From Clostridia bacterium (GTDB lineage Bacteria > Bacillota > Clostridia > Christensenellales > CAG-314), in assembly GCA_028703495.1 (NCBI GenBank), contig JAQVMT010000003.1, forward strand, positions 1 to 64,000: DNA of 64,000 nucleotides. The letters are read 5' to 3'. Positions within the stretch are counted from its first letter, which is position 1. Each line of letters opens with the position of its first letter. The position numbers and the translations under genes were made by a program. Shown here in pieces: positions 1 through 64,000 of the stretch. The notes below the pieces were generated by a model that saw nothing but the letters and a program-made list of their open reading frames with translations, was not told the origin of the DNA and ran no database searches.

Positions 1-85
1 TGTGCTTGCATACTCCTACGACTCCGTGATGTACGGTGCTAACGTTACAACCGCGCAAACCACCTCGGTTTTCAAGTTGGACTAA
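1..85 (+). CDS. C-terminal end of an unidentified protein (…VLAYSYDSVMYGANVTTAQTTSVFKLD*)
   Basis: Open frame from the window edge to TAA at 83-85; followed by a terminator-like hairpin. Confidence 0.45.
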   Translation, partial: VLAYSYDSVMYGANVTTAQTTSVFKLD

Positions 86-165
86 CACGACGTTGCGAAT
101 TGGCGATTATGCTTGCGTTGCAACCGAAACTTGCGATGTAAGGCATTGTAATAAACGTAAAGAAT

Positions 166-192
166 GGGTTACCCGAGGGTAGCCCTTTCTTT
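166..192 (+). terminator. Intrinsic terminator
   Basis: GGGTTACC-CGAG-GGTAGCCC followed by TTTCTTT. Confidence 0.6.
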
Positions 193-350
193 AATGGTAA
201 GTGCGAAGCTTATCTTTAATATAATACCAAAACGGCGCAACAATCCCGAAGCCATCAATCTCTAATTGAGAAGCTATTCAGCATGTACTCACCCGAAGGA
301 GCAAAGCTTTGCTGCCGTGTGAGGTTTGGATAGAGCAATCGAACGCGCCG

Positions 351-583
351 ACATGGAAAGCTGTCGTGCTGTTACTCCTACGATTGCGATGGATTATGCA
401 GGTAGATAACCTACGCGACGACATGGAAAGCTGTCGTGCTGTTATTCCTACGATTGCTATGGATTATGCAGGTAGATAACCTACGCGACGACATGGAAAG
501 CTGTCGTGCTGTTACTCCTACGATTGCGATGGATTATGCAGGTAGATAACCTACGCGACGACATAGAAAGCAGCTATGCTGCC
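351..583 (+). repeat. 70-bp tandem repeat, about 3.3 copies
   Basis: Copies at 351-420, 421-490 and 491-560 are near identical; a partial degenerate copy starts at 561. Confidence 0.9.
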
Positions 584-599
584 TAAAACAGTAAAATAA

Positions 600-1487
600 A
601 TGATAGAAATAAACGACACAAAAAACTTTGAAATCGACAGTATATTAACCTGTGGGCAGGTCTTTCGCTTCCGCCCCTTGCCGACAGATGAAATGTCTGT
701 CGTTTTAAAATCAATCGGTGCGGAGGCGGCAAGCCGTGAAGGAATGCTCTTGCGGGCAAAGTGCTACGAGCTTTTTGCGGGAGATAAGCACGCGACAATC
801 GTGCAAGCCTCGTCCGTTGCTTATATTTTCGGCGATGACGGGTATTTTGCTGATTACTTCGATTTGGCTTCCGACTATTCGAGCTTGGGGGAGGAGGTAT
901 TGCAGGCTTTTCCCAAAATCCAAGCTGCTTTGGAGTTCGGAAAAGGCATTCGCATTCTCAAACAGGAGCTAAAGGAAACGGTCATCTCCTTCATTATGTC
1001 GCAGAATAACAACATAAAGCGCATTCAAGCCACCATAGAGAGGCTTTGCGTGGCATTGGGGACAAAGACCGAGTGCGGCTTTGCCTTCCCGACGGGCAAA
1101 CAGCTGGCTTGTGCCGACCGCGCTTTCTATGATTCTATCGGTTGCGGATACCGATCGCGCTACCTTGTTGAGGTCGTTAATGCGATGAACGAGGGCTTTT
1201 TTGACGGCTTCGAGCGGCTTGACACGCCGAAAGCCAAGGAAAAGCTATTGTCGCTTTGCGGAGTGGGCGAAAAGGTGGCAAACTGCATATTGCTTTTCGG
1301 ACTTCACCGAATGGATGTATGCCCGATAGACACATGGATGAAAACTGCGTACACATATTGCACAGGACTACCGCCGACATCGTTTCCGCAAATGCATGCT
1401 TTCTTTGGCGCAACCTTCGGCAGCAACGCAGGCTATGCCCAACAACTACTGTTCAATTATCTCCGCAACGGAAATACGAGCAGATAG
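600..1487 (+). CDS. 8-oxoguanine DNA glycosylase (OGG1-type, HhH-GPD)
   Basis: ORF with N-terminal ILTCGQVFRFRP and HhH-GPD LCGVGEKVANCILLFGLHRMDVCPIDTWMK. Confidence 0.85.
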   Translation: MIEINDTKNFEIDSILTCGQVFRFRPLPTDEMSVVLKSIGAEAASREGMLLRAKCYELFAGDKHATIVQASSVAYIFGDDGYFADYFDLASDYSSLGEEVLQAFPKIQAALEFGKGIRILKQELKETVISFIMSQNNNIKRIQATIERLCVALGTKTECGFAFPTGKQLACADRAFYDSIGCGYRSRYLVEVVNAMNEGFFDGFERLDTPKAKEKLLSLCGVGEKVANCILLFGLHRMDVCPIDTWMKTAYTYCTGLPPTSFPQMHAFFGATFGSNAGYAQQLLFNYLRNGNTSR

Positions 1488-1805
1488 CTTATAGCAGGAA
1501 GTGAGCACAAACTTTCGCAAAGGGCTTGACTGTGGGCAAATAGGGTTAGGTCATTTGCTTCGATGATTGACCGAGGTTATTAATTTTGTAGTATGGTTGT
1601 ATAACGGAAACGAGTATCCGGTATACTATTTGCGCCAAACGAGGCAAATGCGGAGCGATAAGAAATCACAAAAAGGAAATGCGGTAGGGCAGGTGTTCGA
1701 TATTACTGTGAAAACTAAAAAAAAACGCAAAAAAAGCGAAAAAACAGTTGACAGTTTGGGCTAAATTATGTATTATTAGTAGGCTATTGATTTGGTTGCG
1801 CAAAT

Positions 1806-1881
1806 CGGGGTGTAGCGCAGTTGGTAGCGCGCATGGTTTGGGACCATGGGGCCGGGAGTTCAAGTCTCTTCACCCCGACCA
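1806..1881 (+). tRNA. tRNA-Pro (TGG)
   Basis: CGGGGTG/CACCCCG acceptor, TTGGGAC anticodon loop, encoded CCA. Confidence 0.93.
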
Positions 1882-1891
1882 GCCATCAAGA

Positions 1892-1968
1892 GGGCCTTTA
1901 GCTCAGTTGGTTAGAGCGGTCGGCTCATAACCGATTGGTCCGGGGTTCGAGTCCCTGAAGGCCCACCA
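1892..1968 (+). tRNA. tRNA-Met (CAT); fMet/elongator/Ile2 not resolved
   Basis: GGGCCTT/AAGGCCC acceptor, CTCATAA anticodon loop, CCA end. Confidence 0.9.
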
Positions 1969-2092
1969 CCGATTCCCGTTTTGTAAGCTTACATTTGCGG
2001 AAGTGCTTACGAAAAAGTCAATTTTCCGTGTTTTATCGAGATTTTCGTCGATTTCTTATAAGGAAACGGCAGTAAATTTCGGTGGTATGTTT

Positions 2093-2169
2093 GGTCCGGT
2101 AGTTCAGTTGGTTAGAACGCCAGCCTGTCACGTTGGAGGTCGAGGGTTCGAGTCCCTTCCGGATCGCCA
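2093..2169 (+). tRNA. tRNA-Asp (GTC)
   Basis: GGTCCGG/CCGGATC acceptor, CTGTCAC anticodon loop, CCA end. Confidence 0.93.
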
Positions 2170-2239
2170 CTAAGTCGGCATAGCTACGCATTTGCTATAG
2201 CTATGCCGATATTATACGGAAAGCAGAAGCGGGCAAAAT

Positions 2240-2315
2240 GCTTCGGTAGCTCAGTTGGTAGAGCAGGGGACTGAAAATCCCCGTGTCGGTGGTTCAAGTC
2301 CGCCCCGAAGCACCA
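2240..2315 (+). tRNA. tRNA-Phe (GAA)
   Basis: GCTTCGG/CCGAAGC acceptor, CTGAAAA anticodon loop, CCA end. Confidence 0.93.
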
Positions 2316-2517
2316 TTGCTTGCGAGCAAGCGGAAAACGGCAGAGGCTTGCAAACGCGAAGGGTTTAGCCGTGAAGCAAGCGGAAATATCGTGTTTGTGT
2401 ATAAACCTCTTGAGGGTAGCCTGTTATAAATCCGCGATTGCGAAGCTCGCCGAGACTAACTTCAAGGCGGGGGGAAAGTGTCGTTTCGGCAACGGGGAAA
2501 AGACGACTGCGAAATAT

Positions 2518-2594
2518 GCTGGTGTAGCTCAATCAGGCAGAGCAATTGATTTGTAATCAATAGGTTGTTGGTTCGATTCCGATCACCAGCTCCA
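2518..2594 (+). tRNA. tRNA-Thr (TGT)
   Basis: GCTGGTG/CACCAGC acceptor, TTTGTAA anticodon loop, CCA end. Confidence 0.92.
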
Positions 2595-2617
2595 AAATAA
2601 ATAATCATTTTGAAAAT

Positions 2618-2702
2618 GGGAAGATTCCCGAGCGGCCAAAGGGAGCAGACTGTAAATCTGTTGTCGACGACTACGGTGGTTCGAATCCACCTCTTCCCAC
2701 CA
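2618..2702 (+). tRNA. tRNA-Tyr (GTA)
   Basis: GGGAAGA/TCTTCCC acceptor, CTGTAAA anticodon loop, long variable arm, CCA end. Confidence 0.93.
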
Positions 2703-2708
2703 TAAAAG

Positions 2709-2755
2709 TACTGTTATTTTGATACAAAATATGTATCCGATAACAGTATTTTTTT
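2709..2755 (+). terminator. Intrinsic terminator of the tRNA array
   Basis: TACTGTTAT…ATAACAGTA followed by a T-run. Confidence 0.75.
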
Positions 2756-2877
2756 ATGCTTTTTAAGGCTTTTTAGTGGCAAAACAGGCGATTTGTGCGT
2801 TTTTGCTATTTTCTTTGGTTAGTTGTCGACCGTTTTTGCCACTCGGCAGACGTTTTGACTGTTCGGCATACAAAGGG

Positions 2878-2976
2878 CAATCGTCAATTTATGGTAGCAA
2901 TCGTTCAATTATTGGGGGTAATCGTTCAATTTATCCCCCAATCGTTCATTTTATGGGGTAATCGTTCAATTATTGT
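2878..2976 (+). repeat. Five-copy direct repeat AATCGTTCAATT at 20-21 bp spacing
   Basis: ATCGT(T)CA starts at about 2880, 2900, 2920, 2941 and 2961. Confidence 0.8.
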
Positions 2977-3044
2977 TCTCAGGAAACGTTAAATATGTAA
3001 TAAATCTTTGTTAACAAAATGTTTACAGGAACAATCCACAAATG

Positions 3045-3085
3045 GGCGTCAAATACTTGACGCCATAAAGCGGACGTGGTATAAT
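3045..3085 (+). promoter_or_regulatory. R-M operon promoter with inverted repeat containing GCGTC and GACGC
   Basis: GGCGTCAA-ATAC-TTGACGCC at 3045-3064; -35 TTGACG 3057-3062, 17-bp spacer, -10 TATAAT 3080-3085. Confidence 0.85.
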
Positions 3086-3113
3086 AAAGAAAAATAAGTG
3101 GAGAACTATTTGC

Positions 3114-4514
3114 ATGGTTGAAATTAGTAATTTTAAGCTATGGCTAACTGAGCATAAGAACTATATTCCTAAGACAATTAGTAATACCGCTTCAAGGCTA
3201 AAGAGAGCGGACAGCATACTCGGTTGGTATAACGATGATATTTATCTTTTTCGTCTTGAGCAAACCGATGGATATCAAGCATTATCGTGTGATGTTCGTT
3301 CTCAGATTAAGCGTGCTGTCAAATTGTATAGCGAATACGTTAATGAAAATCAACCTCAGAGTACAAAAAGCTCAAGGAGAAAGACTATGAATATTCTATC
3401 ACTTTTTGCCAACATAGGTGTTGCAGAAGCGTACCTAAAAGACATGGGATTTAATGTTGTTGTGGCAAATGAACTTATAGAACGACGCGCAATATTATAT
3501 TCAAAAATTTACCCTGAAACACATATGGTGTGTGGAGATATAACAAGCAAAAAAGTTTTTGATGGAATTGTGCAGGAGGCTATTGATAAAAATGTCGATA
3601 TTATTATGGCTACACCGCCTTGCCAAGGAATGAGTACCGTAGGTCAGATGCAGGCAGATGATATTAGGAACAGACTTGTTTGTCAAGTTGTGGAGGCGGT
3701 AAAAGAGATTAATCCGAAATACGTAATGATAGAAAACGTTCCAGCGTTTTTTACGACTGAAATAGTTGTGGGTAATGATAAAATTCTTATACCTGAGCTT
3801 CTCAATAAAGAGCTTGGAGATAAATACGTTATTAAAAAAGCTATCATTGACACAAAGGATTACTCTGTTCCGCAAACAAGGGAGAGGGCTATAGTATTGA
3901 TGACTCGTATTGACCAAACAAAAGTTTGGACTGTACCGGATAAGGACGGAGTTATAATAACAATGAGGGATGTGATCGGTGATATACCAAAACTTGACCC
4001 GTATATAACGGATGTGGATGAGAAGGAACTGTTAGAAATTGTTCCTCATTATTATGAAAGAGAAGCTGTGGCGTTGCAAATCTCTAAATGGCATACACCG
4101 CCGCATCATATAAAAAGACAGGTTGTTGCGATGCAGCACACTCCTTCAGGGCAAACTGCTTTTGATAATGAAGTATACTACCCTATAAGAGCGGATGGTA
4201 AGCCAGTTAAAGGTTTTCATAATACTTATAAACGACAGAACTGGGATGCTCCGGCTTATACCGTCACTATGGATAACAGGAAAATTTCATCTCAAAATAA
4301 TGTTCATCCAGGAAGAGTGGAATACATTGACAAGGATGGTCAAGAGATATATTCAGATGCAAGAGCCTTAACTCTTTATGAATTGATGAAAATAATGTCA
4401 ATCCCTGATACTTGGCCTGTTCCAGAAGACACTTCAGAAGCCTTTCTTAGGCGAATTATAGGAGAGGGCATTCCTCCTGTGTTTGTCAAAAAAGTGTTTG
4501 AAAAACTGCTATAG
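3114..4514 (+). CDS. DNA cytosine-5 methyltransferase with about 90-aa N-terminal extension (LlaJI M1-like)
   Basis: ILSLFANIGVAEAY motif I, ATPPCQGMS motif IV, ENVP motif VI, C-terminal SIPDTWPVP. Confidence 0.88.
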   Translation: MVEISNFKLWLTEHKNYIPKTISNTASRLKRADSILGWYNDDIYLFRLEQTDGYQALSCDVRSQIKRAVKLYSEYVNENQPQSTKSSRRKTMNILSLFANIGVAEAYLKDMGFNVVVANELIERRAILYSKIYPETHMVCGDITSKKVFDGIVQEAIDKNVDIIMATPPCQGMSTVGQMQADDIRNRLVCQVVEAVKEINPKYVMIENVPAFFTTEIVVGNDKILIPELLNKELGDKYVIKKAIIDTKDYSVPQTRERAIVLMTRIDQTKVWTVPDKDGVIITMRDVIGDIPKLDPYITDVDEKELLEIVPHYYEREAVALQISKWHTPPHHIKRQVVAMQHTPSGQTAFDNEVYYPIRADGKPVKGFHNTYKRQNWDAPAYTVTMDNRKISSQNNVHPGRVEYIDKDGQEIYSDARALTLYELMKIMSIPDTWPVPEDTSEAFLRRIIGEGIPPVFVKKVFEKLL

Positions 4515-4525
4515 GAGAGAAAGTA

Positions 4526-5680
4526 ATGAGTAAACTCAAAGGGCTGTCTTTATTTGCTAATGTTGGAATAGCAGAAGCATATATGAAAGATATTGATGTT
4601 GAAATAAAGGTGGCAAATGAAATCGATGTAGAGAGAGCCCGTTTTTATCAAGACATATATAAAGAAACTCACATGATTTGCGGAGATATTACCGATGATA
4701 AAGTCAGAACACAAATTGTAAAAGAATCAATATCGAATGGTGTTGATTTTGTTATGGCAACACCTCCGTGCCAAGGAATGAGCGAAGCAGGTCTGAGATT
4801 GGAGTTTGATAGTCGAAATCAGTTGGTTTGGTATGCTATTGATGTTATCAAACGAATCAAACCTAAATTTGCGTTTCTTGAAAATGTGCCAAAACAGTTA
4901 ACCACAAAAATTCGTCTTGGTAACGAAATATTGTTAATACCAGAATATATTAAGCGAGAATTGAGCGAGGACTACACCTTTAACAACGAAACACTAATAA
5001 TGGCAAAAGACCATGGTGTCCCACAGCTTAGAGAGAGGAACATTTTTTTATTAGTGAGAAAGGACCAAGATGTTGTGTGGGAATTTCCTAAAAAACTACC
5101 AGAAATAACACTTGAAGATGCGATAGGTTCTTTGCCAAGTCTTGACCCTCTTCTTCGAGAAGGAATGGATGAAACCCTTAAGCATTTTCCTGAATATGAG
5201 AAGAAGAGACAAGCTGGACTATCCGTTTCTAAGTGGCATTATCCTCCAAAACACTCATGGAAACAAGTGGAATGGATGTTACATACTCCAACTGGAAAAT
5301 CTGCAATATATAACGATGAATTTTACCCGCAAAAAGCAGATGGTACTCCAGTAAAAGCACATCATAATTACTACAGAAGAATGAAGTGGAATATGCCTTG
5401 TCGTACGGTGACGCAAAATAATGGTGTAATATCGTCATTGGCATGTGTCCACCCTGGGAAACCATATAGCAGTCAAAATGGAGAAATACTATATAGCGAT
5501 CCAAGGGTTTTAACAATATATGAATTGCTAATTGTAATGTCACTTCCGTTGGACTGGCCAATTCCTGAATGGGCAGAAGAAACTTTTATACGAAAAGTAT
5601 TTGGTGAAGGTATCCCTTCAATGCTTGTAAAAGAGATTATGATGGTTTTGTTGAAACAAATCACAAAGGAGAATGACTAA
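4526..5680 (+). CDS. DNA cytosine-5 methyltransferase (LlaJI M2-like)
   Basis: LSLFANVGIAEAYMKD, ATPPCQGMSEAG, LENVPK; paralogue of the upstream gene. Confidence 0.88.
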   Translation: MSKLKGLSLFANVGIAEAYMKDIDVEIKVANEIDVERARFYQDIYKETHMICGDITDDKVRTQIVKESISNGVDFVMATPPCQGMSEAGLRLEFDSRNQLVWYAIDVIKRIKPKFAFLENVPKQLTTKIRLGNEILLIPEYIKRELSEDYTFNNETLIMAKDHGVPQLRERNIFLLVRKDQDVVWEFPKKLPEITLEDAIGSLPSLDPLLREGMDETLKHFPEYEKKRQAGLSVSKWHYPPKHSWKQVEWMLHTPTGKSAIYNDEFYPQKADGTPVKAHHNYYRRMKWNMPCRTVTQNNGVISSLACVHPGKPYSSQNGEILYSDPRVLTIYELLIVMSLPLDWPIPEWAEETFIRKVFGEGIPSMLVKEIMMVLLKQITKEND

Positions 5681-8558
5681 TATGGGGAAAATTGTAATGC
5701 CAAAGAACAGTGCGTTACTTAACGAGATAGAGTCAGTACTAAAAATTTATTATGAGGAAGGCGACTGGCTCTCTAATGATACGTACAAGAGAAAGCTCAT
5801 GGCGATAATCGGAGATGATCAATACTCGTCATCTTATACAAAGAAAGCTCAGATTACTTCCTATTTTGGATTTACAATCTGGGAGGACATAAATAATACG
5901 CATTCTATGCGACGCATAACGACTAACGGAATAAAGTTTTATAGGTCTTTATTGGAGAAGGATTACGATGCAATAAGAGAGGAACTTCTTGTTTCTTTGG
6001 AAACCGTATCTTTTGGCCGAAACAACTATGGTTGTCCAGATAGTAATTCCGATATAGAACCGCCGTGTGTGTTTGTAAGGGCAAGTATGGATTTGGGGTA
6101 CCTTACATATAAAGAATTTGCCTATATTCTATGGAAATTGGAAGATTGTGGCGGAAATTATACGGATACTATTGAAGAAATAAAACAGTTGCGTTCCTCG
6201 TATTCGTTTTCATTAGACAAGGAAGCTATGAAATATACGGATTGTAAGCCCATTATGGTCTTGGTTCGTTGGGGATTTTTATACGAAAAGGACGATGCAA
6301 CAGGAGCAAAACAGATTATAGTTCATCCTGATGTTTTGAAAAAATTTGAAGCGCGGTTAAAAAATTTAAAAGTTTATAATATAGACAAAGCACCATTTTT
6401 AGATGTAGCAATCACTACAGATTCTATCTCTCGTTATAGAGGTATGCCGCTTTCGGTCGAGGATAGAATAATTGCTAAATACAACGAGATAAAAGATTCA
6501 CTTCCTGATTTTGAAAAGTATTATAAGGAGTTCTGTGATAAGTTTTCGCCAGAAATGCTACAGTGCGTAGAAGGGGAGGAATTGTTAAAATACATATTTT
6601 TGTCTGGTGATAACAAGGATAATATGTGCTGGTGGTTGGAATTCAATCAGCCGATACACGAGTATTTTGGTAGCATCAAGAGTGGAACGGCTTGTAAATA
6701 TGGCCTGTTTTTCAGTAAAGAAAAGGGTGCGTGGGTTACTGGCTCCTCGCAGAAACCCATTATTTTGTCTATTGAAGAAGCAATTGCCCTTGGAACTGAT
6801 ATGCGAGACAAGATTGTCGCCGCTGCGAAATATATCTCTCAATTAGGGAAAATATCGTCAGTTGAAGAATATATCGTCATCGACAAAAAAGTTAATGAAA
6901 TTATCGGGGACGCAAATAAGGTGTGGCTACAAAAGTATTTTCATATGATATTTCCGCATCTTTTTGCAACATTCACAAATGATGCATGGCAGAACCACGT
7001 ATTGTTTTCATGCGGCTTAACACCCAAGGAAGGACGATATGTTCGTAGTGGGCAGATAAGCCTTTTTGCTACGGGATTGGGTATAAGTAATGCGGCTTTC
7101 GCTCAAGTCGTATATCAATTGTTCGGTGGAATAAAGCATTTTTATCGTTTAGGAACAAGCGATGCAAGTGCAAATTATTTCTCTGAGTGGCAAGCAGAAA
7201 AATATGCTGCTGTCGGTTGGACAGGACTTGGAGATTTATCTACACTAACAGATAAAGGGGAACTAAAAAAAGATGCCATCCTCGAAAAGATGACAGAGGA
7301 TTATTACCCTGAAGACGGCAGAACTGCATCCAAAAAAGCGGGCGAAATATGCACATTCTTTAACACAAATACTGAAGATTCTTATTTTGTTGCGATGGAT
7401 GGAAAAACTCTTCTTGCACTTGGTAAAGTAAGCGGTGAATACTATTTTGATGCGTCAAAGCCTTTGGGCCACTGTAAATCAGTTGAGTGGCTTCACTGTT
7501 TCAAAAATGAAGAATTACCTACGACGGAAGGTTTGCGGACGGCTTGTTTTGAGATTGATGATAACGAAAATATGTTGTTTTTATACAATGCTCTAAATGA
7601 AAACAATGCAGTCTTTAATGATGAGGTAGAATCAGAAATTGAAGAGGAGATAACCAAAATGATAGAGAGAAAGCCAAGAGTGCATAAAACGCACGATTTA
7701 AACTGTATAATTTATGGTGCACCTGGCACTGGAAAAACATACTCTACGGCAGAATATGCTATTGATGTATGTGAAAATAAGAAAACAGAATTTAGGCAGC
7801 TTTCAAAGGAAGAGCGTATCGAGCTAATGAAGAAGTACGAGCAGCTTGTGTCTGATGGCAGAGTTGTCTTTACTACTTTCCATCAAAGTTTTGGCTATGA
7901 GGACTTTATACAGGGTCTTCGGCCTGATACAAAATCCGATGGTATGAAGTTTAAAACGGTTGACGGTGTATTTAAGAAAATTGCTGATAAAGCAATGATG
8001 GATACTGAAAACGACTATGTAATGATAATTGACGAAATTAACCGTGGAAATATATCTAAAATTTTTGGAGAGCTTATTACGCTTATCGAAGATGACAAAC
8101 GGTGGGGTGAAGCAAATCAATTAAGTGCTATTCTTCCATCCGGTCAAAGGTTTGCGGTTCCAAATAACCTTTATATTGTCGGTACGATGAATTCCGCTGA
8201 TAAATCCATTTCTCTAATTGATACGGCATTACGTCGCCGTTTTGCGTTCGTTGAAAAAGCACCAGATGCAAGTATTATTACTAATCCAAAAATAAAAGCT
8301 GTTCTAATTAAACTGAATACATACATAAAAAGTGAATTGCGTAGTACTGATTTACTTATCGGACATGCATTTTTTATAGGCAAAGAAGAATCTGATCTTG
8401 GTGAGGTGATGAATAATCACATCATTCCCTTGCTGTATGAGTACTTTTTCGACGATGAAAACAAAGTAAAGAAAGCACTTGATTGCTTGGATGGGACACA
8501 ATATGAAATTGATAAAGACTATCCTGGCAGAATTCGTATAAAGGCAAAAGTTGAATGA
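5673..8558 (+). CDS. McrB-like AAA+ restriction NTPase (LlaJI R1-like)
   Basis: Walker A GAPGTGKT, Walker B VMIIDEINRGNISKIFGELITLIE, GTMNSADKSISLIDTALRRRF. Confidence 0.88.
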   Translation: MTNMGKIVMPKNSALLNEIESVLKIYYEEGDWLSNDTYKRKLMAIIGDDQYSSSYTKKAQITSYFGFTIWEDINNTHSMRRITTNGIKFYRSLLEKDYDAIREELLVSLETVSFGRNNYGCPDSNSDIEPPCVFVRASMDLGYLTYKEFAYILWKLEDCGGNYTDTIEEIKQLRSSYSFSLDKEAMKYTDCKPIMVLVRWGFLYEKDDATGAKQIIVHPDVLKKFEARLKNLKVYNIDKAPFLDVAITTDSISRYRGMPLSVEDRIIAKYNEIKDSLPDFEKYYKEFCDKFSPEMLQCVEGEELLKYIFLSGDNKDNMCWWLEFNQPIHEYFGSIKSGTACKYGLFFSKEKGAWVTGSSQKPIILSIEEAIALGTDMRDKIVAAAKYISQLGKISSVEEYIVIDKKVNEIIGDANKVWLQKYFHMIFPHLFATFTNDAWQNHVLFSCGLTPKEGRYVRSGQISLFATGLGISNAAFAQVVYQLFGGIKHFYRLGTSDASANYFSEWQAEKYAAVGWTGLGDLSTLTDKGELKKDAILEKMTEDYYPEDGRTASKKAGEICTFFNTNTEDSYFVAMDGKTLLALGKVSGEYYFDASKPLGHCKSVEWLHCFKNEELPTTEGLRTACFEIDDNENMLFLYNALNENNAVFNDEVESEIEEEITKMIERKPRVHKTHDLNCIIYGAPGTGKTYSTAEYAIDVCENKKTEFRQLSKEERIELMKKYEQLVSDGRVVFTTFHQSFGYEDFIQGLRPDTKSDGMKFKTVDGVFKKIADKAMMDTENDYVMIIDEINRGNISKIFGELITLIEDDKRWGEANQLSAILPSGQRFAVPNNLYIVGTMNSADKSISLIDTALRRRFAFVEKAPDASIITNPKIKAVLIKLNTYIKSELRSTDLLIGHAFFIGKEESDLGEVMNNHIIPLLYEYFFDDENKVKKALDCLDGTQYEIDKDYPGRIRIKAKVE

Positions 8559-9931
8559 ACACAATCGAGTTCAAAAAAATAAAGACAGCGCATCTCCCGA
8601 CAAAATGGCAGAGTAAAAATATGATTGAAAGACTTGAGCAGTTTTTGCAAGCAAACTGGGAACAGCGGTCCGTCTTTTATATGGATAATGTTGTTACAAG
8701 TCGGCAACAGTTTATTAATTTCGATGTAAGCGGAGGAATAAAAACCAACAACTATATCGGAACGATTTGTTATGAAGGCGAAACATTAAACATTTTTCCT
8801 AAAGTATATAAGCTTGATGAGGATGATGATGAGACCGATACATGGAACACCGATGACCTTATTCATAATCTTGTCAATTGGTTGAATTATTGCGAAAAGC
8901 TCGAATATCCGTTTATTACGATAGATAGTGCATTATCGAGTACAACCAATCTGTTTGAGTTACTTGTAACTATTTTTGCTCATTATGTAAAGCGTGCATT
9001 AGATATTGCACCGTATCGTTGCTATGAGGATACTGCGGAGGTCGGTCAGTTAGTAAAAGGGAAAATTGATTTTAATCAGTATGTGACAAGGCAAATTCCA
9101 ACGGGTAACTGGCACAAGGTTCCATATGTTTATTCAAATTTTGTCTTTGATAACAAATTGAATCGCATAATTAAAAGTACATGTAAAATGCTCTTTAATG
9201 CGACTACGGAAAAGAGTAGCAAAGAACTATTACGTAATTTACTATTGAGGCTCGGCGATGTTTCAGATGAGAATTGTATGCCGTCAGACTGCGATCGCAT
9301 TCGTTTGAGTAAATTGCATAAGAGATATATTATATTACTTAGTTTGTGCAAAATGTTTCTGTTAAATAGGACAAGTACATATGAAATGGGTTCATCTCAG
9401 TCATATTGCTTTTTATTCCCGGCGGAATTGCTGTTTGAAGGTTTTGTTGGTGGTTTCGTGAAAGAGATGCTTGAGGGTGAAGCAAAGGTTAAATGTCAAG
9501 CAAGCGACCAGTATTTGGCAGACCTTGTTGTAGACGGAGAACTAATCGGACAGGCCTTTAATCTAAAAGAAGATATTCTGATTGAAACTGCTGATGCAGT
9601 AATTGTACTTGATACAAAATATAAAGAAATCGACCATTTTGATAGAATAAAAACAGACTTGAATAGAAAGCTGGGTATAAGCGATGCTGATATGAAACAA
9701 ATGGCGGTTTATGCGGTCAAACGGAACGCTAAAAAGCTATTTCTTCTTTATCCGCTATACCGTCAAGAAGAATTGGAGAGCGTGTCGGTTGTGTACAATA
9801 TCAAATGGGACGAGCAAGATTCACGGAAGACTGTGCCGCTTGAGATACTAAAAATCCCCTTCGTTTTTGATAGCGATGATGGTGTAACGATTGAAAAACT
9901 AAAAAGTGTACTTGAAAAGATAACAGCATAA
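8555..9931 (+). CDS. McrC-like restriction nuclease subunit (LlaJI R2-like)
   Basis: NNYIGTICYEGETLNIFPKVY; PD-(D/E)xK-like VIVLDTKYKEI; 4-bp overlap with the McrB-like gene. Confidence 0.82.
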   Translation: MNTIEFKKIKTAHLPTKWQSKNMIERLEQFLQANWEQRSVFYMDNVVTSRQQFINFDVSGGIKTNNYIGTICYEGETLNIFPKVYKLDEDDDETDTWNTDDLIHNLVNWLNYCEKLEYPFITIDSALSSTTNLFELLVTIFAHYVKRALDIAPYRCYEDTAEVGQLVKGKIDFNQYVTRQIPTGNWHKVPYVYSNFVFDNKLNRIIKSTCKMLFNATTEKSSKELLRNLLLRLGDVSDENCMPSDCDRIRLSKLHKRYIILLSLCKMFLLNRTSTYEMGSSQSYCFLFPAELLFEGFVGGFVKEMLEGEAKVKCQASDQYLADLVVDGELIGQAFNLKEDILIETADAVIVLDTKYKEIDHFDRIKTDLNRKLGISDADMKQMAVYAVKRNAKKLFLLYPLYRQEELESVSVVYNIKWDEQDSRKTVPLEILKIPFVFDSDDGVTIEKLKSVLEKITA

Positions 9932-9980
9932 TCAAGCATTTTTTTGAGTGCGATGGTAATATTGCATTTAGGAGGAAAAT

Positions 9981-10862
9981 ATGGCAAAACAAAAGAAAAT
10001 TAAAAGTCCTACGCAAATTGAGTTGATGGAGCCGGTGTATTCTGCTTTGGTAGAACTTGGTGGCTCTGCCACAATCGATGAAATTCGTGAAAAAGTTATT
10101 GATATGCTTCACCTTTCTGAAGAAATTATTGATGAGCCACATATTAATAACCCACAACAGACAGAATTGGAATATCAATTGGCATGGGCACGGACTCGAC
10201 TTAAAAAATATGGCGCAATTACAAACAGCGCACGTGGAATATGGATGATATCGCAGGCTTTTTCTGGCAAAACATCAATATCAAAAGACGAAGTCAACGA
10301 GTACTTGAAAACCTTGAAAATATCAGATGGAAAAATGACGGAAGCCGAAGTGGCTCAAAATGATGACGACCCAACGAATGATAATATCGGCATCCCAGAA
10401 GAATTAGAACCGTGGAAAACAGAACTTGCAGAAACGCTACATAATATGAATCCGTTTGCATTCGAGCGGTTATCTATGCTTCTTTTACGAGAGTGCGGAT
10501 TCTCGCAAGTAACAGTTACCAAAAAGACAGGGGACGGAGGAATCGACGGAACTGGAAAATTACGAATAAATGGAATATTCAGTTTTAATGTTGCATTTCA
10601 ATGCAAAAGATTTGTGGGAAGTGTTTCCGCTGGGGATATTCGGGATTTTCGTGGTTCATTAACTACCGATATCGAAAAAGGAGTGCTTATTACTACGGGT
10701 ACTTTTACAAAAGCCGCACGTGACGAAGCTACGAATGCAGGCAAACAACAAATCGACTTAATAGACGGCGAGGAGTTTATAAATAAGTTAATCGAGTATA
10801 GACTCGGTGTAACTGAAAAAAAGATATTTGAGGTCGACAAAACTTTTTTTGAAAAGGTATAA
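9981..10862 (+). CDS. mrr: Mrr-family restriction endonuclease
   Basis: N-terminal winged-helix Mrr_N-like region; FAFERLSMLLLRECGF…GDGGIDGTG…FQCKR. Confidence 0.88.
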   Translation: MAKQKKIKSPTQIELMEPVYSALVELGGSATIDEIREKVIDMLHLSEEIIDEPHINNPQQTELEYQLAWARTRLKKYGAITNSARGIWMISQAFSGKTSISKDEVNEYLKTLKISDGKMTEAEVAQNDDDPTNDNIGIPEELEPWKTELAETLHNMNPFAFERLSMLLLRECGFSQVTVTKKTGDGGIDGTGKLRINGIFSFNVAFQCKRFVGSVSAGDIRDFRGSLTTDIEKGVLITTGTFTKAARDEATNAGKQQIDLIDGEEFINKLIEYRLGVTEKKIFEVDKTFFEKV

Positions 10863-10904
10863 TTGTTGATATGCGATATAAAAAGCATATCGCAAAGGAT
10901 ATGA

Positions 10905-11297
10905 GTGAAAATGAAGCGAAAAGTTACGGTAGGAAAAATAATAGGAACAGTTATTTGCAGTCTTATTTTTATAGGCGGCATTATTGTAATTGCTCTGAAT
11001 ATTGATGCCGAGACTGCTTTTCCTACCATAGGCGGAATACTGCTTGTTGCTTTCGGCGGAGGTTGTCTACTTAGCATTTGGTTTCCTCTTGACGGGGCAT
11101 CAAAGACAAACGTAAGAATTGAAACAAGCGAGGAACGTGCGGAACGAAAGGCACAGCTAAAGGCTGCGAGAGATATTGCTATTGCGGCGATGCTTGTTGA
11201 TGATGAAATTCGGTCGAGAAAAAAGAAAGATAAAAAAGAAAATGTCTGGGAAGATAATTCCGAAGACAACGATGACGCTGACCCAGATAACTGGTAA
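10905..11297 (+). CDS. Small membrane protein, unknown
   Basis: ORF with two hydrophobic segments and a charged C-terminus. Confidence 0.55.
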   Translation: MKMKRKVTVGKIIGTVICSLIFIGGIIVIALNIDAETAFPTIGGILLVAFGGGCLLSIWFPLDGASKTNVRIETSEERAERKAQLKAARDIAIAAMLVDDEIRSRKKKDKKENVWEDNSEDNDDADPDNW

Positions 11298-11318
11298 ATA
11301 AAAATAGAGGAGAAGTTT

Positions 11319-11543
11319 ATGACAACTATATCTTATACAATTTCAAAGTCAGGTACTACGGGGGACAGAGGTGTCGCAGTAAAGGGAGAGACTGAATTTA
11401 TTATCAGAGAGCTTCAAAACAGTTGGAAACTAAAAAGTGGCTCTGCTGTGGTTAAAGTGGAGATGGTATACAGTAAGAAGGATTTTACCACTTTTGACTC
11501 CTTAAAAGAAGAATTGAAGAAGCAAGGTTATGAGATAAAGTGA
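11319..11543 (+). CDS. Hypothetical protein
   Basis: ORF with upstream GGAG; overlaps the next gene. Confidence 0.55.
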   Translation: MTTISYTISKSGTTGDRGVAVKGETEFIIRELQNSWKLKSGSAVVKVEMVYSKKDFTTFDSLKEELKKQGYEIK

Positions 11544-12004
11544 CAGAGGATAATGCAAAACTCATAGAGAAGAAAAAACATGATAAAAAGGTTATGACTT
11601 GGTTTTCGGTCGTAACTGGAGTTAGCGCGGCTGTTTTTCTGACTGTCGGACTTGTTATGGATGTAAATGGTAGTACTTATGCCGATGGAGTTCTTGCATT
11701 TTTTGTGTGTTGTCTTCTCTTTTGTGTTATGGGCATTATTATCATTTTGTTCATATCAAGGGCAATAAAGTATATTGAGCATCCCGAGTTAAAAGTAGCA
11801 AGAGATGAAAAACGTGCTAAATCGAAAGTTGGGTCATATTTTCGTAATGAAAACGGCGACAAAATGGTTTCATACAGTCACGATAGCTTGGTTAAGTCAA
11901 AGGAATATAGGACAAATCCATATACCGATGAGATTGAAGAAGACGATGGCTTGAGTATGGAAGAAATAGACTTTTTCGAGTCAGATATATATGACGATAA
12001 ATAG
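11540..12004 (+). CDS. Two-TM membrane protein, unknown
   Basis: Two hydrophobic segments; overlaps the upstream gene. Confidence 0.55.
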   Translation: MTEDNAKLIEKKKHDKKVMTWFSVVTGVSAAVFLTVGLVMDVNGSTYADGVLAFFVCCLLFCVMGIIIILFISRAIKYIEHPELKVARDEKRAKSKVGSYFRNENGDKMVSYSHDSLVKSKEYRTNPYTDEIEEDDGLSMEEIDFFESDIYDDK

Positions 12005-12013
12005 GAGGGGAAT

Positions 12014-13891
12014 ATGAAAAAGAGTGTAATAATTTTTCTATCGCTAATTATGGTAGTGACATTGTGCATCGGACTGACGGCTTGTGGAAATACGGGCATA
12101 ACAGTCTCGGTTACATTTATGGTTAAAGGTGAACAATATCATACCACCTCTACAGCACAAGGCACAATGCCTACGCTCCCGGCAGACCCCACCAAAGATG
12201 GATATACATTTGATGCGTGGTATTTTGATGATGAGGTATGGGAAAAACCATTGACCGCGCAGTCGTTCCTTGACCTTCCGATAAAAGAGAATATGACCAT
12301 TACGGTCTACGCTCGTTTTACGCAGCAAGGCGATAATCCTGACCCAGGTACCAACCCCGGAACGGAGGAGCCTTCAACTCAAGAATTAACGTTTGATGAG
12401 GCGATAGCGATTTGTAAATCGGACGGACCACTGTATTATCAATTCTCGGCAAGCATTTCAGGTCAAACAGTAGCCAATATGGAAGGCTATGCTTCCAATA
12501 CAGAAGTGATTGCAAAGAATACAGCTCCAGTTGGAGATGAACCGGATTTCTTTTATTATTGTGATGCGGCTACCGGAAAAATCTATGAGGTTGACAAAAT
12601 CAACCAAAGGCTAATACAAAGCAGCGATCGCTTTTCTCAAATTGGTTTGCCGATAATAACGGGAGAGGGGACGGCAAGTACCGTATCCTATGATTCGAAA
12701 ATATACGAGACTATGGATTTTGAGGTCGCAACCGATGTTTCTGTTCGTTTTTTGAAAGAGGATAATAAAGTTAAGTATATATTTTTAATAAAAAGCCCTG
12801 ATACGATAGTATATTCGAATATCGTTATTGCGAGTAGTCTCCCGACGACAAGCGAACTGTATGGCGTAGGTGATTATGAGAAAATCGATTGGCTTGCGAT
12901 TCAACAAAAAACCAATGCTATGTCTCCCGCTTTGACGATGGGGAACACTTATCATTTCAAACCGGTCGAACCATCCTCGCTTGTAGTAGGAAATATCATA
13001 CTCGTTAGCAGGGTAATTGATTCGCAATTAGTCCAACTTATCTCACGAATTGTCGAAATAATGGGGAGCGGAGCAACGCTGTCGTTCGTGCTGAAAGCCG
13101 ATGCCAATGCCCTTGCGGACAGTGAATCATACTCCGCTGACAAGGTTTTAGGTATACTGGTTGAGTCCGAGAATGGTTCTTCGGGGACACCTGGCGGAAG
13201 TGGTAGCACAGGGCAGAATCCAGCCGATGAGAATCAAGAATTATTTATTGCGAAAGAAACAGCCCATGAGGATTTGGATACTTATGCACAAGAAAAAAAG
13301 GAAAGAGTATCTACCGACTATCAATTGGACATTGATGGCGAAGTACGAACAGCAAAATCTACAATTGCGGTTGAGCTATCTATTGAGGGCATAGATGCGG
13401 AGCTTGCTCGTTCGAAATATAGGATTGATATTATTGTTTTGAATGATGGTCACGCAAAGCGGGTGCAAACCATCACTACCGAATGCGATACACAAATTAG
13501 TTATTATCAAGGGGAGGTGTCTCGTTATATTGGAGATATGTATACCGGGATCGAGACGGAGTACAATCAAGAGTTATCAGCTTTAAACACCGAATCGCAA
13601 CAAGCCTCCATAGAATACGATAAGCAAATAAAAGCGGCCAAAACCCAATATGGCAATCCTCTGCCTGAATCGATTCTGATGCAGATACAGACTACCTATA
13701 ATAATAAGGTCAATTCGATAACATCACGCAGGAATGAACTGAACCGCCTATGGAATAACAGGTTGGCCGCAGAGTCTGCAAACGATGAGGTTGCAACCTG
13801 GACGGCAACAAAGACAACAAGGATAAACGAGGAAAACTCTGCATATAACACAGAAAAGCAACGAATCCAAAACTTGATAAATGCGCTTTGA
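12014..13891 (+). CDS. Lipoprotein with Listeria-Bacteroides (InlB B-type) repeat
   Basis: Lipobox LTAC; VTFMVKGEQYHTTSTAQGTMPTLPADPTKDGYTFDAWYFDDEVW. Confidence 0.75.
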   Translation: MKKSVIIFLSLIMVVTLCIGLTACGNTGITVSVTFMVKGEQYHTTSTAQGTMPTLPADPTKDGYTFDAWYFDDEVWEKPLTAQSFLDLPIKENMTITVYARFTQQGDNPDPGTNPGTEEPSTQELTFDEAIAICKSDGPLYYQFSASISGQTVANMEGYASNTEVIAKNTAPVGDEPDFFYYCDAATGKIYEVDKINQRLIQSSDRFSQIGLPIITGEGTASTVSYDSKIYETMDFEVATDVSVRFLKEDNKVKYIFLIKSPDTIVYSNIVIASSLPTTSELYGVGDYEKIDWLAIQQKTNAMSPALTMGNTYHFKPVEPSSLVVGNIILVSRVIDSQLVQLISRIVEIMGSGATLSFVLKADANALADSESYSADKVLGILVESENGSSGTPGGSGSTGQNPADENQELFIAKETAHEDLDTYAQEKKERVSTDYQLDIDGEVRTAKSTIAVELSIEGIDAELARSKYRIDIIVLNDGHAKRVQTITTECDTQISYYQGEVSRYIGDMYTGIETEYNQELSALNTESQQASIEYDKQIKAAKTQYGNPLPESILMQIQTTYNNKVNSITSRRNELNRLWNNRLAAESANDEVATWTATKTTRINEENSAYNTEKQRIQNLINAL

Positions 13892-13984
13892 TTTCCTTAT
13901 AATTATCATGGAGGAATAAAAATTGGCAAACGCAAGAGAAATTTGATTCTAAGAAAAAGCAACTGCTCGGCTTCTAATAAGGGA

Positions 13985-14027
13985 AAAAGAGGTTTGTACT
14001 ACATTTTAGTACAGACCTCTTTTTTTA
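13985..14027. terminator. Bidirectional intrinsic terminator near the left prophage boundary
   Basis: AAAAAGAGGTTTGTACTA-CATT-TAGTACAGACCTCTTTTTTT. Confidence 0.8.
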
Positions 14028-14034
14028 ACTCAAT

Positions 14035-14304
14035 CTATTTTCTTTCAACGAACCATCGTCCAAGATTATTCCCGGTTATGTCGGGGTTTCGCTCAAAGAA
14101 CAAGTATTTTTCTTGCCCGCCTACCATTATGGTGTATCGGTCGCCTTGCCCGCCGGCACGAACAGCTGGAGCTTGTCGAACTTTCAATACGCGGTCTATA
14201 TCAAACTCTCTTCCGTCCTCCCATATTAGCACACGGGGGAATAAAGTCCCGTCAGAACGAAAGTCAGCTTTAACAGACACATATACTTTAATCGGATTCG
14301 TCAT
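14035..14304 (-). CDS. Hypothetical protein
   Basis: ORF overlapping the ImmA-like gene, same strand. Confidence 0.5.
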   Translation of the reverse strand: MTNPIKVYVSVKADFRSDGTLFPRVLIWEDGREFDIDRVLKVRQAPAVRAGGQGDRYTIMVGGQEKYLFFERNPDITGNNLGRWFVERK

Positions 14305-14842
14305 CTTTCGGCACCTCTATACTGCGGAGAAAATTGCTGTTTGCCATAAGTGGTGGATCTATAAGTTTATAGCCTTTCCTTTTCATAACTCGGAATTTGA
14401 AATCGAGAAGCTCTGCCGGAACGCATAAAATCGAAGCTGCGCCGAAGAAAGAAACATCCTGATTTAGCGTTTCAAACACATCATTGTCATCAAGTAGGAG
14501 TTCTGCTGCAAAAAGGTTAGCCTCGTATTCCATATGCGAGGTTTCGTCAAATAAAGAAAACTCGTGGAACGCATGTAGTCCGGTAGAACGTCGGTGCATA
14601 ACAGCGTGTCCCAACTCATGTGCAAGAATAATCTTTTGGATTATTAATGGTAAATCTCTGTTGAGAGTAATGGTTCTTATACGACAGTTTTCCATAAAGA
14701 AACCTTTGCAAGCATCAGGAGCATTACCCATAGAAGTATATAAGACAATGACGCCCATTGCTTTACTGAGAGCAAATGGGTCGGATTCGTCGTAATGCTT
14801 TTTTACAGCGGCAACAGTTTTGCTGATTTGGTCGATATACAT
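14288..14842 (-). CDS. ImmA/IrrE-type metallopeptidase
   Basis: KIILAHELGHAVMHR (HExxH). Confidence 0.85.
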   Translation of the reverse strand: MYIDQISKTVAAVKKHYDESDPFALSKAMGVIVLYTSMGNAPDACKGFFMENCRIRTITLNRDLPLIIQKIILAHELGHAVMHRRSTGLHAFHEFSLFDETSHMEYEANLFAAELLLDDNDVFETLNQDVSFFGAASILCVPAELLDFKFRVMKRKGYKLIDPPLMANSNFLRSIEVPKDDESD

Positions 14843-14897
14843 TTAGATAACCTCCTTTTTAAAGTTAAATAATGCGAGGGGATACCTTAAAACGAGA

Positions 14898-15326
14898 TTA
14901 TTTCTTTCGTCCGAATTTCTCTTTTGCAGCTTCTTTTGAGGCAATATACGCTTTCATTATGGCTTCAAAGAACTCGTCTTTTTGGTCTTGCGACAGTTCG
15001 CCTCCAGCGAAGAGGGCGGCATTGTCTTGTAAAAGCGTATTAACGTCTTTAGCACCCTTTGAACCATATCTTGAACGGGCATCTTCTATAAAACCGTCCT
15101 TTCCGATATCTTCCATAGGGTTCTCACAATTGTCGTCAGAAAGGTACTTTACGGAAACCTTTAATGCTTTTGCCAAATTAAGCATTGTTGATTGGCGAGG
15201 GAACTTATCGCCTCTCTCATAGGAAAGAATTGTACGGAGGCTAACTCCTGCCGCTTTACCGAGTCCCGATTGGGAGAATCCCAATTCGGCTCTTGCAGTT
15301 TTTACCTTATCAGAAAAGGTCATCAT
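14898..15326 (-). CDS. XRE-family repressor
   Basis: N-terminal HTH: ARAELGFSQSGLGKAAGVSLRTILSYERGDKFP. Confidence 0.85.
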   Translation of the reverse strand: MMTFSDKVKTARAELGFSQSGLGKAAGVSLRTILSYERGDKFPRQSTMLNLAKALKVSVKYLSDDNCENPMEDIGKDGFIEDARSRYGSKGAKDVNTLLQDNAALFAGGELSQDQKDEFFEAIMKAYIASKEAAKEKFGRKK

Positions 15327-15369
15327 GACTTATCATACTCCTTTAAAAATGCTTTTTATGAAAAAGTTC

Positions 15370-15512
15370 CATAAAGTTCATATTTTTGTTTGACAATAGT
15401 TCTATAAAGTGCTATTCTCTTGATGCGAACAAATGCGAACTTACGCACTTATTATAGCAGTGAATTATGAACTTGTCAATCAAAAGTTCGCAAAAGTTCG
15501 CAAAAGTTCAAT
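15370..15512. promoter_or_regulatory. Face-to-face promoters with AGTTC/GAAC operator arrays
   Basis: Plus: TTGACA 15390-15395, 17 bp, TATTCT 15413-15418. Minus: TTGACA at 15479-15474, 17 bp, TATAAT at 15456-15451. CAAAAGTTCG repeated at 10-bp period at 15480-15510. Confidence 0.8.
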
Positions 15513-15533
15513 ATTTTTTGTGATGGTGCTAAA

Positions 15534-16778
15534 ATGGAGAGCTGTAGAGCAATATTGCATAGCGATTTGAATTCTTTTTATGCTTCCGTAGAGACTATGT
15601 TGAATCCAAGTCTGCGCGGGAAGGCTGTAGCCGTTTGTGGCTGCACAGAGGATAGACATGGTATAGTACTTGCTAAATCTGACAAAGCAAAGAAAGCCGG
15701 AGTCAAAACCGGGATGGTTAATTGGGAAGCTCAAAGATTATGCAAGGATTTGATTATTGTTCCACCGCAGTATGACCAATACCTCAAGTACTCCAAGTTG
15801 ACGAGAAGTATTTATGAACGATATACCGATGAGGTAGAAGGCTTCGGTATGGATGAGTGTTGGCTTGATGTTACTCACAGTCAAAGAGCATTTGGCAGCC
15901 CGATGACTATGGCGGAAGAAATCCGACAAAGTGTGAAGGAAGAGTTAGGCTTGACAGTCAGTATAGGAGTATCTTTTAATAAGATATTTGCCAAACTCGG
16001 TTCCGACATGAAAAAACCCGATGCGATTACAGAAATAACAGCGAATGATTTTCGAGATAAAGTATGGAGTTTGAGTGCTTCGGAGATGGTTTATTGTGGT
16101 CCTGCCACGACCAAAAAACTCGCACGATATGGAATCAGAACAATAGGAGAAGTTGCAAATACAGACCCAGCATTCTTACAACGGTTGCTTGGTGTAAACG
16201 GAGTAGCGCTTTGGACTTATGCAAATGGGACCGATAAATCACGGGTGATGAGGAAGGATTTTGTTTCACCGATTAAATCCATAGGACACGGCATCACATG
16301 TGTATCAGATCTTGAAAATGAAATGGAGGTAGCAAAAGTTATTCTTGCATTGAGTCAAGATATAGGACATCGACTTCGAGTCCACGAACTCTGTGCAAAG
16401 ACAGTACAAGTGGCTGTGAGAGGTAATGACCTGTTTGGTTCACAGTTTCAATGCAAGCTGCCTATGCGTACGCAAGTATCATCAGATATTGCAAAGGTCG
16501 CATTAAGAGCTTTCCAAGAAAACTATAAATGGAACACAAAGGTCAGAGCTGTTACTGTAAGAGCGGTAGAACTTGTACCGAAGGACTCAACAGAGCAGCT
16601 GACAGTCTTTTCCGATTGTGCAGCACGGGATAAAATGACAAGATTGGAAGAGACCATTGACAAAATAAGAGAGCGATACGGAAAAAACCCGATAACGCAT
16701 GCGGCATTGCTCGGTGATATTAAAATGCCTACAGACGGGAGGGAGAAAGTCAAAATGCCTGGGTTAATGTATCATTAA
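15534..16778 (+). CDS. Y-family DNA polymerase (UmuC/DinB-like)
   Basis: ILHSDLNSFYASVE, GFGMDECWLDVT, VSIGVSFNKIFAKLGSDMKKP. Confidence 0.9.
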   Translation: MESCRAILHSDLNSFYASVETMLNPSLRGKAVAVCGCTEDRHGIVLAKSDKAKKAGVKTGMVNWEAQRLCKDLIIVPPQYDQYLKYSKLTRSIYERYTDEVEGFGMDECWLDVTHSQRAFGSPMTMAEEIRQSVKEELGLTVSIGVSFNKIFAKLGSDMKKPDAITEITANDFRDKVWSLSASEMVYCGPATTKKLARYGIRTIGEVANTDPAFLQRLLGVNGVALWTYANGTDKSRVMRKDFVSPIKSIGHGITCVSDLENEMEVAKVILALSQDIGHRLRVHELCAKTVQVAVRGNDLFGSQFQCKLPMRTQVSSDIAKVALRAFQENYKWNTKVRAVTVRAVELVPKDSTEQLTVFSDCAARDKMTRLEETIDKIRERYGKNPITHAALLGDIKMPTDGREKVKMPGLMYH

Positions 16779-16816
16779 AAAAACTAAAATATTTTTACTT
16801 TTTCTATAAAAAAGCC

Positions 16817-16876
16817 TTGACAACTGAAATTCTATAGGTTATAATATTGTCAACAAGTTAGCAAACACGCTAATGT
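16817..16876 (+). promoter_or_regulatory. Promoter plus TTAGC-N6-GCTAA operator before the second XRE gene
   Basis: TTGACA 16817-16822, 17 bp, TATAAT 16840-16845; TTAGCAAACACGCTAA just downstream. Confidence 0.7.
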
Positions 16877-17008
16877 GTAAACGAAAAACTTGTATGAATA
16901 AAAGTCACCCAAGTGAAAGTAGAATGCCCAAAGAATAAATGCAAATAATAATGATATGATTATCGAAAAGAAAAGCAAAATGAAAGCAGGGCGAAATTAA
17001 AAGAAAAG

Positions 17009-17395
17009 GTGAATATAATGGAAACGAATCAGTACACAAATTTTGGAGACTTCTTGCAAAAGAAGCGTGAAGAGAAAACGATTACTCTTCGTAAGATGGC
17101 AGAGATCTTGGGATTTTCACCCGCATTTATGAGTGATGTGGAGAAAGGCAGAAGAAATCCTCCCGAAATGGAAAAGCTGGAGCAGATATCAAGGACACTC
17201 TGCTTAACCGAAGAAGAAAAAGCGGTGATGCTTGACCTTGCGGGAAAAATGAGGAATTCAGTTGCACCGGACCTTCCTACTTACATTATGGAAAGGGACT
17301 ATGTTTCGGCTGCATTAAGAACTGCCCGCGACTTAGATGCTGGTGAAGAGGAATGGAAGAAGTTTGTGGAAGAACTAAAAAATAGGAAGAGGTAA
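17009..17395 (+). CDS. XRE-family transcriptional regulator
   Basis: HTH: KKREEKTITLRKMAEILGFSPAFMSDVEKGRRNPP. Confidence 0.85.
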   Translation: MNIMETNQYTNFGDFLQKKREEKTITLRKMAEILGFSPAFMSDVEKGRRNPPEMEKLEQISRTLCLTEEEKAVMLDLAGKMRNSVAPDLPTYIMERDYVSAALRTARDLDAGEEEWKKFVEELKNRKR

Positions 17396-17403
17396 TCTTA
17401 TTA

Positions 17404-18168
17404 ATGTACACACCTTCGTTTAGAGTATCGAATACGAATATACCTATCGTCAGCAAAGATGAGTTGGATGTTTTCGGCGAACGTTTTGTTATGGATTTTC
17501 AGCCAGAAGCAATTACGCATCCCCAGCCGATTAATATAGAGGAATTTGTCGAGTATTATTTGAAAATGACGATGGATTACCAGTATTTGTCGCACAACGG
17601 AATCTACTTAGGCATGACGGTGTTTAACGACACAAATAAAGTGGCGGTGTATTCACCTGAAACAAAAAGGGCTGAATACATAAGTGCAAAAGCAAGGACG
17701 GTCATCATAGATAACAGCCTTTTAGAGGAAAATAAAGAACATAGATATCGTTTTACTCTTGGACACGAAGGGTCGCATGAGATATTACATTCTGTTGTTT
17801 TTGGTTATAATCCTGACCAAGTTTCTTTTTTTACGGAACAGCCATATCCCATGATTCAGTGTAGGGTGGATTTAGGGCATTACTCAAATAAGCCTGTTAA
17901 CCAGTGGACAGACCATGAGCGTATGGAGTGGCAAGCGAATTTTTTGTCGTCTGCTATCCTTATGCCGAAAAGTGGAATAATGGCGATTGGAAATAGTTTT
18001 GCAAAGAAACGAGACATAACTACAAAGATGAAAATGGTGGGAACGGTAGTAAATACATACAATGTATCGCCGGATGCCGCCAGAAACAGGCTAAAGAGAT
18101 TCGGATATTTGGCAGCCGATGACGATTCTGATTATAGTCTAAGTACAGCTATTTTACGCACGGTATAA
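17404..18168 (+). CDS. ImmA/IrrE-type metallopeptidase (second copy)
   Basis: FTLGHEGSHEILH (HExxH) directly after the XRE gene. Confidence 0.82.
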   Translation: MYTPSFRVSNTNIPIVSKDELDVFGERFVMDFQPEAITHPQPINIEEFVEYYLKMTMDYQYLSHNGIYLGMTVFNDTNKVAVYSPETKRAEYISAKARTVIIDNSLLEENKEHRYRFTLGHEGSHEILHSVVFGYNPDQVSFFTEQPYPMIQCRVDLGHYSNKPVNQWTDHERMEWQANFLSSAILMPKSGIMAIGNSFAKKRDITTKMKMVGTVVNTYNVSPDAARNRLKRFGYLAADDDSDYSLSTAILRTV

Positions 18169-18267
18169 AAATTATCAGCGGGATTCCGCCCGTTGATTTT
18201 TTTTAAGGTTGGTGTTAACAAAGTTGCTAACAGGTTAACAAGAAAAATTTATGATAGGAGGTGCTTC

Positions 18268-18444
18268 ATGATGCAGTGTGAATATACGGGTAAGCAATGC
18301 GACGCGGAACATTGCGAATTTGATTATAAAGACTGGCAACTGTTGAAAATAATCAAAAAGGCAGTTGAGAAGGGGCATAATGCAGAAGTAAAGAAACAAA
18401 ACGGGCAATATGTAGTCTATGAAGTAAAAAAACAGAAGATGTAA
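18268..18444 (+). CDS. Small Cys-containing phage protein
   Basis: ATG after AGGAGG; MMQCEYTGKQCDAEHCEFDY. Confidence 0.55.
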   Translation: MMQCEYTGKQCDAEHCEFDYKDWQLLKIIKKAVEKGHNAEVKKQNGQYVVYEVKKQKM

Positions 18445-18477
18445 CAGCCATCGATAAATTGGTATCGGTGAAGGACC

Positions 18478-18530
18478 AAGCGGGGTCGGTAATCTTGCGA
18501 AGAGCATGGATTACTGACCTCGCTTTTTTA
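18478..18530 (+). terminator. Strong intrinsic terminator
   Basis: AGCGGGGTCGGTAATC…GATTACTGACCTCGCTTTTTT. Confidence 0.85.
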
Positions 18531-18567
18531 GTAAAGAAATAAAAAATAATATATCTCGCCCTGATAT

Positions 18568-18720
18568 GCATTAAAGGGCAAACGGATATGACATACCACC
18601 AGAGCATTTCGCTTCGGGAAAGTATGTGTGTACCCTTCCTTTAATGCGACCTTTTTGGGCAGTTGTAGGCTTGGGTACTCGAAAAAGTATTCAGGTCTTT
18701 TTTCATATCCGTTTGCTTTT
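18568..18720 (+). promoter_or_regulatory. Candidate structured leader RNA with interleaved helices
   Basis: GCATTAAAGG (18568-18577) with CCTTTAATGC (18638-18647), interleaved with GCAAACGGATATGA (18578-18591) and TCATATCCGTTTGC (18703-18716). Confidence 0.7.
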
Positions 18721-18751
18721 AGTGCTTCTTCGGCGGGGAAGGAGCAAAAAA

Positions 18752-19144
18752 ATGAAAATCACTTATGAATTTGCAGACGGAACAATCAGCACGGTTGAGG
18801 TCGATGAGGAACTCGGAGCATATATTACGGCTTCGAGGCGCGAAGAGAAAAACTGCGACAGGAAGAACAGATACCACTGTTATTCACTCGACCATATCGA
18901 TTACGAGGGGTTGGAGTATGCGGAAAAGCAAAGTACGGAGGACAAGCTCGAAGACAAAACATCGGAGGAGCGGGTGCAGGCTTTCTTGGCGACTTTATCT
19001 GACGCGCAAAGGCGCAGAGCCGAAATGCTTCTGGACGGTATGTCCGCACGTGAAATTGCTTTGAGCGAAGGCGTCGGACATACGGCTATAAACGACTCCA
19101 TAAAACTCATCAGAAAAAAATTTAAAACTTTTTTCGGAAAATGA
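18752..19144 (+). CDS. Sigma-70 region 4-like regulator
   Basis: ATG after GAAGGAG; C-terminal HTH LSDAQRRRAEMLLDGMSAREIALSEGVGHTAINDSIKLIRKKF. Confidence 0.7.
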   Translation: MKITYEFADGTISTVEVDEELGAYITASRREEKNCDRKNRYHCYSLDHIDYEGLEYAEKQSTEDKLEDKTSEERVQAFLATLSDAQRRRAEMLLDGMSAREIALSEGVGHTAINDSIKLIRKKFKTFFGK

Positions 19145-19220
19145 CTGTCCAAAAGGCTGTTCTTTTCTCCGTATATTGAAGAGCAGCAAACGAGGACGCT
19201 CTTTGAAGGAGGAACAGAAG

Positions 19221-19427
19221 ATGAAACACAATCTAAAAATCAGTGTTTCCAAGAAGCCGCAAACGGACGGACTTGTTTCCTGTAAAGCCGTGATGGTCAA
19301 AGAGCGAATGTTAAAAAGGCTTTTCGGAACAAGCGAACGGGTAATGGTCATAGTGCCGGGAGATATGACCGGGGACATTACCATTTGCGAGGTTGAAAGC
19401 AAAGGAGGTGATACAAGTGCCACCTAA
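19221..19427 (+). CDS. Small conserved phage/ICE protein
   Basis: ATG after GAAGGAGG. Confidence 0.6.
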   Translation: MKHNLKISVSKKPQTDGLVSCKAVMVKERMLKRLFGTSERVMVIVPGDMTGDITICEVESKGGDTSAT

Positions 19428-20556
19428 CAGTCACGCAGTGCTTTCGGCGTCAAGCTCGCATCGTTGGCTCAATTGCAATCCGTCAGCAAGATTGGAGTTG
19501 GAGTTCGAGGACAGAGGTACATCGGCGGCATCGGAAGGAACGGCCGCACACGCTTTGTGCGAACACAAACTCAAACGCAGACTTAAACTCCGCTCCGACA
19601 GACCGACGTCAAGTTGGGACAGCGACGAGATGGAAGGGTACACGGACGATTATGCCGATTTCGTAATGGAACAGGTAATCAAGGAACGCAGAAGAGACGC
19701 AGACACACAAGTTCTTATTGAACAGAGACTCGACTTTTCCTGTTTTGTTCCCGACGGTTTCGGAACGGGAGACTGCATCATCGTAAGCAAAGGCAGACTG
19801 CACATCATTGACTTTAAATACGGACAAGGCGTGCTTGTCGAAGCGGAAGACAATCCGCAAATGAAGCTGTACGCACTGGGTGCTATCAGGCAGTTCGGAG
19901 AGCAGTACGAAATCAAAAAAGTCAAGATGACGATTTTTCAGCCACGACGGGAGAATGTCAGCACATGGGAAACCACGGCGGCAAAGCTCAAACGCTGGGC
20001 GGAAAAAGACCTCAAACCGAAAGCGGAGAAAGCATACAAGGGCGAAGGACATTACTGTCCGGGCGAATGGTGTCTATTTTGCAAGGCGGCGGTCAAGTGT
20101 AGGGCAAGAGCCGAAGAAAAGCTGCGAATCGCACAAGGCGAATTTAAACTTCCTCCGCTCCTTACCGACGGTGAAATCGAGAGCGTTCTTGCAAAGCTCG
20201 CCGACATCAAAAAGTGGGCGGAAGAAATACAGGAATACGCACTCGCACAGGCTCTCGGCGGAAAAGAGTGGGCAGGCTTCAAACTTGTCGAAGGCAGATC
20301 TGTCAGAAAGTATGCCGATGAAGAAGAGGTGGCAAAGGCAGCGAAATCTGCAGGGTACAAGGACATTTACAAACAGTCCCTTATAACGATTACCGAAATG
20401 GAAAAGTTGATGGGAAAAACAGACTTCAACAAAGTCCTGGGCGGGTTAATAGTAAAACCGCAAGGCAAACCGACGCTCGTTCCCGATACGGACAAGCGTC
20501 CTGCAATCAGCGTATCGGCAAAAAACGAATTTAACGAAATAAAAGGAGAATTTTAA
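19417..20556 (+). CDS. DUF2800-type protein (PD-(D/E)xK-like)
   Basis: GTG start after AAAGGAGG; LSASSSHRWLNCNPSARLE, LHIIDFKYGQGVLVEAEDNPQMKLYALGA. Confidence 0.75.
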   Translation: MPPNSHAVLSASSSHRWLNCNPSARLELEFEDRGTSAASEGTAAHALCEHKLKRRLKLRSDRPTSSWDSDEMEGYTDDYADFVMEQVIKERRRDADTQVLIEQRLDFSCFVPDGFGTGDCIIVSKGRLHIIDFKYGQGVLVEAEDNPQMKLYALGAIRQFGEQYEIKKVKMTIFQPRRENVSTWETTAAKLKRWAEKDLKPKAEKAYKGEGHYCPGEWCLFCKAAVKCRARAEEKLRIAQGEFKLPPLLTDGEIESVLAKLADIKKWAEEIQEYALAQALGGKEWAGFKLVEGRSVRKYADEEEVAKAAKSAGYKDIYKQSLITITEMEKLMGKTDFNKVLGGLIVKPQGKPTLVPDTDKRPAISVSAKNEFNEIKGEF

Positions 20557-20558
20557 CA

Positions 20559-21107
20559 ATGGCAAATTCAAAGACAAAAGTAGTAACAGGTGTAGTAAGA
20601 CTTTCTTATGCGAGCGTATGGGAACCGAAAGCGGTAAACGAGGGTGCAACTCCCAAGTACAGCGTTTCGCTTATCATTCCCAAGAGCGATACGGAAACGC
20701 TCGCAAAAATCAATGCGGCAATCGACGCAGCGATTGAAGAGGGTATCGGCAAGTTCGGCGGCAAAAAGCCTAACAAGGCGGCAATTAAACTTCCGCTCCG
20801 TGACGGAGACGTTGAAAGAGACGACGAAGCGTATTCAAATTCTTACTTTGTAAATGCGAACAGCGTAACTGCGCCGCAAGTGGTGGATATCAGAGTCCAG
20901 CCTATATTGGACAGAAGCGAGGTTTACAGCGGAGTATACGCAAGGGTGTCAATCAGTTTCTATGCGTTCAACAGCAACGGGAATAAGGGTATCGCTTGCG
21001 GACTCGGAAATATCCAGAAGGTCAAGGACGGCGAGCCGTTGGGCGGTAAAACGGACGCAAGTAAAGACTTTGACGAGTTGTCGGACGACGAATTACTCGG
21101 CTTCTAA
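20559..21107 (+). CDS. DUF2815-type, likely ssDNA-binding protein
   Basis: RLSYASVWEPKAVNEGATPKYSVSLIIPKSD; position before the DNA polymerase. Confidence 0.75.
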   Translation: MANSKTKVVTGVVRLSYASVWEPKAVNEGATPKYSVSLIIPKSDTETLAKINAAIDAAIEEGIGKFGGKKPNKAAIKLPLRDGDVERDDEAYSNSYFVNANSVTAPQVVDIRVQPILDRSEVYSGVYARVSISFYAFNSNGNKGIACGLGNIQKVKDGEPLGGKTDASKDFDELSDDELLGF

Positions 21108-21164
21108 GGGCAAACGGCGGGGCGACGGGGCAACCTATCGCCCTTTAGCCGAAAGGAAGGTGTT

Positions 21165-23114
21165 ATGAAAACAATATCAATCGATATAGAAACTTTTTCC
21201 GATGCGGACTTAACAAAGGCGGGTGTTTACCGTTATGCCGAAAGTCCCGACTTTGACATACTGCTTTTCGGCTATGCCGTTGACGGCGGCGAAGTTCGGG
21301 TAATCGATATTGCATCAGGCGAGAAAATACCGTCGGAAATAATCTCGGCGCTTACGGATAAAACAGTCAAAAAGTATGCGTTCAACGCTCAATTTGAAAG
21401 GGTGTGCCTATCTCGCTTTTTAGGGTATCCGACAGGCGAGTATCTAAAACCCGAATCGTGGTACTGCACTATGGTTTGGGCGGCGACGCTCGGACTTCCT
21501 TTGTCGCTTGAAAAAGTAGGTGAAGTGTTGGGTTTGGAAAAACAGAAGCTCACGGTAGGTAAAGAACTAATCCGATTCTTTTGTAAGCCTTGCGAGCTGA
21601 ACCTCGTTAATGGCGGAAGGACAAGAAACTATCCTTCGTATAACCGAGAGCGTTGGGAGCAGTTCAAAGCATACAACAAACGCGACGTCGAAACGGAAAT
21701 GGAAATACAGAAACGGTTGTCCGCTTTTCCTGTGTTGGAGAGCGAGTGGGACAACTACCACATAGACCAACGCATAAACGATTTAGGCATTGCGCTCGAT
21801 ACGGACTTTGTAGAACACGCAATAAAGTGCGATGAAGTTAATACGGGCATCAGTCAGGAAAAAGCAAAAACGCTGACGGGCATAGACAATCCGAACTCTC
21901 CCGCACAGTTAAAAGCGTGGCTTGTGGAGCAAGGACAATCGGTTGATTCGCTTTCAAAGGCAGAGGTCAACAGATTGTTGCAAGACGCAACGGGAAACAT
22001 TGAAGAAATACTGAAGTTGCGTCAGGAGCTTGCCAAGTCAAGCGTCAAGAAATATATCGCAATGAAAAATGTAGTGGGAGCAGACGGAAGAGCCAGGGGG
22101 CTTATCCAGTTTTACGGAGCGAATCGAACGGGGCGGTATTCAGGCAGATTAATACAGGTTCAGAATCTCCCGCAAAACCATCTCAAAGACTTAGGCGGTG
22201 CGAGGAGTTGCGTCAAGAGCGACGACTACAACGGCATTGAAAGCAAACACGGCAACATTGCGACGGTTCTCTCCGAGCTTATCCGTACTGCGTTTGTCCC
22301 GAAAGCCGGACACCGATTTATCGTGTCGGACTTCTCGGCAATCGAGGCGAGGGTTATCGCTTGGTACGCAAAGGAGCAATGGAGACTTGACGTGTTTGAA
22401 AAAGGCGGCGACATCTACTGTGCTTCGGCAAGTCAAATGTTTAAGGTTCCCGTAGAAAAGAACGGAGTAAACGGACATCTAAGGCAAAAGGGAAAGATAG
22501 CGGAATTGGCACTTGGCTACGGCGGCTCTGTCGGAGCATTAAAAGCAATGGGCGCTATTGCACTCGGACTGAAAGAAGATGAACTGAAACCGCTTGTTAC
22601 GGCATGGCGCAATTCAAACCCGTTTATAACCAAGTTTTGGTGGGCGGTTGATGGTGCGGTCAAATATGTTGTGTCAAGCAGAAAACCGTACTCGGCATAC
22701 GGACTGACCTTTTCATACGAGAAAGGGATTCTGTTTATTGAGCTGCCGTCAGGCAGACGTCTTGCCTACGTAAAACCGAGAATGGGAGTAAACAATTTCG
22801 GCAGCGACTGCGTGACGTATGAAGGACTCGGCGGCGCAAAAAAGTGGGAACGCATCGAGAGCTACGGACCGAAGTTTGTGGAGAATATCGTTCAGGCAAC
22901 TGCAAGGGATATCTTGGCGGAAGCAATGCGAAGATTAAGCGCGGCGGGATACCGAATAACGATGCATGTTCACGATGAAGTGGTGCTTGAAGTGCCGATT
23001 GGCTTTTCGAGTGTAGAAGAAGTTAGCGAGATTATGGGTGTTACACCGCTTTGGGCGGAAGGACTGAAACTTCGTGCGGACGGTTATGAGTGCGATTTTT
23101 ATAAAAAGGAGTGA
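21165..23114 (+). CDS. Phage family A-type DNA polymerase
   Basis: SIDIETFSDADL exonuclease motif; VSDFSAIEARVIAWYA; MHVHDEVVLEVP. Confidence 0.9.
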   Translation: MKTISIDIETFSDADLTKAGVYRYAESPDFDILLFGYAVDGGEVRVIDIASGEKIPSEIISALTDKTVKKYAFNAQFERVCLSRFLGYPTGEYLKPESWYCTMVWAATLGLPLSLEKVGEVLGLEKQKLTVGKELIRFFCKPCELNLVNGGRTRNYPSYNRERWEQFKAYNKRDVETEMEIQKRLSAFPVLESEWDNYHIDQRINDLGIALDTDFVEHAIKCDEVNTGISQEKAKTLTGIDNPNSPAQLKAWLVEQGQSVDSLSKAEVNRLLQDATGNIEEILKLRQELAKSSVKKYIAMKNVVGADGRARGLIQFYGANRTGRYSGRLIQVQNLPQNHLKDLGGARSCVKSDDYNGIESKHGNIATVLSELIRTAFVPKAGHRFIVSDFSAIEARVIAWYAKEQWRLDVFEKGGDIYCASASQMFKVPVEKNGVNGHLRQKGKIAELALGYGGSVGALKAMGAIALGLKEDELKPLVTAWRNSNPFITKFWWAVDGAVKYVVSSRKPYSAYGLTFSYEKGILFIELPSGRRLAYVKPRMGVNNFGSDCVTYEGLGGAKKWERIESYGPKFVENIVQATARDILAEAMRRLSAAGYRITMHVHDEVVLEVPIGFSSVEEVSEIMGVTPLWAEGLKLRADGYECDFYKKE

Positions 23115-23560
23115 GAGAGATGCGAAAACCTAATTATTTTAACAAAGAAGGCTATCCCGATCCCACGCACTATTATGCCGAACTGCACATGATGCAAGAA
23201 GAGCAGAAGCGAAAAGACGAACTGTATTCTTTCAGACCTATCGTCTATATCTGCTCGCCGTATGCGGGAGATATAAAAGAAAACGTAAGGAATGCCAGAC
23301 GCTATTCGAGGTTTGCGGTAAAGAAAGGATATTTGCCCATAGCTCCGCACTTACTGTTTCCGCAATTCTTAAACGATGCCGACGCACACGAGCGTGAGGT
23401 TGGGATTTATATGGGACTCGTTATGCTGACGAAGTGCGTTGAATTATGGGTATTCGGCGAGAAGATATCGGAAGGAATGAAACGAGAGATACAGAAAGCA
23501 AAATGGCGGAATATTAAAATCCGTTATTTTACAAGCGATTTACAGGAGGAAATAAAATGA
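23111..23560 (+). CDS. DUF4406-like nucleoside deoxyribosyltransferase-fold protein
   Basis: VYICSPYAGDIKENVRNARRYSRFAVKKGYLPIAPHLLFPQFL. Confidence 0.65.
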   Translation: MREMRKPNYFNKEGYPDPTHYYAELHMMQEEQKRKDELYSFRPIVYICSPYAGDIKENVRNARRYSRFAVKKGYLPIAPHLLFPQFLNDADAHEREVGIYMGLVMLTKCVELWVFGEKISEGMKREIQKAKWRNIKIRYFTSDLQEEIK

Positions 23561-25674
23561 TAAATCCGTTTAGGGGTTACGTAAAAACAAAAGACAAAAG
23601 TCCCTGTCAGAAGTTTGGGAACGGTGAGCCGTTGCTGTCTGTCGAAGAAGCCGACAAGCTGGCGGAATACGCAGGGATACTTAACGGGGAATTTACGGTA
23701 AAGGATGTTGACGAAAACGGCGAAGCAGAGAGGCTGTATAGGCTTGTTACCGACCTTAATCTGAACTGTCGGATATATAAGACGACCAGAGGGTTGCACT
23801 TTATGTTCAAAAGCAGTTCGTATTGCACGAAAGGAGTCGTGAAAGCCATAGATGCTCTCGGTTTCACCTTTGACGTTCGGACGGGAAAGAATATGTACGT
23901 CGTACTGAAAAGCAAAGGTGTTTTGCGGGAAATAATCCGAGATTTTGACGAGAGCAGAGCAATAACGGAGTTTCCGAAATATCTGTCACCGATACGAAAC
24001 GGTCAGAAGTTTACGGGGATGGGCGACGGTGACGGCAGAAACGCGGCATTGTTCAGACAGTCCGCAATACTGCTGAAAAGCGGGTTTACTCCAACCGAAG
24101 TCAAAGCGATTCTCGGATACATAAACAATTATGCCTTTGATTCACCGCTTCCCGATGACGAAATGAAGAAACTGACCAGGAAGGAGGCGCTTGAAAACTT
24201 TGTCGCTGTTTCATCGGCCGCCGAGGATTTTGGCAGTCCGCTAAAACCGAAAAGCCTTAACGATGTGGGCATGGCGGAGTTGTTCGTTTCAGAATACAGA
24301 AGCGAAATACGCTATAATCCTTCAACCGGGTGGCTTGTATGGAACGGAGTGCAGTGGGAAATGTCGGAGCTGAAAGCATCGCAGAAATATATGGAGTTCA
24401 TCAAGCGTGTATTTGAAGCGGCAAAAAAAGATGTGCATGATGCGTATCAGGCTTGCGGTGAGGACGCTATGGAGAACGGCGAGAAAAAGGCAAATACCAA
24501 AAACGACGATAACATAAAGGAAGCTCTTGCATATTACAAATTCATCAACAAAATGTGCGACGGCGGAAAAATTAACTCCGTTATGAACGTATCAAAGAGC
24601 TTTTTGGAAATTGAGATAAAAGAGTTAGACAGCAATCCGTTTGAACTCAATACCCCGGCAGGCATTATCGATTTGAAAACAGGCGTGGTATATCCGCACA
24701 TGTCGGAATCGTTCTGTACGAAGATGACGAAGGTTGCCCCGGATACAAACGGCGAACAGATGTGGTCGGAGTGCCTGGATTTAGTATCGCAGCAAGACGA
24801 AAACTTTAAGAATTACTTACAAATTGTAGCCGGTGCGATTGCTATCGGCAAGGTTTATCACGAGGCGCTTATCATCGCTTTCGGTGACGGCGCTAACGGA
24901 AAAAGCACGGTGTTTAACTCGATTTATGAGGTGCTTGGCGACTATGCGGGTAAGATTCCTGCGGAAGCATTGACCACAAGAGCAAAGAATATAAAAGTCG
25001 ACTTAGCGGAGCTGCTTGGCAAGAGGTTTGTTTTGGCATCGGAAACGGAAGAAGGGCAAAGGCTTTCTACCAGTATGCTTAAGCAGATAGCGAGCGTGGA
25101 CAGCATAACGGGCGAGAAGAAATACCATGACCCGTTTACTTTCGTGCCGACACACACCACGGTGCTATATACCAACCATCTGCCACGAGTGGGAAGCAAT
25201 GATAAAGGCACATGGCGACGGCTTGTTGTTGCGCCGTTTAACGCAAATATTGTTAATCCGAGAGCTGACTACGGCGAGGAGCTTATAGAAAAAGCAAGCG
25301 GAGCAATTCTGAAATGGATAGTTAACGGCGCAAAAAAGTTTATCGACGGTGATTTTAAGTTGCCAGACTGTCAAAAAGTGAACGATGCCGTTGGTAAATA
25401 CAGAGAAGAGAACGATTGGATGGGTGCTTTTCTTGATGAGTGCTGCATTGTCGGCGAACTTGAAACTTGCGGCGGTGGAGTTCTTTATAAGACCTATCGG
25501 GCATGGGCAACCGAAACAGGCGAATATGTAAGAAGGAATCGAGATTTTGCGGATGCGTTGCGTTTGGCGGGGTTTTCGGTAAAAAGGACAAAGAAAGGAA
25601 TATTCTGGGGTGGATTGTCGTTAGCTGCAAATCGTGATTACGGAACTACTCCCGAAGAGGACTTTTTGAAATGA
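23557..25674 (+). CDS. D5/P4-type phage primase-helicase
   Basis: GDGANGKSTVFNSIYEVLGDYAGKI Walker A; TNHLPRVGSNDKGTWRRLVVAPF. Confidence 0.88.
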   Translation: MINPFRGYVKTKDKSPCQKFGNGEPLLSVEEADKLAEYAGILNGEFTVKDVDENGEAERLYRLVTDLNLNCRIYKTTRGLHFMFKSSSYCTKGVVKAIDALGFTFDVRTGKNMYVVLKSKGVLREIIRDFDESRAITEFPKYLSPIRNGQKFTGMGDGDGRNAALFRQSAILLKSGFTPTEVKAILGYINNYAFDSPLPDDEMKKLTRKEALENFVAVSSAAEDFGSPLKPKSLNDVGMAELFVSEYRSEIRYNPSTGWLVWNGVQWEMSELKASQKYMEFIKRVFEAAKKDVHDAYQACGEDAMENGEKKANTKNDDNIKEALAYYKFINKMCDGGKINSVMNVSKSFLEIEIKELDSNPFELNTPAGIIDLKTGVVYPHMSESFCTKMTKVAPDTNGEQMWSECLDLVSQQDENFKNYLQIVAGAIAIGKVYHEALIIAFGDGANGKSTVFNSIYEVLGDYAGKIPAEALTTRAKNIKVDLAELLGKRFVLASETEEGQRLSTSMLKQIASVDSITGEKKYHDPFTFVPTHTTVLYTNHLPRVGSNDKGTWRRLVVAPFNANIVNPRADYGEELIEKASGAILKWIVNGAKKFIDGDFKLPDCQKVNDAVGKYREENDWMGAFLDECCIVGELETCGGGVLYKTYRAWATETGEYVRRNRDFADALRLAGFSVKRTKKGIFWGGLSLAANRDYGTTPEEDFLK

Positions 25675-25683
25675 GTTTGGGGT

Positions 25684-25787
25684 TGGTGTAGGATGATGAA
25701 TGATAAATTAGTAAATTTACTTATGAAAATAAAGAAAAAAAGAAAATATAGAAAAGTTTATGTTTTATCCTTCATTATCCTACACCA
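25684..25787 (+). repeat. Near-perfect inverted repeat, about 24-bp arms
   Basis: GGTGTAGGATGATGAATGATAAA (25685-25707) and TTTATCCTTCATTATCCTACACC (25764-25786). Confidence 0.85.
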
Positions 25788-25808
25788 CCGAATTTAAGAG
25801 GTGGCAAA

Positions 25809-26090
25809 ATGCGAGAAAAGTTAATAGAAAGCAAACTTGTAAAGGGAATTAAAAGTCGTGGAGGACTGTGTTTGAAGTTCGTATCGCCATCTTTTAACGG
25901 GGTCCCAGACAGGCTGGTGTTAATGCCAAACGGAAGGATGGCATTCGTGGAAACAAAGGCAACGGGCAAAACGCTACGTGCTTTACAGGAAAGACGAAAA
26001 AAACAATTAGAGATACTTGGTTTTAAGGTGTACTGCCTTAACGACGAAAACAGTGTGGAGGAGGTTATAAATGAAATACAATCCGTATGA
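25809..26090 (+). CDS. VRR-NUC domain nuclease
   Basis: GGLCLKFVSPSFNGVPDRLVLMPNGRMAFVETKATGKTLRALQ. Confidence 0.8.
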   Translation: MREKLIESKLVKGIKSRGGLCLKFVSPSFNGVPDRLVLMPNGRMAFVETKATGKTLRALQERRKKQLEILGFKVYCLNDENSVEEVINEIQSV

Positions 26091-27423
26091 GTATCAGGAA
26101 TATGCCACGAGGTTTATAGAAAAGAACGAGGTCGCAGCGATTTTTCTGGAATGCGGACTTGGCAAGAGCGTTATAACCTTGACGGCAATAAAAAACTTAA
26201 CTGCAAAAGGAAAGGTACATAAGGTACTGGTAATCGCGCCGCTTCGGGTGGCAAAAAACACCTGGCCCGACGAAATCGAAAAGTGGGAGCATTTGAAAGG
26301 TCTGACTTATTCTGTGGCAATAGGCACGGCAAGCGAAAGAGTAACGGCTTTGAAGCGAAATGCTATGGTGACGATAATCAACCGAGAAAATGTGGAATGG
26401 CTGATAGCGAAAAGCGGAGTCAAATTCGATTACGATATGGTTGTGGTGGACGAGCTGTCGTCGTTCAAATCGTATAAGGCAAAGCGGTTCAGATACCTGT
26501 TGAAGGCAAGACCGTCGATTGAAAGAATCGTAGGCCTTACGGGAACACCGTCAAGCAACGGGCTGATGGATTTGTGGGCAGAATTCAGACTGCTGGATAT
26601 GGGCGAAAGGCTCGGCAGATACATAACCCGTTACCGTGAAGGCTACTTTACACCCGATAAGCGGAACGCACAAGTGGTGTTTTCGTATAAGCCGTTGCCG
26701 GGAGCGGAAGAGCGGATATACGGGAAGATAAGTGACATCACCATTTCGATGAAAGCGAAGGACTACATAAAAATGCCCGAACTCATCACGAATAACGTTC
26801 TTGTCGAAATGCCGGAGAGGGAAAAGAGTGTATACGATATGCTTAAGTCCGATCTGGTGGTGGATGTTAAAGGTGTCGAAATCGATGCGGTTAACGCCGC
26901 AGTGCTGTCGAACAAACTGCTGCAGATGGCAAACGGCGCAATCTACGGAGACGCGGGAAAGGTGATTCCGATACACGATGAAAAGTTAGACGCTTTGGAA
27001 GACCTGATAGAAAGCGCAAACGGCAAATCCGTACTTGTGGCATATTGGTTCAAACACGATTTGACGAGGATAAAAGCAAGGTTCCCGTTTATCAGAGAGA
27101 TCAAGACGTCTAAAGACATAAGCGATTGGAATAGCGGTGTAATTCAGGTAGGACTTATTCATCCGGCATCGGCAGGACACGGACTGAATTTACAGACGGG
27201 CGGTTCAACGCTGATTTGGTTCGGACTTACTTGGAGTTTGGAGCTGTACCAACAGACGAACGCAAGACTTTACAGGCAAGGGCAGAAGAATACGGTGGTA
27301 ATACACCATATCCTGACAAAGGGAACGATGGACGAACGGGTGCTGAAAGCGGTCGGACAAAAAGAAAAAACGCAGAACGCTTTAATTGATGCGGTTAAGG
27401 CGGAGCTTGTGAGGTGTGCATAA
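26071..27423 (+). CDS. SNF2-type helicase
   Basis: FLECGLGKSVITLTAI, VVDELSSFK, YQQTNARLYRQGQKNTVVIHHI. Confidence 0.88.
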   Translation: MKYNPYEYQEYATRFIEKNEVAAIFLECGLGKSVITLTAIKNLTAKGKVHKVLVIAPLRVAKNTWPDEIEKWEHLKGLTYSVAIGTASERVTALKRNAMVTIINRENVEWLIAKSGVKFDYDMVVVDELSSFKSYKAKRFRYLLKARPSIERIVGLTGTPSSNGLMDLWAEFRLLDMGERLGRYITRYREGYFTPDKRNAQVVFSYKPLPGAEERIYGKISDITISMKAKDYIKMPELITNNVLVEMPEREKSVYDMLKSDLVVDVKGVEIDAVNAAVLSNKLLQMANGAIYGDAGKVIPIHDEKLDALEDLIESANGKSVLVAYWFKHDLTRIKARFPFIREIKTSKDISDWNSGVIQVGLIHPASAGHGLNLQTGGSTLIWFGLTWSLELYQQTNARLYRQGQKNTVVIHHILTKGTMDERVLKAVGQKEKTQNALIDAVKAELVRCA

Positions 27424-27641
27424 TGGCAATAGAGAGTTTTCAGGATTTGGCTAATGCAATAGTTATCCAAGCCGTCAAGGACTATAGGGGAGCAATGCGG
27501 GTACTGAAGAGGTATCCGAGAAACACAACGGCAAAAGCCATACGGAAGGAAACCGAGTCGTTTTTCCTTTCCGAGTGGTTTAGGACATTAACGAATGTGG
27601 ATGGAGCGAGGCTGCTTGGCAAACTTCAAAAGGAGGGATGA
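27414..27641 (+). CDS. Hypothetical phage protein
   Basis: Overlaps the helicase end; same operon. Confidence 0.55.
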   Translation: MCIMAIESFQDLANAIVIQAVKDYRGAMRVLKRYPRNTTAKAIRKETESFFLSEWFRTLTNVDGARLLGKLQKEG

Positions 27642-27642
27642 T

Positions 27643-28053
27643 ATGACGGCTTATGAATATTTGAGCCAGTGCTATTATCTGGACAGACAAATCAAATACG
27701 ACCTTATGGAGCTTGAAGAGTTGCGGGAGCTGTCGGCTTCAATATCGTCATCGAACTTCGGAGAAAAGGTCAGCGGCACTAAAAGCACGGACGCGCCTTT
27801 TGTTAGAGCGTTGGAGCGGCTGTGGGAAAAGGAAGAAAAAATCAACGACGAAATTATCCGTCTTACTAAATTGAAGGAAGAGATACAGGAAACAATCAAC
27901 CGATTAAAGGACAGAGATGAAAGGTTTATTCTTCTTTACAGATATATGCAGCGTATGAAGTATCAGGACATTGCCCTTGAACTCAACCTTTCTGAACGGA
28001 CGGTGCGTCGCTTACATAACCGTGCTTTAGGAAAGATTGTCGTAAATCAGTAA
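27643..28053 (+). CDS. DUF1492/ArpU-like late regulator
   Basis: ATG after GGAGGGATGAT; C-terminal region-4-like HTH KYQDIALELNLSERTVRRLHNRALGKI. Confidence 0.7.
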   Translation: MTAYEYLSQCYYLDRQIKYDLMELEELRELSASISSSNFGEKVSGTKSTDAPFVRALERLWEKEEKINDEIIRLTKLKEEIQETINRLKDRDERFILLYRYMQRMKYQDIALELNLSERTVRRLHNRALGKIVVNQ

Positions 28054-28063
28054 AAGTTGCCTC

Positions 28064-28127
28064 CGTTGACCGCTGTTGACCGCTAATGTCCGTTGATGTC
28101 CGCTTGGCTTTTATGATATGATATAAT
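28064..28127 (+). promoter_or_regulatory. Putative late promoter with four 10-bp sites
   Basis: GTTGACCGCT-GTTGACCGCT-AATGTCCGTT-GATGTCCGCT followed by TATAAT at 28122-28127. Confidence 0.6.
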
Positions 28128-28204
28128 TGCGAAAATAGAATATGAAAAGGCACAAGGCTTAGGGATAACGCTCAAGGTCTTTTTGATTGAAAAGAATGGA
28201 CAAA

Positions 28205-28240
28205 AAAACACGGCTCTTTACTGAACCGTGTTTTCTCTTG
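28205..28240. terminator. Terminator-like hairpin downstream of the minus-strand TA pair
   Basis: AAAAACACGG-CTCTTTACTGAA-CCGTGTTTTC. Confidence 0.6.
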
Positions 28241-28255
28241 CTAAGAAAATTGGGA

Positions 28256-28633
28256 TTATTGGTTGTGTGAGATAATCCAATCAAGCAGTTGTTCGTAAGA
28301 AGAACATCCTGATGCAAGTTTGAGAATCGTATCCGACAATTCCTTTTGCGAATAAGTGAGAGTAATACCATTGAGGGACAGAAAAACAAGCATTGCATGG
28401 GTTCCAATCCGTTTATTTCCATCAATAAACGGGTGGTTTTGAATTAAACCGCAAGCTAATCTTGCAGCCTTTTGGAGTAAAGACGGAAAGAGTTCAACGT
28501 TGTCAAACGTCTGGAGTGGGGCAGCCAATGCAGAATCGAGTAATCCGTCATCACGAAGGCCATCACTTCCGCCTGTTTCTTGGATAAGTTCGCTATGCAA
28601 GAAAACAATTTGTTCTTTTGAAAGATAAATCAT
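28256..28633 (-). CDS. Doc-family toxin (Fic fold)
   Basis: NHPFIDGNKRIGTHAMLVFLSLNG core motif. Confidence 0.87.
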   Translation of the reverse strand: MIYLSKEQIVFLHSELIQETGGSDGLRDDGLLDSALAAPLQTFDNVELFPSLLQKAARLACGLIQNHPFIDGNKRIGTHAMLVFLSLNGITLTYSQKELSDTILKLASGCSSYEQLLDWIISHNQ

Positions 28634-28881
28634 TTGGCTAATTCCTTGTATGCTTCACGGTTTGTTTCGATTAATTGTTTTGAAACAGCCAAAAGTGTGT
28701 CATCTGATGCCATAGACAGGTTGGAACGCTTGATTTCAAAAGGTATGCGTTGTTCGCGTACCGCTTGTTTTGCGAACATAGTAAGAGCAGTAGAAAGGTT
28801 AATACCTAAATCGGAAAACAGCTCATCTGCTTGTTTTTTAAGTTGTTCATCCATACGGATAGTAACATTAACAGTAGCCAT
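28630..28881 (-). CDS. RelB/DinJ-family antitoxin
   Basis: VNVTIRMDEQLKKQADELFSDLGINLSTALTMFAKQAVREQRIPFEI. Confidence 0.87.
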   Translation of the reverse strand: MATVNVTIRMDEQLKKQADELFSDLGINLSTALTMFAKQAVREQRIPFEIKRSNLSMASDDTLLAVSKQLIETNREAYKELAK

Positions 28882-28997
28882 AAAAGTACCTCCTAATTAT
28901 TTTCAATAATATTATATGCTATTGCACTGCATTTGTCAACTATATTCTGTGCAAAATATGTGCAAAATATTCTAAAGCCAATAAAAGGAAAGATAAA

Positions 28998-29357
28998 ATG
29001 CCAAAGAAACCAAGAAAACCGTGTGCGTTCCCAGGCTGTCCGAACTTAACGGACAAAAGGTACTGCGCCGAACACGAAAAGGTGATAAACGATAGATACA
29101 ACAAGTACGAGCGACCTTATGACTCTTCCGTGCGTTACGGAAAAGAGTGGAAGCGAATACGCAACCATTACATCAAACAACATCCCTTGTGCGAGGAGTG
29201 TAAAAGGAACGGAAAGCTGACAGTGGCAACGGAAGTTCATCATATTGTTCCGCTTGGTAACGGCGGTACGCACGACGATAAAAATTTGATGTCGCTGTGC
29301 AAGCCGTGCCACTCAAGAATAACGGCTGAGTCGGGAGATAGGTGGAGTAGAAAGTAG
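28998..29357 (+). CDS. HNH endonuclease
   Basis: LCEECKRNGKLTVATEVHHIVPLGNGGTHDDKNLMSLCKPCHSRIT. Confidence 0.9.
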   Translation: MPKKPRKPCAFPGCPNLTDKRYCAEHEKVINDRYNKYERPYDSSVRYGKEWKRIRNHYIKQHPLCEECKRNGKLTVATEVHHIVPLGNGGTHDDKNLMSLCKPCHSRITAESGDRWSRK

Positions 29358-29414
29358 GTTTGTACTAAAATGTAGTACTGACCAAAATGTAATAAAAAAT
29401 CGCAAAAATGTAAT

Positions 29415-29500
29415 ACAAACCTCCGTAGGGGCGGGGGCGGTTAAATCTCTGCGACTGATTTTTTCAGCAGCGGGCGTGGGGTGCCACGCACAAAAAAAGC
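29415..29500 (+). other. Candidate cos region
   Basis: G-rich GTAGGGGCGGGGGCGG, then GCGTGG-GGTG-CCACGC, between HNH and TerS. Confidence 0.35.
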
Positions 29501-29534
29501 AAATTCAAATGGGTAATTAAGGAGTAAGTAAAAA

Positions 29535-30086
29535 ATGCCTACAAAATCAAATAATTTAGGCGGTCAAGGTGGGGCAAGAGTGGGTGCCGGACGCAAGAAA
29601 AAGGCTCTATCCGAGAAAATCGAAGCGGATAATCCAAGCGGAAGAAAACTCACTGTTCTTGATATCCCAGACATCGAAGGAGTGGAAATGCCAAAGCCAA
29701 ACGAAATACTTTCTGCTGCCCAGCGTGACGGGAAGGACTTTCAGGCAAAGTTAATCTTTGAGGAAACCTGGCTCTGGCTTCAGAAAATCGGATGCCAAGG
29801 CGCAGTATCCAAGCAGCTCATCGAACGATATGCCATGTGCGCTGCTCGTTGGATTCAATGCGAGCAGATGACCAATGAACTTGGTTTTCTTTCCAAGCAT
29901 CCGACAACGGGCAAGCCTATCCCGTCCCCGTTTATTAATATCGGCATCAGTTACATGAATCAAGCAATTCGGCAATGGAACGAAATATATCAAATCGTTA
30001 AGGAGAATTGCACAGCAGATTACAGCGGTGCAAATCCGCAGGACGATTTAATGGAAAAACTGCTCCGTGCCAGAAAAGGCAGCTGA
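29535..30086 (+). CDS. Phage terminase small subunit (P27-like)
   Basis: GGQGGARVGAGRKK N-terminus; AKLIFEETWLWLQKIGCQGAVSKQLIERYA; position after HNH. Confidence 0.75.
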   Translation: MPTKSNNLGGQGGARVGAGRKKKALSEKIEADNPSGRKLTVLDIPDIEGVEMPKPNEILSAAQRDGKDFQAKLIFEETWLWLQKIGCQGAVSKQLIERYAMCAARWIQCEQMTNELGFLSKHPTTGKPIPSPFINIGISYMNQAIRQWNEIYQIVKENCTADYSGANPQDDLMEKLLRARKGS

Positions 30087-30398
30087 TTACTTCTTCTTAT
30101 ACGAGTAATCTTCCGCTCCGTTAATGTATTTTGCAAAGTCGATGCGGTATATACCTTCATCGGCGCAGCCGAAAAGCATATGACCTGCCCAACCGATGTA
30201 GTTGAAGGTCATATTGTTGTTCATGGCAATGATGTCATCACGCAGTTTCTTCGGGATTTTCGAGTTGCCACTCCACAAAAAACCTTCGGCAGTGGCTTGC
30301 TTAACAAAAATATCCCATACGGCTGTGTTCGCAAAGTACAGATATACTCGGCGGTCAAGGTTCAGAAGGTTAGTTAGTGTTCTTTCATTCGATTTCAT
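30087..30398 (-). CDS. 103-aa protein of unknown function under riboswitch control
   Basis: ATG at 30398 preceded by ACGGAGGA; downstream of the S-box terminator. Confidence 0.7.
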   Translation of the reverse strand: MKSNERTLTNLLNLDRRVYLYFANTAVWDIFVKQATAEGFLWSGNSKIPKKLRDDIIAMNNNMTFNYIGWAGHMLFGCADEGIYRIDFAKYINGAEDYSYKKK

Positions 30399-30436
30399 AA
30401 AAAGAAATCCTCCGTTAAAAATTCCTACGGAGAGAT

Positions 30437-30575
30437 AAAAAACAATCCCATCGTAAACGACAGGATTGCATGGTTCAATATAAACCCCATCGTTTCAGCC
30501 TTTAGCACCTTGCCGTTTGGTAGGTTGCTGTGTGGTCGTTGGGGCTGTCCCTCGCACACTCTCTATAGGTTGAAA
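30437..30575 (-). promoter_or_regulatory. S-box / SAM-I superfamily riboswitch with intrinsic terminator
   Basis: Minus strand AGAGTGTGCGAGGGACAGCCCCAACGACCACACAGCAACC…AAGGTGCTAAAGGCTGAAACGATGGGG; P2 GTGTG/CACAC, P3 AGCAACC/GGTGCT, pseudoknot CAGCC/GGCTG; terminator AATCCTGTCG-TTTA-CGATGGGATT-GTTTTTT. Confidence 0.88.
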
Positions 30576-30577
30576 TA

Positions 30578-30606
30578 ATTGTAGCACAGGACAATTGATT
30601 TGTCAA
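30578..30606 (-). promoter_or_regulatory. Promoter of the riboswitch transcript
   Basis: TTGACA (30606-30601), 17-bp spacer, TACAAT (30583-30578). Confidence 0.82.
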
Positions 30607-30629
30607 ATAAGAATTAAGGAGATAAACGC

Positions 30630-31412
30630 ATGTATGAAAAAGTAAACCCTTGCCATCCCGACAAGATTGCCGACAGAATTGCCGGAGCGATTGTGGATTT
30701 GGCATACAAAAAGGAAAACAGTCCAAAGGTCGCTGTGGAGGTTTTAATCGGACACGGCACGTGCCACATTATTGTGGAAACTTCCGTTTGCAATGACATA
30801 GGCGAGATTGAATCAATCGTGCATAGAATTGCCGGGGACGTTGCTGTTGACTATGTTGAAGTTCCTCAAGACGTATTTCTTGCAGAAAATCAGAGTCAAG
30901 AAATCCGCTGCGGAGATAACGGTATCTTTAAAGGTATGCCACTCACGGCAGAGCAAAAGACACTCTCTCAAACGGCGCGAGATATTTTCGGTAAGTACAG
31001 ATGCGACGGAAAATACATTGCCGACGGCGAACGTTTGATTATCTGCCAGAGCAACGCAAGAACGGAAGATTTGAAAGCGGAATATCCGACGGCAGAAATT
31101 AATCCTATCGGTGATTGGCTCGGTGGAACGGACGTCGATACGGGAGCTACGAATAGGAAGCTCGGTTCGGATATGGCAGACAGCGTAACAGGCGGCGGAC
31201 TGCATGGTAAAGACCTTTCAAAGGCAGATGTCAGCGTAAATATTTACGCTTGGATAAAAGCTCAGAGAACAAGACAGCCTGTGGAATTCTGTTGTGCAAT
31301 CGGCGACAAAACAATCGACGGGAAACCTTACGGAGAAATCGTAGAAATTGCTCGTGAGTTTGTCCGGCAGCAGGGCGGATTTGAGAAATTTGCCGAGTGG
31401 GGATTGTTTTAA
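30630..31412 (+). CDS. metK: Compact S-adenosylmethionine synthetase homologue (260 aa)
   Basis: CHPDKIADRIAGAIVD; CGDNGIFKGMPLT; DTGATNRKLGSDMADSVTGGGLHGKDLSKADVSVNIYAW. Confidence 0.85.
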   Translation: MYEKVNPCHPDKIADRIAGAIVDLAYKKENSPKVAVEVLIGHGTCHIIVETSVCNDIGEIESIVHRIAGDVAVDYVEVPQDVFLAENQSQEIRCGDNGIFKGMPLTAEQKTLSQTARDIFGKYRCDGKYIADGERLIICQSNARTEDLKAEYPTAEINPIGDWLGGTDVDTGATNRKLGSDMADSVTGGGLHGKDLSKADVSVNIYAWIKAQRTRQPVEFCCAIGDKTIDGKPYGEIVEIAREFVRQQGGFEKFAEWGLF

Positions 31413-31506
31413 AGAAAAAAACTTTAAAAAAGTGTCATAAAATATTGACTTTGATTTTTTCTTTTGATATAATACAACGATTTATCGGTGAACGATAAAT
31501 GGAGGC

Positions 31507-32190
31507 ATGGGAAAAAAGGAGAGTTGTTTTATGTACGATTTTGTCGACAGCGCTGAGATAAAACCATATAAGTCATTTTGCGCAAAGACTATGGAGCAGT
31601 TGAGAGATACATTGCGAGAAGAAAATGATATCAATTCGCAATTCTATCTCATTGGCAGTGGAGCAAAAAATCTTGTTACTCAAAACGAAAATGAACCGTA
31701 TGATTTAGATTATAATCTATTAATTCTTACCGCACCGCAAGAGTATTGGAATGATTTAAAGAGGCTAAAAGACGAAGTAAGAAACACCTTAAATCAGATT
31801 GTGGGAAAGACTTTGTTTTCAGATGGTCAGGATTCCACTTCGGTCATAACATCAAAATTGCATTTTACGGAAAATGAGGGAGTGGAATTTAGCTTTGATA
31901 TTGGAATACTTGCGGAGAATAAAAACGGTAATTTGTGTCGATTGATTCACGAAAAGAACAGATATGGGTTCACTAACCAAGATAGGTTCTATTGGAATGA
32001 ATGTCCGTCGTCGCATAATGTGAAAGAAATTGCCGACATACTTAAAGAACATAATTTGTGGGAAGAAGTAAGACAAACATATTTGGATAAAAAGAATATG
32101 TATCTAAGAAGGAATGATAGAGACCATCCGTCATTTGTTGTTTATGTAGAAACTGTAAATGAAGTATACGTCAAGCATGGGGGGAAGTAA
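31507..32190 (+). CDS. Nucleotidyltransferase-fold protein
   Basis: LIGSGAKNLV…YDLDYNLLIL pattern; own promoter TTGACT-17-TATAAT at 31445-31473. Confidence 0.55.
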   Translation: MGKKESCFMYDFVDSAEIKPYKSFCAKTMEQLRDTLREENDINSQFYLIGSGAKNLVTQNENEPYDLDYNLLILTAPQEYWNDLKRLKDEVRNTLNQIVGKTLFSDGQDSTSVITSKLHFTENEGVEFSFDIGILAENKNGNLCRLIHEKNRYGFTNQDRFYWNECPSSHNVKEIADILKEHNLWEEVRQTYLDKKNMYLRRNDRDHPSFVVYVETVNEVYVKHGGK

Positions 32191-32192
32191 TT

Positions 32193-32369
32193 ATGAGTAA
32201 AGGCGGCGGTGTTTCAGGTTATACTCATACACAACAGCAATTAGACGATTATGCCAATCAGCATAATCCTAACAATGATGCCTATCAAGATGACTGGGAT
32301 AATCACTCGAATCAGTGCAACCCTAATAACGATGAGTATTGGCATAGTCGGGAAGACGATGATAAATAA
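32193..32369 (+). CDS. 58-aa NPNND-repeat protein
   Basis: MSKGGGVSGYTHTQQQLDDYANQHNPNNDAYQDDWDNHSNQCNPNNDEYWHSREDDDK; absent from the ORF track because short. Confidence 0.65.
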   Translation: MSKGGGVSGYTHTQQQLDDYANQHNPNNDAYQDDWDNHSNQCNPNNDEYWHSREDDDK

Positions 32370-32440
32370 ATACTGAAGGTTCATTTGAGACCGTCCTTAT
32401 TACAAAGGGCGGTTTTTTTATGCCCTTTTTTGGAGGAAAA

Positions 32441-33700
32441 ATGTCGAGAACAACAACTCAAATGGAATTGGTGCCTATTGCAAAGTTGGTGCCGTATATA
32501 AATAATGCCCGAACACACTCGGTGGAACAGATAAACAAACTGCGTTCATCACTTCGTGAGTTTGGGTTTATTAATCCCGTCATTATCGATAAAGATTTCG
32601 GGATTATTGCCGGACACGGCAGAGTCATTGCGGCGCGGGAAGAGGGTATAGAAAAAGTGCCGTGCGTCTTTGTGGATTATCTGACCGAGGCACAAAAGAA
32701 AGCATATATTCTTGCGGATAACCGTATGGCTTTGGATGCCGGATGGGACGAAGAATTGTTAAAGGTTGAAATAGAAGCATTGCGAGGCGAGGCTTTCGAT
32801 ATCGGGTTGACGGGTTTTGACGAAAAAGAACTGTCAGACCTATTCAAAGATACAGACACCGATGTAAAAGATGACGATTATGATTTGACAACCGCTCTTG
32901 AAAAAGCGTCTTTCGTGGAAAGGGGCGATGTTTGGGTGGTAGGAAGGCATAGGCTAATGTGCGGAGACGCGACTAATCCCGACGACGTCAAAACGCTAAT
33001 GGACGGGAAACGTGCAAACCTAATATTGACAGACCCTCCGTATGGTGTTTCTTTCAAGAGTTCAAGCGGACTGACGATTCAAAACGACAGTATAAAGGAC
33101 GATGAGTTTTACAATTTTCTATATGCTGCCTTCAAAAATATGGTCGACTGTTTGGAGCCTGGCGGAAGTGCCTACGTCTTTCACGCAGATACGGAAGGAC
33201 TCAATTTTCGCAAAGCCTTTATAGCTGCGGGACTGCATTTGGCGGGTTGCTGTATTTGGGTAAAGAACAGCCTGGTTCTTGGACGGTCGGATTATCAGTG
33301 GCAGCACGAGCCTATTCTATACGGTTTTCTGCAGAACGGTAAGCACAACTGGTATTCGGACAGAAAGCAGACTACCATTTGGAATTTTGACAAGCCGAAA
33401 CGCAACGAAAATCATCCAACGAGTAAACCGCTTGACCTCTTGGGGTATCCGCTAAAAAACTCGTCGCAGGAAAATTCAATTGTACTCGATACATTTGGCG
33501 GAAGCGGTTCAACGCTTATGGCGGCGGACCAGGCAAACCGAATCTGTTACACGATGGAACTCGATGAAAAATATGCTTCGGTTATCCTTCGTAGGTATGT
33601 TGACGGAACGGGTGATTCGGAAAACGTGTATGTTGTTCGAAACGGCGAAAAAATCATGTACTCGGATATCGTCAAGGAAGTAGAAACAGCAAATGGATAA
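32441..33700 (+). CDS. ParB-domain N6-adenine/N4-cytosine DNA methyltransferase
   Basis: ParB-like IAGHGRVIAAREEG; ILTDPPYGVSF; DTFGGSGSTLMAA; ATG after TGGAGG. Confidence 0.88.
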   Translation: MSRTTTQMELVPIAKLVPYINNARTHSVEQINKLRSSLREFGFINPVIIDKDFGIIAGHGRVIAAREEGIEKVPCVFVDYLTEAQKKAYILADNRMALDAGWDEELLKVEIEALRGEAFDIGLTGFDEKELSDLFKDTDTDVKDDDYDLTTALEKASFVERGDVWVVGRHRLMCGDATNPDDVKTLMDGKRANLILTDPPYGVSFKSSSGLTIQNDSIKDDEFYNFLYAAFKNMVDCLEPGGSAYVFHADTEGLNFRKAFIAAGLHLAGCCIWVKNSLVLGRSDYQWQHEPILYGFLQNGKHNWYSDRKQTTIWNFDKPKRNENHPTSKPLDLLGYPLKNSSQENSIVLDTFGGSGSTLMAADQANRICYTMELDEKYASVILRRYVDGTGDSENVYVVRNGEKIMYSDIVKEVETANG

Positions 33701-34499
33701 ACAGGAATATCATGTAGTGTCTTTCTCCGGCGGAAAGGATTCCACGGCTATGCTACTCAAAATGCTCGAACTGGGTATGAAAGTTGATTGTATTCTTTTC
33801 TGTGATACAGGTTTGGAGTTCCCAGATATGTACACGCATATTGAGCAGGTCGAAAAACACATAAATCGTAAGATTACGATAGTCAAGGCAAAGGAAGATT
33901 ATGAGTATCTTATGCTTGAAAAGCCGATAAAACGCAAGCAAGAAGCACAGCTCACTTTGCGTTACGGATTTCAACCTAAAGGTTACGGATGGGCGGGACC
34001 GAAGATGCGGTGGTGTACGGAAAAGTTAAAATCTCAACCGAGGGAACGATTCTTGCGCGAACTAAGAAAGGAGTATGACATAATCGAGTATGTCGGACTT
34101 GCGGCAGATGAAGGGTATAGGCTTAAAAGGCTCGTTAACCAACGTGAGAATCACAGGCATCCTTTAATTGACTGGGAAATGACCGAAGCCGATTGTTTGC
34201 AGTTTTGTTACGAAAGAGGATTTACTTGGAACGGTTTATACAAGTATTTTGATAGGGTTAGCTGTTGGTGCTGTCCTCTGCAAAGCCTAACGGATTTGCG
34301 AATACTATATAAGCACTTTCCTGACCTTTGGGCAAAGCTCAAAGAATGGGATGATAAAACCTGGCGGGATTTCAAAACAGATTACAGTGTAGCAAAGCTT
34401 GCTGCAAGGTTTGATTTAGAAGAAGAATTTATAAGAGACGGAAGACCCATTAACAATAGGGTCTTTTTTGATGCTCTAAAGGAGCGAATGAATGGATAA
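33693..34499 (+). CDS. PP-loop / PAPS reductase-like protein
   Basis: SFSGGKDSTAMLLKMLELG; CWCC motif. Confidence 0.82.
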   Translation: MDKQEYHVVSFSGGKDSTAMLLKMLELGMKVDCILFCDTGLEFPDMYTHIEQVEKHINRKITIVKAKEDYEYLMLEKPIKRKQEAQLTLRYGFQPKGYGWAGPKMRWCTEKLKSQPRERFLRELRKEYDIIEYVGLAADEGYRLKRLVNQRENHRHPLIDWEMTEADCLQFCYERGFTWNGLYKYFDRVSCWCCPLQSLTDLRILYKHFPDLWAKLKEWDDKTWRDFKTDYSVAKLAARFDLEEEFIRDGRPINNRVFFDALKERMNG

Positions 34500-36684
34500 A
34501 AAACAACTAACGCTCGGCAGTCTGTTTGACGGGTCGGGCGGTTTTCCGCTTGGCGGTATTCTCTCCGGCATCACTCCCAAGTGGGCATCGGAGATAGAAC
34601 CGTTTGCAATTAGGGTAACAACGAAAAGAATGCCGTTTGTAAAACACTACGGCGACATTAGCGAAATGGACGGCGCAACGGTTGAGCCTGTTGACATCAT
34701 AACCTTCGGTTCGCCTTGCCAGGATATGAGTGTGGCGGGAAAGCGGAGCGGACTTGACGGAAGCAGGTCGAGCTTATTTTACGAAGCCGTCAGAATAATA
34801 AAGGAAATGAGGAGAGCAACTAATGGAAAATATCCAAGATATATCGTCTGGGAAAACGTGCCGGGAGCATTCTCAAGCAACAACGGTCAAGACTTCAAAG
34901 CGGTCCTTGACTCGCTCATCGGTATCGTTGAAGCGGATGCCGAGGTGCCTATGCCTGAAAAAGACGAATGGCCATATGCAGACTGCTACGTGGGAGACGG
35001 ATGGAGTCTTGCGTACAGAGTTTTTGACGCTCAATACTGGGGAGTTCCCCAGCGTCGTCGCAGAATCTACCTTGTCGCAGATTTTGCAGGTAGGTGTGCC
35101 GGAGACATACTATTTAAGTCCGAGGGCTTGTCAGGGTATTCTTCGGAGAGCTTCCGTTCGTGGCAAAGAACTGCCGATGATACTCAAAGCGGCACTTTTG
35201 AAACAGGCTTCGGCTTTGACGGTTACAACGGAGCAGTAGATGCAAAAGCGGCAACGCTCGGTGTGAACTGCGGAATATCATCCGGGCGAAACGGAGTTGT
35301 CCTGAACGACCAGGGTGGCAACCGTATGGACGTAACGGAAGAGGTAACAAGTACACTTCGAGCCGAGGCACATCATCCACCATGCGTCTTGGAAGCTGCC
35401 GGATTCTGTACCGAACATTCGGCAAAGAGCAGAAGCATCGGCTACGAAGAAGAAACATCACCGACTCTCCGTGCGGGGGTTGTTCCCGCTGCTGTTGCAG
35501 TGGAGAATCATCCTACTGACGGACGGGTGAAAATACAAAAGGACGATAAAGTTCAAACATTGACTTCACGTATGGGAACGGGCGGGATGAATGTTCCGCT
35601 TGTGCTTAAAATTCGTAGCGGTTGTGAGGGTGGTGGTAAGGGTGCGCTTATCCAAAAAGACAAATCTGCTACGCTTTCTTGCAACAACGACCAAACATTG
35701 TTTGAGCCGAGTAGTTGGGATGGAAGTCAAGTCGCTCCTACACTGACAAAGCAGAATGCGGGCGGAAACCAAAGGATGCCTGACAAAGATAATTTCAATT
35801 GCGTATTAGAGCCTTTCGGAATATCGGCAAAGGACAGCAACGCAATGAAGTCGTCCAATCCGAGAAGCGGCATATATAAGGCAAAGACGTCGAGAACGGT
35901 TGACACGAGCGGAGGAAATCCCGCTTGCAATCAAGGCGGTATCGCTGTAGTTTGCGTAGACCAAGGCGGCGGAAAGTCAGGCTGCAACATTTCTGTTGAA
36001 CAAACTCCGACATTGACTTGTACTCACGGCGGTGAACCCGCAATCTGCATTCAAGGTTCTATGATTGGACGGAAAGATGAAAACGGACCGCAAGGTAATG
36101 GCATCAATGAAGATAAGTCTTTTACACTCAATGCCACCGACAGACACGCTGTGTATGCTATGACGACAGGCAGCTTTCAGCAAGTGGAAGAGGACAAATC
36201 TCCGACGCTTATGGCACGGGATTATAAAGACCCGAATGCTGTGTGTTACGGAATCGGCAGAGATACGTTTAACCAGGGGAAAAACGCAAAGTTCGCTCCC
36301 TCGTTTAAGGAAGAGTGTCAGCCGACCTTAGTTGCAAAAGGTCCCGGCGCAGTCTTGAACTCGGCAGAAGCACAGTATACAGTCAGGCGGTTGACTCCAA
36401 CCGAATGTGCGAGACTGCAAGGCTTCCCTGATTGGTGGTGCAAGAGCCTCGGAACAGAAAAGCCAACTGATGAAGAAGTATATTTTTGGTACAAGGTATT
36501 TGAAAAGCATAGAAAAATTACGGGGGTAGGAAAAGCGAAGACGGATAAACAAATTCGAAACTGGCTCTTAAGTCCTCACTCGGATTCGGCAGAATATAAA
36601 CTCTGGGGAAACGGTGTCGCTCTGCCTTGCGTATTGTTCGTGCTTTTCGGGATTGTTTGGGCGAATGCAAAGAATGAAAAGTAA
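34492..36684 (+). CDS. C5-cytosine DNA methyltransferase with expanded target-recognition-like region
   Basis: GSLFDGSGGFPLGG, FGSPCQDMSVAGKRSG, VWENVPGAFSSN, C-terminal LTPTECARLQGFPDWW. Confidence 0.9.
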   Translation: MDKKQLTLGSLFDGSGGFPLGGILSGITPKWASEIEPFAIRVTTKRMPFVKHYGDISEMDGATVEPVDIITFGSPCQDMSVAGKRSGLDGSRSSLFYEAVRIIKEMRRATNGKYPRYIVWENVPGAFSSNNGQDFKAVLDSLIGIVEADAEVPMPEKDEWPYADCYVGDGWSLAYRVFDAQYWGVPQRRRRIYLVADFAGRCAGDILFKSEGLSGYSSESFRSWQRTADDTQSGTFETGFGFDGYNGAVDAKAATLGVNCGISSGRNGVVLNDQGGNRMDVTEEVTSTLRAEAHHPPCVLEAAGFCTEHSAKSRSIGYEEETSPTLRAGVVPAAVAVENHPTDGRVKIQKDDKVQTLTSRMGTGGMNVPLVLKIRSGCEGGGKGALIQKDKSATLSCNNDQTLFEPSSWDGSQVAPTLTKQNAGGNQRMPDKDNFNCVLEPFGISAKDSNAMKSSNPRSGIYKAKTSRTVDTSGGNPACNQGGIAVVCVDQGGGKSGCNISVEQTPTLTCTHGGEPAICIQGSMIGRKDENGPQGNGINEDKSFTLNATDRHAVYAMTTGSFQQVEEDKSPTLMARDYKDPNAVCYGIGRDTFNQGKNAKFAPSFKEECQPTLVAKGPGAVLNSAEAQYTVRRLTPTECARLQGFPDWWCKSLGTEKPTDEEVYFWYKVFEKHRKITGVGKAKTDKQIRNWLLSPHSDSAEYKLWGNGVALPCVLFVLFGIVWANAKNEK

Positions 36685-36796
36685 GCATAAAACGAAGGAT
36701 TGATGGTTATAATAGAAAATAATCACAAAACAGCGTCATAAAATATTGACAAACTGCCGTTCCAATGGTATAATATCCGTGAAGTGAGGTGACGAG

Positions 36797-37480
36797 ATGA
36801 AAAACGAATTGATTATCTATCACGGCTCAGAGCATATAATAGAAAAGCCGCAGTACGGAATAGGAAAGCCGACTAATGATTACGGCTTAGGTTTTTATTG
36901 TACTGAATATTTGGATTTGGCAAAAGAGTGGGCATGCGAAAGTACTCACGGAGGGTATGCGAATAAATACTTACTAAACACGACGGGACTGAAAATTCTT
37001 GACCTTAACAGTTCAAAGTTCTGTATTGTGCATTGGATTTCAGTGCTGCTTAAAAATCGTGTTTTTACGATAGACAGCGAAATCGCAAATGAGGCAATGA
37101 AGTATATAACAGAGAACTTTACAGTCAATACCGAGGGGTACGATGTCATTAAGGGTTACCGTGCGGATGATTCGTATTTTACTTATGCGAAAGATTTTTT
37201 GCAGAACACAATATCGGTGCGTAGATTAAAACAGGTTATGAAGCTTGGAAATCTCGGAAATCAGATAGTGCTTGTTTCAAAGGAGTCCTTTTCGCATTTG
37301 ACGTATCTCGGATACGAAGAGGCACCGCAAGCAATAAACTTTCCATTAAGGAAGAAAAGAGACGAACTTGCACGGTTAGCGTATTTATCTAATAAAACGG
37401 ACGGATTTAAGGCTGATGACATACTGATGATTGATATTATAAGAGGAGGTATGAAAGCAGATGATAAACGCTTACAATAA
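36797..37480 (+). CDS. DUF3990-type ADP-ribosyltransferase-fold protein, putative toxin
   Basis: LIIYHGSEHIIEKPQYGIGKPTNDYGLGFYCTEYLDLAKEWA; promoter TTGACA-17-TATAAT upstream. Confidence 0.65.
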   Translation: MKNELIIYHGSEHIIEKPQYGIGKPTNDYGLGFYCTEYLDLAKEWACESTHGGYANKYLLNTTGLKILDLNSSKFCIVHWISVLLKNRVFTIDSEIANEAMKYITENFTVNTEGYDVIKGYRADDSYFTYAKDFLQNTISVRRLKQVMKLGNLGNQIVLVSKESFSHLTYLGYEEAPQAINFPLRKKRDELARLAYLSNKTDGFKADDILMIDIIRGGMKADDKRLQ

Positions 37481-38072
37481 ACTTTATCTTAATTCGGTTA
37501 TGCATAACGTTGGTGGAATATTCGATATCGCCGTTAATGCGGAGCAATTGGATGCAGATGATTTTGCAGAGATGTTTGCCGAGTCGCAGGTAGCAAAAGA
37601 AATTGAAGCCGCCGCTCCCAATTACCTCGTGGGTAAATCTTCAACCGAAATGCTATCGGAGATTCTCGACAAAGAAAGCCAATATGTAACTATTCCGATG
37701 AACCGCTCGCCTGAGTATTGGGGTGGATGGGTACTTGCCTATACTCAATGGTCATTGCGTAAATCATTCAAAGAAATATTATCTGCGATTTCTTTTTCTC
37801 GGATAGTGTCGTTATATAATCCGTACCATGAAGCGGACGAAGGAAAGACGGTTGATTTAATAAGGAAATTATTTCCGACAGAATCAGCATTGAAGCGAAT
37901 TCGCACAACGAGAAAGTTAAGTCAAACGCAACTTGCAGAAATAAGCGGAGTAAAGCTTCGCAGTATTCAATGCTACGAACAAGGCGATACGGATATAGCC
38001 AAAGCGCAAGGGGAAACCCTACACGCTTTAGCAACAGCACTTGATTGCAGTATTGAAGATTTGCTTGGATAA
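37461..38072 (+). CDS. C-terminal XRE HTH protein, putative antitoxin
   Basis: LKRIRTTRKLSQTQLAEISGVKLRSIQCYEQG; overlaps the DUF3990 gene. Confidence 0.65.
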   Translation: MINAYNKLYLNSVMHNVGGIFDIAVNAEQLDADDFAEMFAESQVAKEIEAAAPNYLVGKSSTEMLSEILDKESQYVTIPMNRSPEYWGGWVLAYTQWSLRKSFKEILSAISFSRIVSLYNPYHEADEGKTVDLIRKLFPTESALKRIRTTRKLSQTQLAEISGVKLRSIQCYEQGDTDIAKAQGETLHALATALDCSIEDLLG

Positions 38073-38089
38073 ACAGATGGTGATATTGT

Positions 38090-38770
38090 ATGGAGAAAAA
38101 AACAGTGATTAAGAAATACAGTGTTCTGTGGACTATCGTTGTGCTTGTACTCGTAATATCCTTGTCTGCTTGCGGAAGCGATAATAACGATGCTAATGAA
38201 GAGGCTGAAATAATAGAAAAAAAGTATACCATCACTCAACCGCTTTTTGAATTAACAGATGAGAAAATCATTTCGGATATTACAGAAATGGCTACTTTCT
38301 TTGGTTTAGAAAACGTAAAAGTTGAAATAACAGACACACGGGACGGAAGAGAGCTTTATTTGAAGGGTGAATTACTTAATAATTCTATAAAAAATGAAGA
38401 ATTAAGACACAGTAACGATTTCTTTGTAATATTTGGCGGTTCGCAACTGATGAACGACGTGTTATACTGGTACGACATGCGAAGTTTACCGATGATTTCA
38501 CAAGAGGAAGACTACTATTGTGTTTATGTTGATTTTGATAAAGAGGCAACGTCGGCCAGTCAGAAAACTGCAATGGAATATTCTACGTCAGTTCAAACCG
38601 TGCAAGAGGGCAAAGAAGTCGTTCAAGCTCTTGGCAGTTTTGATGTAACGGAGAAAACTTCTGCTGGCCACATTTTAGTGTGTAAATCGAATGATTCTGC
38701 AAAAACAGCAAAAATCAATAAGATGATAAGCATTGCGTTCTATTCAATGATATTGCAGCCGAAAAACTAA
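38090..38770 (+). CDS. Phage-encoded lipoprotein
   Basis: Signal peptide and lipobox LSACGS; followed by a terminator. Confidence 0.7.
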   Translation: MEKKTVIKKYSVLWTIVVLVLVISLSACGSDNNDANEEAEIIEKKYTITQPLFELTDEKIISDITEMATFFGLENVKVEITDTRDGRELYLKGELLNNSIKNEELRHSNDFFVIFGGSQLMNDVLYWYDMRSLPMISQEEDYYCVYVDFDKEATSASQKTAMEYSTSVQTVQEGKEVVQALGSFDVTEKTSAGHILVCKSNDSAKTAKINKMISIAFYSMILQPKN

Positions 38771-38909
38771 TTGATTTTTTCTTCTAACGAAACCGTTCTT
38801 TTATTAAGAGCGGTTTTTTTATGCGAAAAATGCAACCTTTAGCGAAAATGACTTGATTTATTTTCCGTTTAGAGTGATATATAGACACAACCATTAACGG
38901 AGGTAATAT

Positions 38910-39305
38910 ATGAAAAGAACGCTGTCAGATAATTTTATCAACGAACTGAAAAAGTTTTATTCGCCTGGAACAAAAGTCAAGCTCATCAAGATGGATGACG
39001 TCCAGGCACCGCCAATCGGTACAATCGGAGTGGTTGAGTCGGTGGACGATATCGGGACGATTCACATCAAGTGGGAAAACGGCTCAACACTCGGCGCAGC
39101 TTTTGGCGAGGACAAGGTTGAAGCCTTGGAAAAGGTGAAGACCGTTTGCTACCATCAAGAGCAAATATGGAATAGCCGAAATGAGGCTATTGACTATTTT
39201 TACAAAGGGATGAGCTGTTCCGAAGGCTGTGAAAAAGAGCGTTATACGAAGGTTTATATGGAGCTTTTGGACGGAAAAAGCATCTGTACAGACTCGGATT
39301 TTTAG
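38910..39305 (+). CDS. DUF4314-type protein
   Basis: GTKVKLIKMDDVQAPPIGTIGVVESVDDIGTIHIKWENGSTLG. Confidence 0.7.
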   Translation: MKRTLSDNFINELKKFYSPGTKVKLIKMDDVQAPPIGTIGVVESVDDIGTIHIKWENGSTLGAAFGEDKVEALEKVKTVCYHQEQIWNSRNEAIDYFYKGMSCSEGCEKERYTKVYMELLDGKSICTDSDF

Positions 39306-39418
39306 CCTAAAAAAGCTCAAAAATAAATAAATAATTATCGATAATAGTGGCGAAATTGACTGGATATATATGTGTTTTAGAGTTAATATACACATACAAA
39401 AACCGAAGGAGAACCACT

Positions 39419-40360
39419 ATGAACGACAAGGTTAAAAAGCAAATCGAAGAGATGAAGAAGCAGACAATCGGTGTTGAAATCGAAATGGCAAACATCACCA
39501 GAAAGAAAGCGATAACGGTCATTGCAAAATACTTTAACACTGAAAGAACGGTAAACCACGATGGCGGCGGATACGATGCTTGGAGTTGCCTCGATACGGA
39601 CGGAAGAAGATGGACGATAACAAGGGACGTAAGTATAAAAGCCAGAACGGATGAAGAAAAAGCCGAACTTGCCACACCGATACTTACCTATGCCGACATC
39701 GAACCCTTACAGGAGATTGCAAGAAGCCTCCGCAAGGCGGGTGCGGTTTCAAACCCTGAACACGGATGCGGAGTTCACGTTCACATCGGCGCAAACGGAC
39801 ACAATGCAAAAACGCTGCGCAACCTTGCAAACATTATGGCAAGCCACGAGGGTCTGCTTACAGAAAGTCTTAACCTTGACAGACACAGAATCAGCGAGTA
39901 TTGCAGAACGGTTAATCCCGACTTCCTTAAAAAGCTAAACAAAAGAAAACCTACTACGATGTCAGGCTTAGCAGACCTTTGGTACGAAGGAACATACCGC
40001 TCAAGAACGCAACACTACAACGAAAGCAGATACCATATGCTAAACCTACACGCAACCTTTACAAAGGGAACGGTAGAATTCAGACTTTTCCAATTCGACA
40101 ACCCTTCCGCAGAAAAGAAGGGTGGCATACACGCAGGACAGCTGAAAAGCTACATACAACTTTGCTTAGCCCTTTCTGAAATGGCAAAGGAAGTAACCAA
40201 AGCAAGCAGCATTCCTCAGCAGAACGAAAATCCGAAGTACGCAATGAGAACTTGGTTGCTTAGACTTGGCTTTATCGGAAACGAATTTACAACCGCAAGA
40301 GAAATGCTTACACAAAACTTGAGCGGTGATGCGGCTTTCAGAAGCGGCAGAGCTTGCTAA
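39419..40360 (+). CDS. Amidoligase-family enzyme
   Basis: TIGVEIEMANITRKKAITVIAKYF; CGVHVHIGANGHN; HYNESRYHMLNLHATFTKGTVEFRLFQ. Confidence 0.82.
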   Translation: MNDKVKKQIEEMKKQTIGVEIEMANITRKKAITVIAKYFNTERTVNHDGGGYDAWSCLDTDGRRWTITRDVSIKARTDEEKAELATPILTYADIEPLQEIARSLRKAGAVSNPEHGCGVHVHIGANGHNAKTLRNLANIMASHEGLLTESLNLDRHRISEYCRTVNPDFLKKLNKRKPTTMSGLADLWYEGTYRSRTQHYNESRYHMLNLHATFTKGTVEFRLFQFDNPSAEKKGGIHAGQLKSYIQLCLALSEMAKEVTKASSIPQQNENPKYAMRTWLLRLGFIGNEFTTAREMLTQNLSGDAAFRSGRAC

Positions 40361-40373
40361 GGGGGTGCAGAAG

Positions 40374-40844
40374 ATGAAATACTATTTAGCATACGGAAGC
40401 AACCTAAACGTTGAGCAAATGCGTTTCAGATGCCCGACATCAAAGGTCGTCGGAACAGCGGTCATCAATGGATACGAATTATTGTTTAAAGGAAGCAAAA
40501 CAGGCTCGTACCTAACAATAGAAAAGTGTGAAGGCGAATATGTGCCTGTCGGTGTCTGGGAAGTAACCGAGCGTGACGAAAAGAACCTTGACAGATATGA
40601 GGGGTATCCGAGCTTTTATTACAAGACGGAATTGGAAGTGGTCTTAAAGATGCCAACGGGAAAACGAAAGAGAATCAATGCTTTTGTTTACATAATGCAC
40701 GAGTCGCATTCGTTGGGACTTCCGACCCCGTATTATGTCAGGACTTGTGTAATTGGCTATGACGCATTTGGTTTCAAGCAAAGCCATTTGATGAAAGCAA
40801 TAGAAAAATCCAAAGGAGAAGTTAAAAATGAAAGAACCGATTAA
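40374..40844 (+). CDS. Gamma-glutamylcyclotransferase-like (GGCT) protein
   Basis: KYYLAYGSNLNVEQMRFRCPTSKVVGTAVINGYELLFKG; LDRYEGYPSFY. Confidence 0.85.
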   Translation: MKYYLAYGSNLNVEQMRFRCPTSKVVGTAVINGYELLFKGSKTGSYLTIEKCEGEYVPVGVWEVTERDEKNLDRYEGYPSFYYKTELEVVLKMPTGKRKRINAFVYIMHESHSLGLPTPYYVRTCVIGYDAFGFKQSHLMKAIEKSKGEVKNERTD

Positions 40845-41028
40845 AACGATTTGTCCGAAGTGCAACAAGGAGTATGTTGGCTGTCCAAGCCTGTCGAGGG
40901 TGGATAACGAAACGCTTATTTGTCCTGATTGCGGTACGAGAGAGGCACTTGAAAGCATAGGAGTTTCAACCGATGAAATCGAAAAAATCATCGGAATCAT
41001 TGATGAAAACAGACCTAAAAATACTTAA
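40828..41028 (+). CDS. Small zinc-ribbon protein
   Basis: ICPKCNKEYVGCP…LICPDCGTREAL. Confidence 0.6.
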   Translation: MKEPIKTICPKCNKEYVGCPSLSRVDNETLICPDCGTREALESIGVSTDEIEKIIGIIDENRPKNT

Positions 41029-41119
41029 TAAATCTTTGAAATACCTCGCAAAATGACTGGATATATATCTCGTTTAGAGTTAATATACACATACAAAAAG
41101 CGAAGGAGAACAAAGAAAA

Positions 41120-41302
41120 ATGAAGAAATACGAAAAGAAAATAGCGGCAATCAAAACGGAAAACGAGTTCAAAGCGGCGGTTATTGAAATAAGCCAAGCG
41201 ACCAGCGACTACAAAATCAGCTGGGAAACGTTTATGAAACTACGCAGCGAGCTTAAGGCATTAAGGCTTAAAAAAGGTTTTGAATGGGGCGCAGGCATCT
41301 AA
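41120..41302 (+). CDS. Hypothetical protein
   Basis: Preceded by the TTTAGAG-family element and GAAGGAG. Confidence 0.5.
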   Translation: MKKYEKKIAAIKTENEFKAAVIEISQATSDYKISWETFMKLRSELKALRLKKGFEWGAGI

Positions 41303-41482
41303 AAGAAAAAGTCAAAATATTGCATAAAAGAGAAGAGTCGCAAGGCTCTTTTCTTCGTTTCCGGGCGCAAAAAATCGGTAAAAAATAACTATATTTATAT
41401 TCAATATAGTGGCGAAAATGACTGGATATATATCTCGTTTAGAGTTAATATACACATACAAAAACCAAAGGAGCAAACGAGA

Positions 41483-41671
41483 ATGAAAAGCATTACAAAG
41501 AACGAAGAAAAGAAACTCGCCGCCATCGCCGAGAAATGCATACCTGCACTTGAAGGGAGGTGCGACCTTAAACAAAAGTTTTCAGACGAACAAGACTTTT
41601 TTGAAACCTCGGTATGGAGCCTGGAAGCAGCACTTATAGCAGCCTACGAACTTGGAAAACAAAGCAAATAA
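41483..41671 (+). CDS. Hypothetical protein
   Basis: Preceded by the TTTAGAG-family element. Confidence 0.5.
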   Translation: MKSITKNEEKKLAAIAEKCIPALEGRCDLKQKFSDEQDFFETSVWSLEAALIAAYELGKQSK

Positions 41672-41684
41672 GGAGATAACGAAA

Positions 41685-41876
41685 ATGCCAAACCTTTACA
41701 AATTTTACGAACTGATTAACCGCAACGCTTTAGTCACCTTGACAAACCCGAAGCTCGACACGACCTACTTTGAAGGAAGCCTCAAGGACATCCCCGACAC
41801 CTACAACGATTGGAAAGTTAAAGACTTTTGCGTATCCAATTCAGGAGATTTCCTGTTTGAAATTGTCGAGAAATAA
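41685..41876 (+). CDS. Hypothetical protein
   Basis: ATG after AAGGAG. Confidence 0.5.
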   Translation: MPNLYKFYELINRNALVTLTNPKLDTTYFEGSLKDIPDTYNDWKVKDFCVSNSGDFLFEIVEK

Positions 41877-41890
41877 GGAGGAAACGAAAA

Positions 41891-42115
41891 ATGTGGAAAA
41901 AAGGAAGCGTCAGAGTAAACGGCATTGTATATCTTTACTGGATAAAGGTGTACGACGTGGGAAGCGAATTCGGAATCGACGGAGGCAAGATTTCAAAAAT
42001 CACTATGAAGCGAGGAGACAAGGAAGTCTGTAATTACGACAGAGGTTGGGACATTCAGCCAACTGACGCAAATGACAAATTAGCATTGGAGTTGATACTT
42101 CATAGCGAAAACTAA
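41891..42115 (+). CDS. Hypothetical protein
   Basis: ATG after AAGGAGGAAACG. Confidence 0.5.
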   Translation: MWKKGSVRVNGIVYLYWIKVYDVGSEFGIDGGKISKITMKRGDKEVCNYDRGWDIQPTDANDKLALELILHSEN

Positions 42116-42213
42116 AACAATAAAAACAAGTTGAGCAGAAGCCGCAAGGCTCTGTTCCTCGTTACAGCCGTAGGGCTGTTTTTTTATGCTCATTTTTAGG
42201 AGGAGATGGCAAT

Positions 42214-43815
42214 TTGAGAAAACTTAAAAAGTATGTGCCGACTAAGTTCAAAGCCAAAGACTCCCAATACAATAAAATGGCGGCTGATTATGCCGTGAAC
42301 TTTATCGAATGCCTATGCCATACAAAAGGCACATGGGCGGGAAAGAAATTTGAGCTTATAGATTGGCAAGAGCAAATAATCCGAGATATTTTCGGTATCT
42401 TAAAACCGAACGGATACCGACAATTCAATACGGCATACATAGAAATACCGAAAAAGCAAGGCAAGTCGGAACTTGCGGCAGCGGTGGCACTACTACTTTG
42501 CTGTGGTGACGGTGAAGAGCGCGCCGAAGTTTACGGCTGTGCCGCCGACAGGGGACAGGCTTCGATTGTATTCGAGGTGGCGGCGGATATGGTCCGAATG
42601 TGTCCGGCACTGAATCGAAGAGTAAAAATCTTGGCTGCGACAAAAAGAATAGTGTACCTTCCGACAAACAGTTTTTACCAGGTACTGTCGGCGGAAGCAT
42701 ACAGCAAGCACGGTTTCAATATTCACGGTGTAGTTTTTGACGAACTGCATACGCAACCGAATCGAAAGCTGTTTGACGTTATGACAAAAGGTTCAGGCGA
42801 TGCGAGAATGCAACCGCTATATTTCCTGATCACAACAGCGGGAACAGATACACATTCCATTTGCTACGAAACGCATCAAAAAGCAAAGGACATTATTGAC
42901 GGCAGAAAAGTCGATGCGACATTCTATCCTGTCATTTATGGTGCTGATGAAAACGACGACTGGACAAGTCAGGCTGTATGGAAAAAAGCCAACCCGTCGC
43001 TTGGTATCACTGTCGGAATAGATAAGGTAAAAGCAGCTTGCGAATCGGCAAAGCAAAATCCCGCCGAGGAGAATTCTTTTCGGCAACTGCGTCTAAACCA
43101 GTGGGTAAAACAGGCGGTTCGTTGGATGCCGATGGACAAGTGGGATAAATGCGAAGCCGCTATTGACGAAAGCGAACTTGAAGGGCGGGTGTGTTACGGA
43201 GGGCTTGACCTTTCGTCTACTACGGATATTACAGCTTTCGTTTTAGTTTTTCCGCCTACCGATGAAGACGGGAATTATGTAGTTCTTCCGTATTTTTGGA
43301 TACCGGAGGATAACATAACCTTGCGCGTCAACAGAGACCACGTTCCGTATGATATTTGGAAGCAACAAGGGTATCTGCAAACGACGGAAGGCAATGTCGT
43401 TCACTACGCATATATCGAGAAGTTCATTGAACAACTCGGAGAAAAATACAACATAAAAGAAATCGCATTCGACCGATGGGGAGCAGTACAGATGGTTCAA
43501 AATCTTGAGGGAATGGGCTTCACTGTCGTTCCTTTCGGACAAGGTTTTAAGGATATGAGTCCTCCGACGAAAGAATTGATGAAACTCGTTTTGAGCGGAA
43601 AACTCGCCCACAGCGGGCATCCTGTCCTGCACTGGATGATGGACAACGTCTGTGCGAGAACGGACCCGGCGGGCAATATTAAATTGGATAAAGAAAAGTC
43701 TACGGAAAAGATAGACGGCGCCGTCGCAACCGTAATGGCTCTTGACAGAGCAATCAGGTGCGGTTCGGACAATTCGGCATCGGTATATGACGACCGTGGA
43801 ATTTTATTTATATAG
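42214..43815 (+). CDS. terL: Terminase large subunit
   Basis: FIECLCHTKGTWAGKKFELIDWQEQIIRDIFG; EIPKKQGKSELAAAVALLL; GLDLSSTTDITAFVLVFP. Confidence 0.93.
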   Translation: MRKLKKYVPTKFKAKDSQYNKMAADYAVNFIECLCHTKGTWAGKKFELIDWQEQIIRDIFGILKPNGYRQFNTAYIEIPKKQGKSELAAAVALLLCCGDGEERAEVYGCAADRGQASIVFEVAADMVRMCPALNRRVKILAATKRIVYLPTNSFYQVLSAEAYSKHGFNIHGVVFDELHTQPNRKLFDVMTKGSGDARMQPLYFLITTAGTDTHSICYETHQKAKDIIDGRKVDATFYPVIYGADENDDWTSQAVWKKANPSLGITVGIDKVKAACESAKQNPAEENSFRQLRLNQWVKQAVRWMPMDKWDKCEAAIDESELEGRVCYGGLDLSSTTDITAFVLVFPPTDEDGNYVVLPYFWIPEDNITLRVNRDHVPYDIWKQQGYLQTTEGNVVHYAYIEKFIEQLGEKYNIKEIAFDRWGAVQMVQNLEGMGFTVVPFGQGFKDMSPPTKELMKLVLSGKLAHSGHPVLHWMMDNVCARTDPAGNIKLDKEKSTEKIDGAVATVMALDRAIRCGSDNSASVYDDRGILFI

Positions 43816-43871
43816 AATATATTGCGGCTTGTATTTAGTTGAATATTCTGGTATAATAAAAGAAAACGAGG

Positions 43872-44156
43872 TTGAATATGGATAAAAAAGAAAGTTCGAA
43901 AAAAACCATTGATGCGGAAAACGTCAAACTCTATCCCGTTTTAACAGTTGAAAATGAAAAAGCAGATAATGGTCAAGTTCCTTCTGAGGGAACTGGTTGT
44001 AAAATGGCATTCCCGATTACAGATGGATTTGATGAGACAGAGAAAAATAGAATTAAGGAAAAATTGAAGAATCCAGAAGCAAGAAAAAGAATTCTTGAAG
44101 TAAATAAAAAAATTATGGAGTCTTTAGATTCCCAGAAAGAGCAAGGCGACAACTAA
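43872..44156 (+). CDS. Hypothetical moron protein (94 aa)
   Basis: Own TATAAT promoter upstream and hairpin terminator downstream; lies between TerL and portal. Confidence 0.55.
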   Translation: MNMDKKESSKKTIDAENVKLYPVLTVENEKADNGQVPSEGTGCKMAFPITDGFDETEKNRIKEKLKNPEARKRILEVNKKIMESLDSQKEQGDN

Positions 44157-44235
44157 TAAAGTAAAATAACGAAAACTGATTAGAGCATCTATCGAATGGT
44201 AGGTGCTTTTATTATGTCAATTTTTAGGAGGGATT

Positions 44236-45549
44236 ATGGGTTTGTTGAAAAGTTTATTCCATTCAAGGGATAAGCCTCAGAATAGAACGGCGGGAAGTGC
44301 CTACGCATTTTTAATGGGCGGTTCCACAAGCGGAAAAGCAGTAACCGAACGAAGCTCAATGCAGATGACGGCGGTCTATTCGTGTGTGAGAATATTGGCG
44401 GAAGCAATAGCGGGTTTACCTTTGCACTTATACAGATATAAGTCGGGTGGCGGAAAAGAAAAGGCTATTGACCTTCCGCTTTATCATTTACTGCACGATG
44501 AGCCAAACCCTGAAATGTCGTCATTTGTTTTTAGAGAAACGTTAATGACGCATTTACTCTTATGGGGTAATGCATACGCTCAAATCATAAGAAACGGCAA
44601 GGGCGAGGTCATTGCACTGTATCCGCTGATGCCAAACAAGATGACTGTGGAGCGTGACGAAAACGGCGAACTGTATTATGAGTACAGCCACAGCACCGAA
44701 GAAGCAAACACGATGAAAGGCGATACCGTCAGACTAAAAACGACAGACGTATTGCATATTCCCGGACTTGGTTTTGACGGTCTTGTCGGTTACTCTCCGA
44801 TAGCGATGGCAAAGAATGCAATCGGAATGGCGATAGCCTGCGAGGAGTACGGGGCGAAGTTTTTTGCAAACGGCGCTGCACCGAGCGGTGTACTTGAACA
44901 CCCAGGAGTAATCAAAGACCCGCAAAGAGTCAGAGAGGCTTGGCAAGGACAATTCGGCGGTTCGGCAAATGCAAATAAGATAGCGGTTTTGGAAGAAGGC
45001 ATGAAGTATACTCCTATTTCCATATCGCCCGAACAAGCTCAGTTCTTAGAAACAAGAAAATTTCAGATAAACGAAATAGCTCGTATTTTCAGAGTGCCTC
45101 CGCACATGGTGGGAGACCTTGAAAAGTCGAGCTTTTCTAATATTGAGCAACAGAGTCTTGAGTTTGTGAAATATACACTCGACCCGTGGGTAATAAGGTG
45201 GGAACAATCGCTGTCGAGAACCTTGTTTACGAAAGACGAAAAGAAAGATTTGTTTTTCAAATTCAATGTCGAAGGTCTGCTTCGGGGTGACTATCAGAGC
45301 CGTATGAACGGTTACGCTACGGCAAGGCAGAACGGGTGGATGTCGGCAAACGATATAAGAGAGCTTGAAAACCTCGACAGAATACCCGAAGAGGAAGGCG
45401 GCGATTTGTACCTTATAAACGGCAGTATGCTTCCGCTCATCAATGCGGGCGCTTTTGCAAATAAACAAAATAACAAGGAGGAAACGGATAACAATGAAGA
45501 AGTTTTGGAAGTGGAAAAATCAGAATCCAAAACCGAGCGAAGACGGTGA
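44236..45549 (+). CDS. HK97-family portal protein
   Basis: MQMTAVYSCVRILAEAIAGLPLHLYRY; FRVPPHMVGDLEKSSFSNIEQQSLEFVKYTLDPW. Confidence 0.93.
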   Translation: MGLLKSLFHSRDKPQNRTAGSAYAFLMGGSTSGKAVTERSSMQMTAVYSCVRILAEAIAGLPLHLYRYKSGGGKEKAIDLPLYHLLHDEPNPEMSSFVFRETLMTHLLLWGNAYAQIIRNGKGEVIALYPLMPNKMTVERDENGELYYEYSHSTEEANTMKGDTVRLKTTDVLHIPGLGFDGLVGYSPIAMAKNAIGMAIACEEYGAKFFANGAAPSGVLEHPGVIKDPQRVREAWQGQFGGSANANKIAVLEEGMKYTPISISPEQAQFLETRKFQINEIARIFRVPPHMVGDLEKSSFSNIEQQSLEFVKYTLDPWVIRWEQSLSRTLFTKDEKKDLFFKFNVEGLLRGDYQSRMNGYATARQNGWMSANDIRELENLDRIPEEEGGDLYLINGSMLPLINAGAFANKQNNKEETDNNEEVLEVEKSESKTERRR

Positions 45550-46258
45550 ACTTGTGAGCGAGAGAGTTCTTGAACTGTACGGTACGATTGCCGAGGAAAG
45601 TTGGTTTGACGATGACATCACTCCGAGAATGTTCAAAGACGAGCTGATGAGTGGAGACGGACCAATAACCATTTGGATAAACTCTCCCGGCGGCGATTGC
45701 ATTGCGGCAAGTCAGATTTATGCGATGCTTATGGACTACAAGGGTGAGGTCACAGTAAAAATCGACGGTTTGGCGGCGTCTGCCGCATCGGTTATTGCTA
45801 TGGCGGGAACGAAAATTTTGATGGCACCTACGGCTATGATGATGATTCACAATCCTATAACTATGGCATTCGGCGACCACGGCGATATGGAAAAAGCGAT
45901 TGATATGCTTGCCGAAGTTAAGGAAGCAATCATTAACGCTTACGAAATTAAGACGGGGCAGTCGAGAGCGAAACTCTCACACATGATGGATGAAGAAACT
46001 TGGATGAACGCAAACAAGGCTATTGAGCTTGGTTTTGTCGATGATATTCTCACCGATGAAAAAAACAGCACGGAAATTCCCGCTTATGCTTTTTCGGGAA
46101 TGAGAGTTGCGAACTTACTCGTCAATAAACTGACGGCAAAAGTTAAAGCGAAAGAGAAAAGCACAGACACCGATTCAAAAGACGAATCGAAAAACGGTCG
46201 TTCCGTAGACGTACTTATGGACCGACTTATTTTAATTAAAAATCAAATTGGAGGATAA
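45494..46258 (+). CDS. ClpP-like prohead protease
   Basis: INSPGGDCIAASQIYAML; GLAASAASVIAMAGTKILMAPTAMMMIHNP. Confidence 0.92.
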   Translation: MKKFWKWKNQNPKPSEDGELVSERVLELYGTIAEESWFDDDITPRMFKDELMSGDGPITIWINSPGGDCIAASQIYAMLMDYKGEVTVKIDGLAASAASVIAMAGTKILMAPTAMMMIHNPITMAFGDHGDMEKAIDMLAEVKEAIINAYEIKTGQSRAKLSHMMDEETWMNANKAIELGFVDDILTDEKNSTEIPAYAFSGMRVANLLVNKLTAKVKAKEKSTDTDSKDESKNGRSVDVLMDRLILIKNQIGG

Positions 46259-46262
46259 CAAA

Positions 46263-47468
46263 ATGACAATTCTTGAACTGCGTGAAAAACGCGCAAAAGC
46301 GTGGGAAGCTGCGAAGCAATTTCTCGATTCCCACAGAAACGAAACGGGCATTCTTTCAGCGGAAGACGATGCCATTTACACCAAAATGGAGGGCGATATT
46401 ACGGCTCTCGGCAAGGAAATCAACCGTATGGTTGAGCTTGAAAAGCTGAACAACGAAATGGTGAAACCCACCAGCACTCCGCTTACGGCAAAGCCTGAAA
46501 GCGCAAAGGTTGATACCAAAGTAGGCAGAGCATCAGACGAGTACAAAAAGGCTTTCTGGAATACGGTAAGAAAGCGTGACTCGGTCGAGGTTTTGAACGC
46601 TCTCCAGGTCGGCACTGAAACCGAAGGCGGCTATTTTGTTCCCGACGAGTTTGAACGCACCCTTATCAGTTCTTTGGAGGCGGAGAACATTATCCGTAAA
46701 CACGCACACGTATTCCAGACCTCGTCCGGTTCGCATAAAATCCCTGTTGTATCTACAAAAGGAACTGCGACCTGGATTGATGAAGAAGGCGCGATTACGG
46801 AAAGCGACGATGCTTTCGGACAGACTCTTATCGGGGCGCATAAAATTGCGACTCTTATTAAGGTTTCGGAGGAGCTTTTACAGGATTCGGCTTTTGACCT
46901 CGAAGGCTATTTCAAAAAGGAATTTGCCCGCAGAATCGGCAACGCTGAGGAGTCGGCATTCCTTACGGGCAACGGCACGGGCAAACCTACGGGTATTCTT
47001 GCCGCAACAGGCGGTGCTGATTTGGGCATTACTGCGGCTTCGGCAACGGCGATTACTGCGGACGAGCTTATAGATTTGTTCTATTCGCTTAAAGTTCCTT
47101 ACCGTAAAAATGCGATTTGGGTACTTAACGATTCTACCATTAAGGCAATCCGTAAACTCAAAGACCAGAATGGTCAGTATTTGTGGCAGCCTGCTTTGCG
47201 CGACGGTGAGTTCGATACTGTTCTCGGTAAGAGAATATTTACTTCTCCGTATGCGCCTGAAATCGCAAGCGGTGCAAAGTCCATTGCTTTCGGTGACTTC
47301 TCTTACTACTGGATTGGCGACCGCCAGGGCATAACTTTTAGAAGACTCAACGAGCGTTACGCAGAAAACGGTCAGGTAGGCTTTATTGCTTCCAAGAGGG
47401 TTGACGGAAAATTGATTCTTCCTGAAGCAATCAAAGTTCTTAAGATGAAGGCAACTTCGGGTACTTAA
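46263..47468 (+). CDS. HK97-family major capsid protein
   Basis: ALQVGTETEGGYFVPDEFERTLISSLEAENIIRKHA; position after protease. Confidence 0.93.
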   Translation: MTILELREKRAKAWEAAKQFLDSHRNETGILSAEDDAIYTKMEGDITALGKEINRMVELEKLNNEMVKPTSTPLTAKPESAKVDTKVGRASDEYKKAFWNTVRKRDSVEVLNALQVGTETEGGYFVPDEFERTLISSLEAENIIRKHAHVFQTSSGSHKIPVVSTKGTATWIDEEGAITESDDAFGQTLIGAHKIATLIKVSEELLQDSAFDLEGYFKKEFARRIGNAEESAFLTGNGTGKPTGILAATGGADLGITAASATAITADELIDLFYSLKVPYRKNAIWVLNDSTIKAIRKLKDQNGQYLWQPALRDGEFDTVLGKRIFTSPYAPEIASGAKSIAFGDFSYYWIGDRQGITFRRLNERYAENGQVGFIASKRVDGKLILPEAIKVLKMKATSGT

Positions 47469-47485
47469 TAAGGAGGGCGGCGGCG

Positions 47486-47797
47486 ATGAACGAATTATTG
47501 CAGAAGGTTAAACAGAACTTGATTCTTGCCCATAATGCGGACGATGCTTTGATTAACGGTTTTATTGTCGCCGCCGTTTCCTATGCGGAAAGTTATCAGC
47601 ATCTTGCTGAAGGCTATTATACGGAAAACACAATGAATCCTACAACGGAACAAGCCGTCATTATGCTTGCAAGTCATTTTTATGAAAGCAGAGACGGCTC
47701 AACCGGAGGCTTTTTCGAGGATAACGTACAGGCAAGCAGTCAGGTGTGGAACACAGTAAATATGCTGTTGCGTTTTGACAGAAATTGGAAGGTGTAA
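47486..47797 (+). CDS. Head-tail connector (gp6-like)
   Basis: Size, position and ASHFYESRDGS. Confidence 0.8.
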   Translation: MNELLQKVKQNLILAHNADDALINGFIVAAVSYAESYQHLAEGYYTENTMNPTTEQAVIMLASHFYESRDGSTGGFFEDNVQASSQVWNTVNMLLRFDRNWKV

Positions 47798-47798
47798 A

Positions 47799-48134
47799 AT
47801 GAGCTTTGGAAAAATGAACGGCTTTGCCGACATCATAAGGATGCAAAAGGTGCAGGACACCGAAGGTTTTACACACACGGAAGATGTGGTATTGGCTTCT
47901 GTTAGGGTATACAGAGAAGGCAGACATGGTTCGGTGCGGTGGGCAAATCTCGCCGCTTTTTCTTCGGCAACAGACCTTTTTCGTTTTCGATATATTCCCG
48001 ATATAACTTTGAAAATCGGCGATTATCTCGTCAGCGACGGCGGACGGTTTGAAATCGTATCGGTCGAAAATGTCAAGGGAAAAGGTATGTATATAGAAGT
48101 ACTTGCCAAGAAAGTGGAGGCGGTCGATGGCTAA
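47799..48134 (+). CDS. Head closure / head-tail adaptor
   Basis: Position; Phage_H_T_join-like VRVYREGRHGSVRWANLAAFSSATDLFRFRYIPDI. Confidence 0.75.
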   Translation: MSFGKMNGFADIIRMQKVQDTEGFTHTEDVVLASVRVYREGRHGSVRWANLAAFSSATDLFRFRYIPDITLKIGDYLVSDGGRFEIVSVENVKGKGMYIEVLAKKVEAVDG

Positions 48135-48552
48135 ATGTGCAGTAGAGATGCCCGAAGAGTTTTTGCAGAAGATATCCAAGCTCGGAAGTAAAACGGATGA
48201 AATTGTAAGCGAAGTCTTAAAAGCGGGCGGAGAAATAGTCCTGGAAAAAGTAAAAAAGAATTTGTCCGATGTCGTCGGAAAAGCAGAAGACAGCCGTTCT
48301 ACGGGAGAACTTGAAGCTTCGCTCGGCCTTTCAACTGTCAAACAAGACAGAGATGGAAAAAGCAATATAAAAATTGGCTTTTCAGAACCGAGATCAGACG
48401 GAGACAGCAATGCGAAAATAGCAAATATTTTAGAGTACGGTAGGCAAGGGCAACCCGCAAGACCTTTTTTGAAACCCGCCAAAACGGCAAGTAAGAATGC
48501 CTGCATCGAAGCAATGAAAGTAAAACTGACAAACGAGGTGGATAAGCTATGA
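48127..48552 (+). CDS. HK97 gp10-like protein
   Basis: Position; NILEYGRQGQPARPFLKPA. Confidence 0.82.
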   Translation: MAKCAVEMPEEFLQKISKLGSKTDEIVSEVLKAGGEIVLEKVKKNLSDVVGKAEDSRSTGELEASLGLSTVKQDRDGKSNIKIGFSEPRSDGDSNAKIANILEYGRQGQPARPFLKPAKTASKNACIEAMKVKLTNEVDKL

Positions 48553-49559
48553 GTTCATACAGATGGATTCCTTGGGAACAGCCTGTTTTGAAAGGAAATA
48601 AGGACTACGGCGAAGTTTATGCAAGCTCAACCAATTCTCAGTCAACATCTTATGCTTGGAAAGCTTTAGACGGCATCAAAGAAGGGACAAACACCTCTTG
48701 GGAAGCAACGAGAGATGCGTGTCCGGCAACGTGGCTATGGGAATTACCTGTTACGCTGCGAATTGAGAAATTGGTTTTATACAATAAATACTCAGGCTAT
48801 ACCAATGTAACGAAGGATGTAGCCGTATATACGGACGCAGAACAGCAAGTTAAAATTGGAGAAGCCACTTTCAGCGACGTACCTTTTTCAACGGTAGAAT
48901 TCAATTTCAGTGAACCCGTTGTAACGGATACTCTTTGCATTGTTTGTATAAACGGACACTATTCGCCGGGAAGTTATGTCGGACTCGGAGAGGTTGAGAT
49001 TACTGCCGAGGAGGGTGTAGTTCAATACCTTGTTAAGTATGTGGATTGGAACGGAACTGTTGTAAAATCTGCAACAGTTGACAAAGGAGCCGCAGTTGAA
49101 CCACCGCCGAACCCGACCAGAAAGGGATACACTTTTTTAGGTTGGGACGCAACGAGTGAAATAGTCGTCTCGGATATGCTGATAGCGGCGATATACGAAA
49201 GAATCCCGACAGATGATAATTTCTTGCTTACCACATTAGTTAATCTTATCGGCGGACTTAATATTCCGATTGAAACGGGAGTGTTTAAGAACAAAGCACC
49301 CGACAAATATGTGGTATTAACACCGCTTTCAGACAATTACGGAGTGTTTGCAGACAACCGTCCGAATACAGAAACGCAAGAGGTAAGGATTTCTGTTTTT
49401 GTAAAAGGAAACTACCTCAAAACAAAAAATACAATTGCCCGTGCCTTACTTGACGCAGATATTACCGTTACAGACAAGCGGTATATAGGCTACGAGAATG
49501 ATACGGAGTATCACCACTATGCCATAGACGTGGCGAAAAACTATGAAATGGAGGAATAA
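48549..49559 (+). CDS. Tail-completion-like protein fused to discoidin-like and InlB-type domains
   Basis: N-terminal YASSTNSQSTSYAWKALDGIKEGTNTSWEA; VKYVDWNGTVVKSATVDKGAAVEPPPNPTRKGYTFLGWD; C-terminus in the tail-terminator slot. Confidence 0.72.
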   Translation: MSSYRWIPWEQPVLKGNKDYGEVYASSTNSQSTSYAWKALDGIKEGTNTSWEATRDACPATWLWELPVTLRIEKLVLYNKYSGYTNVTKDVAVYTDAEQQVKIGEATFSDVPFSTVEFNFSEPVVTDTLCIVCINGHYSPGSYVGLGEVEITAEEGVVQYLVKYVDWNGTVVKSATVDKGAAVEPPPNPTRKGYTFLGWDATSEIVVSDMLIAAIYERIPTDDNFLLTTLVNLIGGLNIPIETGVFKNKAPDKYVVLTPLSDNYGVFADNRPNTETQEVRISVFVKGNYLKTKNTIARALLDADITVTDKRYIGYENDTEYHHYAIDVAKNYEMEE

Positions 49560-49565
49560 ATAAAA

Positions 49566-50165
49566 ATGGCAACAATCGGTCTTGATAAACTATATTATGC
49601 AAAGATTACCGAGGACGCAGACGGAAACGAAACCTACGGAAATCCTGCGCAGCTTGCAAAAGCAATTTCGGCAGATCTGTCGGTAGAGCTTGCTGAAGCA
49701 ACGCTGTATGCGGATGACGGAGCTTCCGAAGTCGTCAAAGAGTTTAAGTCGGGAACGCTTTCCCTCGGTATCGACGATATCGGAGCTACAGCGGCATCGG
49801 ATTTGACGGGTGCGACAATCGACCAAAATCATGTGCTTGTTTCGACTTCTGAGGACGGAGGAACACCCGTTGCGATTGGCTTTCGTGCAAAGAAGTCAAA
49901 CGGAAAGTATAGGTATTTCTGGCTATACAGAGTTATCTTCGGCATTCCGGCTACAAACCTTGCAACGAAAGGTGACAGCATAACTTTCTCTACTCCCACT
50001 ATTGAAGGAACTGTTATCCGCAGAAACAAAGCGGATACGGCAGGCAAGCATCCTTGGAAGGCAGAAGTGACGGAAAGCGAGAATACGGCAACGATTATTG
50101 GCGCTTGGTACAATGCTGTTTACGAGCCTGTGTATCAGGCTGCGGAAAACAACGCAAACACATAA
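49566..50165 (+). CDS. Major tail protein (phi13-like)
   Basis: IGLDKLYYAKITEDADGNETYGNPAQLAKAISADLSVELAEATLYADDG. Confidence 0.85.
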   Translation: MATIGLDKLYYAKITEDADGNETYGNPAQLAKAISADLSVELAEATLYADDGASEVVKEFKSGTLSLGIDDIGATAASDLTGATIDQNHVLVSTSEDGGTPVAIGFRAKKSNGKYRYFWLYRVIFGIPATNLATKGDSITFSTPTIEGTVIRRNKADTAGKHPWKAEVTESENTATIIGAWYNAVYEPVYQAAENNANT

Positions 50166-50177
50166 GGAGACTAACAT

Positions 50178-50552
50178 ATGGAAAATGAAAGAAGCGCCAT
50201 AATTAAAGTAGGCGATAAAGAATACGAACTGCTTTTGACTACAAAAGCAACAAAGGAAATTGCAGGCAGATACGGCGGTCTTGAAAATTTGGGTGATAAG
50301 CTCTTAAAAAGCGAGAACTTTGAAATGGCTATCGGTGAAATCGTATGGCTGATTACGTTACTTGCAAATCAGACGATTCTTATCTTTAACCTTACGCACA
50401 AGGAAGAGCCGAAAGAACTCTTAACAGAGGATGAAGTGGAACTGTTAACCACACCATTTGACCTTGCGGGGTATAAATCGGCGATAACGGAAGCCTTATA
50501 TAAGGGAACGAAAAGGAACATCGAAAGCGAGGAAGATTCAAAAAACGTGTAG
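50178..50552 (+). CDS. Tail assembly chaperone, short form (gpG-like)
   Basis: Position between major tail and tape measure; frameshift site at its 3' end. Confidence 0.8.
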   Translation: MENERSAIIKVGDKEYELLLTTKATKEIAGRYGGLENLGDKLLKSENFEMAIGEIVWLITLLANQTILIFNLTHKEEPKELLTEDEVELLTTPFDLAGYKSAITEALYKGTKRNIESEEDSKNV

Positions 50553-50749
50553 GTCGGGTAAGCGATGAAGAGTTGTTTACCCGACTTCTTTATTATGGTT
50601 TGGCGCACCTTCGCTTAACACAGAGCGAGGTGTGGCTGATGCCGTTCGGCTTACTGCTTGATTTATGGGAATGTCATAAACAGTATAACGGCATTTCAAA
50701 ACCGAAAGAAATAAAAACAATCGACGATATTATTCCGAGTGGGATATAA
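50178..50749 (+). CDS. Tail assembly chaperone, -1 frameshift product (gpGT-like)
   Basis: A AAA AAC at 50540-50546; -1 frame continues 50546-50749 as RVGRVSDEELFTRLLYYGLAHLRLTQSEVWLMPFGLLLDLWECHKQYNGISKPKEIKTIDDIIPSGI*. Confidence 0.85.
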
Positions 50750-50775
50750 ATTAACGAACGGGGAGGTGAAGTTGC

Positions 50776-53511
50776 ATGGCGGATAATTTCGGACTTAAAA
50801 TCGGTCTGGACGGCGAGAAAGAGTTTAAAAAAGCACTTGCGGATATCAATTCGCAGTTCAAAGTTTTAGGCTCCGAGATGCAACTTATAGAATCCGAGTT
50901 CGGGAAAAACAGTACATCTGTTGAGGGACTAACAGCCAAGAATCAGCTTCTTGCAAAGGAGATTGAAAGTCAAAAAAGCAAGATTGAAACTTTGCAAAGC
51001 GCACTGAAAAATGCAAGCGAGTCATTCGGTGAAAACGATAAACGCACTCAGGCTTGGCAGATACAGTTAAACAATGCAAAAGCGGCGCTCAATAATATGG
51101 AGCGTGAGCTTGACAGCAATAATGATGCTCTGAGAAAAGCGGCGGATAATCTTGAGGACGCAGAAAAAGAAGCCGATGATTTCGGTGACGAAGTAGAAGA
51201 CGCCGGGGAGCAGAGTGAGGACGCAGGTGGCAAATTCAGCGGTCTTGGTGCGACGTGTAAAGCTGTGGCGGCATCGCTTGCCGTTGCCTTTGCCGCCGTT
51301 TCTGCGGCCGCTGTTGCCGCCGGTAAAGCCCTTGTGAACATGACTACGGAAGGTGCTGCGTATGCCGACTCCGTATTAACCGAATCGACCGTAACAGGAA
51401 TTGCAACCGATAAATTACAAGAATATATGTATGCCGCAGAGCTTGTCGATGTTTCAACCGAAACGTTGACAAAGTCAATGGCTAAACAGATTAAATCGAT
51501 GAAAGCCGTTCAGGACGGTACGAAATTATCTGTCGATGCCTATGACAAACTCGGAGTTAGCGTTCTTGATGCCGAAGGGAATCTAAGGGACGGCGATACT
51601 GTATATTGGGAAGTAATCGACGCATTGGGAAAGCTCGAAAATGAAACTGAGCGTGATGCCCTCGCTATGCAGATTCTCGGTAAGTCCGCGCAAGAACTGA
51701 ATCCGCTTATTACAGCGGGTGCAGAGAGAATGAACGAACTCGGCATACAGGCAAGAGAGGCTGGGTATGTTATCGGCGATGATATGCTCAATGCTTACGG
51801 TAAGCTTGATGACGAGATACAGTATTTATCTGTCGGCGCAACGGCGGCAAAGAACGCACTGGGAACTGTGCTTTTGCCCGTACTTACCGACCTTGCGGGT
51901 GAGGGTGTAGACCTTCTCGGCGAGTTTTCGAGAGGCATAGCAAATTCTAACGGTGATATCGGAGCAATGTCCGACGTTATCGGAGATATTCTTCCGAAGG
52001 CACTTAATTCGGTAATGAAGTATGTGCCTGAGCTGTTGGAGGTTATAGGTGAGATTGTCGGCTCGCTTGGTTCAGCGATAGTAGATAACCTTCCGCTTAT
52101 AGTGGAATCGGCAACGCAGATTGTCTTTTCTATCGTTAACGGACTTATAGCCGCACTTCCGCAGATAGCCGACGGAGCTTTACAGTTAGTTCTCGGATTG
52201 GTAGACGGCATTCTCAATCAATTGCCGCTATTACTTACTGCGGCAGTTCAGGTTGTTGTTACGCTTGCAAAAGGCATAGGAAAAGCACTTCCGAAACTGA
52301 TACCGACAATAGTATCGGTAGTGATGGAAGTTTGCACAACGTTAATAAAGAACCTACCGCTTATTTTGGATGCTGCACTTCAACTAATCGTTGGCTTGGC
52401 AAAAGGAATACTTGATGCGATACCGGTACTTATCGAAGCTTTGCCAGAACTGATTAATTCCATAATCGAATATTTTATGGGAGCGATTCCGCAAATAATC
52501 GATGCCGGGATACAATTAATCACTTCATTGGTATCGGCACTTCCGACAATTATCGAAGCCATTGTTAGCGTTATTCCGCAAATCATCACTGGTATTCTCA
52601 ATGCGATATTGTCGGCTATTCCGTTACTAATCGACGCAGGTATAAGGCTAATCACTTCTTTAATTGGTGCTTTGCCTGAGATAATCATTACCGTTGTCGA
52701 GGCTATACCGCAAATAATAAACAGTATTATTACGGCTGTAATAGAAGCTATACCGCTTTTAATCCAAGCCGGTTTTACGCTCATTACTTCTTTAATCGGT
52801 GCTTTGCCGGAGATAATCACTGCGATTGTTGAGGCTATACCCGAAATTATCAACGGCATAATAAACGCTTTACTTGGGAATATAGGATTGCTGATTGAAG
52901 CCGGTATTCAATTATTCATGGCTTTAATCACGAATTTGCCTACGATAATCATAGAGCTTGTAAAGGCCGTTCCGCAAATCCTGTCGGCATTGATTGGTGC
53001 ATTCGGTAAAGGCATCGGTTCTTTTGTAGAAATAGGAGCAAATCTTGTAAAAGGGTTATGGGAAGGAATAAAGAGCCTTGCTTCCTGGATATGGGATAAG
53101 GTTTCGAGTTGGGCATCCGACCTTTGGGACGGGATATGCAGTTTCTTCGGAATTCATTCGCCGTCAAAGAAGATGCAGTGGATTGGCGATATGATGATGG
53201 AGGGGTTGGCAAGCGGAATCGATGAGTCGGCAGGTGAGGCAATAAAGTCTGCTTCCGATATGAGTCGAGATCTGAATTCTGTATTTGATGACCTTTCTGC
53301 CGATCTGACAGCTGCTGTTCCACAGAATATAGACGTGAGCGGAGTGCGAAGTCAAGATTTTTCGGCAACCAATGCCGGAAATCCATTCACAATTCAGCTT
53401 AGTATTACGAACTTCAATAATTACAGAAGTGAGGATATAAATGAGCTTACGAACGAAATAATGCAGACGGCGGGAGCATTTATGAAACGCAAGGAGGTGG
53501 TGCTTGGATGA
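50776..53511 (+). CDS. Tape measure protein
   Basis: 911 aa; coiled-coil N-terminus; repeated LITSLIGALPEIITAIVEAIPEIIN modules; FFGIHSPSKKMQWIGDMMMEGLASGI. Confidence 0.92.
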   Translation: MADNFGLKIGLDGEKEFKKALADINSQFKVLGSEMQLIESEFGKNSTSVEGLTAKNQLLAKEIESQKSKIETLQSALKNASESFGENDKRTQAWQIQLNNAKAALNNMERELDSNNDALRKAADNLEDAEKEADDFGDEVEDAGEQSEDAGGKFSGLGATCKAVAASLAVAFAAVSAAAVAAGKALVNMTTEGAAYADSVLTESTVTGIATDKLQEYMYAAELVDVSTETLTKSMAKQIKSMKAVQDGTKLSVDAYDKLGVSVLDAEGNLRDGDTVYWEVIDALGKLENETERDALAMQILGKSAQELNPLITAGAERMNELGIQAREAGYVIGDDMLNAYGKLDDEIQYLSVGATAAKNALGTVLLPVLTDLAGEGVDLLGEFSRGIANSNGDIGAMSDVIGDILPKALNSVMKYVPELLEVIGEIVGSLGSAIVDNLPLIVESATQIVFSIVNGLIAALPQIADGALQLVLGLVDGILNQLPLLLTAAVQVVVTLAKGIGKALPKLIPTIVSVVMEVCTTLIKNLPLILDAALQLIVGLAKGILDAIPVLIEALPELINSIIEYFMGAIPQIIDAGIQLITSLVSALPTIIEAIVSVIPQIITGILNAILSAIPLLIDAGIRLITSLIGALPEIIITVVEAIPQIINSIITAVIEAIPLLIQAGFTLITSLIGALPEIITAIVEAIPEIINGIINALLGNIGLLIEAGIQLFMALITNLPTIIIELVKAVPQILSALIGAFGKGIGSFVEIGANLVKGLWEGIKSLASWIWDKVSSWASDLWDGICSFFGIHSPSKKMQWIGDMMMEGLASGIDESAGEAIKSASDMSRDLNSVFDDLSADLTAAVPQNIDVSGVRSQDFSATNAGNPFTIQLSITNFNNYRSEDINELTNEIMQTAGAFMKRKEVVLG

Positions 53512-54239
53512 ACGGGTTTGAATACAACGGTGTATCCTCTTTGTCAATGGGCATAAAAATTATATCGAAAGATATATATTCCGCTCCGAAGTACGATTTG
53601 AAGTTTCAGTCGATACCCGGAAGAGACGGGGAGTTAATATTGCCGAATGGACGGTTTCCGAATTCATCTGTATCGTATTCTTGTTTTCTTCCCGCAAAAA
53701 GCATAGAGGAGTTAACAGAGAAGATAACTGCGGTCAAGGCTTGGTTATACACCGAGCCGGACAGATACCATACGCTTTCAGATACGTACGACGTGCAGTT
53801 TTTCAGATATGCAGTGTTTAACAATAAGTTGGATATAGTCGACCAATGCAAAAGAATAGGAGTTTTTACCATTAATTTTTCTTGTAAACCATATCGCTAC
53901 TTGCTTTTGGGCCAGATAAAAACAACCTATACAGAGTCGGGTTTTGTGCTTACGAATCCGTATCCGTTTGCCACAAAACCGTACATAAAAATAAATGGCA
54001 GAGGGAGTGGTAGACTTGTAATTCAATCGGCGCAGCATAATGACATATGGAGTTTCTCTACGCTTAACGGATATACGGAGTGCGACAGCGAGCTGATGAA
54101 TTTTTACCACGATACCGAACCGAAAAACGATACGGTCGAAGGCGACGGATTTCCGCTATTACATCCGGGTGAAAACGCCATAACTTTTGATGGTGGTATC
54201 GAAAGCGTGGAAATAAAACCGAGATGGCAGACCATATGA
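53508..54239 (+). CDS. Distal tail protein
   Basis: GFEYNGVSSLSMGIKIISKDIYSAPKYDLKFQSIPGRDGELIL. Confidence 0.85.
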   Translation: MNGFEYNGVSSLSMGIKIISKDIYSAPKYDLKFQSIPGRDGELILPNGRFPNSSVSYSCFLPAKSIEELTEKITAVKAWLYTEPDRYHTLSDTYDVQFFRYAVFNNKLDIVDQCKRIGVFTINFSCKPYRYLLLGQIKTTYTESGFVLTNPYPFATKPYIKINGRGSGRLVIQSAQHNDIWSFSTLNGYTECDSELMNFYHDTEPKNDTVEGDGFPLLHPGENAITFDGGIESVEIKPRWQTI

Positions 54240-54330
54240 TTGAAAAATAGCGAAATTTGTGTTATACTTACTCTACAAATCGGAATTTGTGGAGTTGTTC
54301 ACGAAAAATAAACCGATAAAGGAGAATCTT

Positions 54331-55137
54331 ATGAGCACAAAATCTTTTGATGGAGTGGCTGATACATTGTTTATTCCACTTGCTGCAAGGGTAGCGGCTT
54401 CGACTAAATTTCCGGAATACTTCTGTGATAAAAAGTCTCTTGAACTTGCCGATATAGATGCGGTAAAAAGAATCAATGCGAAGAGCAACGAGTATACCAT
54501 GCTTGCGTCTATTTCGAGGTACTACTGTATTGACCGTTTTGCGACAACTTTTATTCAGAAAAACAAAGAATGCGGTATTGTATGTCTCGGCGTTGGATTG
54601 GAAACGATGAATTACCGTGTGACAAGCGCCGGAGTACACTATTATCAGGTGGATTTCCCGTCAGTAATTGAAAATCGAAGCAAGGTTTTGGGAGAAGCAG
54701 AGAACGAAACATTGATCGGGTGCGACATTACGGATATACGTTGGACGGAACAGGTTGATAAGACAAAGCCGCTCATGTTGATTGCCTCAGGCGTTTTTCA
54801 GTATTTCAAAGAAGAGGCAGTACTTAAGTTTATTTCCGACATGAAAAGGACCTTCCCAGGTGCGGAACTGGTGTTTGACGCTACGAACGAAGTCGGAATC
54901 CGCTATGCGCAAAAGTACGTGAAAAAGACCGGTAACACAAGTGCCATGATGTATTTTTTCATCAATGATGCCGCAGCTTTTGCTGAACAAGCAGGAGTTA
55001 GACTTCTTGAGAGCCGCGGTTTCTATGCTGAAACGCGGAAAATTATCGGCAAAAAAACTGGTTTATACACAAGGATTGCAATGAAAGTTGCAGATGATAA
55101 AAAACGCACAATTCTAATAAAAGTAAAGCTGATATAG
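54331..55137 (+). CDS. LCM/PPM-type SAM-dependent methyltransferase moron
   Basis: CGIVCLGVGLETMNYRV…VDFPSVIENR…LIASGVFQYFKEEAVLKFI. Confidence 0.78.
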   Translation: MSTKSFDGVADTLFIPLAARVAASTKFPEYFCDKKSLELADIDAVKRINAKSNEYTMLASISRYYCIDRFATTFIQKNKECGIVCLGVGLETMNYRVTSAGVHYYQVDFPSVIENRSKVLGEAENETLIGCDITDIRWTEQVDKTKPLMLIASGVFQYFKEEAVLKFISDMKRTFPGAELVFDATNEVGIRYAQKYVKKTGNTSAMMYFFINDAAAFAEQAGVRLLESRGFYAETRKIIGKKTGLYTRIAMKVADDKKRTILIKVKLI

Positions 55138-55353
55138 CGCGGAGTCTGTAGACAAATTTGATTTTTGGAGTTGTTTACTAAAATATAAGGTATCAGAAGT
55201 GATAAAATAAAAGCCAAGCTACGGAGATTTTAAGAGTCATTCAAAATGATAGAATGTAATCGACAAATTCTAATTTGTGTAACTAATGAATATAAAGGCA
55301 ATTCTACAAAGGATTGTCTTTTTTTATGCCCATTTTTAGGAGGTGGTAGAGGT

Positions 55354-57180
55354 GTGATTCCTGTTTTATATAAGGCAAATGCAACGAGTTTTTCAACATA
55401 CGGCATCGGCGCACTTGCCGATGTAATATCGTGCGAGGTAACGGAAGAGCGAAACGGTATTTACGAATGCATATTGAAATACCCGATTACGGGAGCGAAT
55501 TATGCAGAGATTAAAAAAGAAAGGCTTATAAAAGCCAAACCGAATGATACTTCCGCACCACAGGCATTCCGTATTTATAGGATTACGACACCTATTAACG
55601 GAATAGTAACCGTTTATGCGCAGCATATTTCGTATGACCTTTCTGCGATAGCAACGACACCGTGGGCGAGCGACCCAATAACACCGCAACTTGCCGTAGA
55701 GCACACTTTTGAAAATGCTTTGACCTCTCACAATTTTAGTTTTCGTACTGATTACACCGAGCCGAAAGCATTTACGGTAACTAAGCCTAAAAGTCTACGA
55801 GCGGTGCTTGGGGGAGAGTCAGGTTCGCTTTTGGATATGTGGGGCGGCGAGTTCGAGTGGGACAATTTCAATGTGATACACCATCATGGGCGCGGACGTA
55901 ACAATGGAGTGGTCATTGAATACGGAAAAAACCTTACAAACCTTGAACATGATGCGGATAACAGCGATGTTTATACGGATTTGTTACCGTTTGCTGTTGT
56001 TACGGATGAGTCGGAAAACGAAACTGTCATTACGTTGTCGGAGCAGATTTTACCGATAGCGTCGAGTAACACGCAACGAAAGACGCTCATTAAGGATTTT
56101 ACCGATAGCTTTGAAACGGATACTGTGATAACTGAAGAACTATTGAGAGAAAAAGCTCAAAAGTATCTGCAGAATAACCCACTCGGTGTGGAAGCGCCGA
56201 CGCTTAAAATTTCCTTTGAAGCATTGTGGAAGCAACCCGAATATGCTGCTGTTTTGGAGCGGGTGTCTTTATGCGATACTGTAAAGGTTAGACATTCAGA
56301 GCTTGGGGTGTCGGTGCATTCGAAAGTAATAAAGACTGTTTACGACAGCCTTGCGGAAAAGTATGTATCCATTACACTTGGCAACGCAAAAGCAAGTTTA
56401 CTTTCTGCCGTTAGTGAGACAAAAACTGCGGTAGAGAGCATAACGCACAAAGTCGACAGATTTCCGAGTTTAATGACTTCGGCGATAGGTTCGGCAACAA
56501 AGCTCATTACAGGTCAGAAGGGCGGATATGTAGTCCTACAAGGCGATAGTGAAACAAGCCAACCGTATGAGCTGCTTATACTTGATAAACCGAGCATAGA
56601 AGAAGCTGTCAATGTTTGGCGATGGAATGTTGGGGGCTTGGGATTTTCTTCCCACGGATATAACGGATCTTTTGAAACGGCTATAACGAGCGACGGTCAG
56701 ATAGTAGCCGATTTTATCACAACGGGTTCTCTCGTTGCAAATATCATTAAGGCGGGAGTTTTGTCTTCGCAAGACGGCTCATCGTTCTGGAACCTGGAAA
56801 CGGGCGAAGTTGTTATGAGAGCATACGCAACAACATCATCCGTAACAGAAACGAATTCCCGTATTGACGAAATAGAAGAACAGAAAATGTACCGTTTGGT
56901 TATTTCATCGACCAACGGCAACATCTTCAAAAACAACAATATTCAAACTACGCTGCAAGCAATGGTGTTTTCCTGGGATGAAAACATAACAGACCAACTT
57001 GATGACAATCAGTTTATTTGGACGAGAGTGTCAGAAGATACTGCGGCCGACAGCGAGTGGAACGATAGGCACTTCGGCGGAACGAAATCTGTCAAAATAA
57101 ACACAGACGATGTCAAAGTAAGAGCCACTTTTTTCTGTGACCTTATTGACACAACTACAAGAAAAAGTTTACTCGGATGA
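55354..57180 (+). CDS. Tail-associated protein (prophage endopeptidase tail)
   Basis: GTG after AGGAGG; VIPVLYKANATSFSTYGIGALADVISCEVTEERNGIYECILKYPITG. Confidence 0.85.
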   Translation: MIPVLYKANATSFSTYGIGALADVISCEVTEERNGIYECILKYPITGANYAEIKKERLIKAKPNDTSAPQAFRIYRITTPINGIVTVYAQHISYDLSAIATTPWASDPITPQLAVEHTFENALTSHNFSFRTDYTEPKAFTVTKPKSLRAVLGGESGSLLDMWGGEFEWDNFNVIHHHGRGRNNGVVIEYGKNLTNLEHDADNSDVYTDLLPFAVVTDESENETVITLSEQILPIASSNTQRKTLIKDFTDSFETDTVITEELLREKAQKYLQNNPLGVEAPTLKISFEALWKQPEYAAVLERVSLCDTVKVRHSELGVSVHSKVIKTVYDSLAEKYVSITLGNAKASLLSAVSETKTAVESITHKVDRFPSLMTSAIGSATKLITGQKGGYVVLQGDSETSQPYELLILDKPSIEEAVNVWRWNVGGLGFSSHGYNGSFETAITSDGQIVADFITTGSLVANIIKAGVLSSQDGSSFWNLETGEVVMRAYATTSSVTETNSRIDEIEEQKMYRLVISSTNGNIFKNNNIQTTLQAMVFSWDENITDQLDDNQFIWTRVSEDTAADSEWNDRHFGGTKSVKINTDDVKVRATFFCDLIDTTTRKSLLG

Positions 57181-57211
57181 GTAACTAAATAAAATTACAA
57201 GGAGATTTTTT

Positions 57212-58291
57212 ATGAGCAAAGCACAAGGTCAATTTACAATTATTGACTACAATGACGCCTTAACCCTTACAGGGTACATAGGTTCAAGTCTCGCAAAGAC
57301 GCAGATGTATAACCCGGATAACGGAACTTACAACCCGAACTGGGCATCAACCAATCTTGTCCTGACACCGAGTTTGTATGTCATCGGTACAACTACCGAC
57401 CAGATAACTTCATCGGCAGTTACATCGGTTAAATGGTATCAGGGGAATTCAACTACGGCAATTACTTCGACAGGTAACTATGCATTAAGCGGAGCAAAGA
57501 GCCACATTCTTACGGTTAAAGCAAACATTATGGCAGGTGTTCCGGGCGTTGATTTTCGTTGCGTAATTACGTATAAAGATGATTCGACCGGATTATCAAT
57601 CACGCATCCGCTTTCAATCAGTTTTTCAAGAGTTGTAAACGGTGGCGGTATCGTTGATTTGATAGTTACGACACCGAGCGGCAATGTTTTCAAAAACAAC
57701 GAAGTTAATACGCTTACGGCAAAGGCGGAGCTGTGGAGAGGTTCGACTGTAGATACAACAAACGTTACTTATAAATGGGCGATAATGGATTCTTCCGTAA
57801 CAAGCAGCACATCAAGCGGATATGATGCGGCATTTGGTGTTGGTTGGAGAAAACTTACCGATACCACGGGTAAATATACAGGAACGACTACTGCAACAAT
57901 GACAGTCTATGCCGCTGCGGTTGACAGTTATGCTGTTTTTCGCTGTATTGCAACAGATTCGGATTCAGCATCGAATACCTACAATAGCAACTTTACTGAT
58001 GTCGCAACATTTATCGATAACGCAGACCCGATTCAAGTAGTTATTACCTCTACGGGTGGAGATATTTTTAAGAACGGACAAGGTTCTACGGTTTTAAGTG
58101 CGCTTGTATATCAGGCAGGAGTGGAAATCGATACAGCAGGACAAGGCTCTTATGCTTGGACGAAATATAATAAGGACGGCGCAATCGATACTACTTGGGG
58201 AACAAATGGTTCGAAAACGGGAAAAACGCTTTCTGTATCAACGACCGACGTGGCAACAAAGGCAACTTTTATGGTGCTTGTAACTATCTAA
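57212..58291 (+). CDS. Tail/fibre Ig-like structural protein
   Basis: Repeated GN(V/I)FKN modules; position after Tal. Confidence 0.7.
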   Translation: MSKAQGQFTIIDYNDALTLTGYIGSSLAKTQMYNPDNGTYNPNWASTNLVLTPSLYVIGTTTDQITSSAVTSVKWYQGNSTTAITSTGNYALSGAKSHILTVKANIMAGVPGVDFRCVITYKDDSTGLSITHPLSISFSRVVNGGGIVDLIVTTPSGNVFKNNEVNTLTAKAELWRGSTVDTTNVTYKWAIMDSSVTSSTSSGYDAAFGVGWRKLTDTTGKYTGTTTATMTVYAAAVDSYAVFRCIATDSDSASNTYNSNFTDVATFIDNADPIQVVITSTGGDIFKNGQGSTVLSALVYQAGVEIDTAGQGSYAWTKYNKDGAIDTTWGTNGSKTGKTLSVSTTDVATKATFMVLVTI

Positions 58292-58309
58292 CAATTGGAG
58301 GTGAAACCG

Positions 58310-60157
58310 ATGCGGGCGATATCGCAGTTTACTATATATTCGCTGAATGATGTAATAACTTCCGCAACCGCACCGGTCAACCCGTATTTGGGACAGCTGT
58401 GGGTTGATACTTCCTGTTCGCCGCCAAAGACTAAAGTTTGGAATGGCTCTGTATGGAAAGAGCAGAACGGCACCGATGTGCTTAGCTCCGATATTCAAAC
58501 GCTTACGACCAAAGAGGCAACGCTTGAAACAAACCTAAACGGATTGACCAGCTCAGTTTCGCTGTTAACGCAAGAGGTGGATAACAATACCTCGGACATA
58601 ACAATCATCTCGGAGGATGTGTCCACCTTACAGCAGACAGCAACGACACTTACCGCGGAAGTATCCACAAAAGCGGATAAAGAATACGGGAGTGCATCGT
58701 CTACTTTCGGGTGGTCGCTCACATCAAGCGGCTTTTATCTGTATTCCAATGCAACGACAGTTATGAGCGTCACGACGAGTGGACTTACAGTGAACGGTGC
58801 AATAAATGCAACGAGCGGAACTATGGGCGGAATGACAATTAACGGCTATCTGCGTTTTGGTGGTAATACTTTATATTATATTTCTGCGAATTATAATGAT
58901 TCCAATTATTATATTTACCTTCCGGGTTTTAAAGTAGACAAGGCCAGTACGGCGGTGTTTAGCGGAAAACTTTCAGCTCCGAGCGGAACAATAGGTGGAT
59001 TTACAATTTCTACAAGTGCTATTTATAAGACAAAAACGACTTATAATAGTACAACTAGTGGGGTGTATGTCGGAACAGACGGAATAGGCCTTGGCATAGG
59101 AACATTTTATGTAACTTCTGAGGGAAAACTCTACGCAAACGATGCGGAAATTAGCGGAACGATAATGGCGACAAGTGGAGAAATTGGTGGTTTTTCCATT
59201 GCGAGTAGTTCGCTTTATAGTATAAAAACCGCCTACAGTGACACAACTGCGGGTGTGTATGTTGGGACAGATGGTATTGGACTGGGTGCGGGAACATTTT
59301 ATGTAACTTCCGAGGGATATCTTTATGCGACAAATGGACAGATAGGTGGGTTTTCAATAGGCGCATCTGGACTTACCAATTCAAGTGGCGGTTCATACAT
59401 AGAGATTACAAGTGGAGACTACACGACAAAGCTATCTGCAAATACAGCATATTGTATGTATGATACGGCGGATGGTTGGAAAGGATGGCGGCTTGGACTT
59501 GACCAGATTTCTATCTCTGATTATTCATCGAGTAAGTTTGCCGGAATAAAAATTCTACCCACGTATTTAAAAAGGACAAGTTCGTCTGGATATGGAAATA
59601 CCATTGTCTCCGAGGGGTGTATAACAACAATATCCCCACACATTTATAATGTTGATTCAAGCACTGTAATACGAAACGTAACACCATTTATGGTTGGAAT
59701 ACCGCGAGAAGTACGAGATTCACCATATGCAGCAATGAATGAATGGGGCGCATATTTAAGGTTTGCCGACCATCAAACAGCAGAATTAGTGTATGACAGC
59801 AATTATTCTGGCAAATGGCAAATGAGAAATGTCAGCGGTTCAACTTACAACCTTGTTGATATAGTTCAGCATGTTAATTCGCACAAATTCTATTTTTGGT
59901 ATTACTCGGGTTCGGTGTCAAATGACTCACGTGCGTCAATAACAAAAACAACGCACGGATTGTCAACAGTAACAGGGGCTATTGTGATACCAAGAGAAAA
60001 GAGTATTTATGGAGAAGGAAGCAGTTTGTCGGGAGATAACAATTTAATCAACAAAAGGGCAAATTATGGGGTATATATCAGTGGCACAACGGTTTATGTA
60101 ATTGTCGATACTAACGGGCTGCCAAATGGATTTTATTGTATTATTTTTGGGTATTAA
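58310..60157 (+). CDS. Tail fibre / receptor-binding protein
   Basis: VNPYLGQLWVDTSCSPPKTKVWNGSVWKEQ; repeated GxIGGFSI…GVYVGTDGIGLGxGTFYVTSEG modules. Confidence 0.75.
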   Translation: MRAISQFTIYSLNDVITSATAPVNPYLGQLWVDTSCSPPKTKVWNGSVWKEQNGTDVLSSDIQTLTTKEATLETNLNGLTSSVSLLTQEVDNNTSDITIISEDVSTLQQTATTLTAEVSTKADKEYGSASSTFGWSLTSSGFYLYSNATTVMSVTTSGLTVNGAINATSGTMGGMTINGYLRFGGNTLYYISANYNDSNYYIYLPGFKVDKASTAVFSGKLSAPSGTIGGFTISTSAIYKTKTTYNSTTSGVYVGTDGIGLGIGTFYVTSEGKLYANDAEISGTIMATSGEIGGFSIASSSLYSIKTAYSDTTAGVYVGTDGIGLGAGTFYVTSEGYLYATNGQIGGFSIGASGLTNSSGGSYIEITSGDYTTKLSANTAYCMYDTADGWKGWRLGLDQISISDYSSSKFAGIKILPTYLKRTSSSGYGNTIVSEGCITTISPHIYNVDSSTVIRNVTPFMVGIPREVRDSPYAAMNEWGAYLRFADHQTAELVYDSNYSGKWQMRNVSGSTYNLVDIVQHVNSHKFYFWYYSGSVSNDSRASITKTTHGLSTVTGAIVIPREKSIYGEGSSLSGDNNLINKRANYGVYISGTTVYVIVDTNGLPNGFYCIIFGY

Positions 60158-60159
60158 CA

Positions 60160-60540
60160 ATGAAAGTATATTATTTATTAAACGATAACAACGAAATAAT
60201 TCAAGATGATTATGACAAGTTCAATGAGAATTGTCAAGAAATTGAAAAGTCAGATTATTACATCGTAAATGGATATAACGGTGCAATATTTTTATTGGAG
60301 TATACAAAAACAGAGGAATACGCACAGAAGGCAAAAGCTTTTAAAGAAAAAAGCAATCTTGAATATTTGCGTACAAGACGAGATGAAGAATGTTTCTCGA
60401 TTATTAACAGAGGTACTTTGTGGTACAATCGTCTTACGCAAGTGCAAAAATCTGAATTGGAAATATGGTATAACGAATGGCTTGACGTAACAGAAACGCT
60501 TGTTGTTCCTCAACGACCGATTTGGCTTAAAAATCTATAA
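60160..60540 (+). CDS. Small tail-module protein
   Basis: ATG just after the fibre stop; WYNEWLDVTETLVVPQRPIWL. Confidence 0.6.
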   Translation: MKVYYLLNDNNEIIQDDYDKFNENCQEIEKSDYYIVNGYNGAIFLLEYTKTEEYAQKAKAFKEKSNLEYLRTRRDEECFSIINRGTLWYNRLTQVQKSELEIWYNEWLDVTETLVVPQRPIWLKNL

Positions 60541-60559
60541 ACAAATAATGGAGGTTAGA

Positions 60560-60955
60560 ATGAAACTTATAGAAGTACTAAAAGCTCAAGAGCCGTTAAA
60601 ACGACTTATGGAAAAAAGTTTTTCCAATTATGGGGTATTAAGAAACCTTGTAAAACTTAGAAAAACAGTAGCAACGGAGACCGAATTCTATGCAGAACAA
60701 GAAAAAAAGAACATTGAACTATATGCCGAAAAGGGTGATAAAGGTCAACCTGTTTTTCTTTCGGACGGAAGACTAAAATTAAAAGATGTTGATGCAAAGG
60801 TTGCTTTTGAAACAGAGATACGGAAACTAAACGAAACCGAAATAGACAGTATTGTATGCATTAAAATAAAAGAAAGCGATTTTAGGTCAACAGCAGATTT
60901 ACCAACCCCAAGTGATATGCTGGCACTTGAAGCCGTGATTGAATTTGTAGAATAA
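60560..60955 (+). CDS. Hypothetical phage protein
   Basis: ATG after GGAGGTTAGA. Confidence 0.55.
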   Translation: MKLIEVLKAQEPLKRLMEKSFSNYGVLRNLVKLRKTVATETEFYAEQEKKNIELYAEKGDKGQPVFLSDGRLKLKDVDAKVAFETEIRKLNETEIDSIVCIKIKESDFRSTADLPTPSDMLALEAVIEFVE

Positions 60956-60966
60956 GGGGGTGAAGT

Positions 60967-61227
60967 ATGAGTGACACGATTATAACAGTGGCAGCTGTGA
61001 TAACTGCTCTCGGGGTTATCTTCGGAGTGGTGTTTGCGGTATATAAATGGTTTATTAAGCAAGAAAAACAAGACAAAGATATCAAGGAAATTAAGGACGA
61101 GCAGACTTTGTTGACTTATGGCGTGCTTGCTTGTCTGAAGGGTTTGAAAGAACAAGGTTGTGACGGTCCGGTTACTACGGCAATTAATACAATCGAAAAG
61201 CACATTAATAAGCAAGCTCATAAATAA
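60967..61227 (+). CDS. Small one-TM protein, holin-associated
   Basis: N-terminal TM segment then charged helix; next to holin. Confidence 0.55.
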   Translation: MSDTIITVAAVITALGVIFGVVFAVYKWFIKQEKQDKDIKEIKDEQTLLTYGVLACLKGLKEQGCDGPVTTAINTIEKHINKQAHK

Positions 61228-61244
61228 AAGGAGGATACATATTT

Positions 61245-61541
61245 ATGGATAATTTAACAGCAATGAGCGTTCCCGTTATAGTATCGGTGGTTTACGCCCT
61301 TATCGGAGTAATTACAAAAGCGGTCAATAACAGCGAGAAATTCAAACGCTTTATTCCGCTCCTGGCTTTGATTATTGGGGCGGTAATCGGCGGACTGCTG
61401 TTCGTGTTTGAACCGACCATAATCGGGGCGGACAGCGGCTTTTCTGCCGTTCTAATCGGTGGTGCAAGCGGTCTTGCCGCAACTGGTACAGACCAGGTCG
61501 TAAAACAGCTAACTAAAACAGACACCGATAAAAAAGAATAA
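61245..61541 (+). CDS. Phage holin
   Basis: Three hydrophobic segments, VVYALIGVITKAVNNSEKFKRFIPLLALIIGAVIGGLLF; position after tail genes. Confidence 0.78.
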   Translation: MDNLTAMSVPVIVSVVYALIGVITKAVNNSEKFKRFIPLLALIIGAVIGGLLFVFEPTIIGADSGFSAVLIGGASGLAATGTDQVVKQLTKTDTDKKE

Positions 61542-61565
61542 AATATGGCGAATTCGCCACAGTGA

Positions 61566-61612
61566 AAGCCTACTTAGGGAACGTCCTTGAGTAGGCTTTT
61601 TTATTTATCTTT
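61566..61612 (+). terminator. Intrinsic terminator after the lysis module
   Basis: AGCCTACTT…GAGTAGGCTTTTTTATTTAT. Confidence 0.8.
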
Positions 61613-61844
61613 CGATGTGTTCCTTTTTGACGATTTTGAATATTCGTTTTTATTCCTTTTTCAATCCGAACACTATCATCTTTTGTGATACACGAAAAAC
61701 GTCTTTTTTCTCAATTAATAAAATACTTGTTAAACCTTAATTTTTTGCTCATACTCTTTTAGTCCATTGCATTGACCTTGTTTTTGGGGATACAGATCGT
61801 ATAATTAGTTCATTAGAATGGACTAATCTAATAGGAGGTGCGTT

Positions 61845-62078
61845 ATGAAATTGAATGATGCTGTTTATATGCGAATTTGCGAATTGTGTAACGAACGTAA
61901 TATTTCGATATATCGCTTGGCAAAAGACGGTGGCATTCAGAAAACCACCTTGTATCAGATTAGAGATTGTCAGACTATAAAGTTAGATACGATTGCGGCG
62001 GTTTGTGAAACATTGAACATATCTTTAGGCGAATTTTTCTCTTCTTCGCTTTTTGATCCGAATACCGTAACAACATAA
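61845..62078 (+). CDS. XRE-family HTH protein
   Basis: ICELCNERNISIYRLAKDGGIQKTTLYQIRD; palindromic ATTAGTtCAT…ATGgACTAAT upstream. Confidence 0.8.
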   Translation: MKLNDAVYMRICELCNERNISIYRLAKDGGIQKTTLYQIRDCQTIKLDTIAAVCETLNISLGEFFSSSLFDPNTVTT

Positions 62079-62203
62079 TAAATAAGCTAATATTCACGCA
62101 GCCGAGTTCCGTTTTTGGGATTCGGCTCTTTTTTTATACTTTTTTTCAATTTTGACTGTCCAAAACCACCTTGAAATCTCCGTATAGTGAAGGAGGTAGT
62201 TTT

Positions 62204-62578
62204 ATGACATCTGATGAAAAGAAAGAAATAATTAAATTAAGTAATCAAGGCTTGGGTTATACGAAAATTGCCGGAATATTAAACTTGCCGTGCAATACTG
62301 TCAAAACTCATTTGCGTAGAGAAAAGGGAAAAGAACAGCATATCTGTTTGCATTGCGGAAAAACTATAAATACAACGGCGGCAAAGAAAATAAAAAAATT
62401 CTGCTCTGACAAATGCAGAATGGCTTGGTGGAACGAACACAGAAACGAAGGTAATAAAAAAGCATTTTATACGGTTACCTGCAAGTATTGTGGTAAGGAA
62501 TTCAGAGCATATTCTACAAGCAAACGGCTTTATTGTTCAAGGAGGTGTTATGCAGATGCGAGACGGAAAGATAACTGA
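62204..62578 (+). CDS. HTH plus zinc-finger regulator
   Basis: IIKLSNQGLGYTKIAGILNLPCNTVKTHLRR; two CxxC…C clusters. Confidence 0.7.
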   Translation: MTSDEKKEIIKLSNQGLGYTKIAGILNLPCNTVKTHLRREKGKEQHICLHCGKTINTTAAKKIKKFCSDKCRMAWWNEHRNEGNKKAFYTVTCKYCGKEFRAYSTSKRLYCSRRCYADARRKDN

Positions 62579-62741
62579 GGGAAAAGAAGATTTGCTTTCT
62601 TATAAATTGGCTATGAGTATGGCAGAGAATATGCTTAGTCAGGGAATTATTACGGCTGACGAATTCAACAAAATCGAGCAGAAATTCTGTGTAAAATATT
62701 GTATCAATTTCTCATCAGTATTCCGCCATTTTGCTGGATAA
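62550..62741 (+). CDS. SHOCT-like small protein
   Basis: ATG after AAGGAGG; SQGIITADEFNKIEQKF. Confidence 0.65.
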   Translation: MQMRDGKITEGKEDLLSYKLAMSMAENMLSQGIITADEFNKIEQKFCVKYCINFSSVFRHFAG

Positions 62742-62787
62742 ATACTTCTTTTAGAGGTAATATAGCGATACAAAAAAGGAGGTTGCT

Positions 62788-64000
62788 ATGGCAAGAGATA
62801 TTCAAATTGTAAAAACCACAAAGGACTATAATGTGGGGTTTAAAAATGTTTGTGCTTATGCGAGAGTATCCAGTGGCAAGGAAGCAATGCTTCATTCTCT
62901 TTCTGCACAGGTAAGCTATTATCAAAACCTTATTAAAAAGAATAGGGAATGGAAATTTTGCGGTGTTTATGCTGATGAAGCCTTAACGGGAACGAAAGAA
63001 ACTCGTGAGAAGTTTCAACTAATGCTCCAAGAATGCAAAAACGGAAATATCGACCTAATAATAACAAAATCGATTTCTCGTTTTGCCAGGAACACTGTAA
63101 CGCTACTTGAAACGGTGCGAGAACTTAAAGATTTAGGTGTAGACATCTATTTCGAGGAACAAAACATTAACACAATGTCAACCGATGGGGAATTGATGCT
63201 GACTATACTCGCATCGTATGCGCAAGAGGAGAGTTTATCGGCAAGCGAGAATATGAAATGGAGGATAAAAAAATTATTTGAGCAGGGATTGATTCCTTCG
63301 GGACGATTGATTGGATATAAATATAAAGAGGGCGCTTTTGAGCTTATTCCGCACGAAGCAGAGATTGTAAAAAGGATTTATAAGATGTATCTTGGCGGTA
63401 TGGGGAAAACTAAAATAGCCAAACAGCTAAATAAAGAAGGGGTATTGACAAGAAACGGACGAACTTGGAGTCCTATGACCTTGCATTGGGTTTTAACAAA
63501 TTATACTTACACGGGAAATCTGCTGTTGCAACGAACATATACGGAAAACCATTTAACAAAAAAGACAAAGCAGAACAAAGGTGAATACCCGATGTACCAT
63601 GTCGAAAATACGCACGAAGCTATCGTTAGCGTGTATGATTTTGAGGCTGTGCAGAAGGAGATGGCAAAACGAGCAGAATTGGTTAAACAAACAGATTCCT
63701 CGCCCAGGAAATGTTATCCATTTACTGGAAAATTACGGTGTGCCGTCTGCGGTAATTATTGTATTCGCAGAACCACGGTTACAAGAAAGATGTGGATTTG
63801 TCACAATTACACTGTCTATGGTAAAGAAAAATGTGCATCAAAACAAATACCTGAGGAAACGCTCGAAAAAGTAACGATTGAGGTTATAGGCAGCTTGGAT
63901 AATTTGAGCGAAATTGATTATATTGATGTTGATAACGGCAATAAGCTGACATATGTGTTTCTGGACGGAAGAAAAGAAGAACGGATATGGAAAGACCGTT
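62788..64000 (+). CDS. Large serine recombinase (integrase), 3' end beyond window
   Basis: CAYARVSSGKEAMLHSLSAQVSYY, ITKSISRFARNTVTLLETVR, RNGRTWSPMTLHWVLTNYTYTGN, CAVCG zinc ribbon. Confidence 0.93.
   Translation, partial: MARDIQIVKTTKDYNVGFKNVCAYARVSSGKEAMLHSLSAQVSYYQNLIKKNREWKFCGVYADEALTGTKETREKFQLMLQECKNGNIDLIITKSISRFARNTVTLLETVRELKDLGVDIYFEEQNINTMSTDGELMLTILASYAQEESLSASENMKWRIKKLFEQGLIPSGRLIGYKYKEGAFELIPHEAEIVKRIYKMYLGGMGKTKIAKQLNKEGVLTRNGRTWSPMTLHWVLTNYTYTGNLLLQRTYTENHLTKKTKQNKGEYPMYHVENTHEAIVSVYDFEAVQKEMAKRAELVKQTDSSPRKCYPFTGKLRCAVCGNYCIRRTTVTRKMWICHNYTVYGKEKCASKQIPEETLEKVTIEVIGSLDNLSEIDYIDVDNGNKLTYVFLDGRKEERIWKDR

Follow-up and report, generated by a model that had tools for sequence, protein, structure and literature searches.

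In textbooks, S-box riboswitches appear as elements that regulate the methionine and SAM genes of the host. The locus described here raises the question of what such an element controls inside a prophage, and to which type of SAM riboswitch it belongs. It lies on the minus strand of a 64,000-nt stretch of a Clostridia bacterium genome, hereafter referred to as the window (Table 1). An initial annotation, made from the letters of this stretch, had described it as an S-box in front of a 103-aa gene of unknown function. The promoter, aptamer, terminator and 103-aa ORF were all recovered at the coordinates given there. The promoter is of the sigma-70 type with a TG preceding the -10 element; the consensus scan returns about four chance sites per 2.3 kb, and the promoter is supported mainly by its position. 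In the host assembly (2.17 Mb, 92.8% complete), the prophage copy is the only S-box detected by a search with RF00162 (E 6.1e-12).

Table 1 Coordinates of the riboswitch, its surroundings and selected genes behind related leaders. Positions refer to the window unless a locus or contig is named
Feature	Position	Strand	Evidence or remark
Source DNA (the window), Clostridia bacterium	GCA_028703495.1, contig JAQVMT010000003.1, positions 1 to 64,000	forward	64,000 nt
Sigma-70-type promoter TTGACA-17-TACAAT	30578..30606	-	consensus scan, 11/12
SAM-I (S-box) aptamer without P4	30484..30571	-	RF00162, 54.6 bits; own model R1, 90.5 bits; covariation in 28 leaders
P1	30569-30565/30490-30486	-	aptamer helix
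P2a	30559-30555/30534-30530	-	aptamer helix
P3	30529-30519/30514-30504	-	aptamer helix
Pseudoknot PK-1	CAGC 30547-30544 (P2 loop) with GCTG 30499-30496	-	covariation
CGATGGGG, common to P1 3' strand and antiterminator	30485..30492	-	covariation, staged folding
Intrinsic terminator GCAATCCTGTCG-TTTA-CGATGGGATTGT, then T run	30436..30469 (stem 30469-30442)	-	scan, covariation, folding
Second hairpin, pairs Shine-Dalgarno GGAGG (30413-30409)	30407..30436	-	folding, leader comparison
103-aa protein, uncatalogued family	30087..30398 (ATG at 30398)	-	ORF, family searches; sole gene under the switch
Terminase small subunit (TerS)	29535..30086	+	phrog_83, E 1.2e-29; convergent with the 103-aa gene
Short phage SAM synthetase (MetK)	30630..31412	+	PF00438, E 4.9e-11; phrog_1569, E 1e-68; divergent from the switch
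ParB-N6/N4 DNA methyltransferase, phage	32420..33700	+	PF01555, phrog_498
PAPS-reductase-like protein, phage methylation cluster	33693-34499	+	phrog_424
C5-cytosine DNA methyltransferase, phage	34492..36684	+	PF00145, E 5.4e-42
RelB-like antitoxin and Doc/Fic toxin pair	28256-28881	-
gut-2 RNA	18446-18493	+	RF02990, 57.6 bits
Host metK	G000:C6:34981-35391	-	separate contig
N-formylglutamate amidohydrolase behind P4-less S-box	L096:669-1484	-	PF05013
N-formylglutamate amidohydrolase behind P4-less S-box	L108:1671-2420	+	PF05013
N-formylglutamate amidohydrolase behind P4-less S-box	L100:1655-1936	+	PF05013, just under cut-off
ADP-ribosylglycohydrolase with SseB-like C-terminal domain behind P4-less S-box	L098:1669-3027	+

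The assignment to the S-box family is borne out by the RF00162 score, which exceeds the gathering score of 44.4 bits (E 7.8e-10 in the window search) and is the best of all models of the clan for this aptamer. An Rfam match to mir-19 lies under its own gathering score and was rejected as chance. For the comparative analysis, 28 leaders were aligned, including one whose protein homology is tentative (L039) and two that were added by resemblance only (L070 and L071). Across P1, P2, P3 and PK-1, 97.3% of the cells are paired and nine pairs are changed on both sides; the covariation of 0.194, compared to 0.117 after shuffling, was reached in 0/500 shuffles, and neither shuffles nor register shifts came close. 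The pseudoknot between the P2 loop and the segment behind P3, already proposed in the initial annotation, is paired in 100% of the cells with both sides changed in two of its four pairs. It occurs mostly as CAAG/CUUG across the leader class, besides CAGC/GCUG (the form of the window) and CAGA/UCUG. The SAM-contacting positions, taken from PMC6890682 with the numbering transferred by eye, are almost invariant across the 28-leader alignment, and the window has them intact; exceptions are SAM-I position 45, which is G in three leaders, position 59, which is G in one, and the variable position 8.

None of the 28 leaders contains a P4 helix between PK-1 and P1. For the window, the initial annotation had already found no obvious P4; the PK-1 strand and P1 are separated by 5 nt there and by 4 nt in each of the remaining 27. 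The accompanying suggestion of a SAM-I/IV-type variant was not upheld. SAM-I/IV shares the SAM-binding core, but has P4 and lacks PK-1 (PMC6890682), which is the opposite of the pattern found here. SAM-IV resembles the leaders in lacking P4 and having PK-1, but it adds P5 and PK-2 beyond P1, and its P2 contains a turn of four nucleotides (PMC6890682). In the aligned leaders, no conserved counterpart of P5 or PK-2 is present, and P1 is followed by the terminator after a spacer of varying length that contains no conserved hairpin. The RNA is therefore closest to SAM-I minus P4. Shared with SAM-I (RF00162) are P1, P2 with the kink-turn position, P3, PK-1, the pocket nucleotides, the antiterminator/terminator arrangement and the promoter-proximal position of the leader. 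The differences are the 4-5 nt in place of P4, the predominance of CAAG/CUUG in PK-1, a second hairpin over the Shine-Dalgarno sequence and the target, which in phages and chromosomes alike is a small protein of no catalogued family and not a methionine gene. The leaders make up one subtype, with the SAM pocket, kink-turn position and pseudoknot of SAM-I and without P4. Judged from the alignment, the leader is a P4-less variant of SAM-I and not canonical SAM-I. P4 aids the folding of SAM-I, and its loss could reduce SAM affinity; the P4-less leader offers a natural test of SAM-I function without this helix.

Downstream of the aptamer, the 5' arm of the terminator also serves as the partner of the antiterminator, and three strands compete, namely the 3' strand of P1 and the two arms of the terminator. 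In the leader alignment, the antiterminator is paired in 95.9% of the cells with a covariation of 0.251 vs 0.196 (1/500) and the terminator in 94.0% with 0.367 vs 0.197 (0/500). The covariation of the antiterminator is the weakest among aptamer, antiterminator and terminator, as one of its strands must also fit P1 and the terminator. For the window leader, the minimum-free-energy fold of a transcript that stops before the terminator 3' arm is the antiterminator, and that of the full leader is the terminator; covariation and staged folding agree that the two structures are mutually exclusive. The 13-bp antiterminator of the initial annotation is particular to the window copy; the conserved core comprises 7 pairs.

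The covariation and folding of antiterminator and terminator point to an attenuation platform that is predicted to be OFF at high SAM, in line with the earlier proposal. Both SAM as the ligand and this direction are inferred from the way S-boxes are known to work. Ample SAM would bind the P1/P3 pocket and hold the P1 3' strand, so that the terminator 5' arm (AAUCCUGUCG) would be free to form the terminator stem with the 3' arm and transcription would stop. At low SAM, the 3' strand of P1 (CGAUGGGG) would instead engage the terminator 5' arm, no terminator would form and the 103-aa gene would be transcribed. The second hairpin, which directly follows the U run of the terminator, would then still mask the Shine-Dalgarno sequence and lower expression even at low SAM, leaving the gene doubly restrained. 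Of the 27 family leaders that could be measured, 26 have the Shine-Dalgarno sequence paired in this hairpin; the same measure gives 14 of 27 for S-box leaders of metK in the host family. Most leaders of the class with unrelated cargo have the second hairpin too, so that it goes with the leader rather than with the protein behind it. Its loop contains GGAA in 15 of the 28 family leaders (UAGGAA, GUGGAA; positions 30413-30436 (-) in the window) and in some leaders with unrelated cargo.

The gene under this control, described in the initial annotation as of unknown function, encodes a protein of an uncatalogued family. Searches with up to 21 members against Pfam, NCBIfam, PHROGs and PADLOC gave no consistent match, and no sequence match was found in the PDB. 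PglZ and Cas7 were each matched by one member at chance level and were not used. Two copies were modelled with AlphaFold, that of the window (pLDDT 82.6) and that of Caproiciproducens (pLDDT 90.0), and both models show an alpha/beta fold. A Foldseek search of both against the PDB yielded no fold match; against predicted structures of viruses, the search led at best (E 4.5e-3) to unnamed small phage proteins, which serve as a lead only. A dN/dS of about 0.06-0.2 in relatives indicates purifying selection and, with dN at roughly 6-20% of dS, a real protein gene. Homologues were collected by protein-only searches, which added 33 loci to that of the window, down to about 25% identity and a weakest E of 3.6e-5; L002 was dropped because its match covers only 12 residues. 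They come from a Ruminococcus phage (PV036439.1), viral contigs, Caproiciproducens, Ruminococcus, Oscillospiraceae and other Clostridia genomes. No homologue was found in the plasmid collection, and 399 genomes sampled across the phylum gave no match outside the class Clostridia. Although the window copy is located in a prophage, the label "phage gene" fits only in part, since some homologues with the same leader are found among ordinary chromosomal genes.

Whether the homologues always carry S-boxes in phages had been raised as a question by the initial annotation. An RF00162 match above threshold is present just upstream and on the same strand at all 34 loci chosen by protein alone, though not only in phages; many of these loci are related, and they represent 26 distinct leaders and not 34 independent events. 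Literature searches of partial coverage found no report of this pairing. In the reverse direction, a covariance model of the P4-less aptamer built here (R1) was searched against 392 Clostridia genomes and gave 23 matches at 75.9-103.5 bits, followed by a gap to 64.9 bits and below. Six of the 23 precede members known from the protein search, and the cargo of two more (L094 and L101) looks like distant family members. Behind others of the 23, metK (L102 and L111), an ADP-ribosylglycohydrolase (L098) and small uncatalogued proteins (L091, L093, L099, L105, L106, L107, L109 and L110) are encoded. N-formylglutamate amidohydrolase, likewise found behind matches of this group (L096, L108 and, weakly, L100), is an unexpected target of a SAM switch. 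Two separate small orphan families of about 100-117 aa are found behind S-boxes, one in L106 and L109 (59% identical) and one in L112-L114 (68-78%). In viral contigs, the exact leader pattern occurs in 34 stretches, of which 22 encode the 103-aa family, six metK and five other small orphans, with one ambiguous case; in the human gut phage MT835503.1, the same leader precedes another small protein. Within the sample, the protein is accompanied by the switch without exception, and the relation of switch to protein is one-to-many. Leader architecture, covariation and the obligate pairing with the protein family are in this way shown by comparison of the loci.

Protein family searches of the region confirmed the prophage location. 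The switch is surrounded by a complete temperate siphovirus with genes for DNA polymerase, primase/helicase, small and large terminase subunits, portal, major head protein, tape measure and tail proteins. The toxin-antitoxin pair listed in Table 1 accounts for the other minus-strand genes of this prophage section, and the gut-2 RNA is an sRNA among the replication genes. The phage metK gene starts 59 bp from the switch and is followed on the plus strand by a 227-aa ORF without assignment, the ParB-N6/N4 methyltransferase, the PAPS-reductase-like protein and the C5 methyltransferase. With phage MetK and DNA methyltransferases as neighbours, the 103-aa gene is placed within a SAM-making and SAM-consuming module. 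Phage MetK comprises only 260 aa; Pfam detects the N-terminal domain alone, PHROG family 1569 spans the whole protein, and relatives adjoin DNA methyltransferases in other phages. Homologues of the PAPS-reductase-like protein were found close to terminase in L012, L034 and L142. In the stretch examined around the host metK, neither an S-box nor a match to any other Rfam family was detected. Most host relatives in the family have a P4-containing S-box on metK. These score 39-56 bits with R1, compared to 76-107 bits for the P4-less class, so that the P4-less leader is not one recently copied from a host metK gene.

At 19 phage loci other than that of the window, the gene and a C5 DNA methyltransferase gene are neighbours on opposite strands, mostly end to end; most of these loci also contain N6 methyltransferase and terminase genes, and about half contain MetK. 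This synteny supports a tie to phage DNA methylation. A methylation-specific role is weakened by the chromosomal and some other copies that have no methylation genes nearby.

Taken together, the locus is most probably a compact P4-less OFF switch of the SAM-I clan that allows a small effector to be made at low SAM, as judged from the compared leaders and their genes. One alternative places the main output in the transcript itself, which at low SAM would run antisense into the convergent gene and lower its expression, the target being the C5 DNA methyltransferase in most phages and TerS in the window. Such an effect would fit the arrangement in the 19 phage loci as well as the window, where the 103-aa gene and TerS meet stop codon to stop codon (30087/30086) and the terminator scan found no minus-strand terminator between the two genes. 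There is also a precedent in Clostridium acetobutylicum, in which an antisense-acting S-box transcript is convergent with the neighbouring ubiG-mccBA operon (PMC9943018); here, in contrast, the switch is immediately followed by a conserved ORF. Purifying selection on this ORF, its conservation as a protein and the persistence of the leader-protein pair where the neighbour is no methyltransferase make antisense action unlikely as the main output, and it could be an addition to the protein. It is similarly doubtful that the gene encodes a toxic or abortive-infection effector, silenced by the terminator and the hidden Shine-Dalgarno sequence and freed by SAM depletion, for instance through an incoming phage with a SAM-degrading enzyme. 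Phages with SAM lyases are known (PMC7877911, PMC8406200), and the double restraint in almost all leaders, the rapidly diverging small proteins, homologous or not, behind the same leader, and the solitary, antisense, self-promoted gene in the prophage would all agree with this role. However, similarity to PADLOC defence families is limited to chance-level single matches, the same leader precedes the non-toxins metK and N-formylglutamate amidohydrolase, and S-boxes equally report ordinary methionine starvation.

The ligand itself could be questioned, given that P4 is missing in 28 of 28 leaders and most of the cargo is unrelated to methionine metabolism. Another ligand, or a loss of binding, is nevertheless very improbable: the pocket positions are intact, the P4-less leader precedes metK at two Clostridia loci and in the six viral contigs, and SAM-IV still binds SAM without P4 (PMC6890682). 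A captured or decaying host metK leader without function in the phage might be suspected from the nearby divergent phage metK and from the S-boxes on metK in host relatives. Since metK leaders in the host family are of a different subtype and the present one is intact with covariation in 34 of 34 loci alongside a conserved protein, this reading is contradicted by the conservation data and hardly tenable.

For the preferred reading, a low-SAM switch with a protein product, the 103-aa family is probably a dedicated response to SAM running out. As the family has no annotated relative and no fold match among solved structures, the effector role rests on gene neighbourhood. Tentatively, the phage protein may be a small effector that deals with a lack of SAM at or near the SAM-consuming DNA-methylation module of the phage, for example by modulating a methyltransferase or by protecting under-methylated phage DNA. 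In more general terms, it may help the phage or its host to withstand low SAM or to make use of it. A ligand-sensing riboswitch of bacterial type is also kept in other Clostridia prophages, phiCD630-1/2 of Clostridioides difficile, where c-di-GMP riboswitches control a type I antitoxin RNA (PMC11477304); the present switch differs in ligand class and in having a conserved protein as output. It is possible, though short of probable, that the P4-less S-box represents a distinct, horizontally moving class of SAM switch in Clostridia and their phages. It would act as an exchangeable SAM-starvation cassette, in which one conserved leader made up of aptamer, terminator and Shine-Dalgarno hairpin precedes many small proteins that are unrelated and diverge fast, and which phages use to sense or exploit SAM depletion in phage-host or phage-phage conflict.

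In the sampled loci, one S-box subtype goes without exception with a protein family not described in any database, both in chromosomes and in phages, where it adjoins their own SAM synthetase and DNA methyltransferases. This gives a handle on how phages track SAM, a metabolite contested by restriction, DNA methylation and phage SAM-degrading enzymes, and on a small-protein family whose function can be sought under one defined condition, low SAM.
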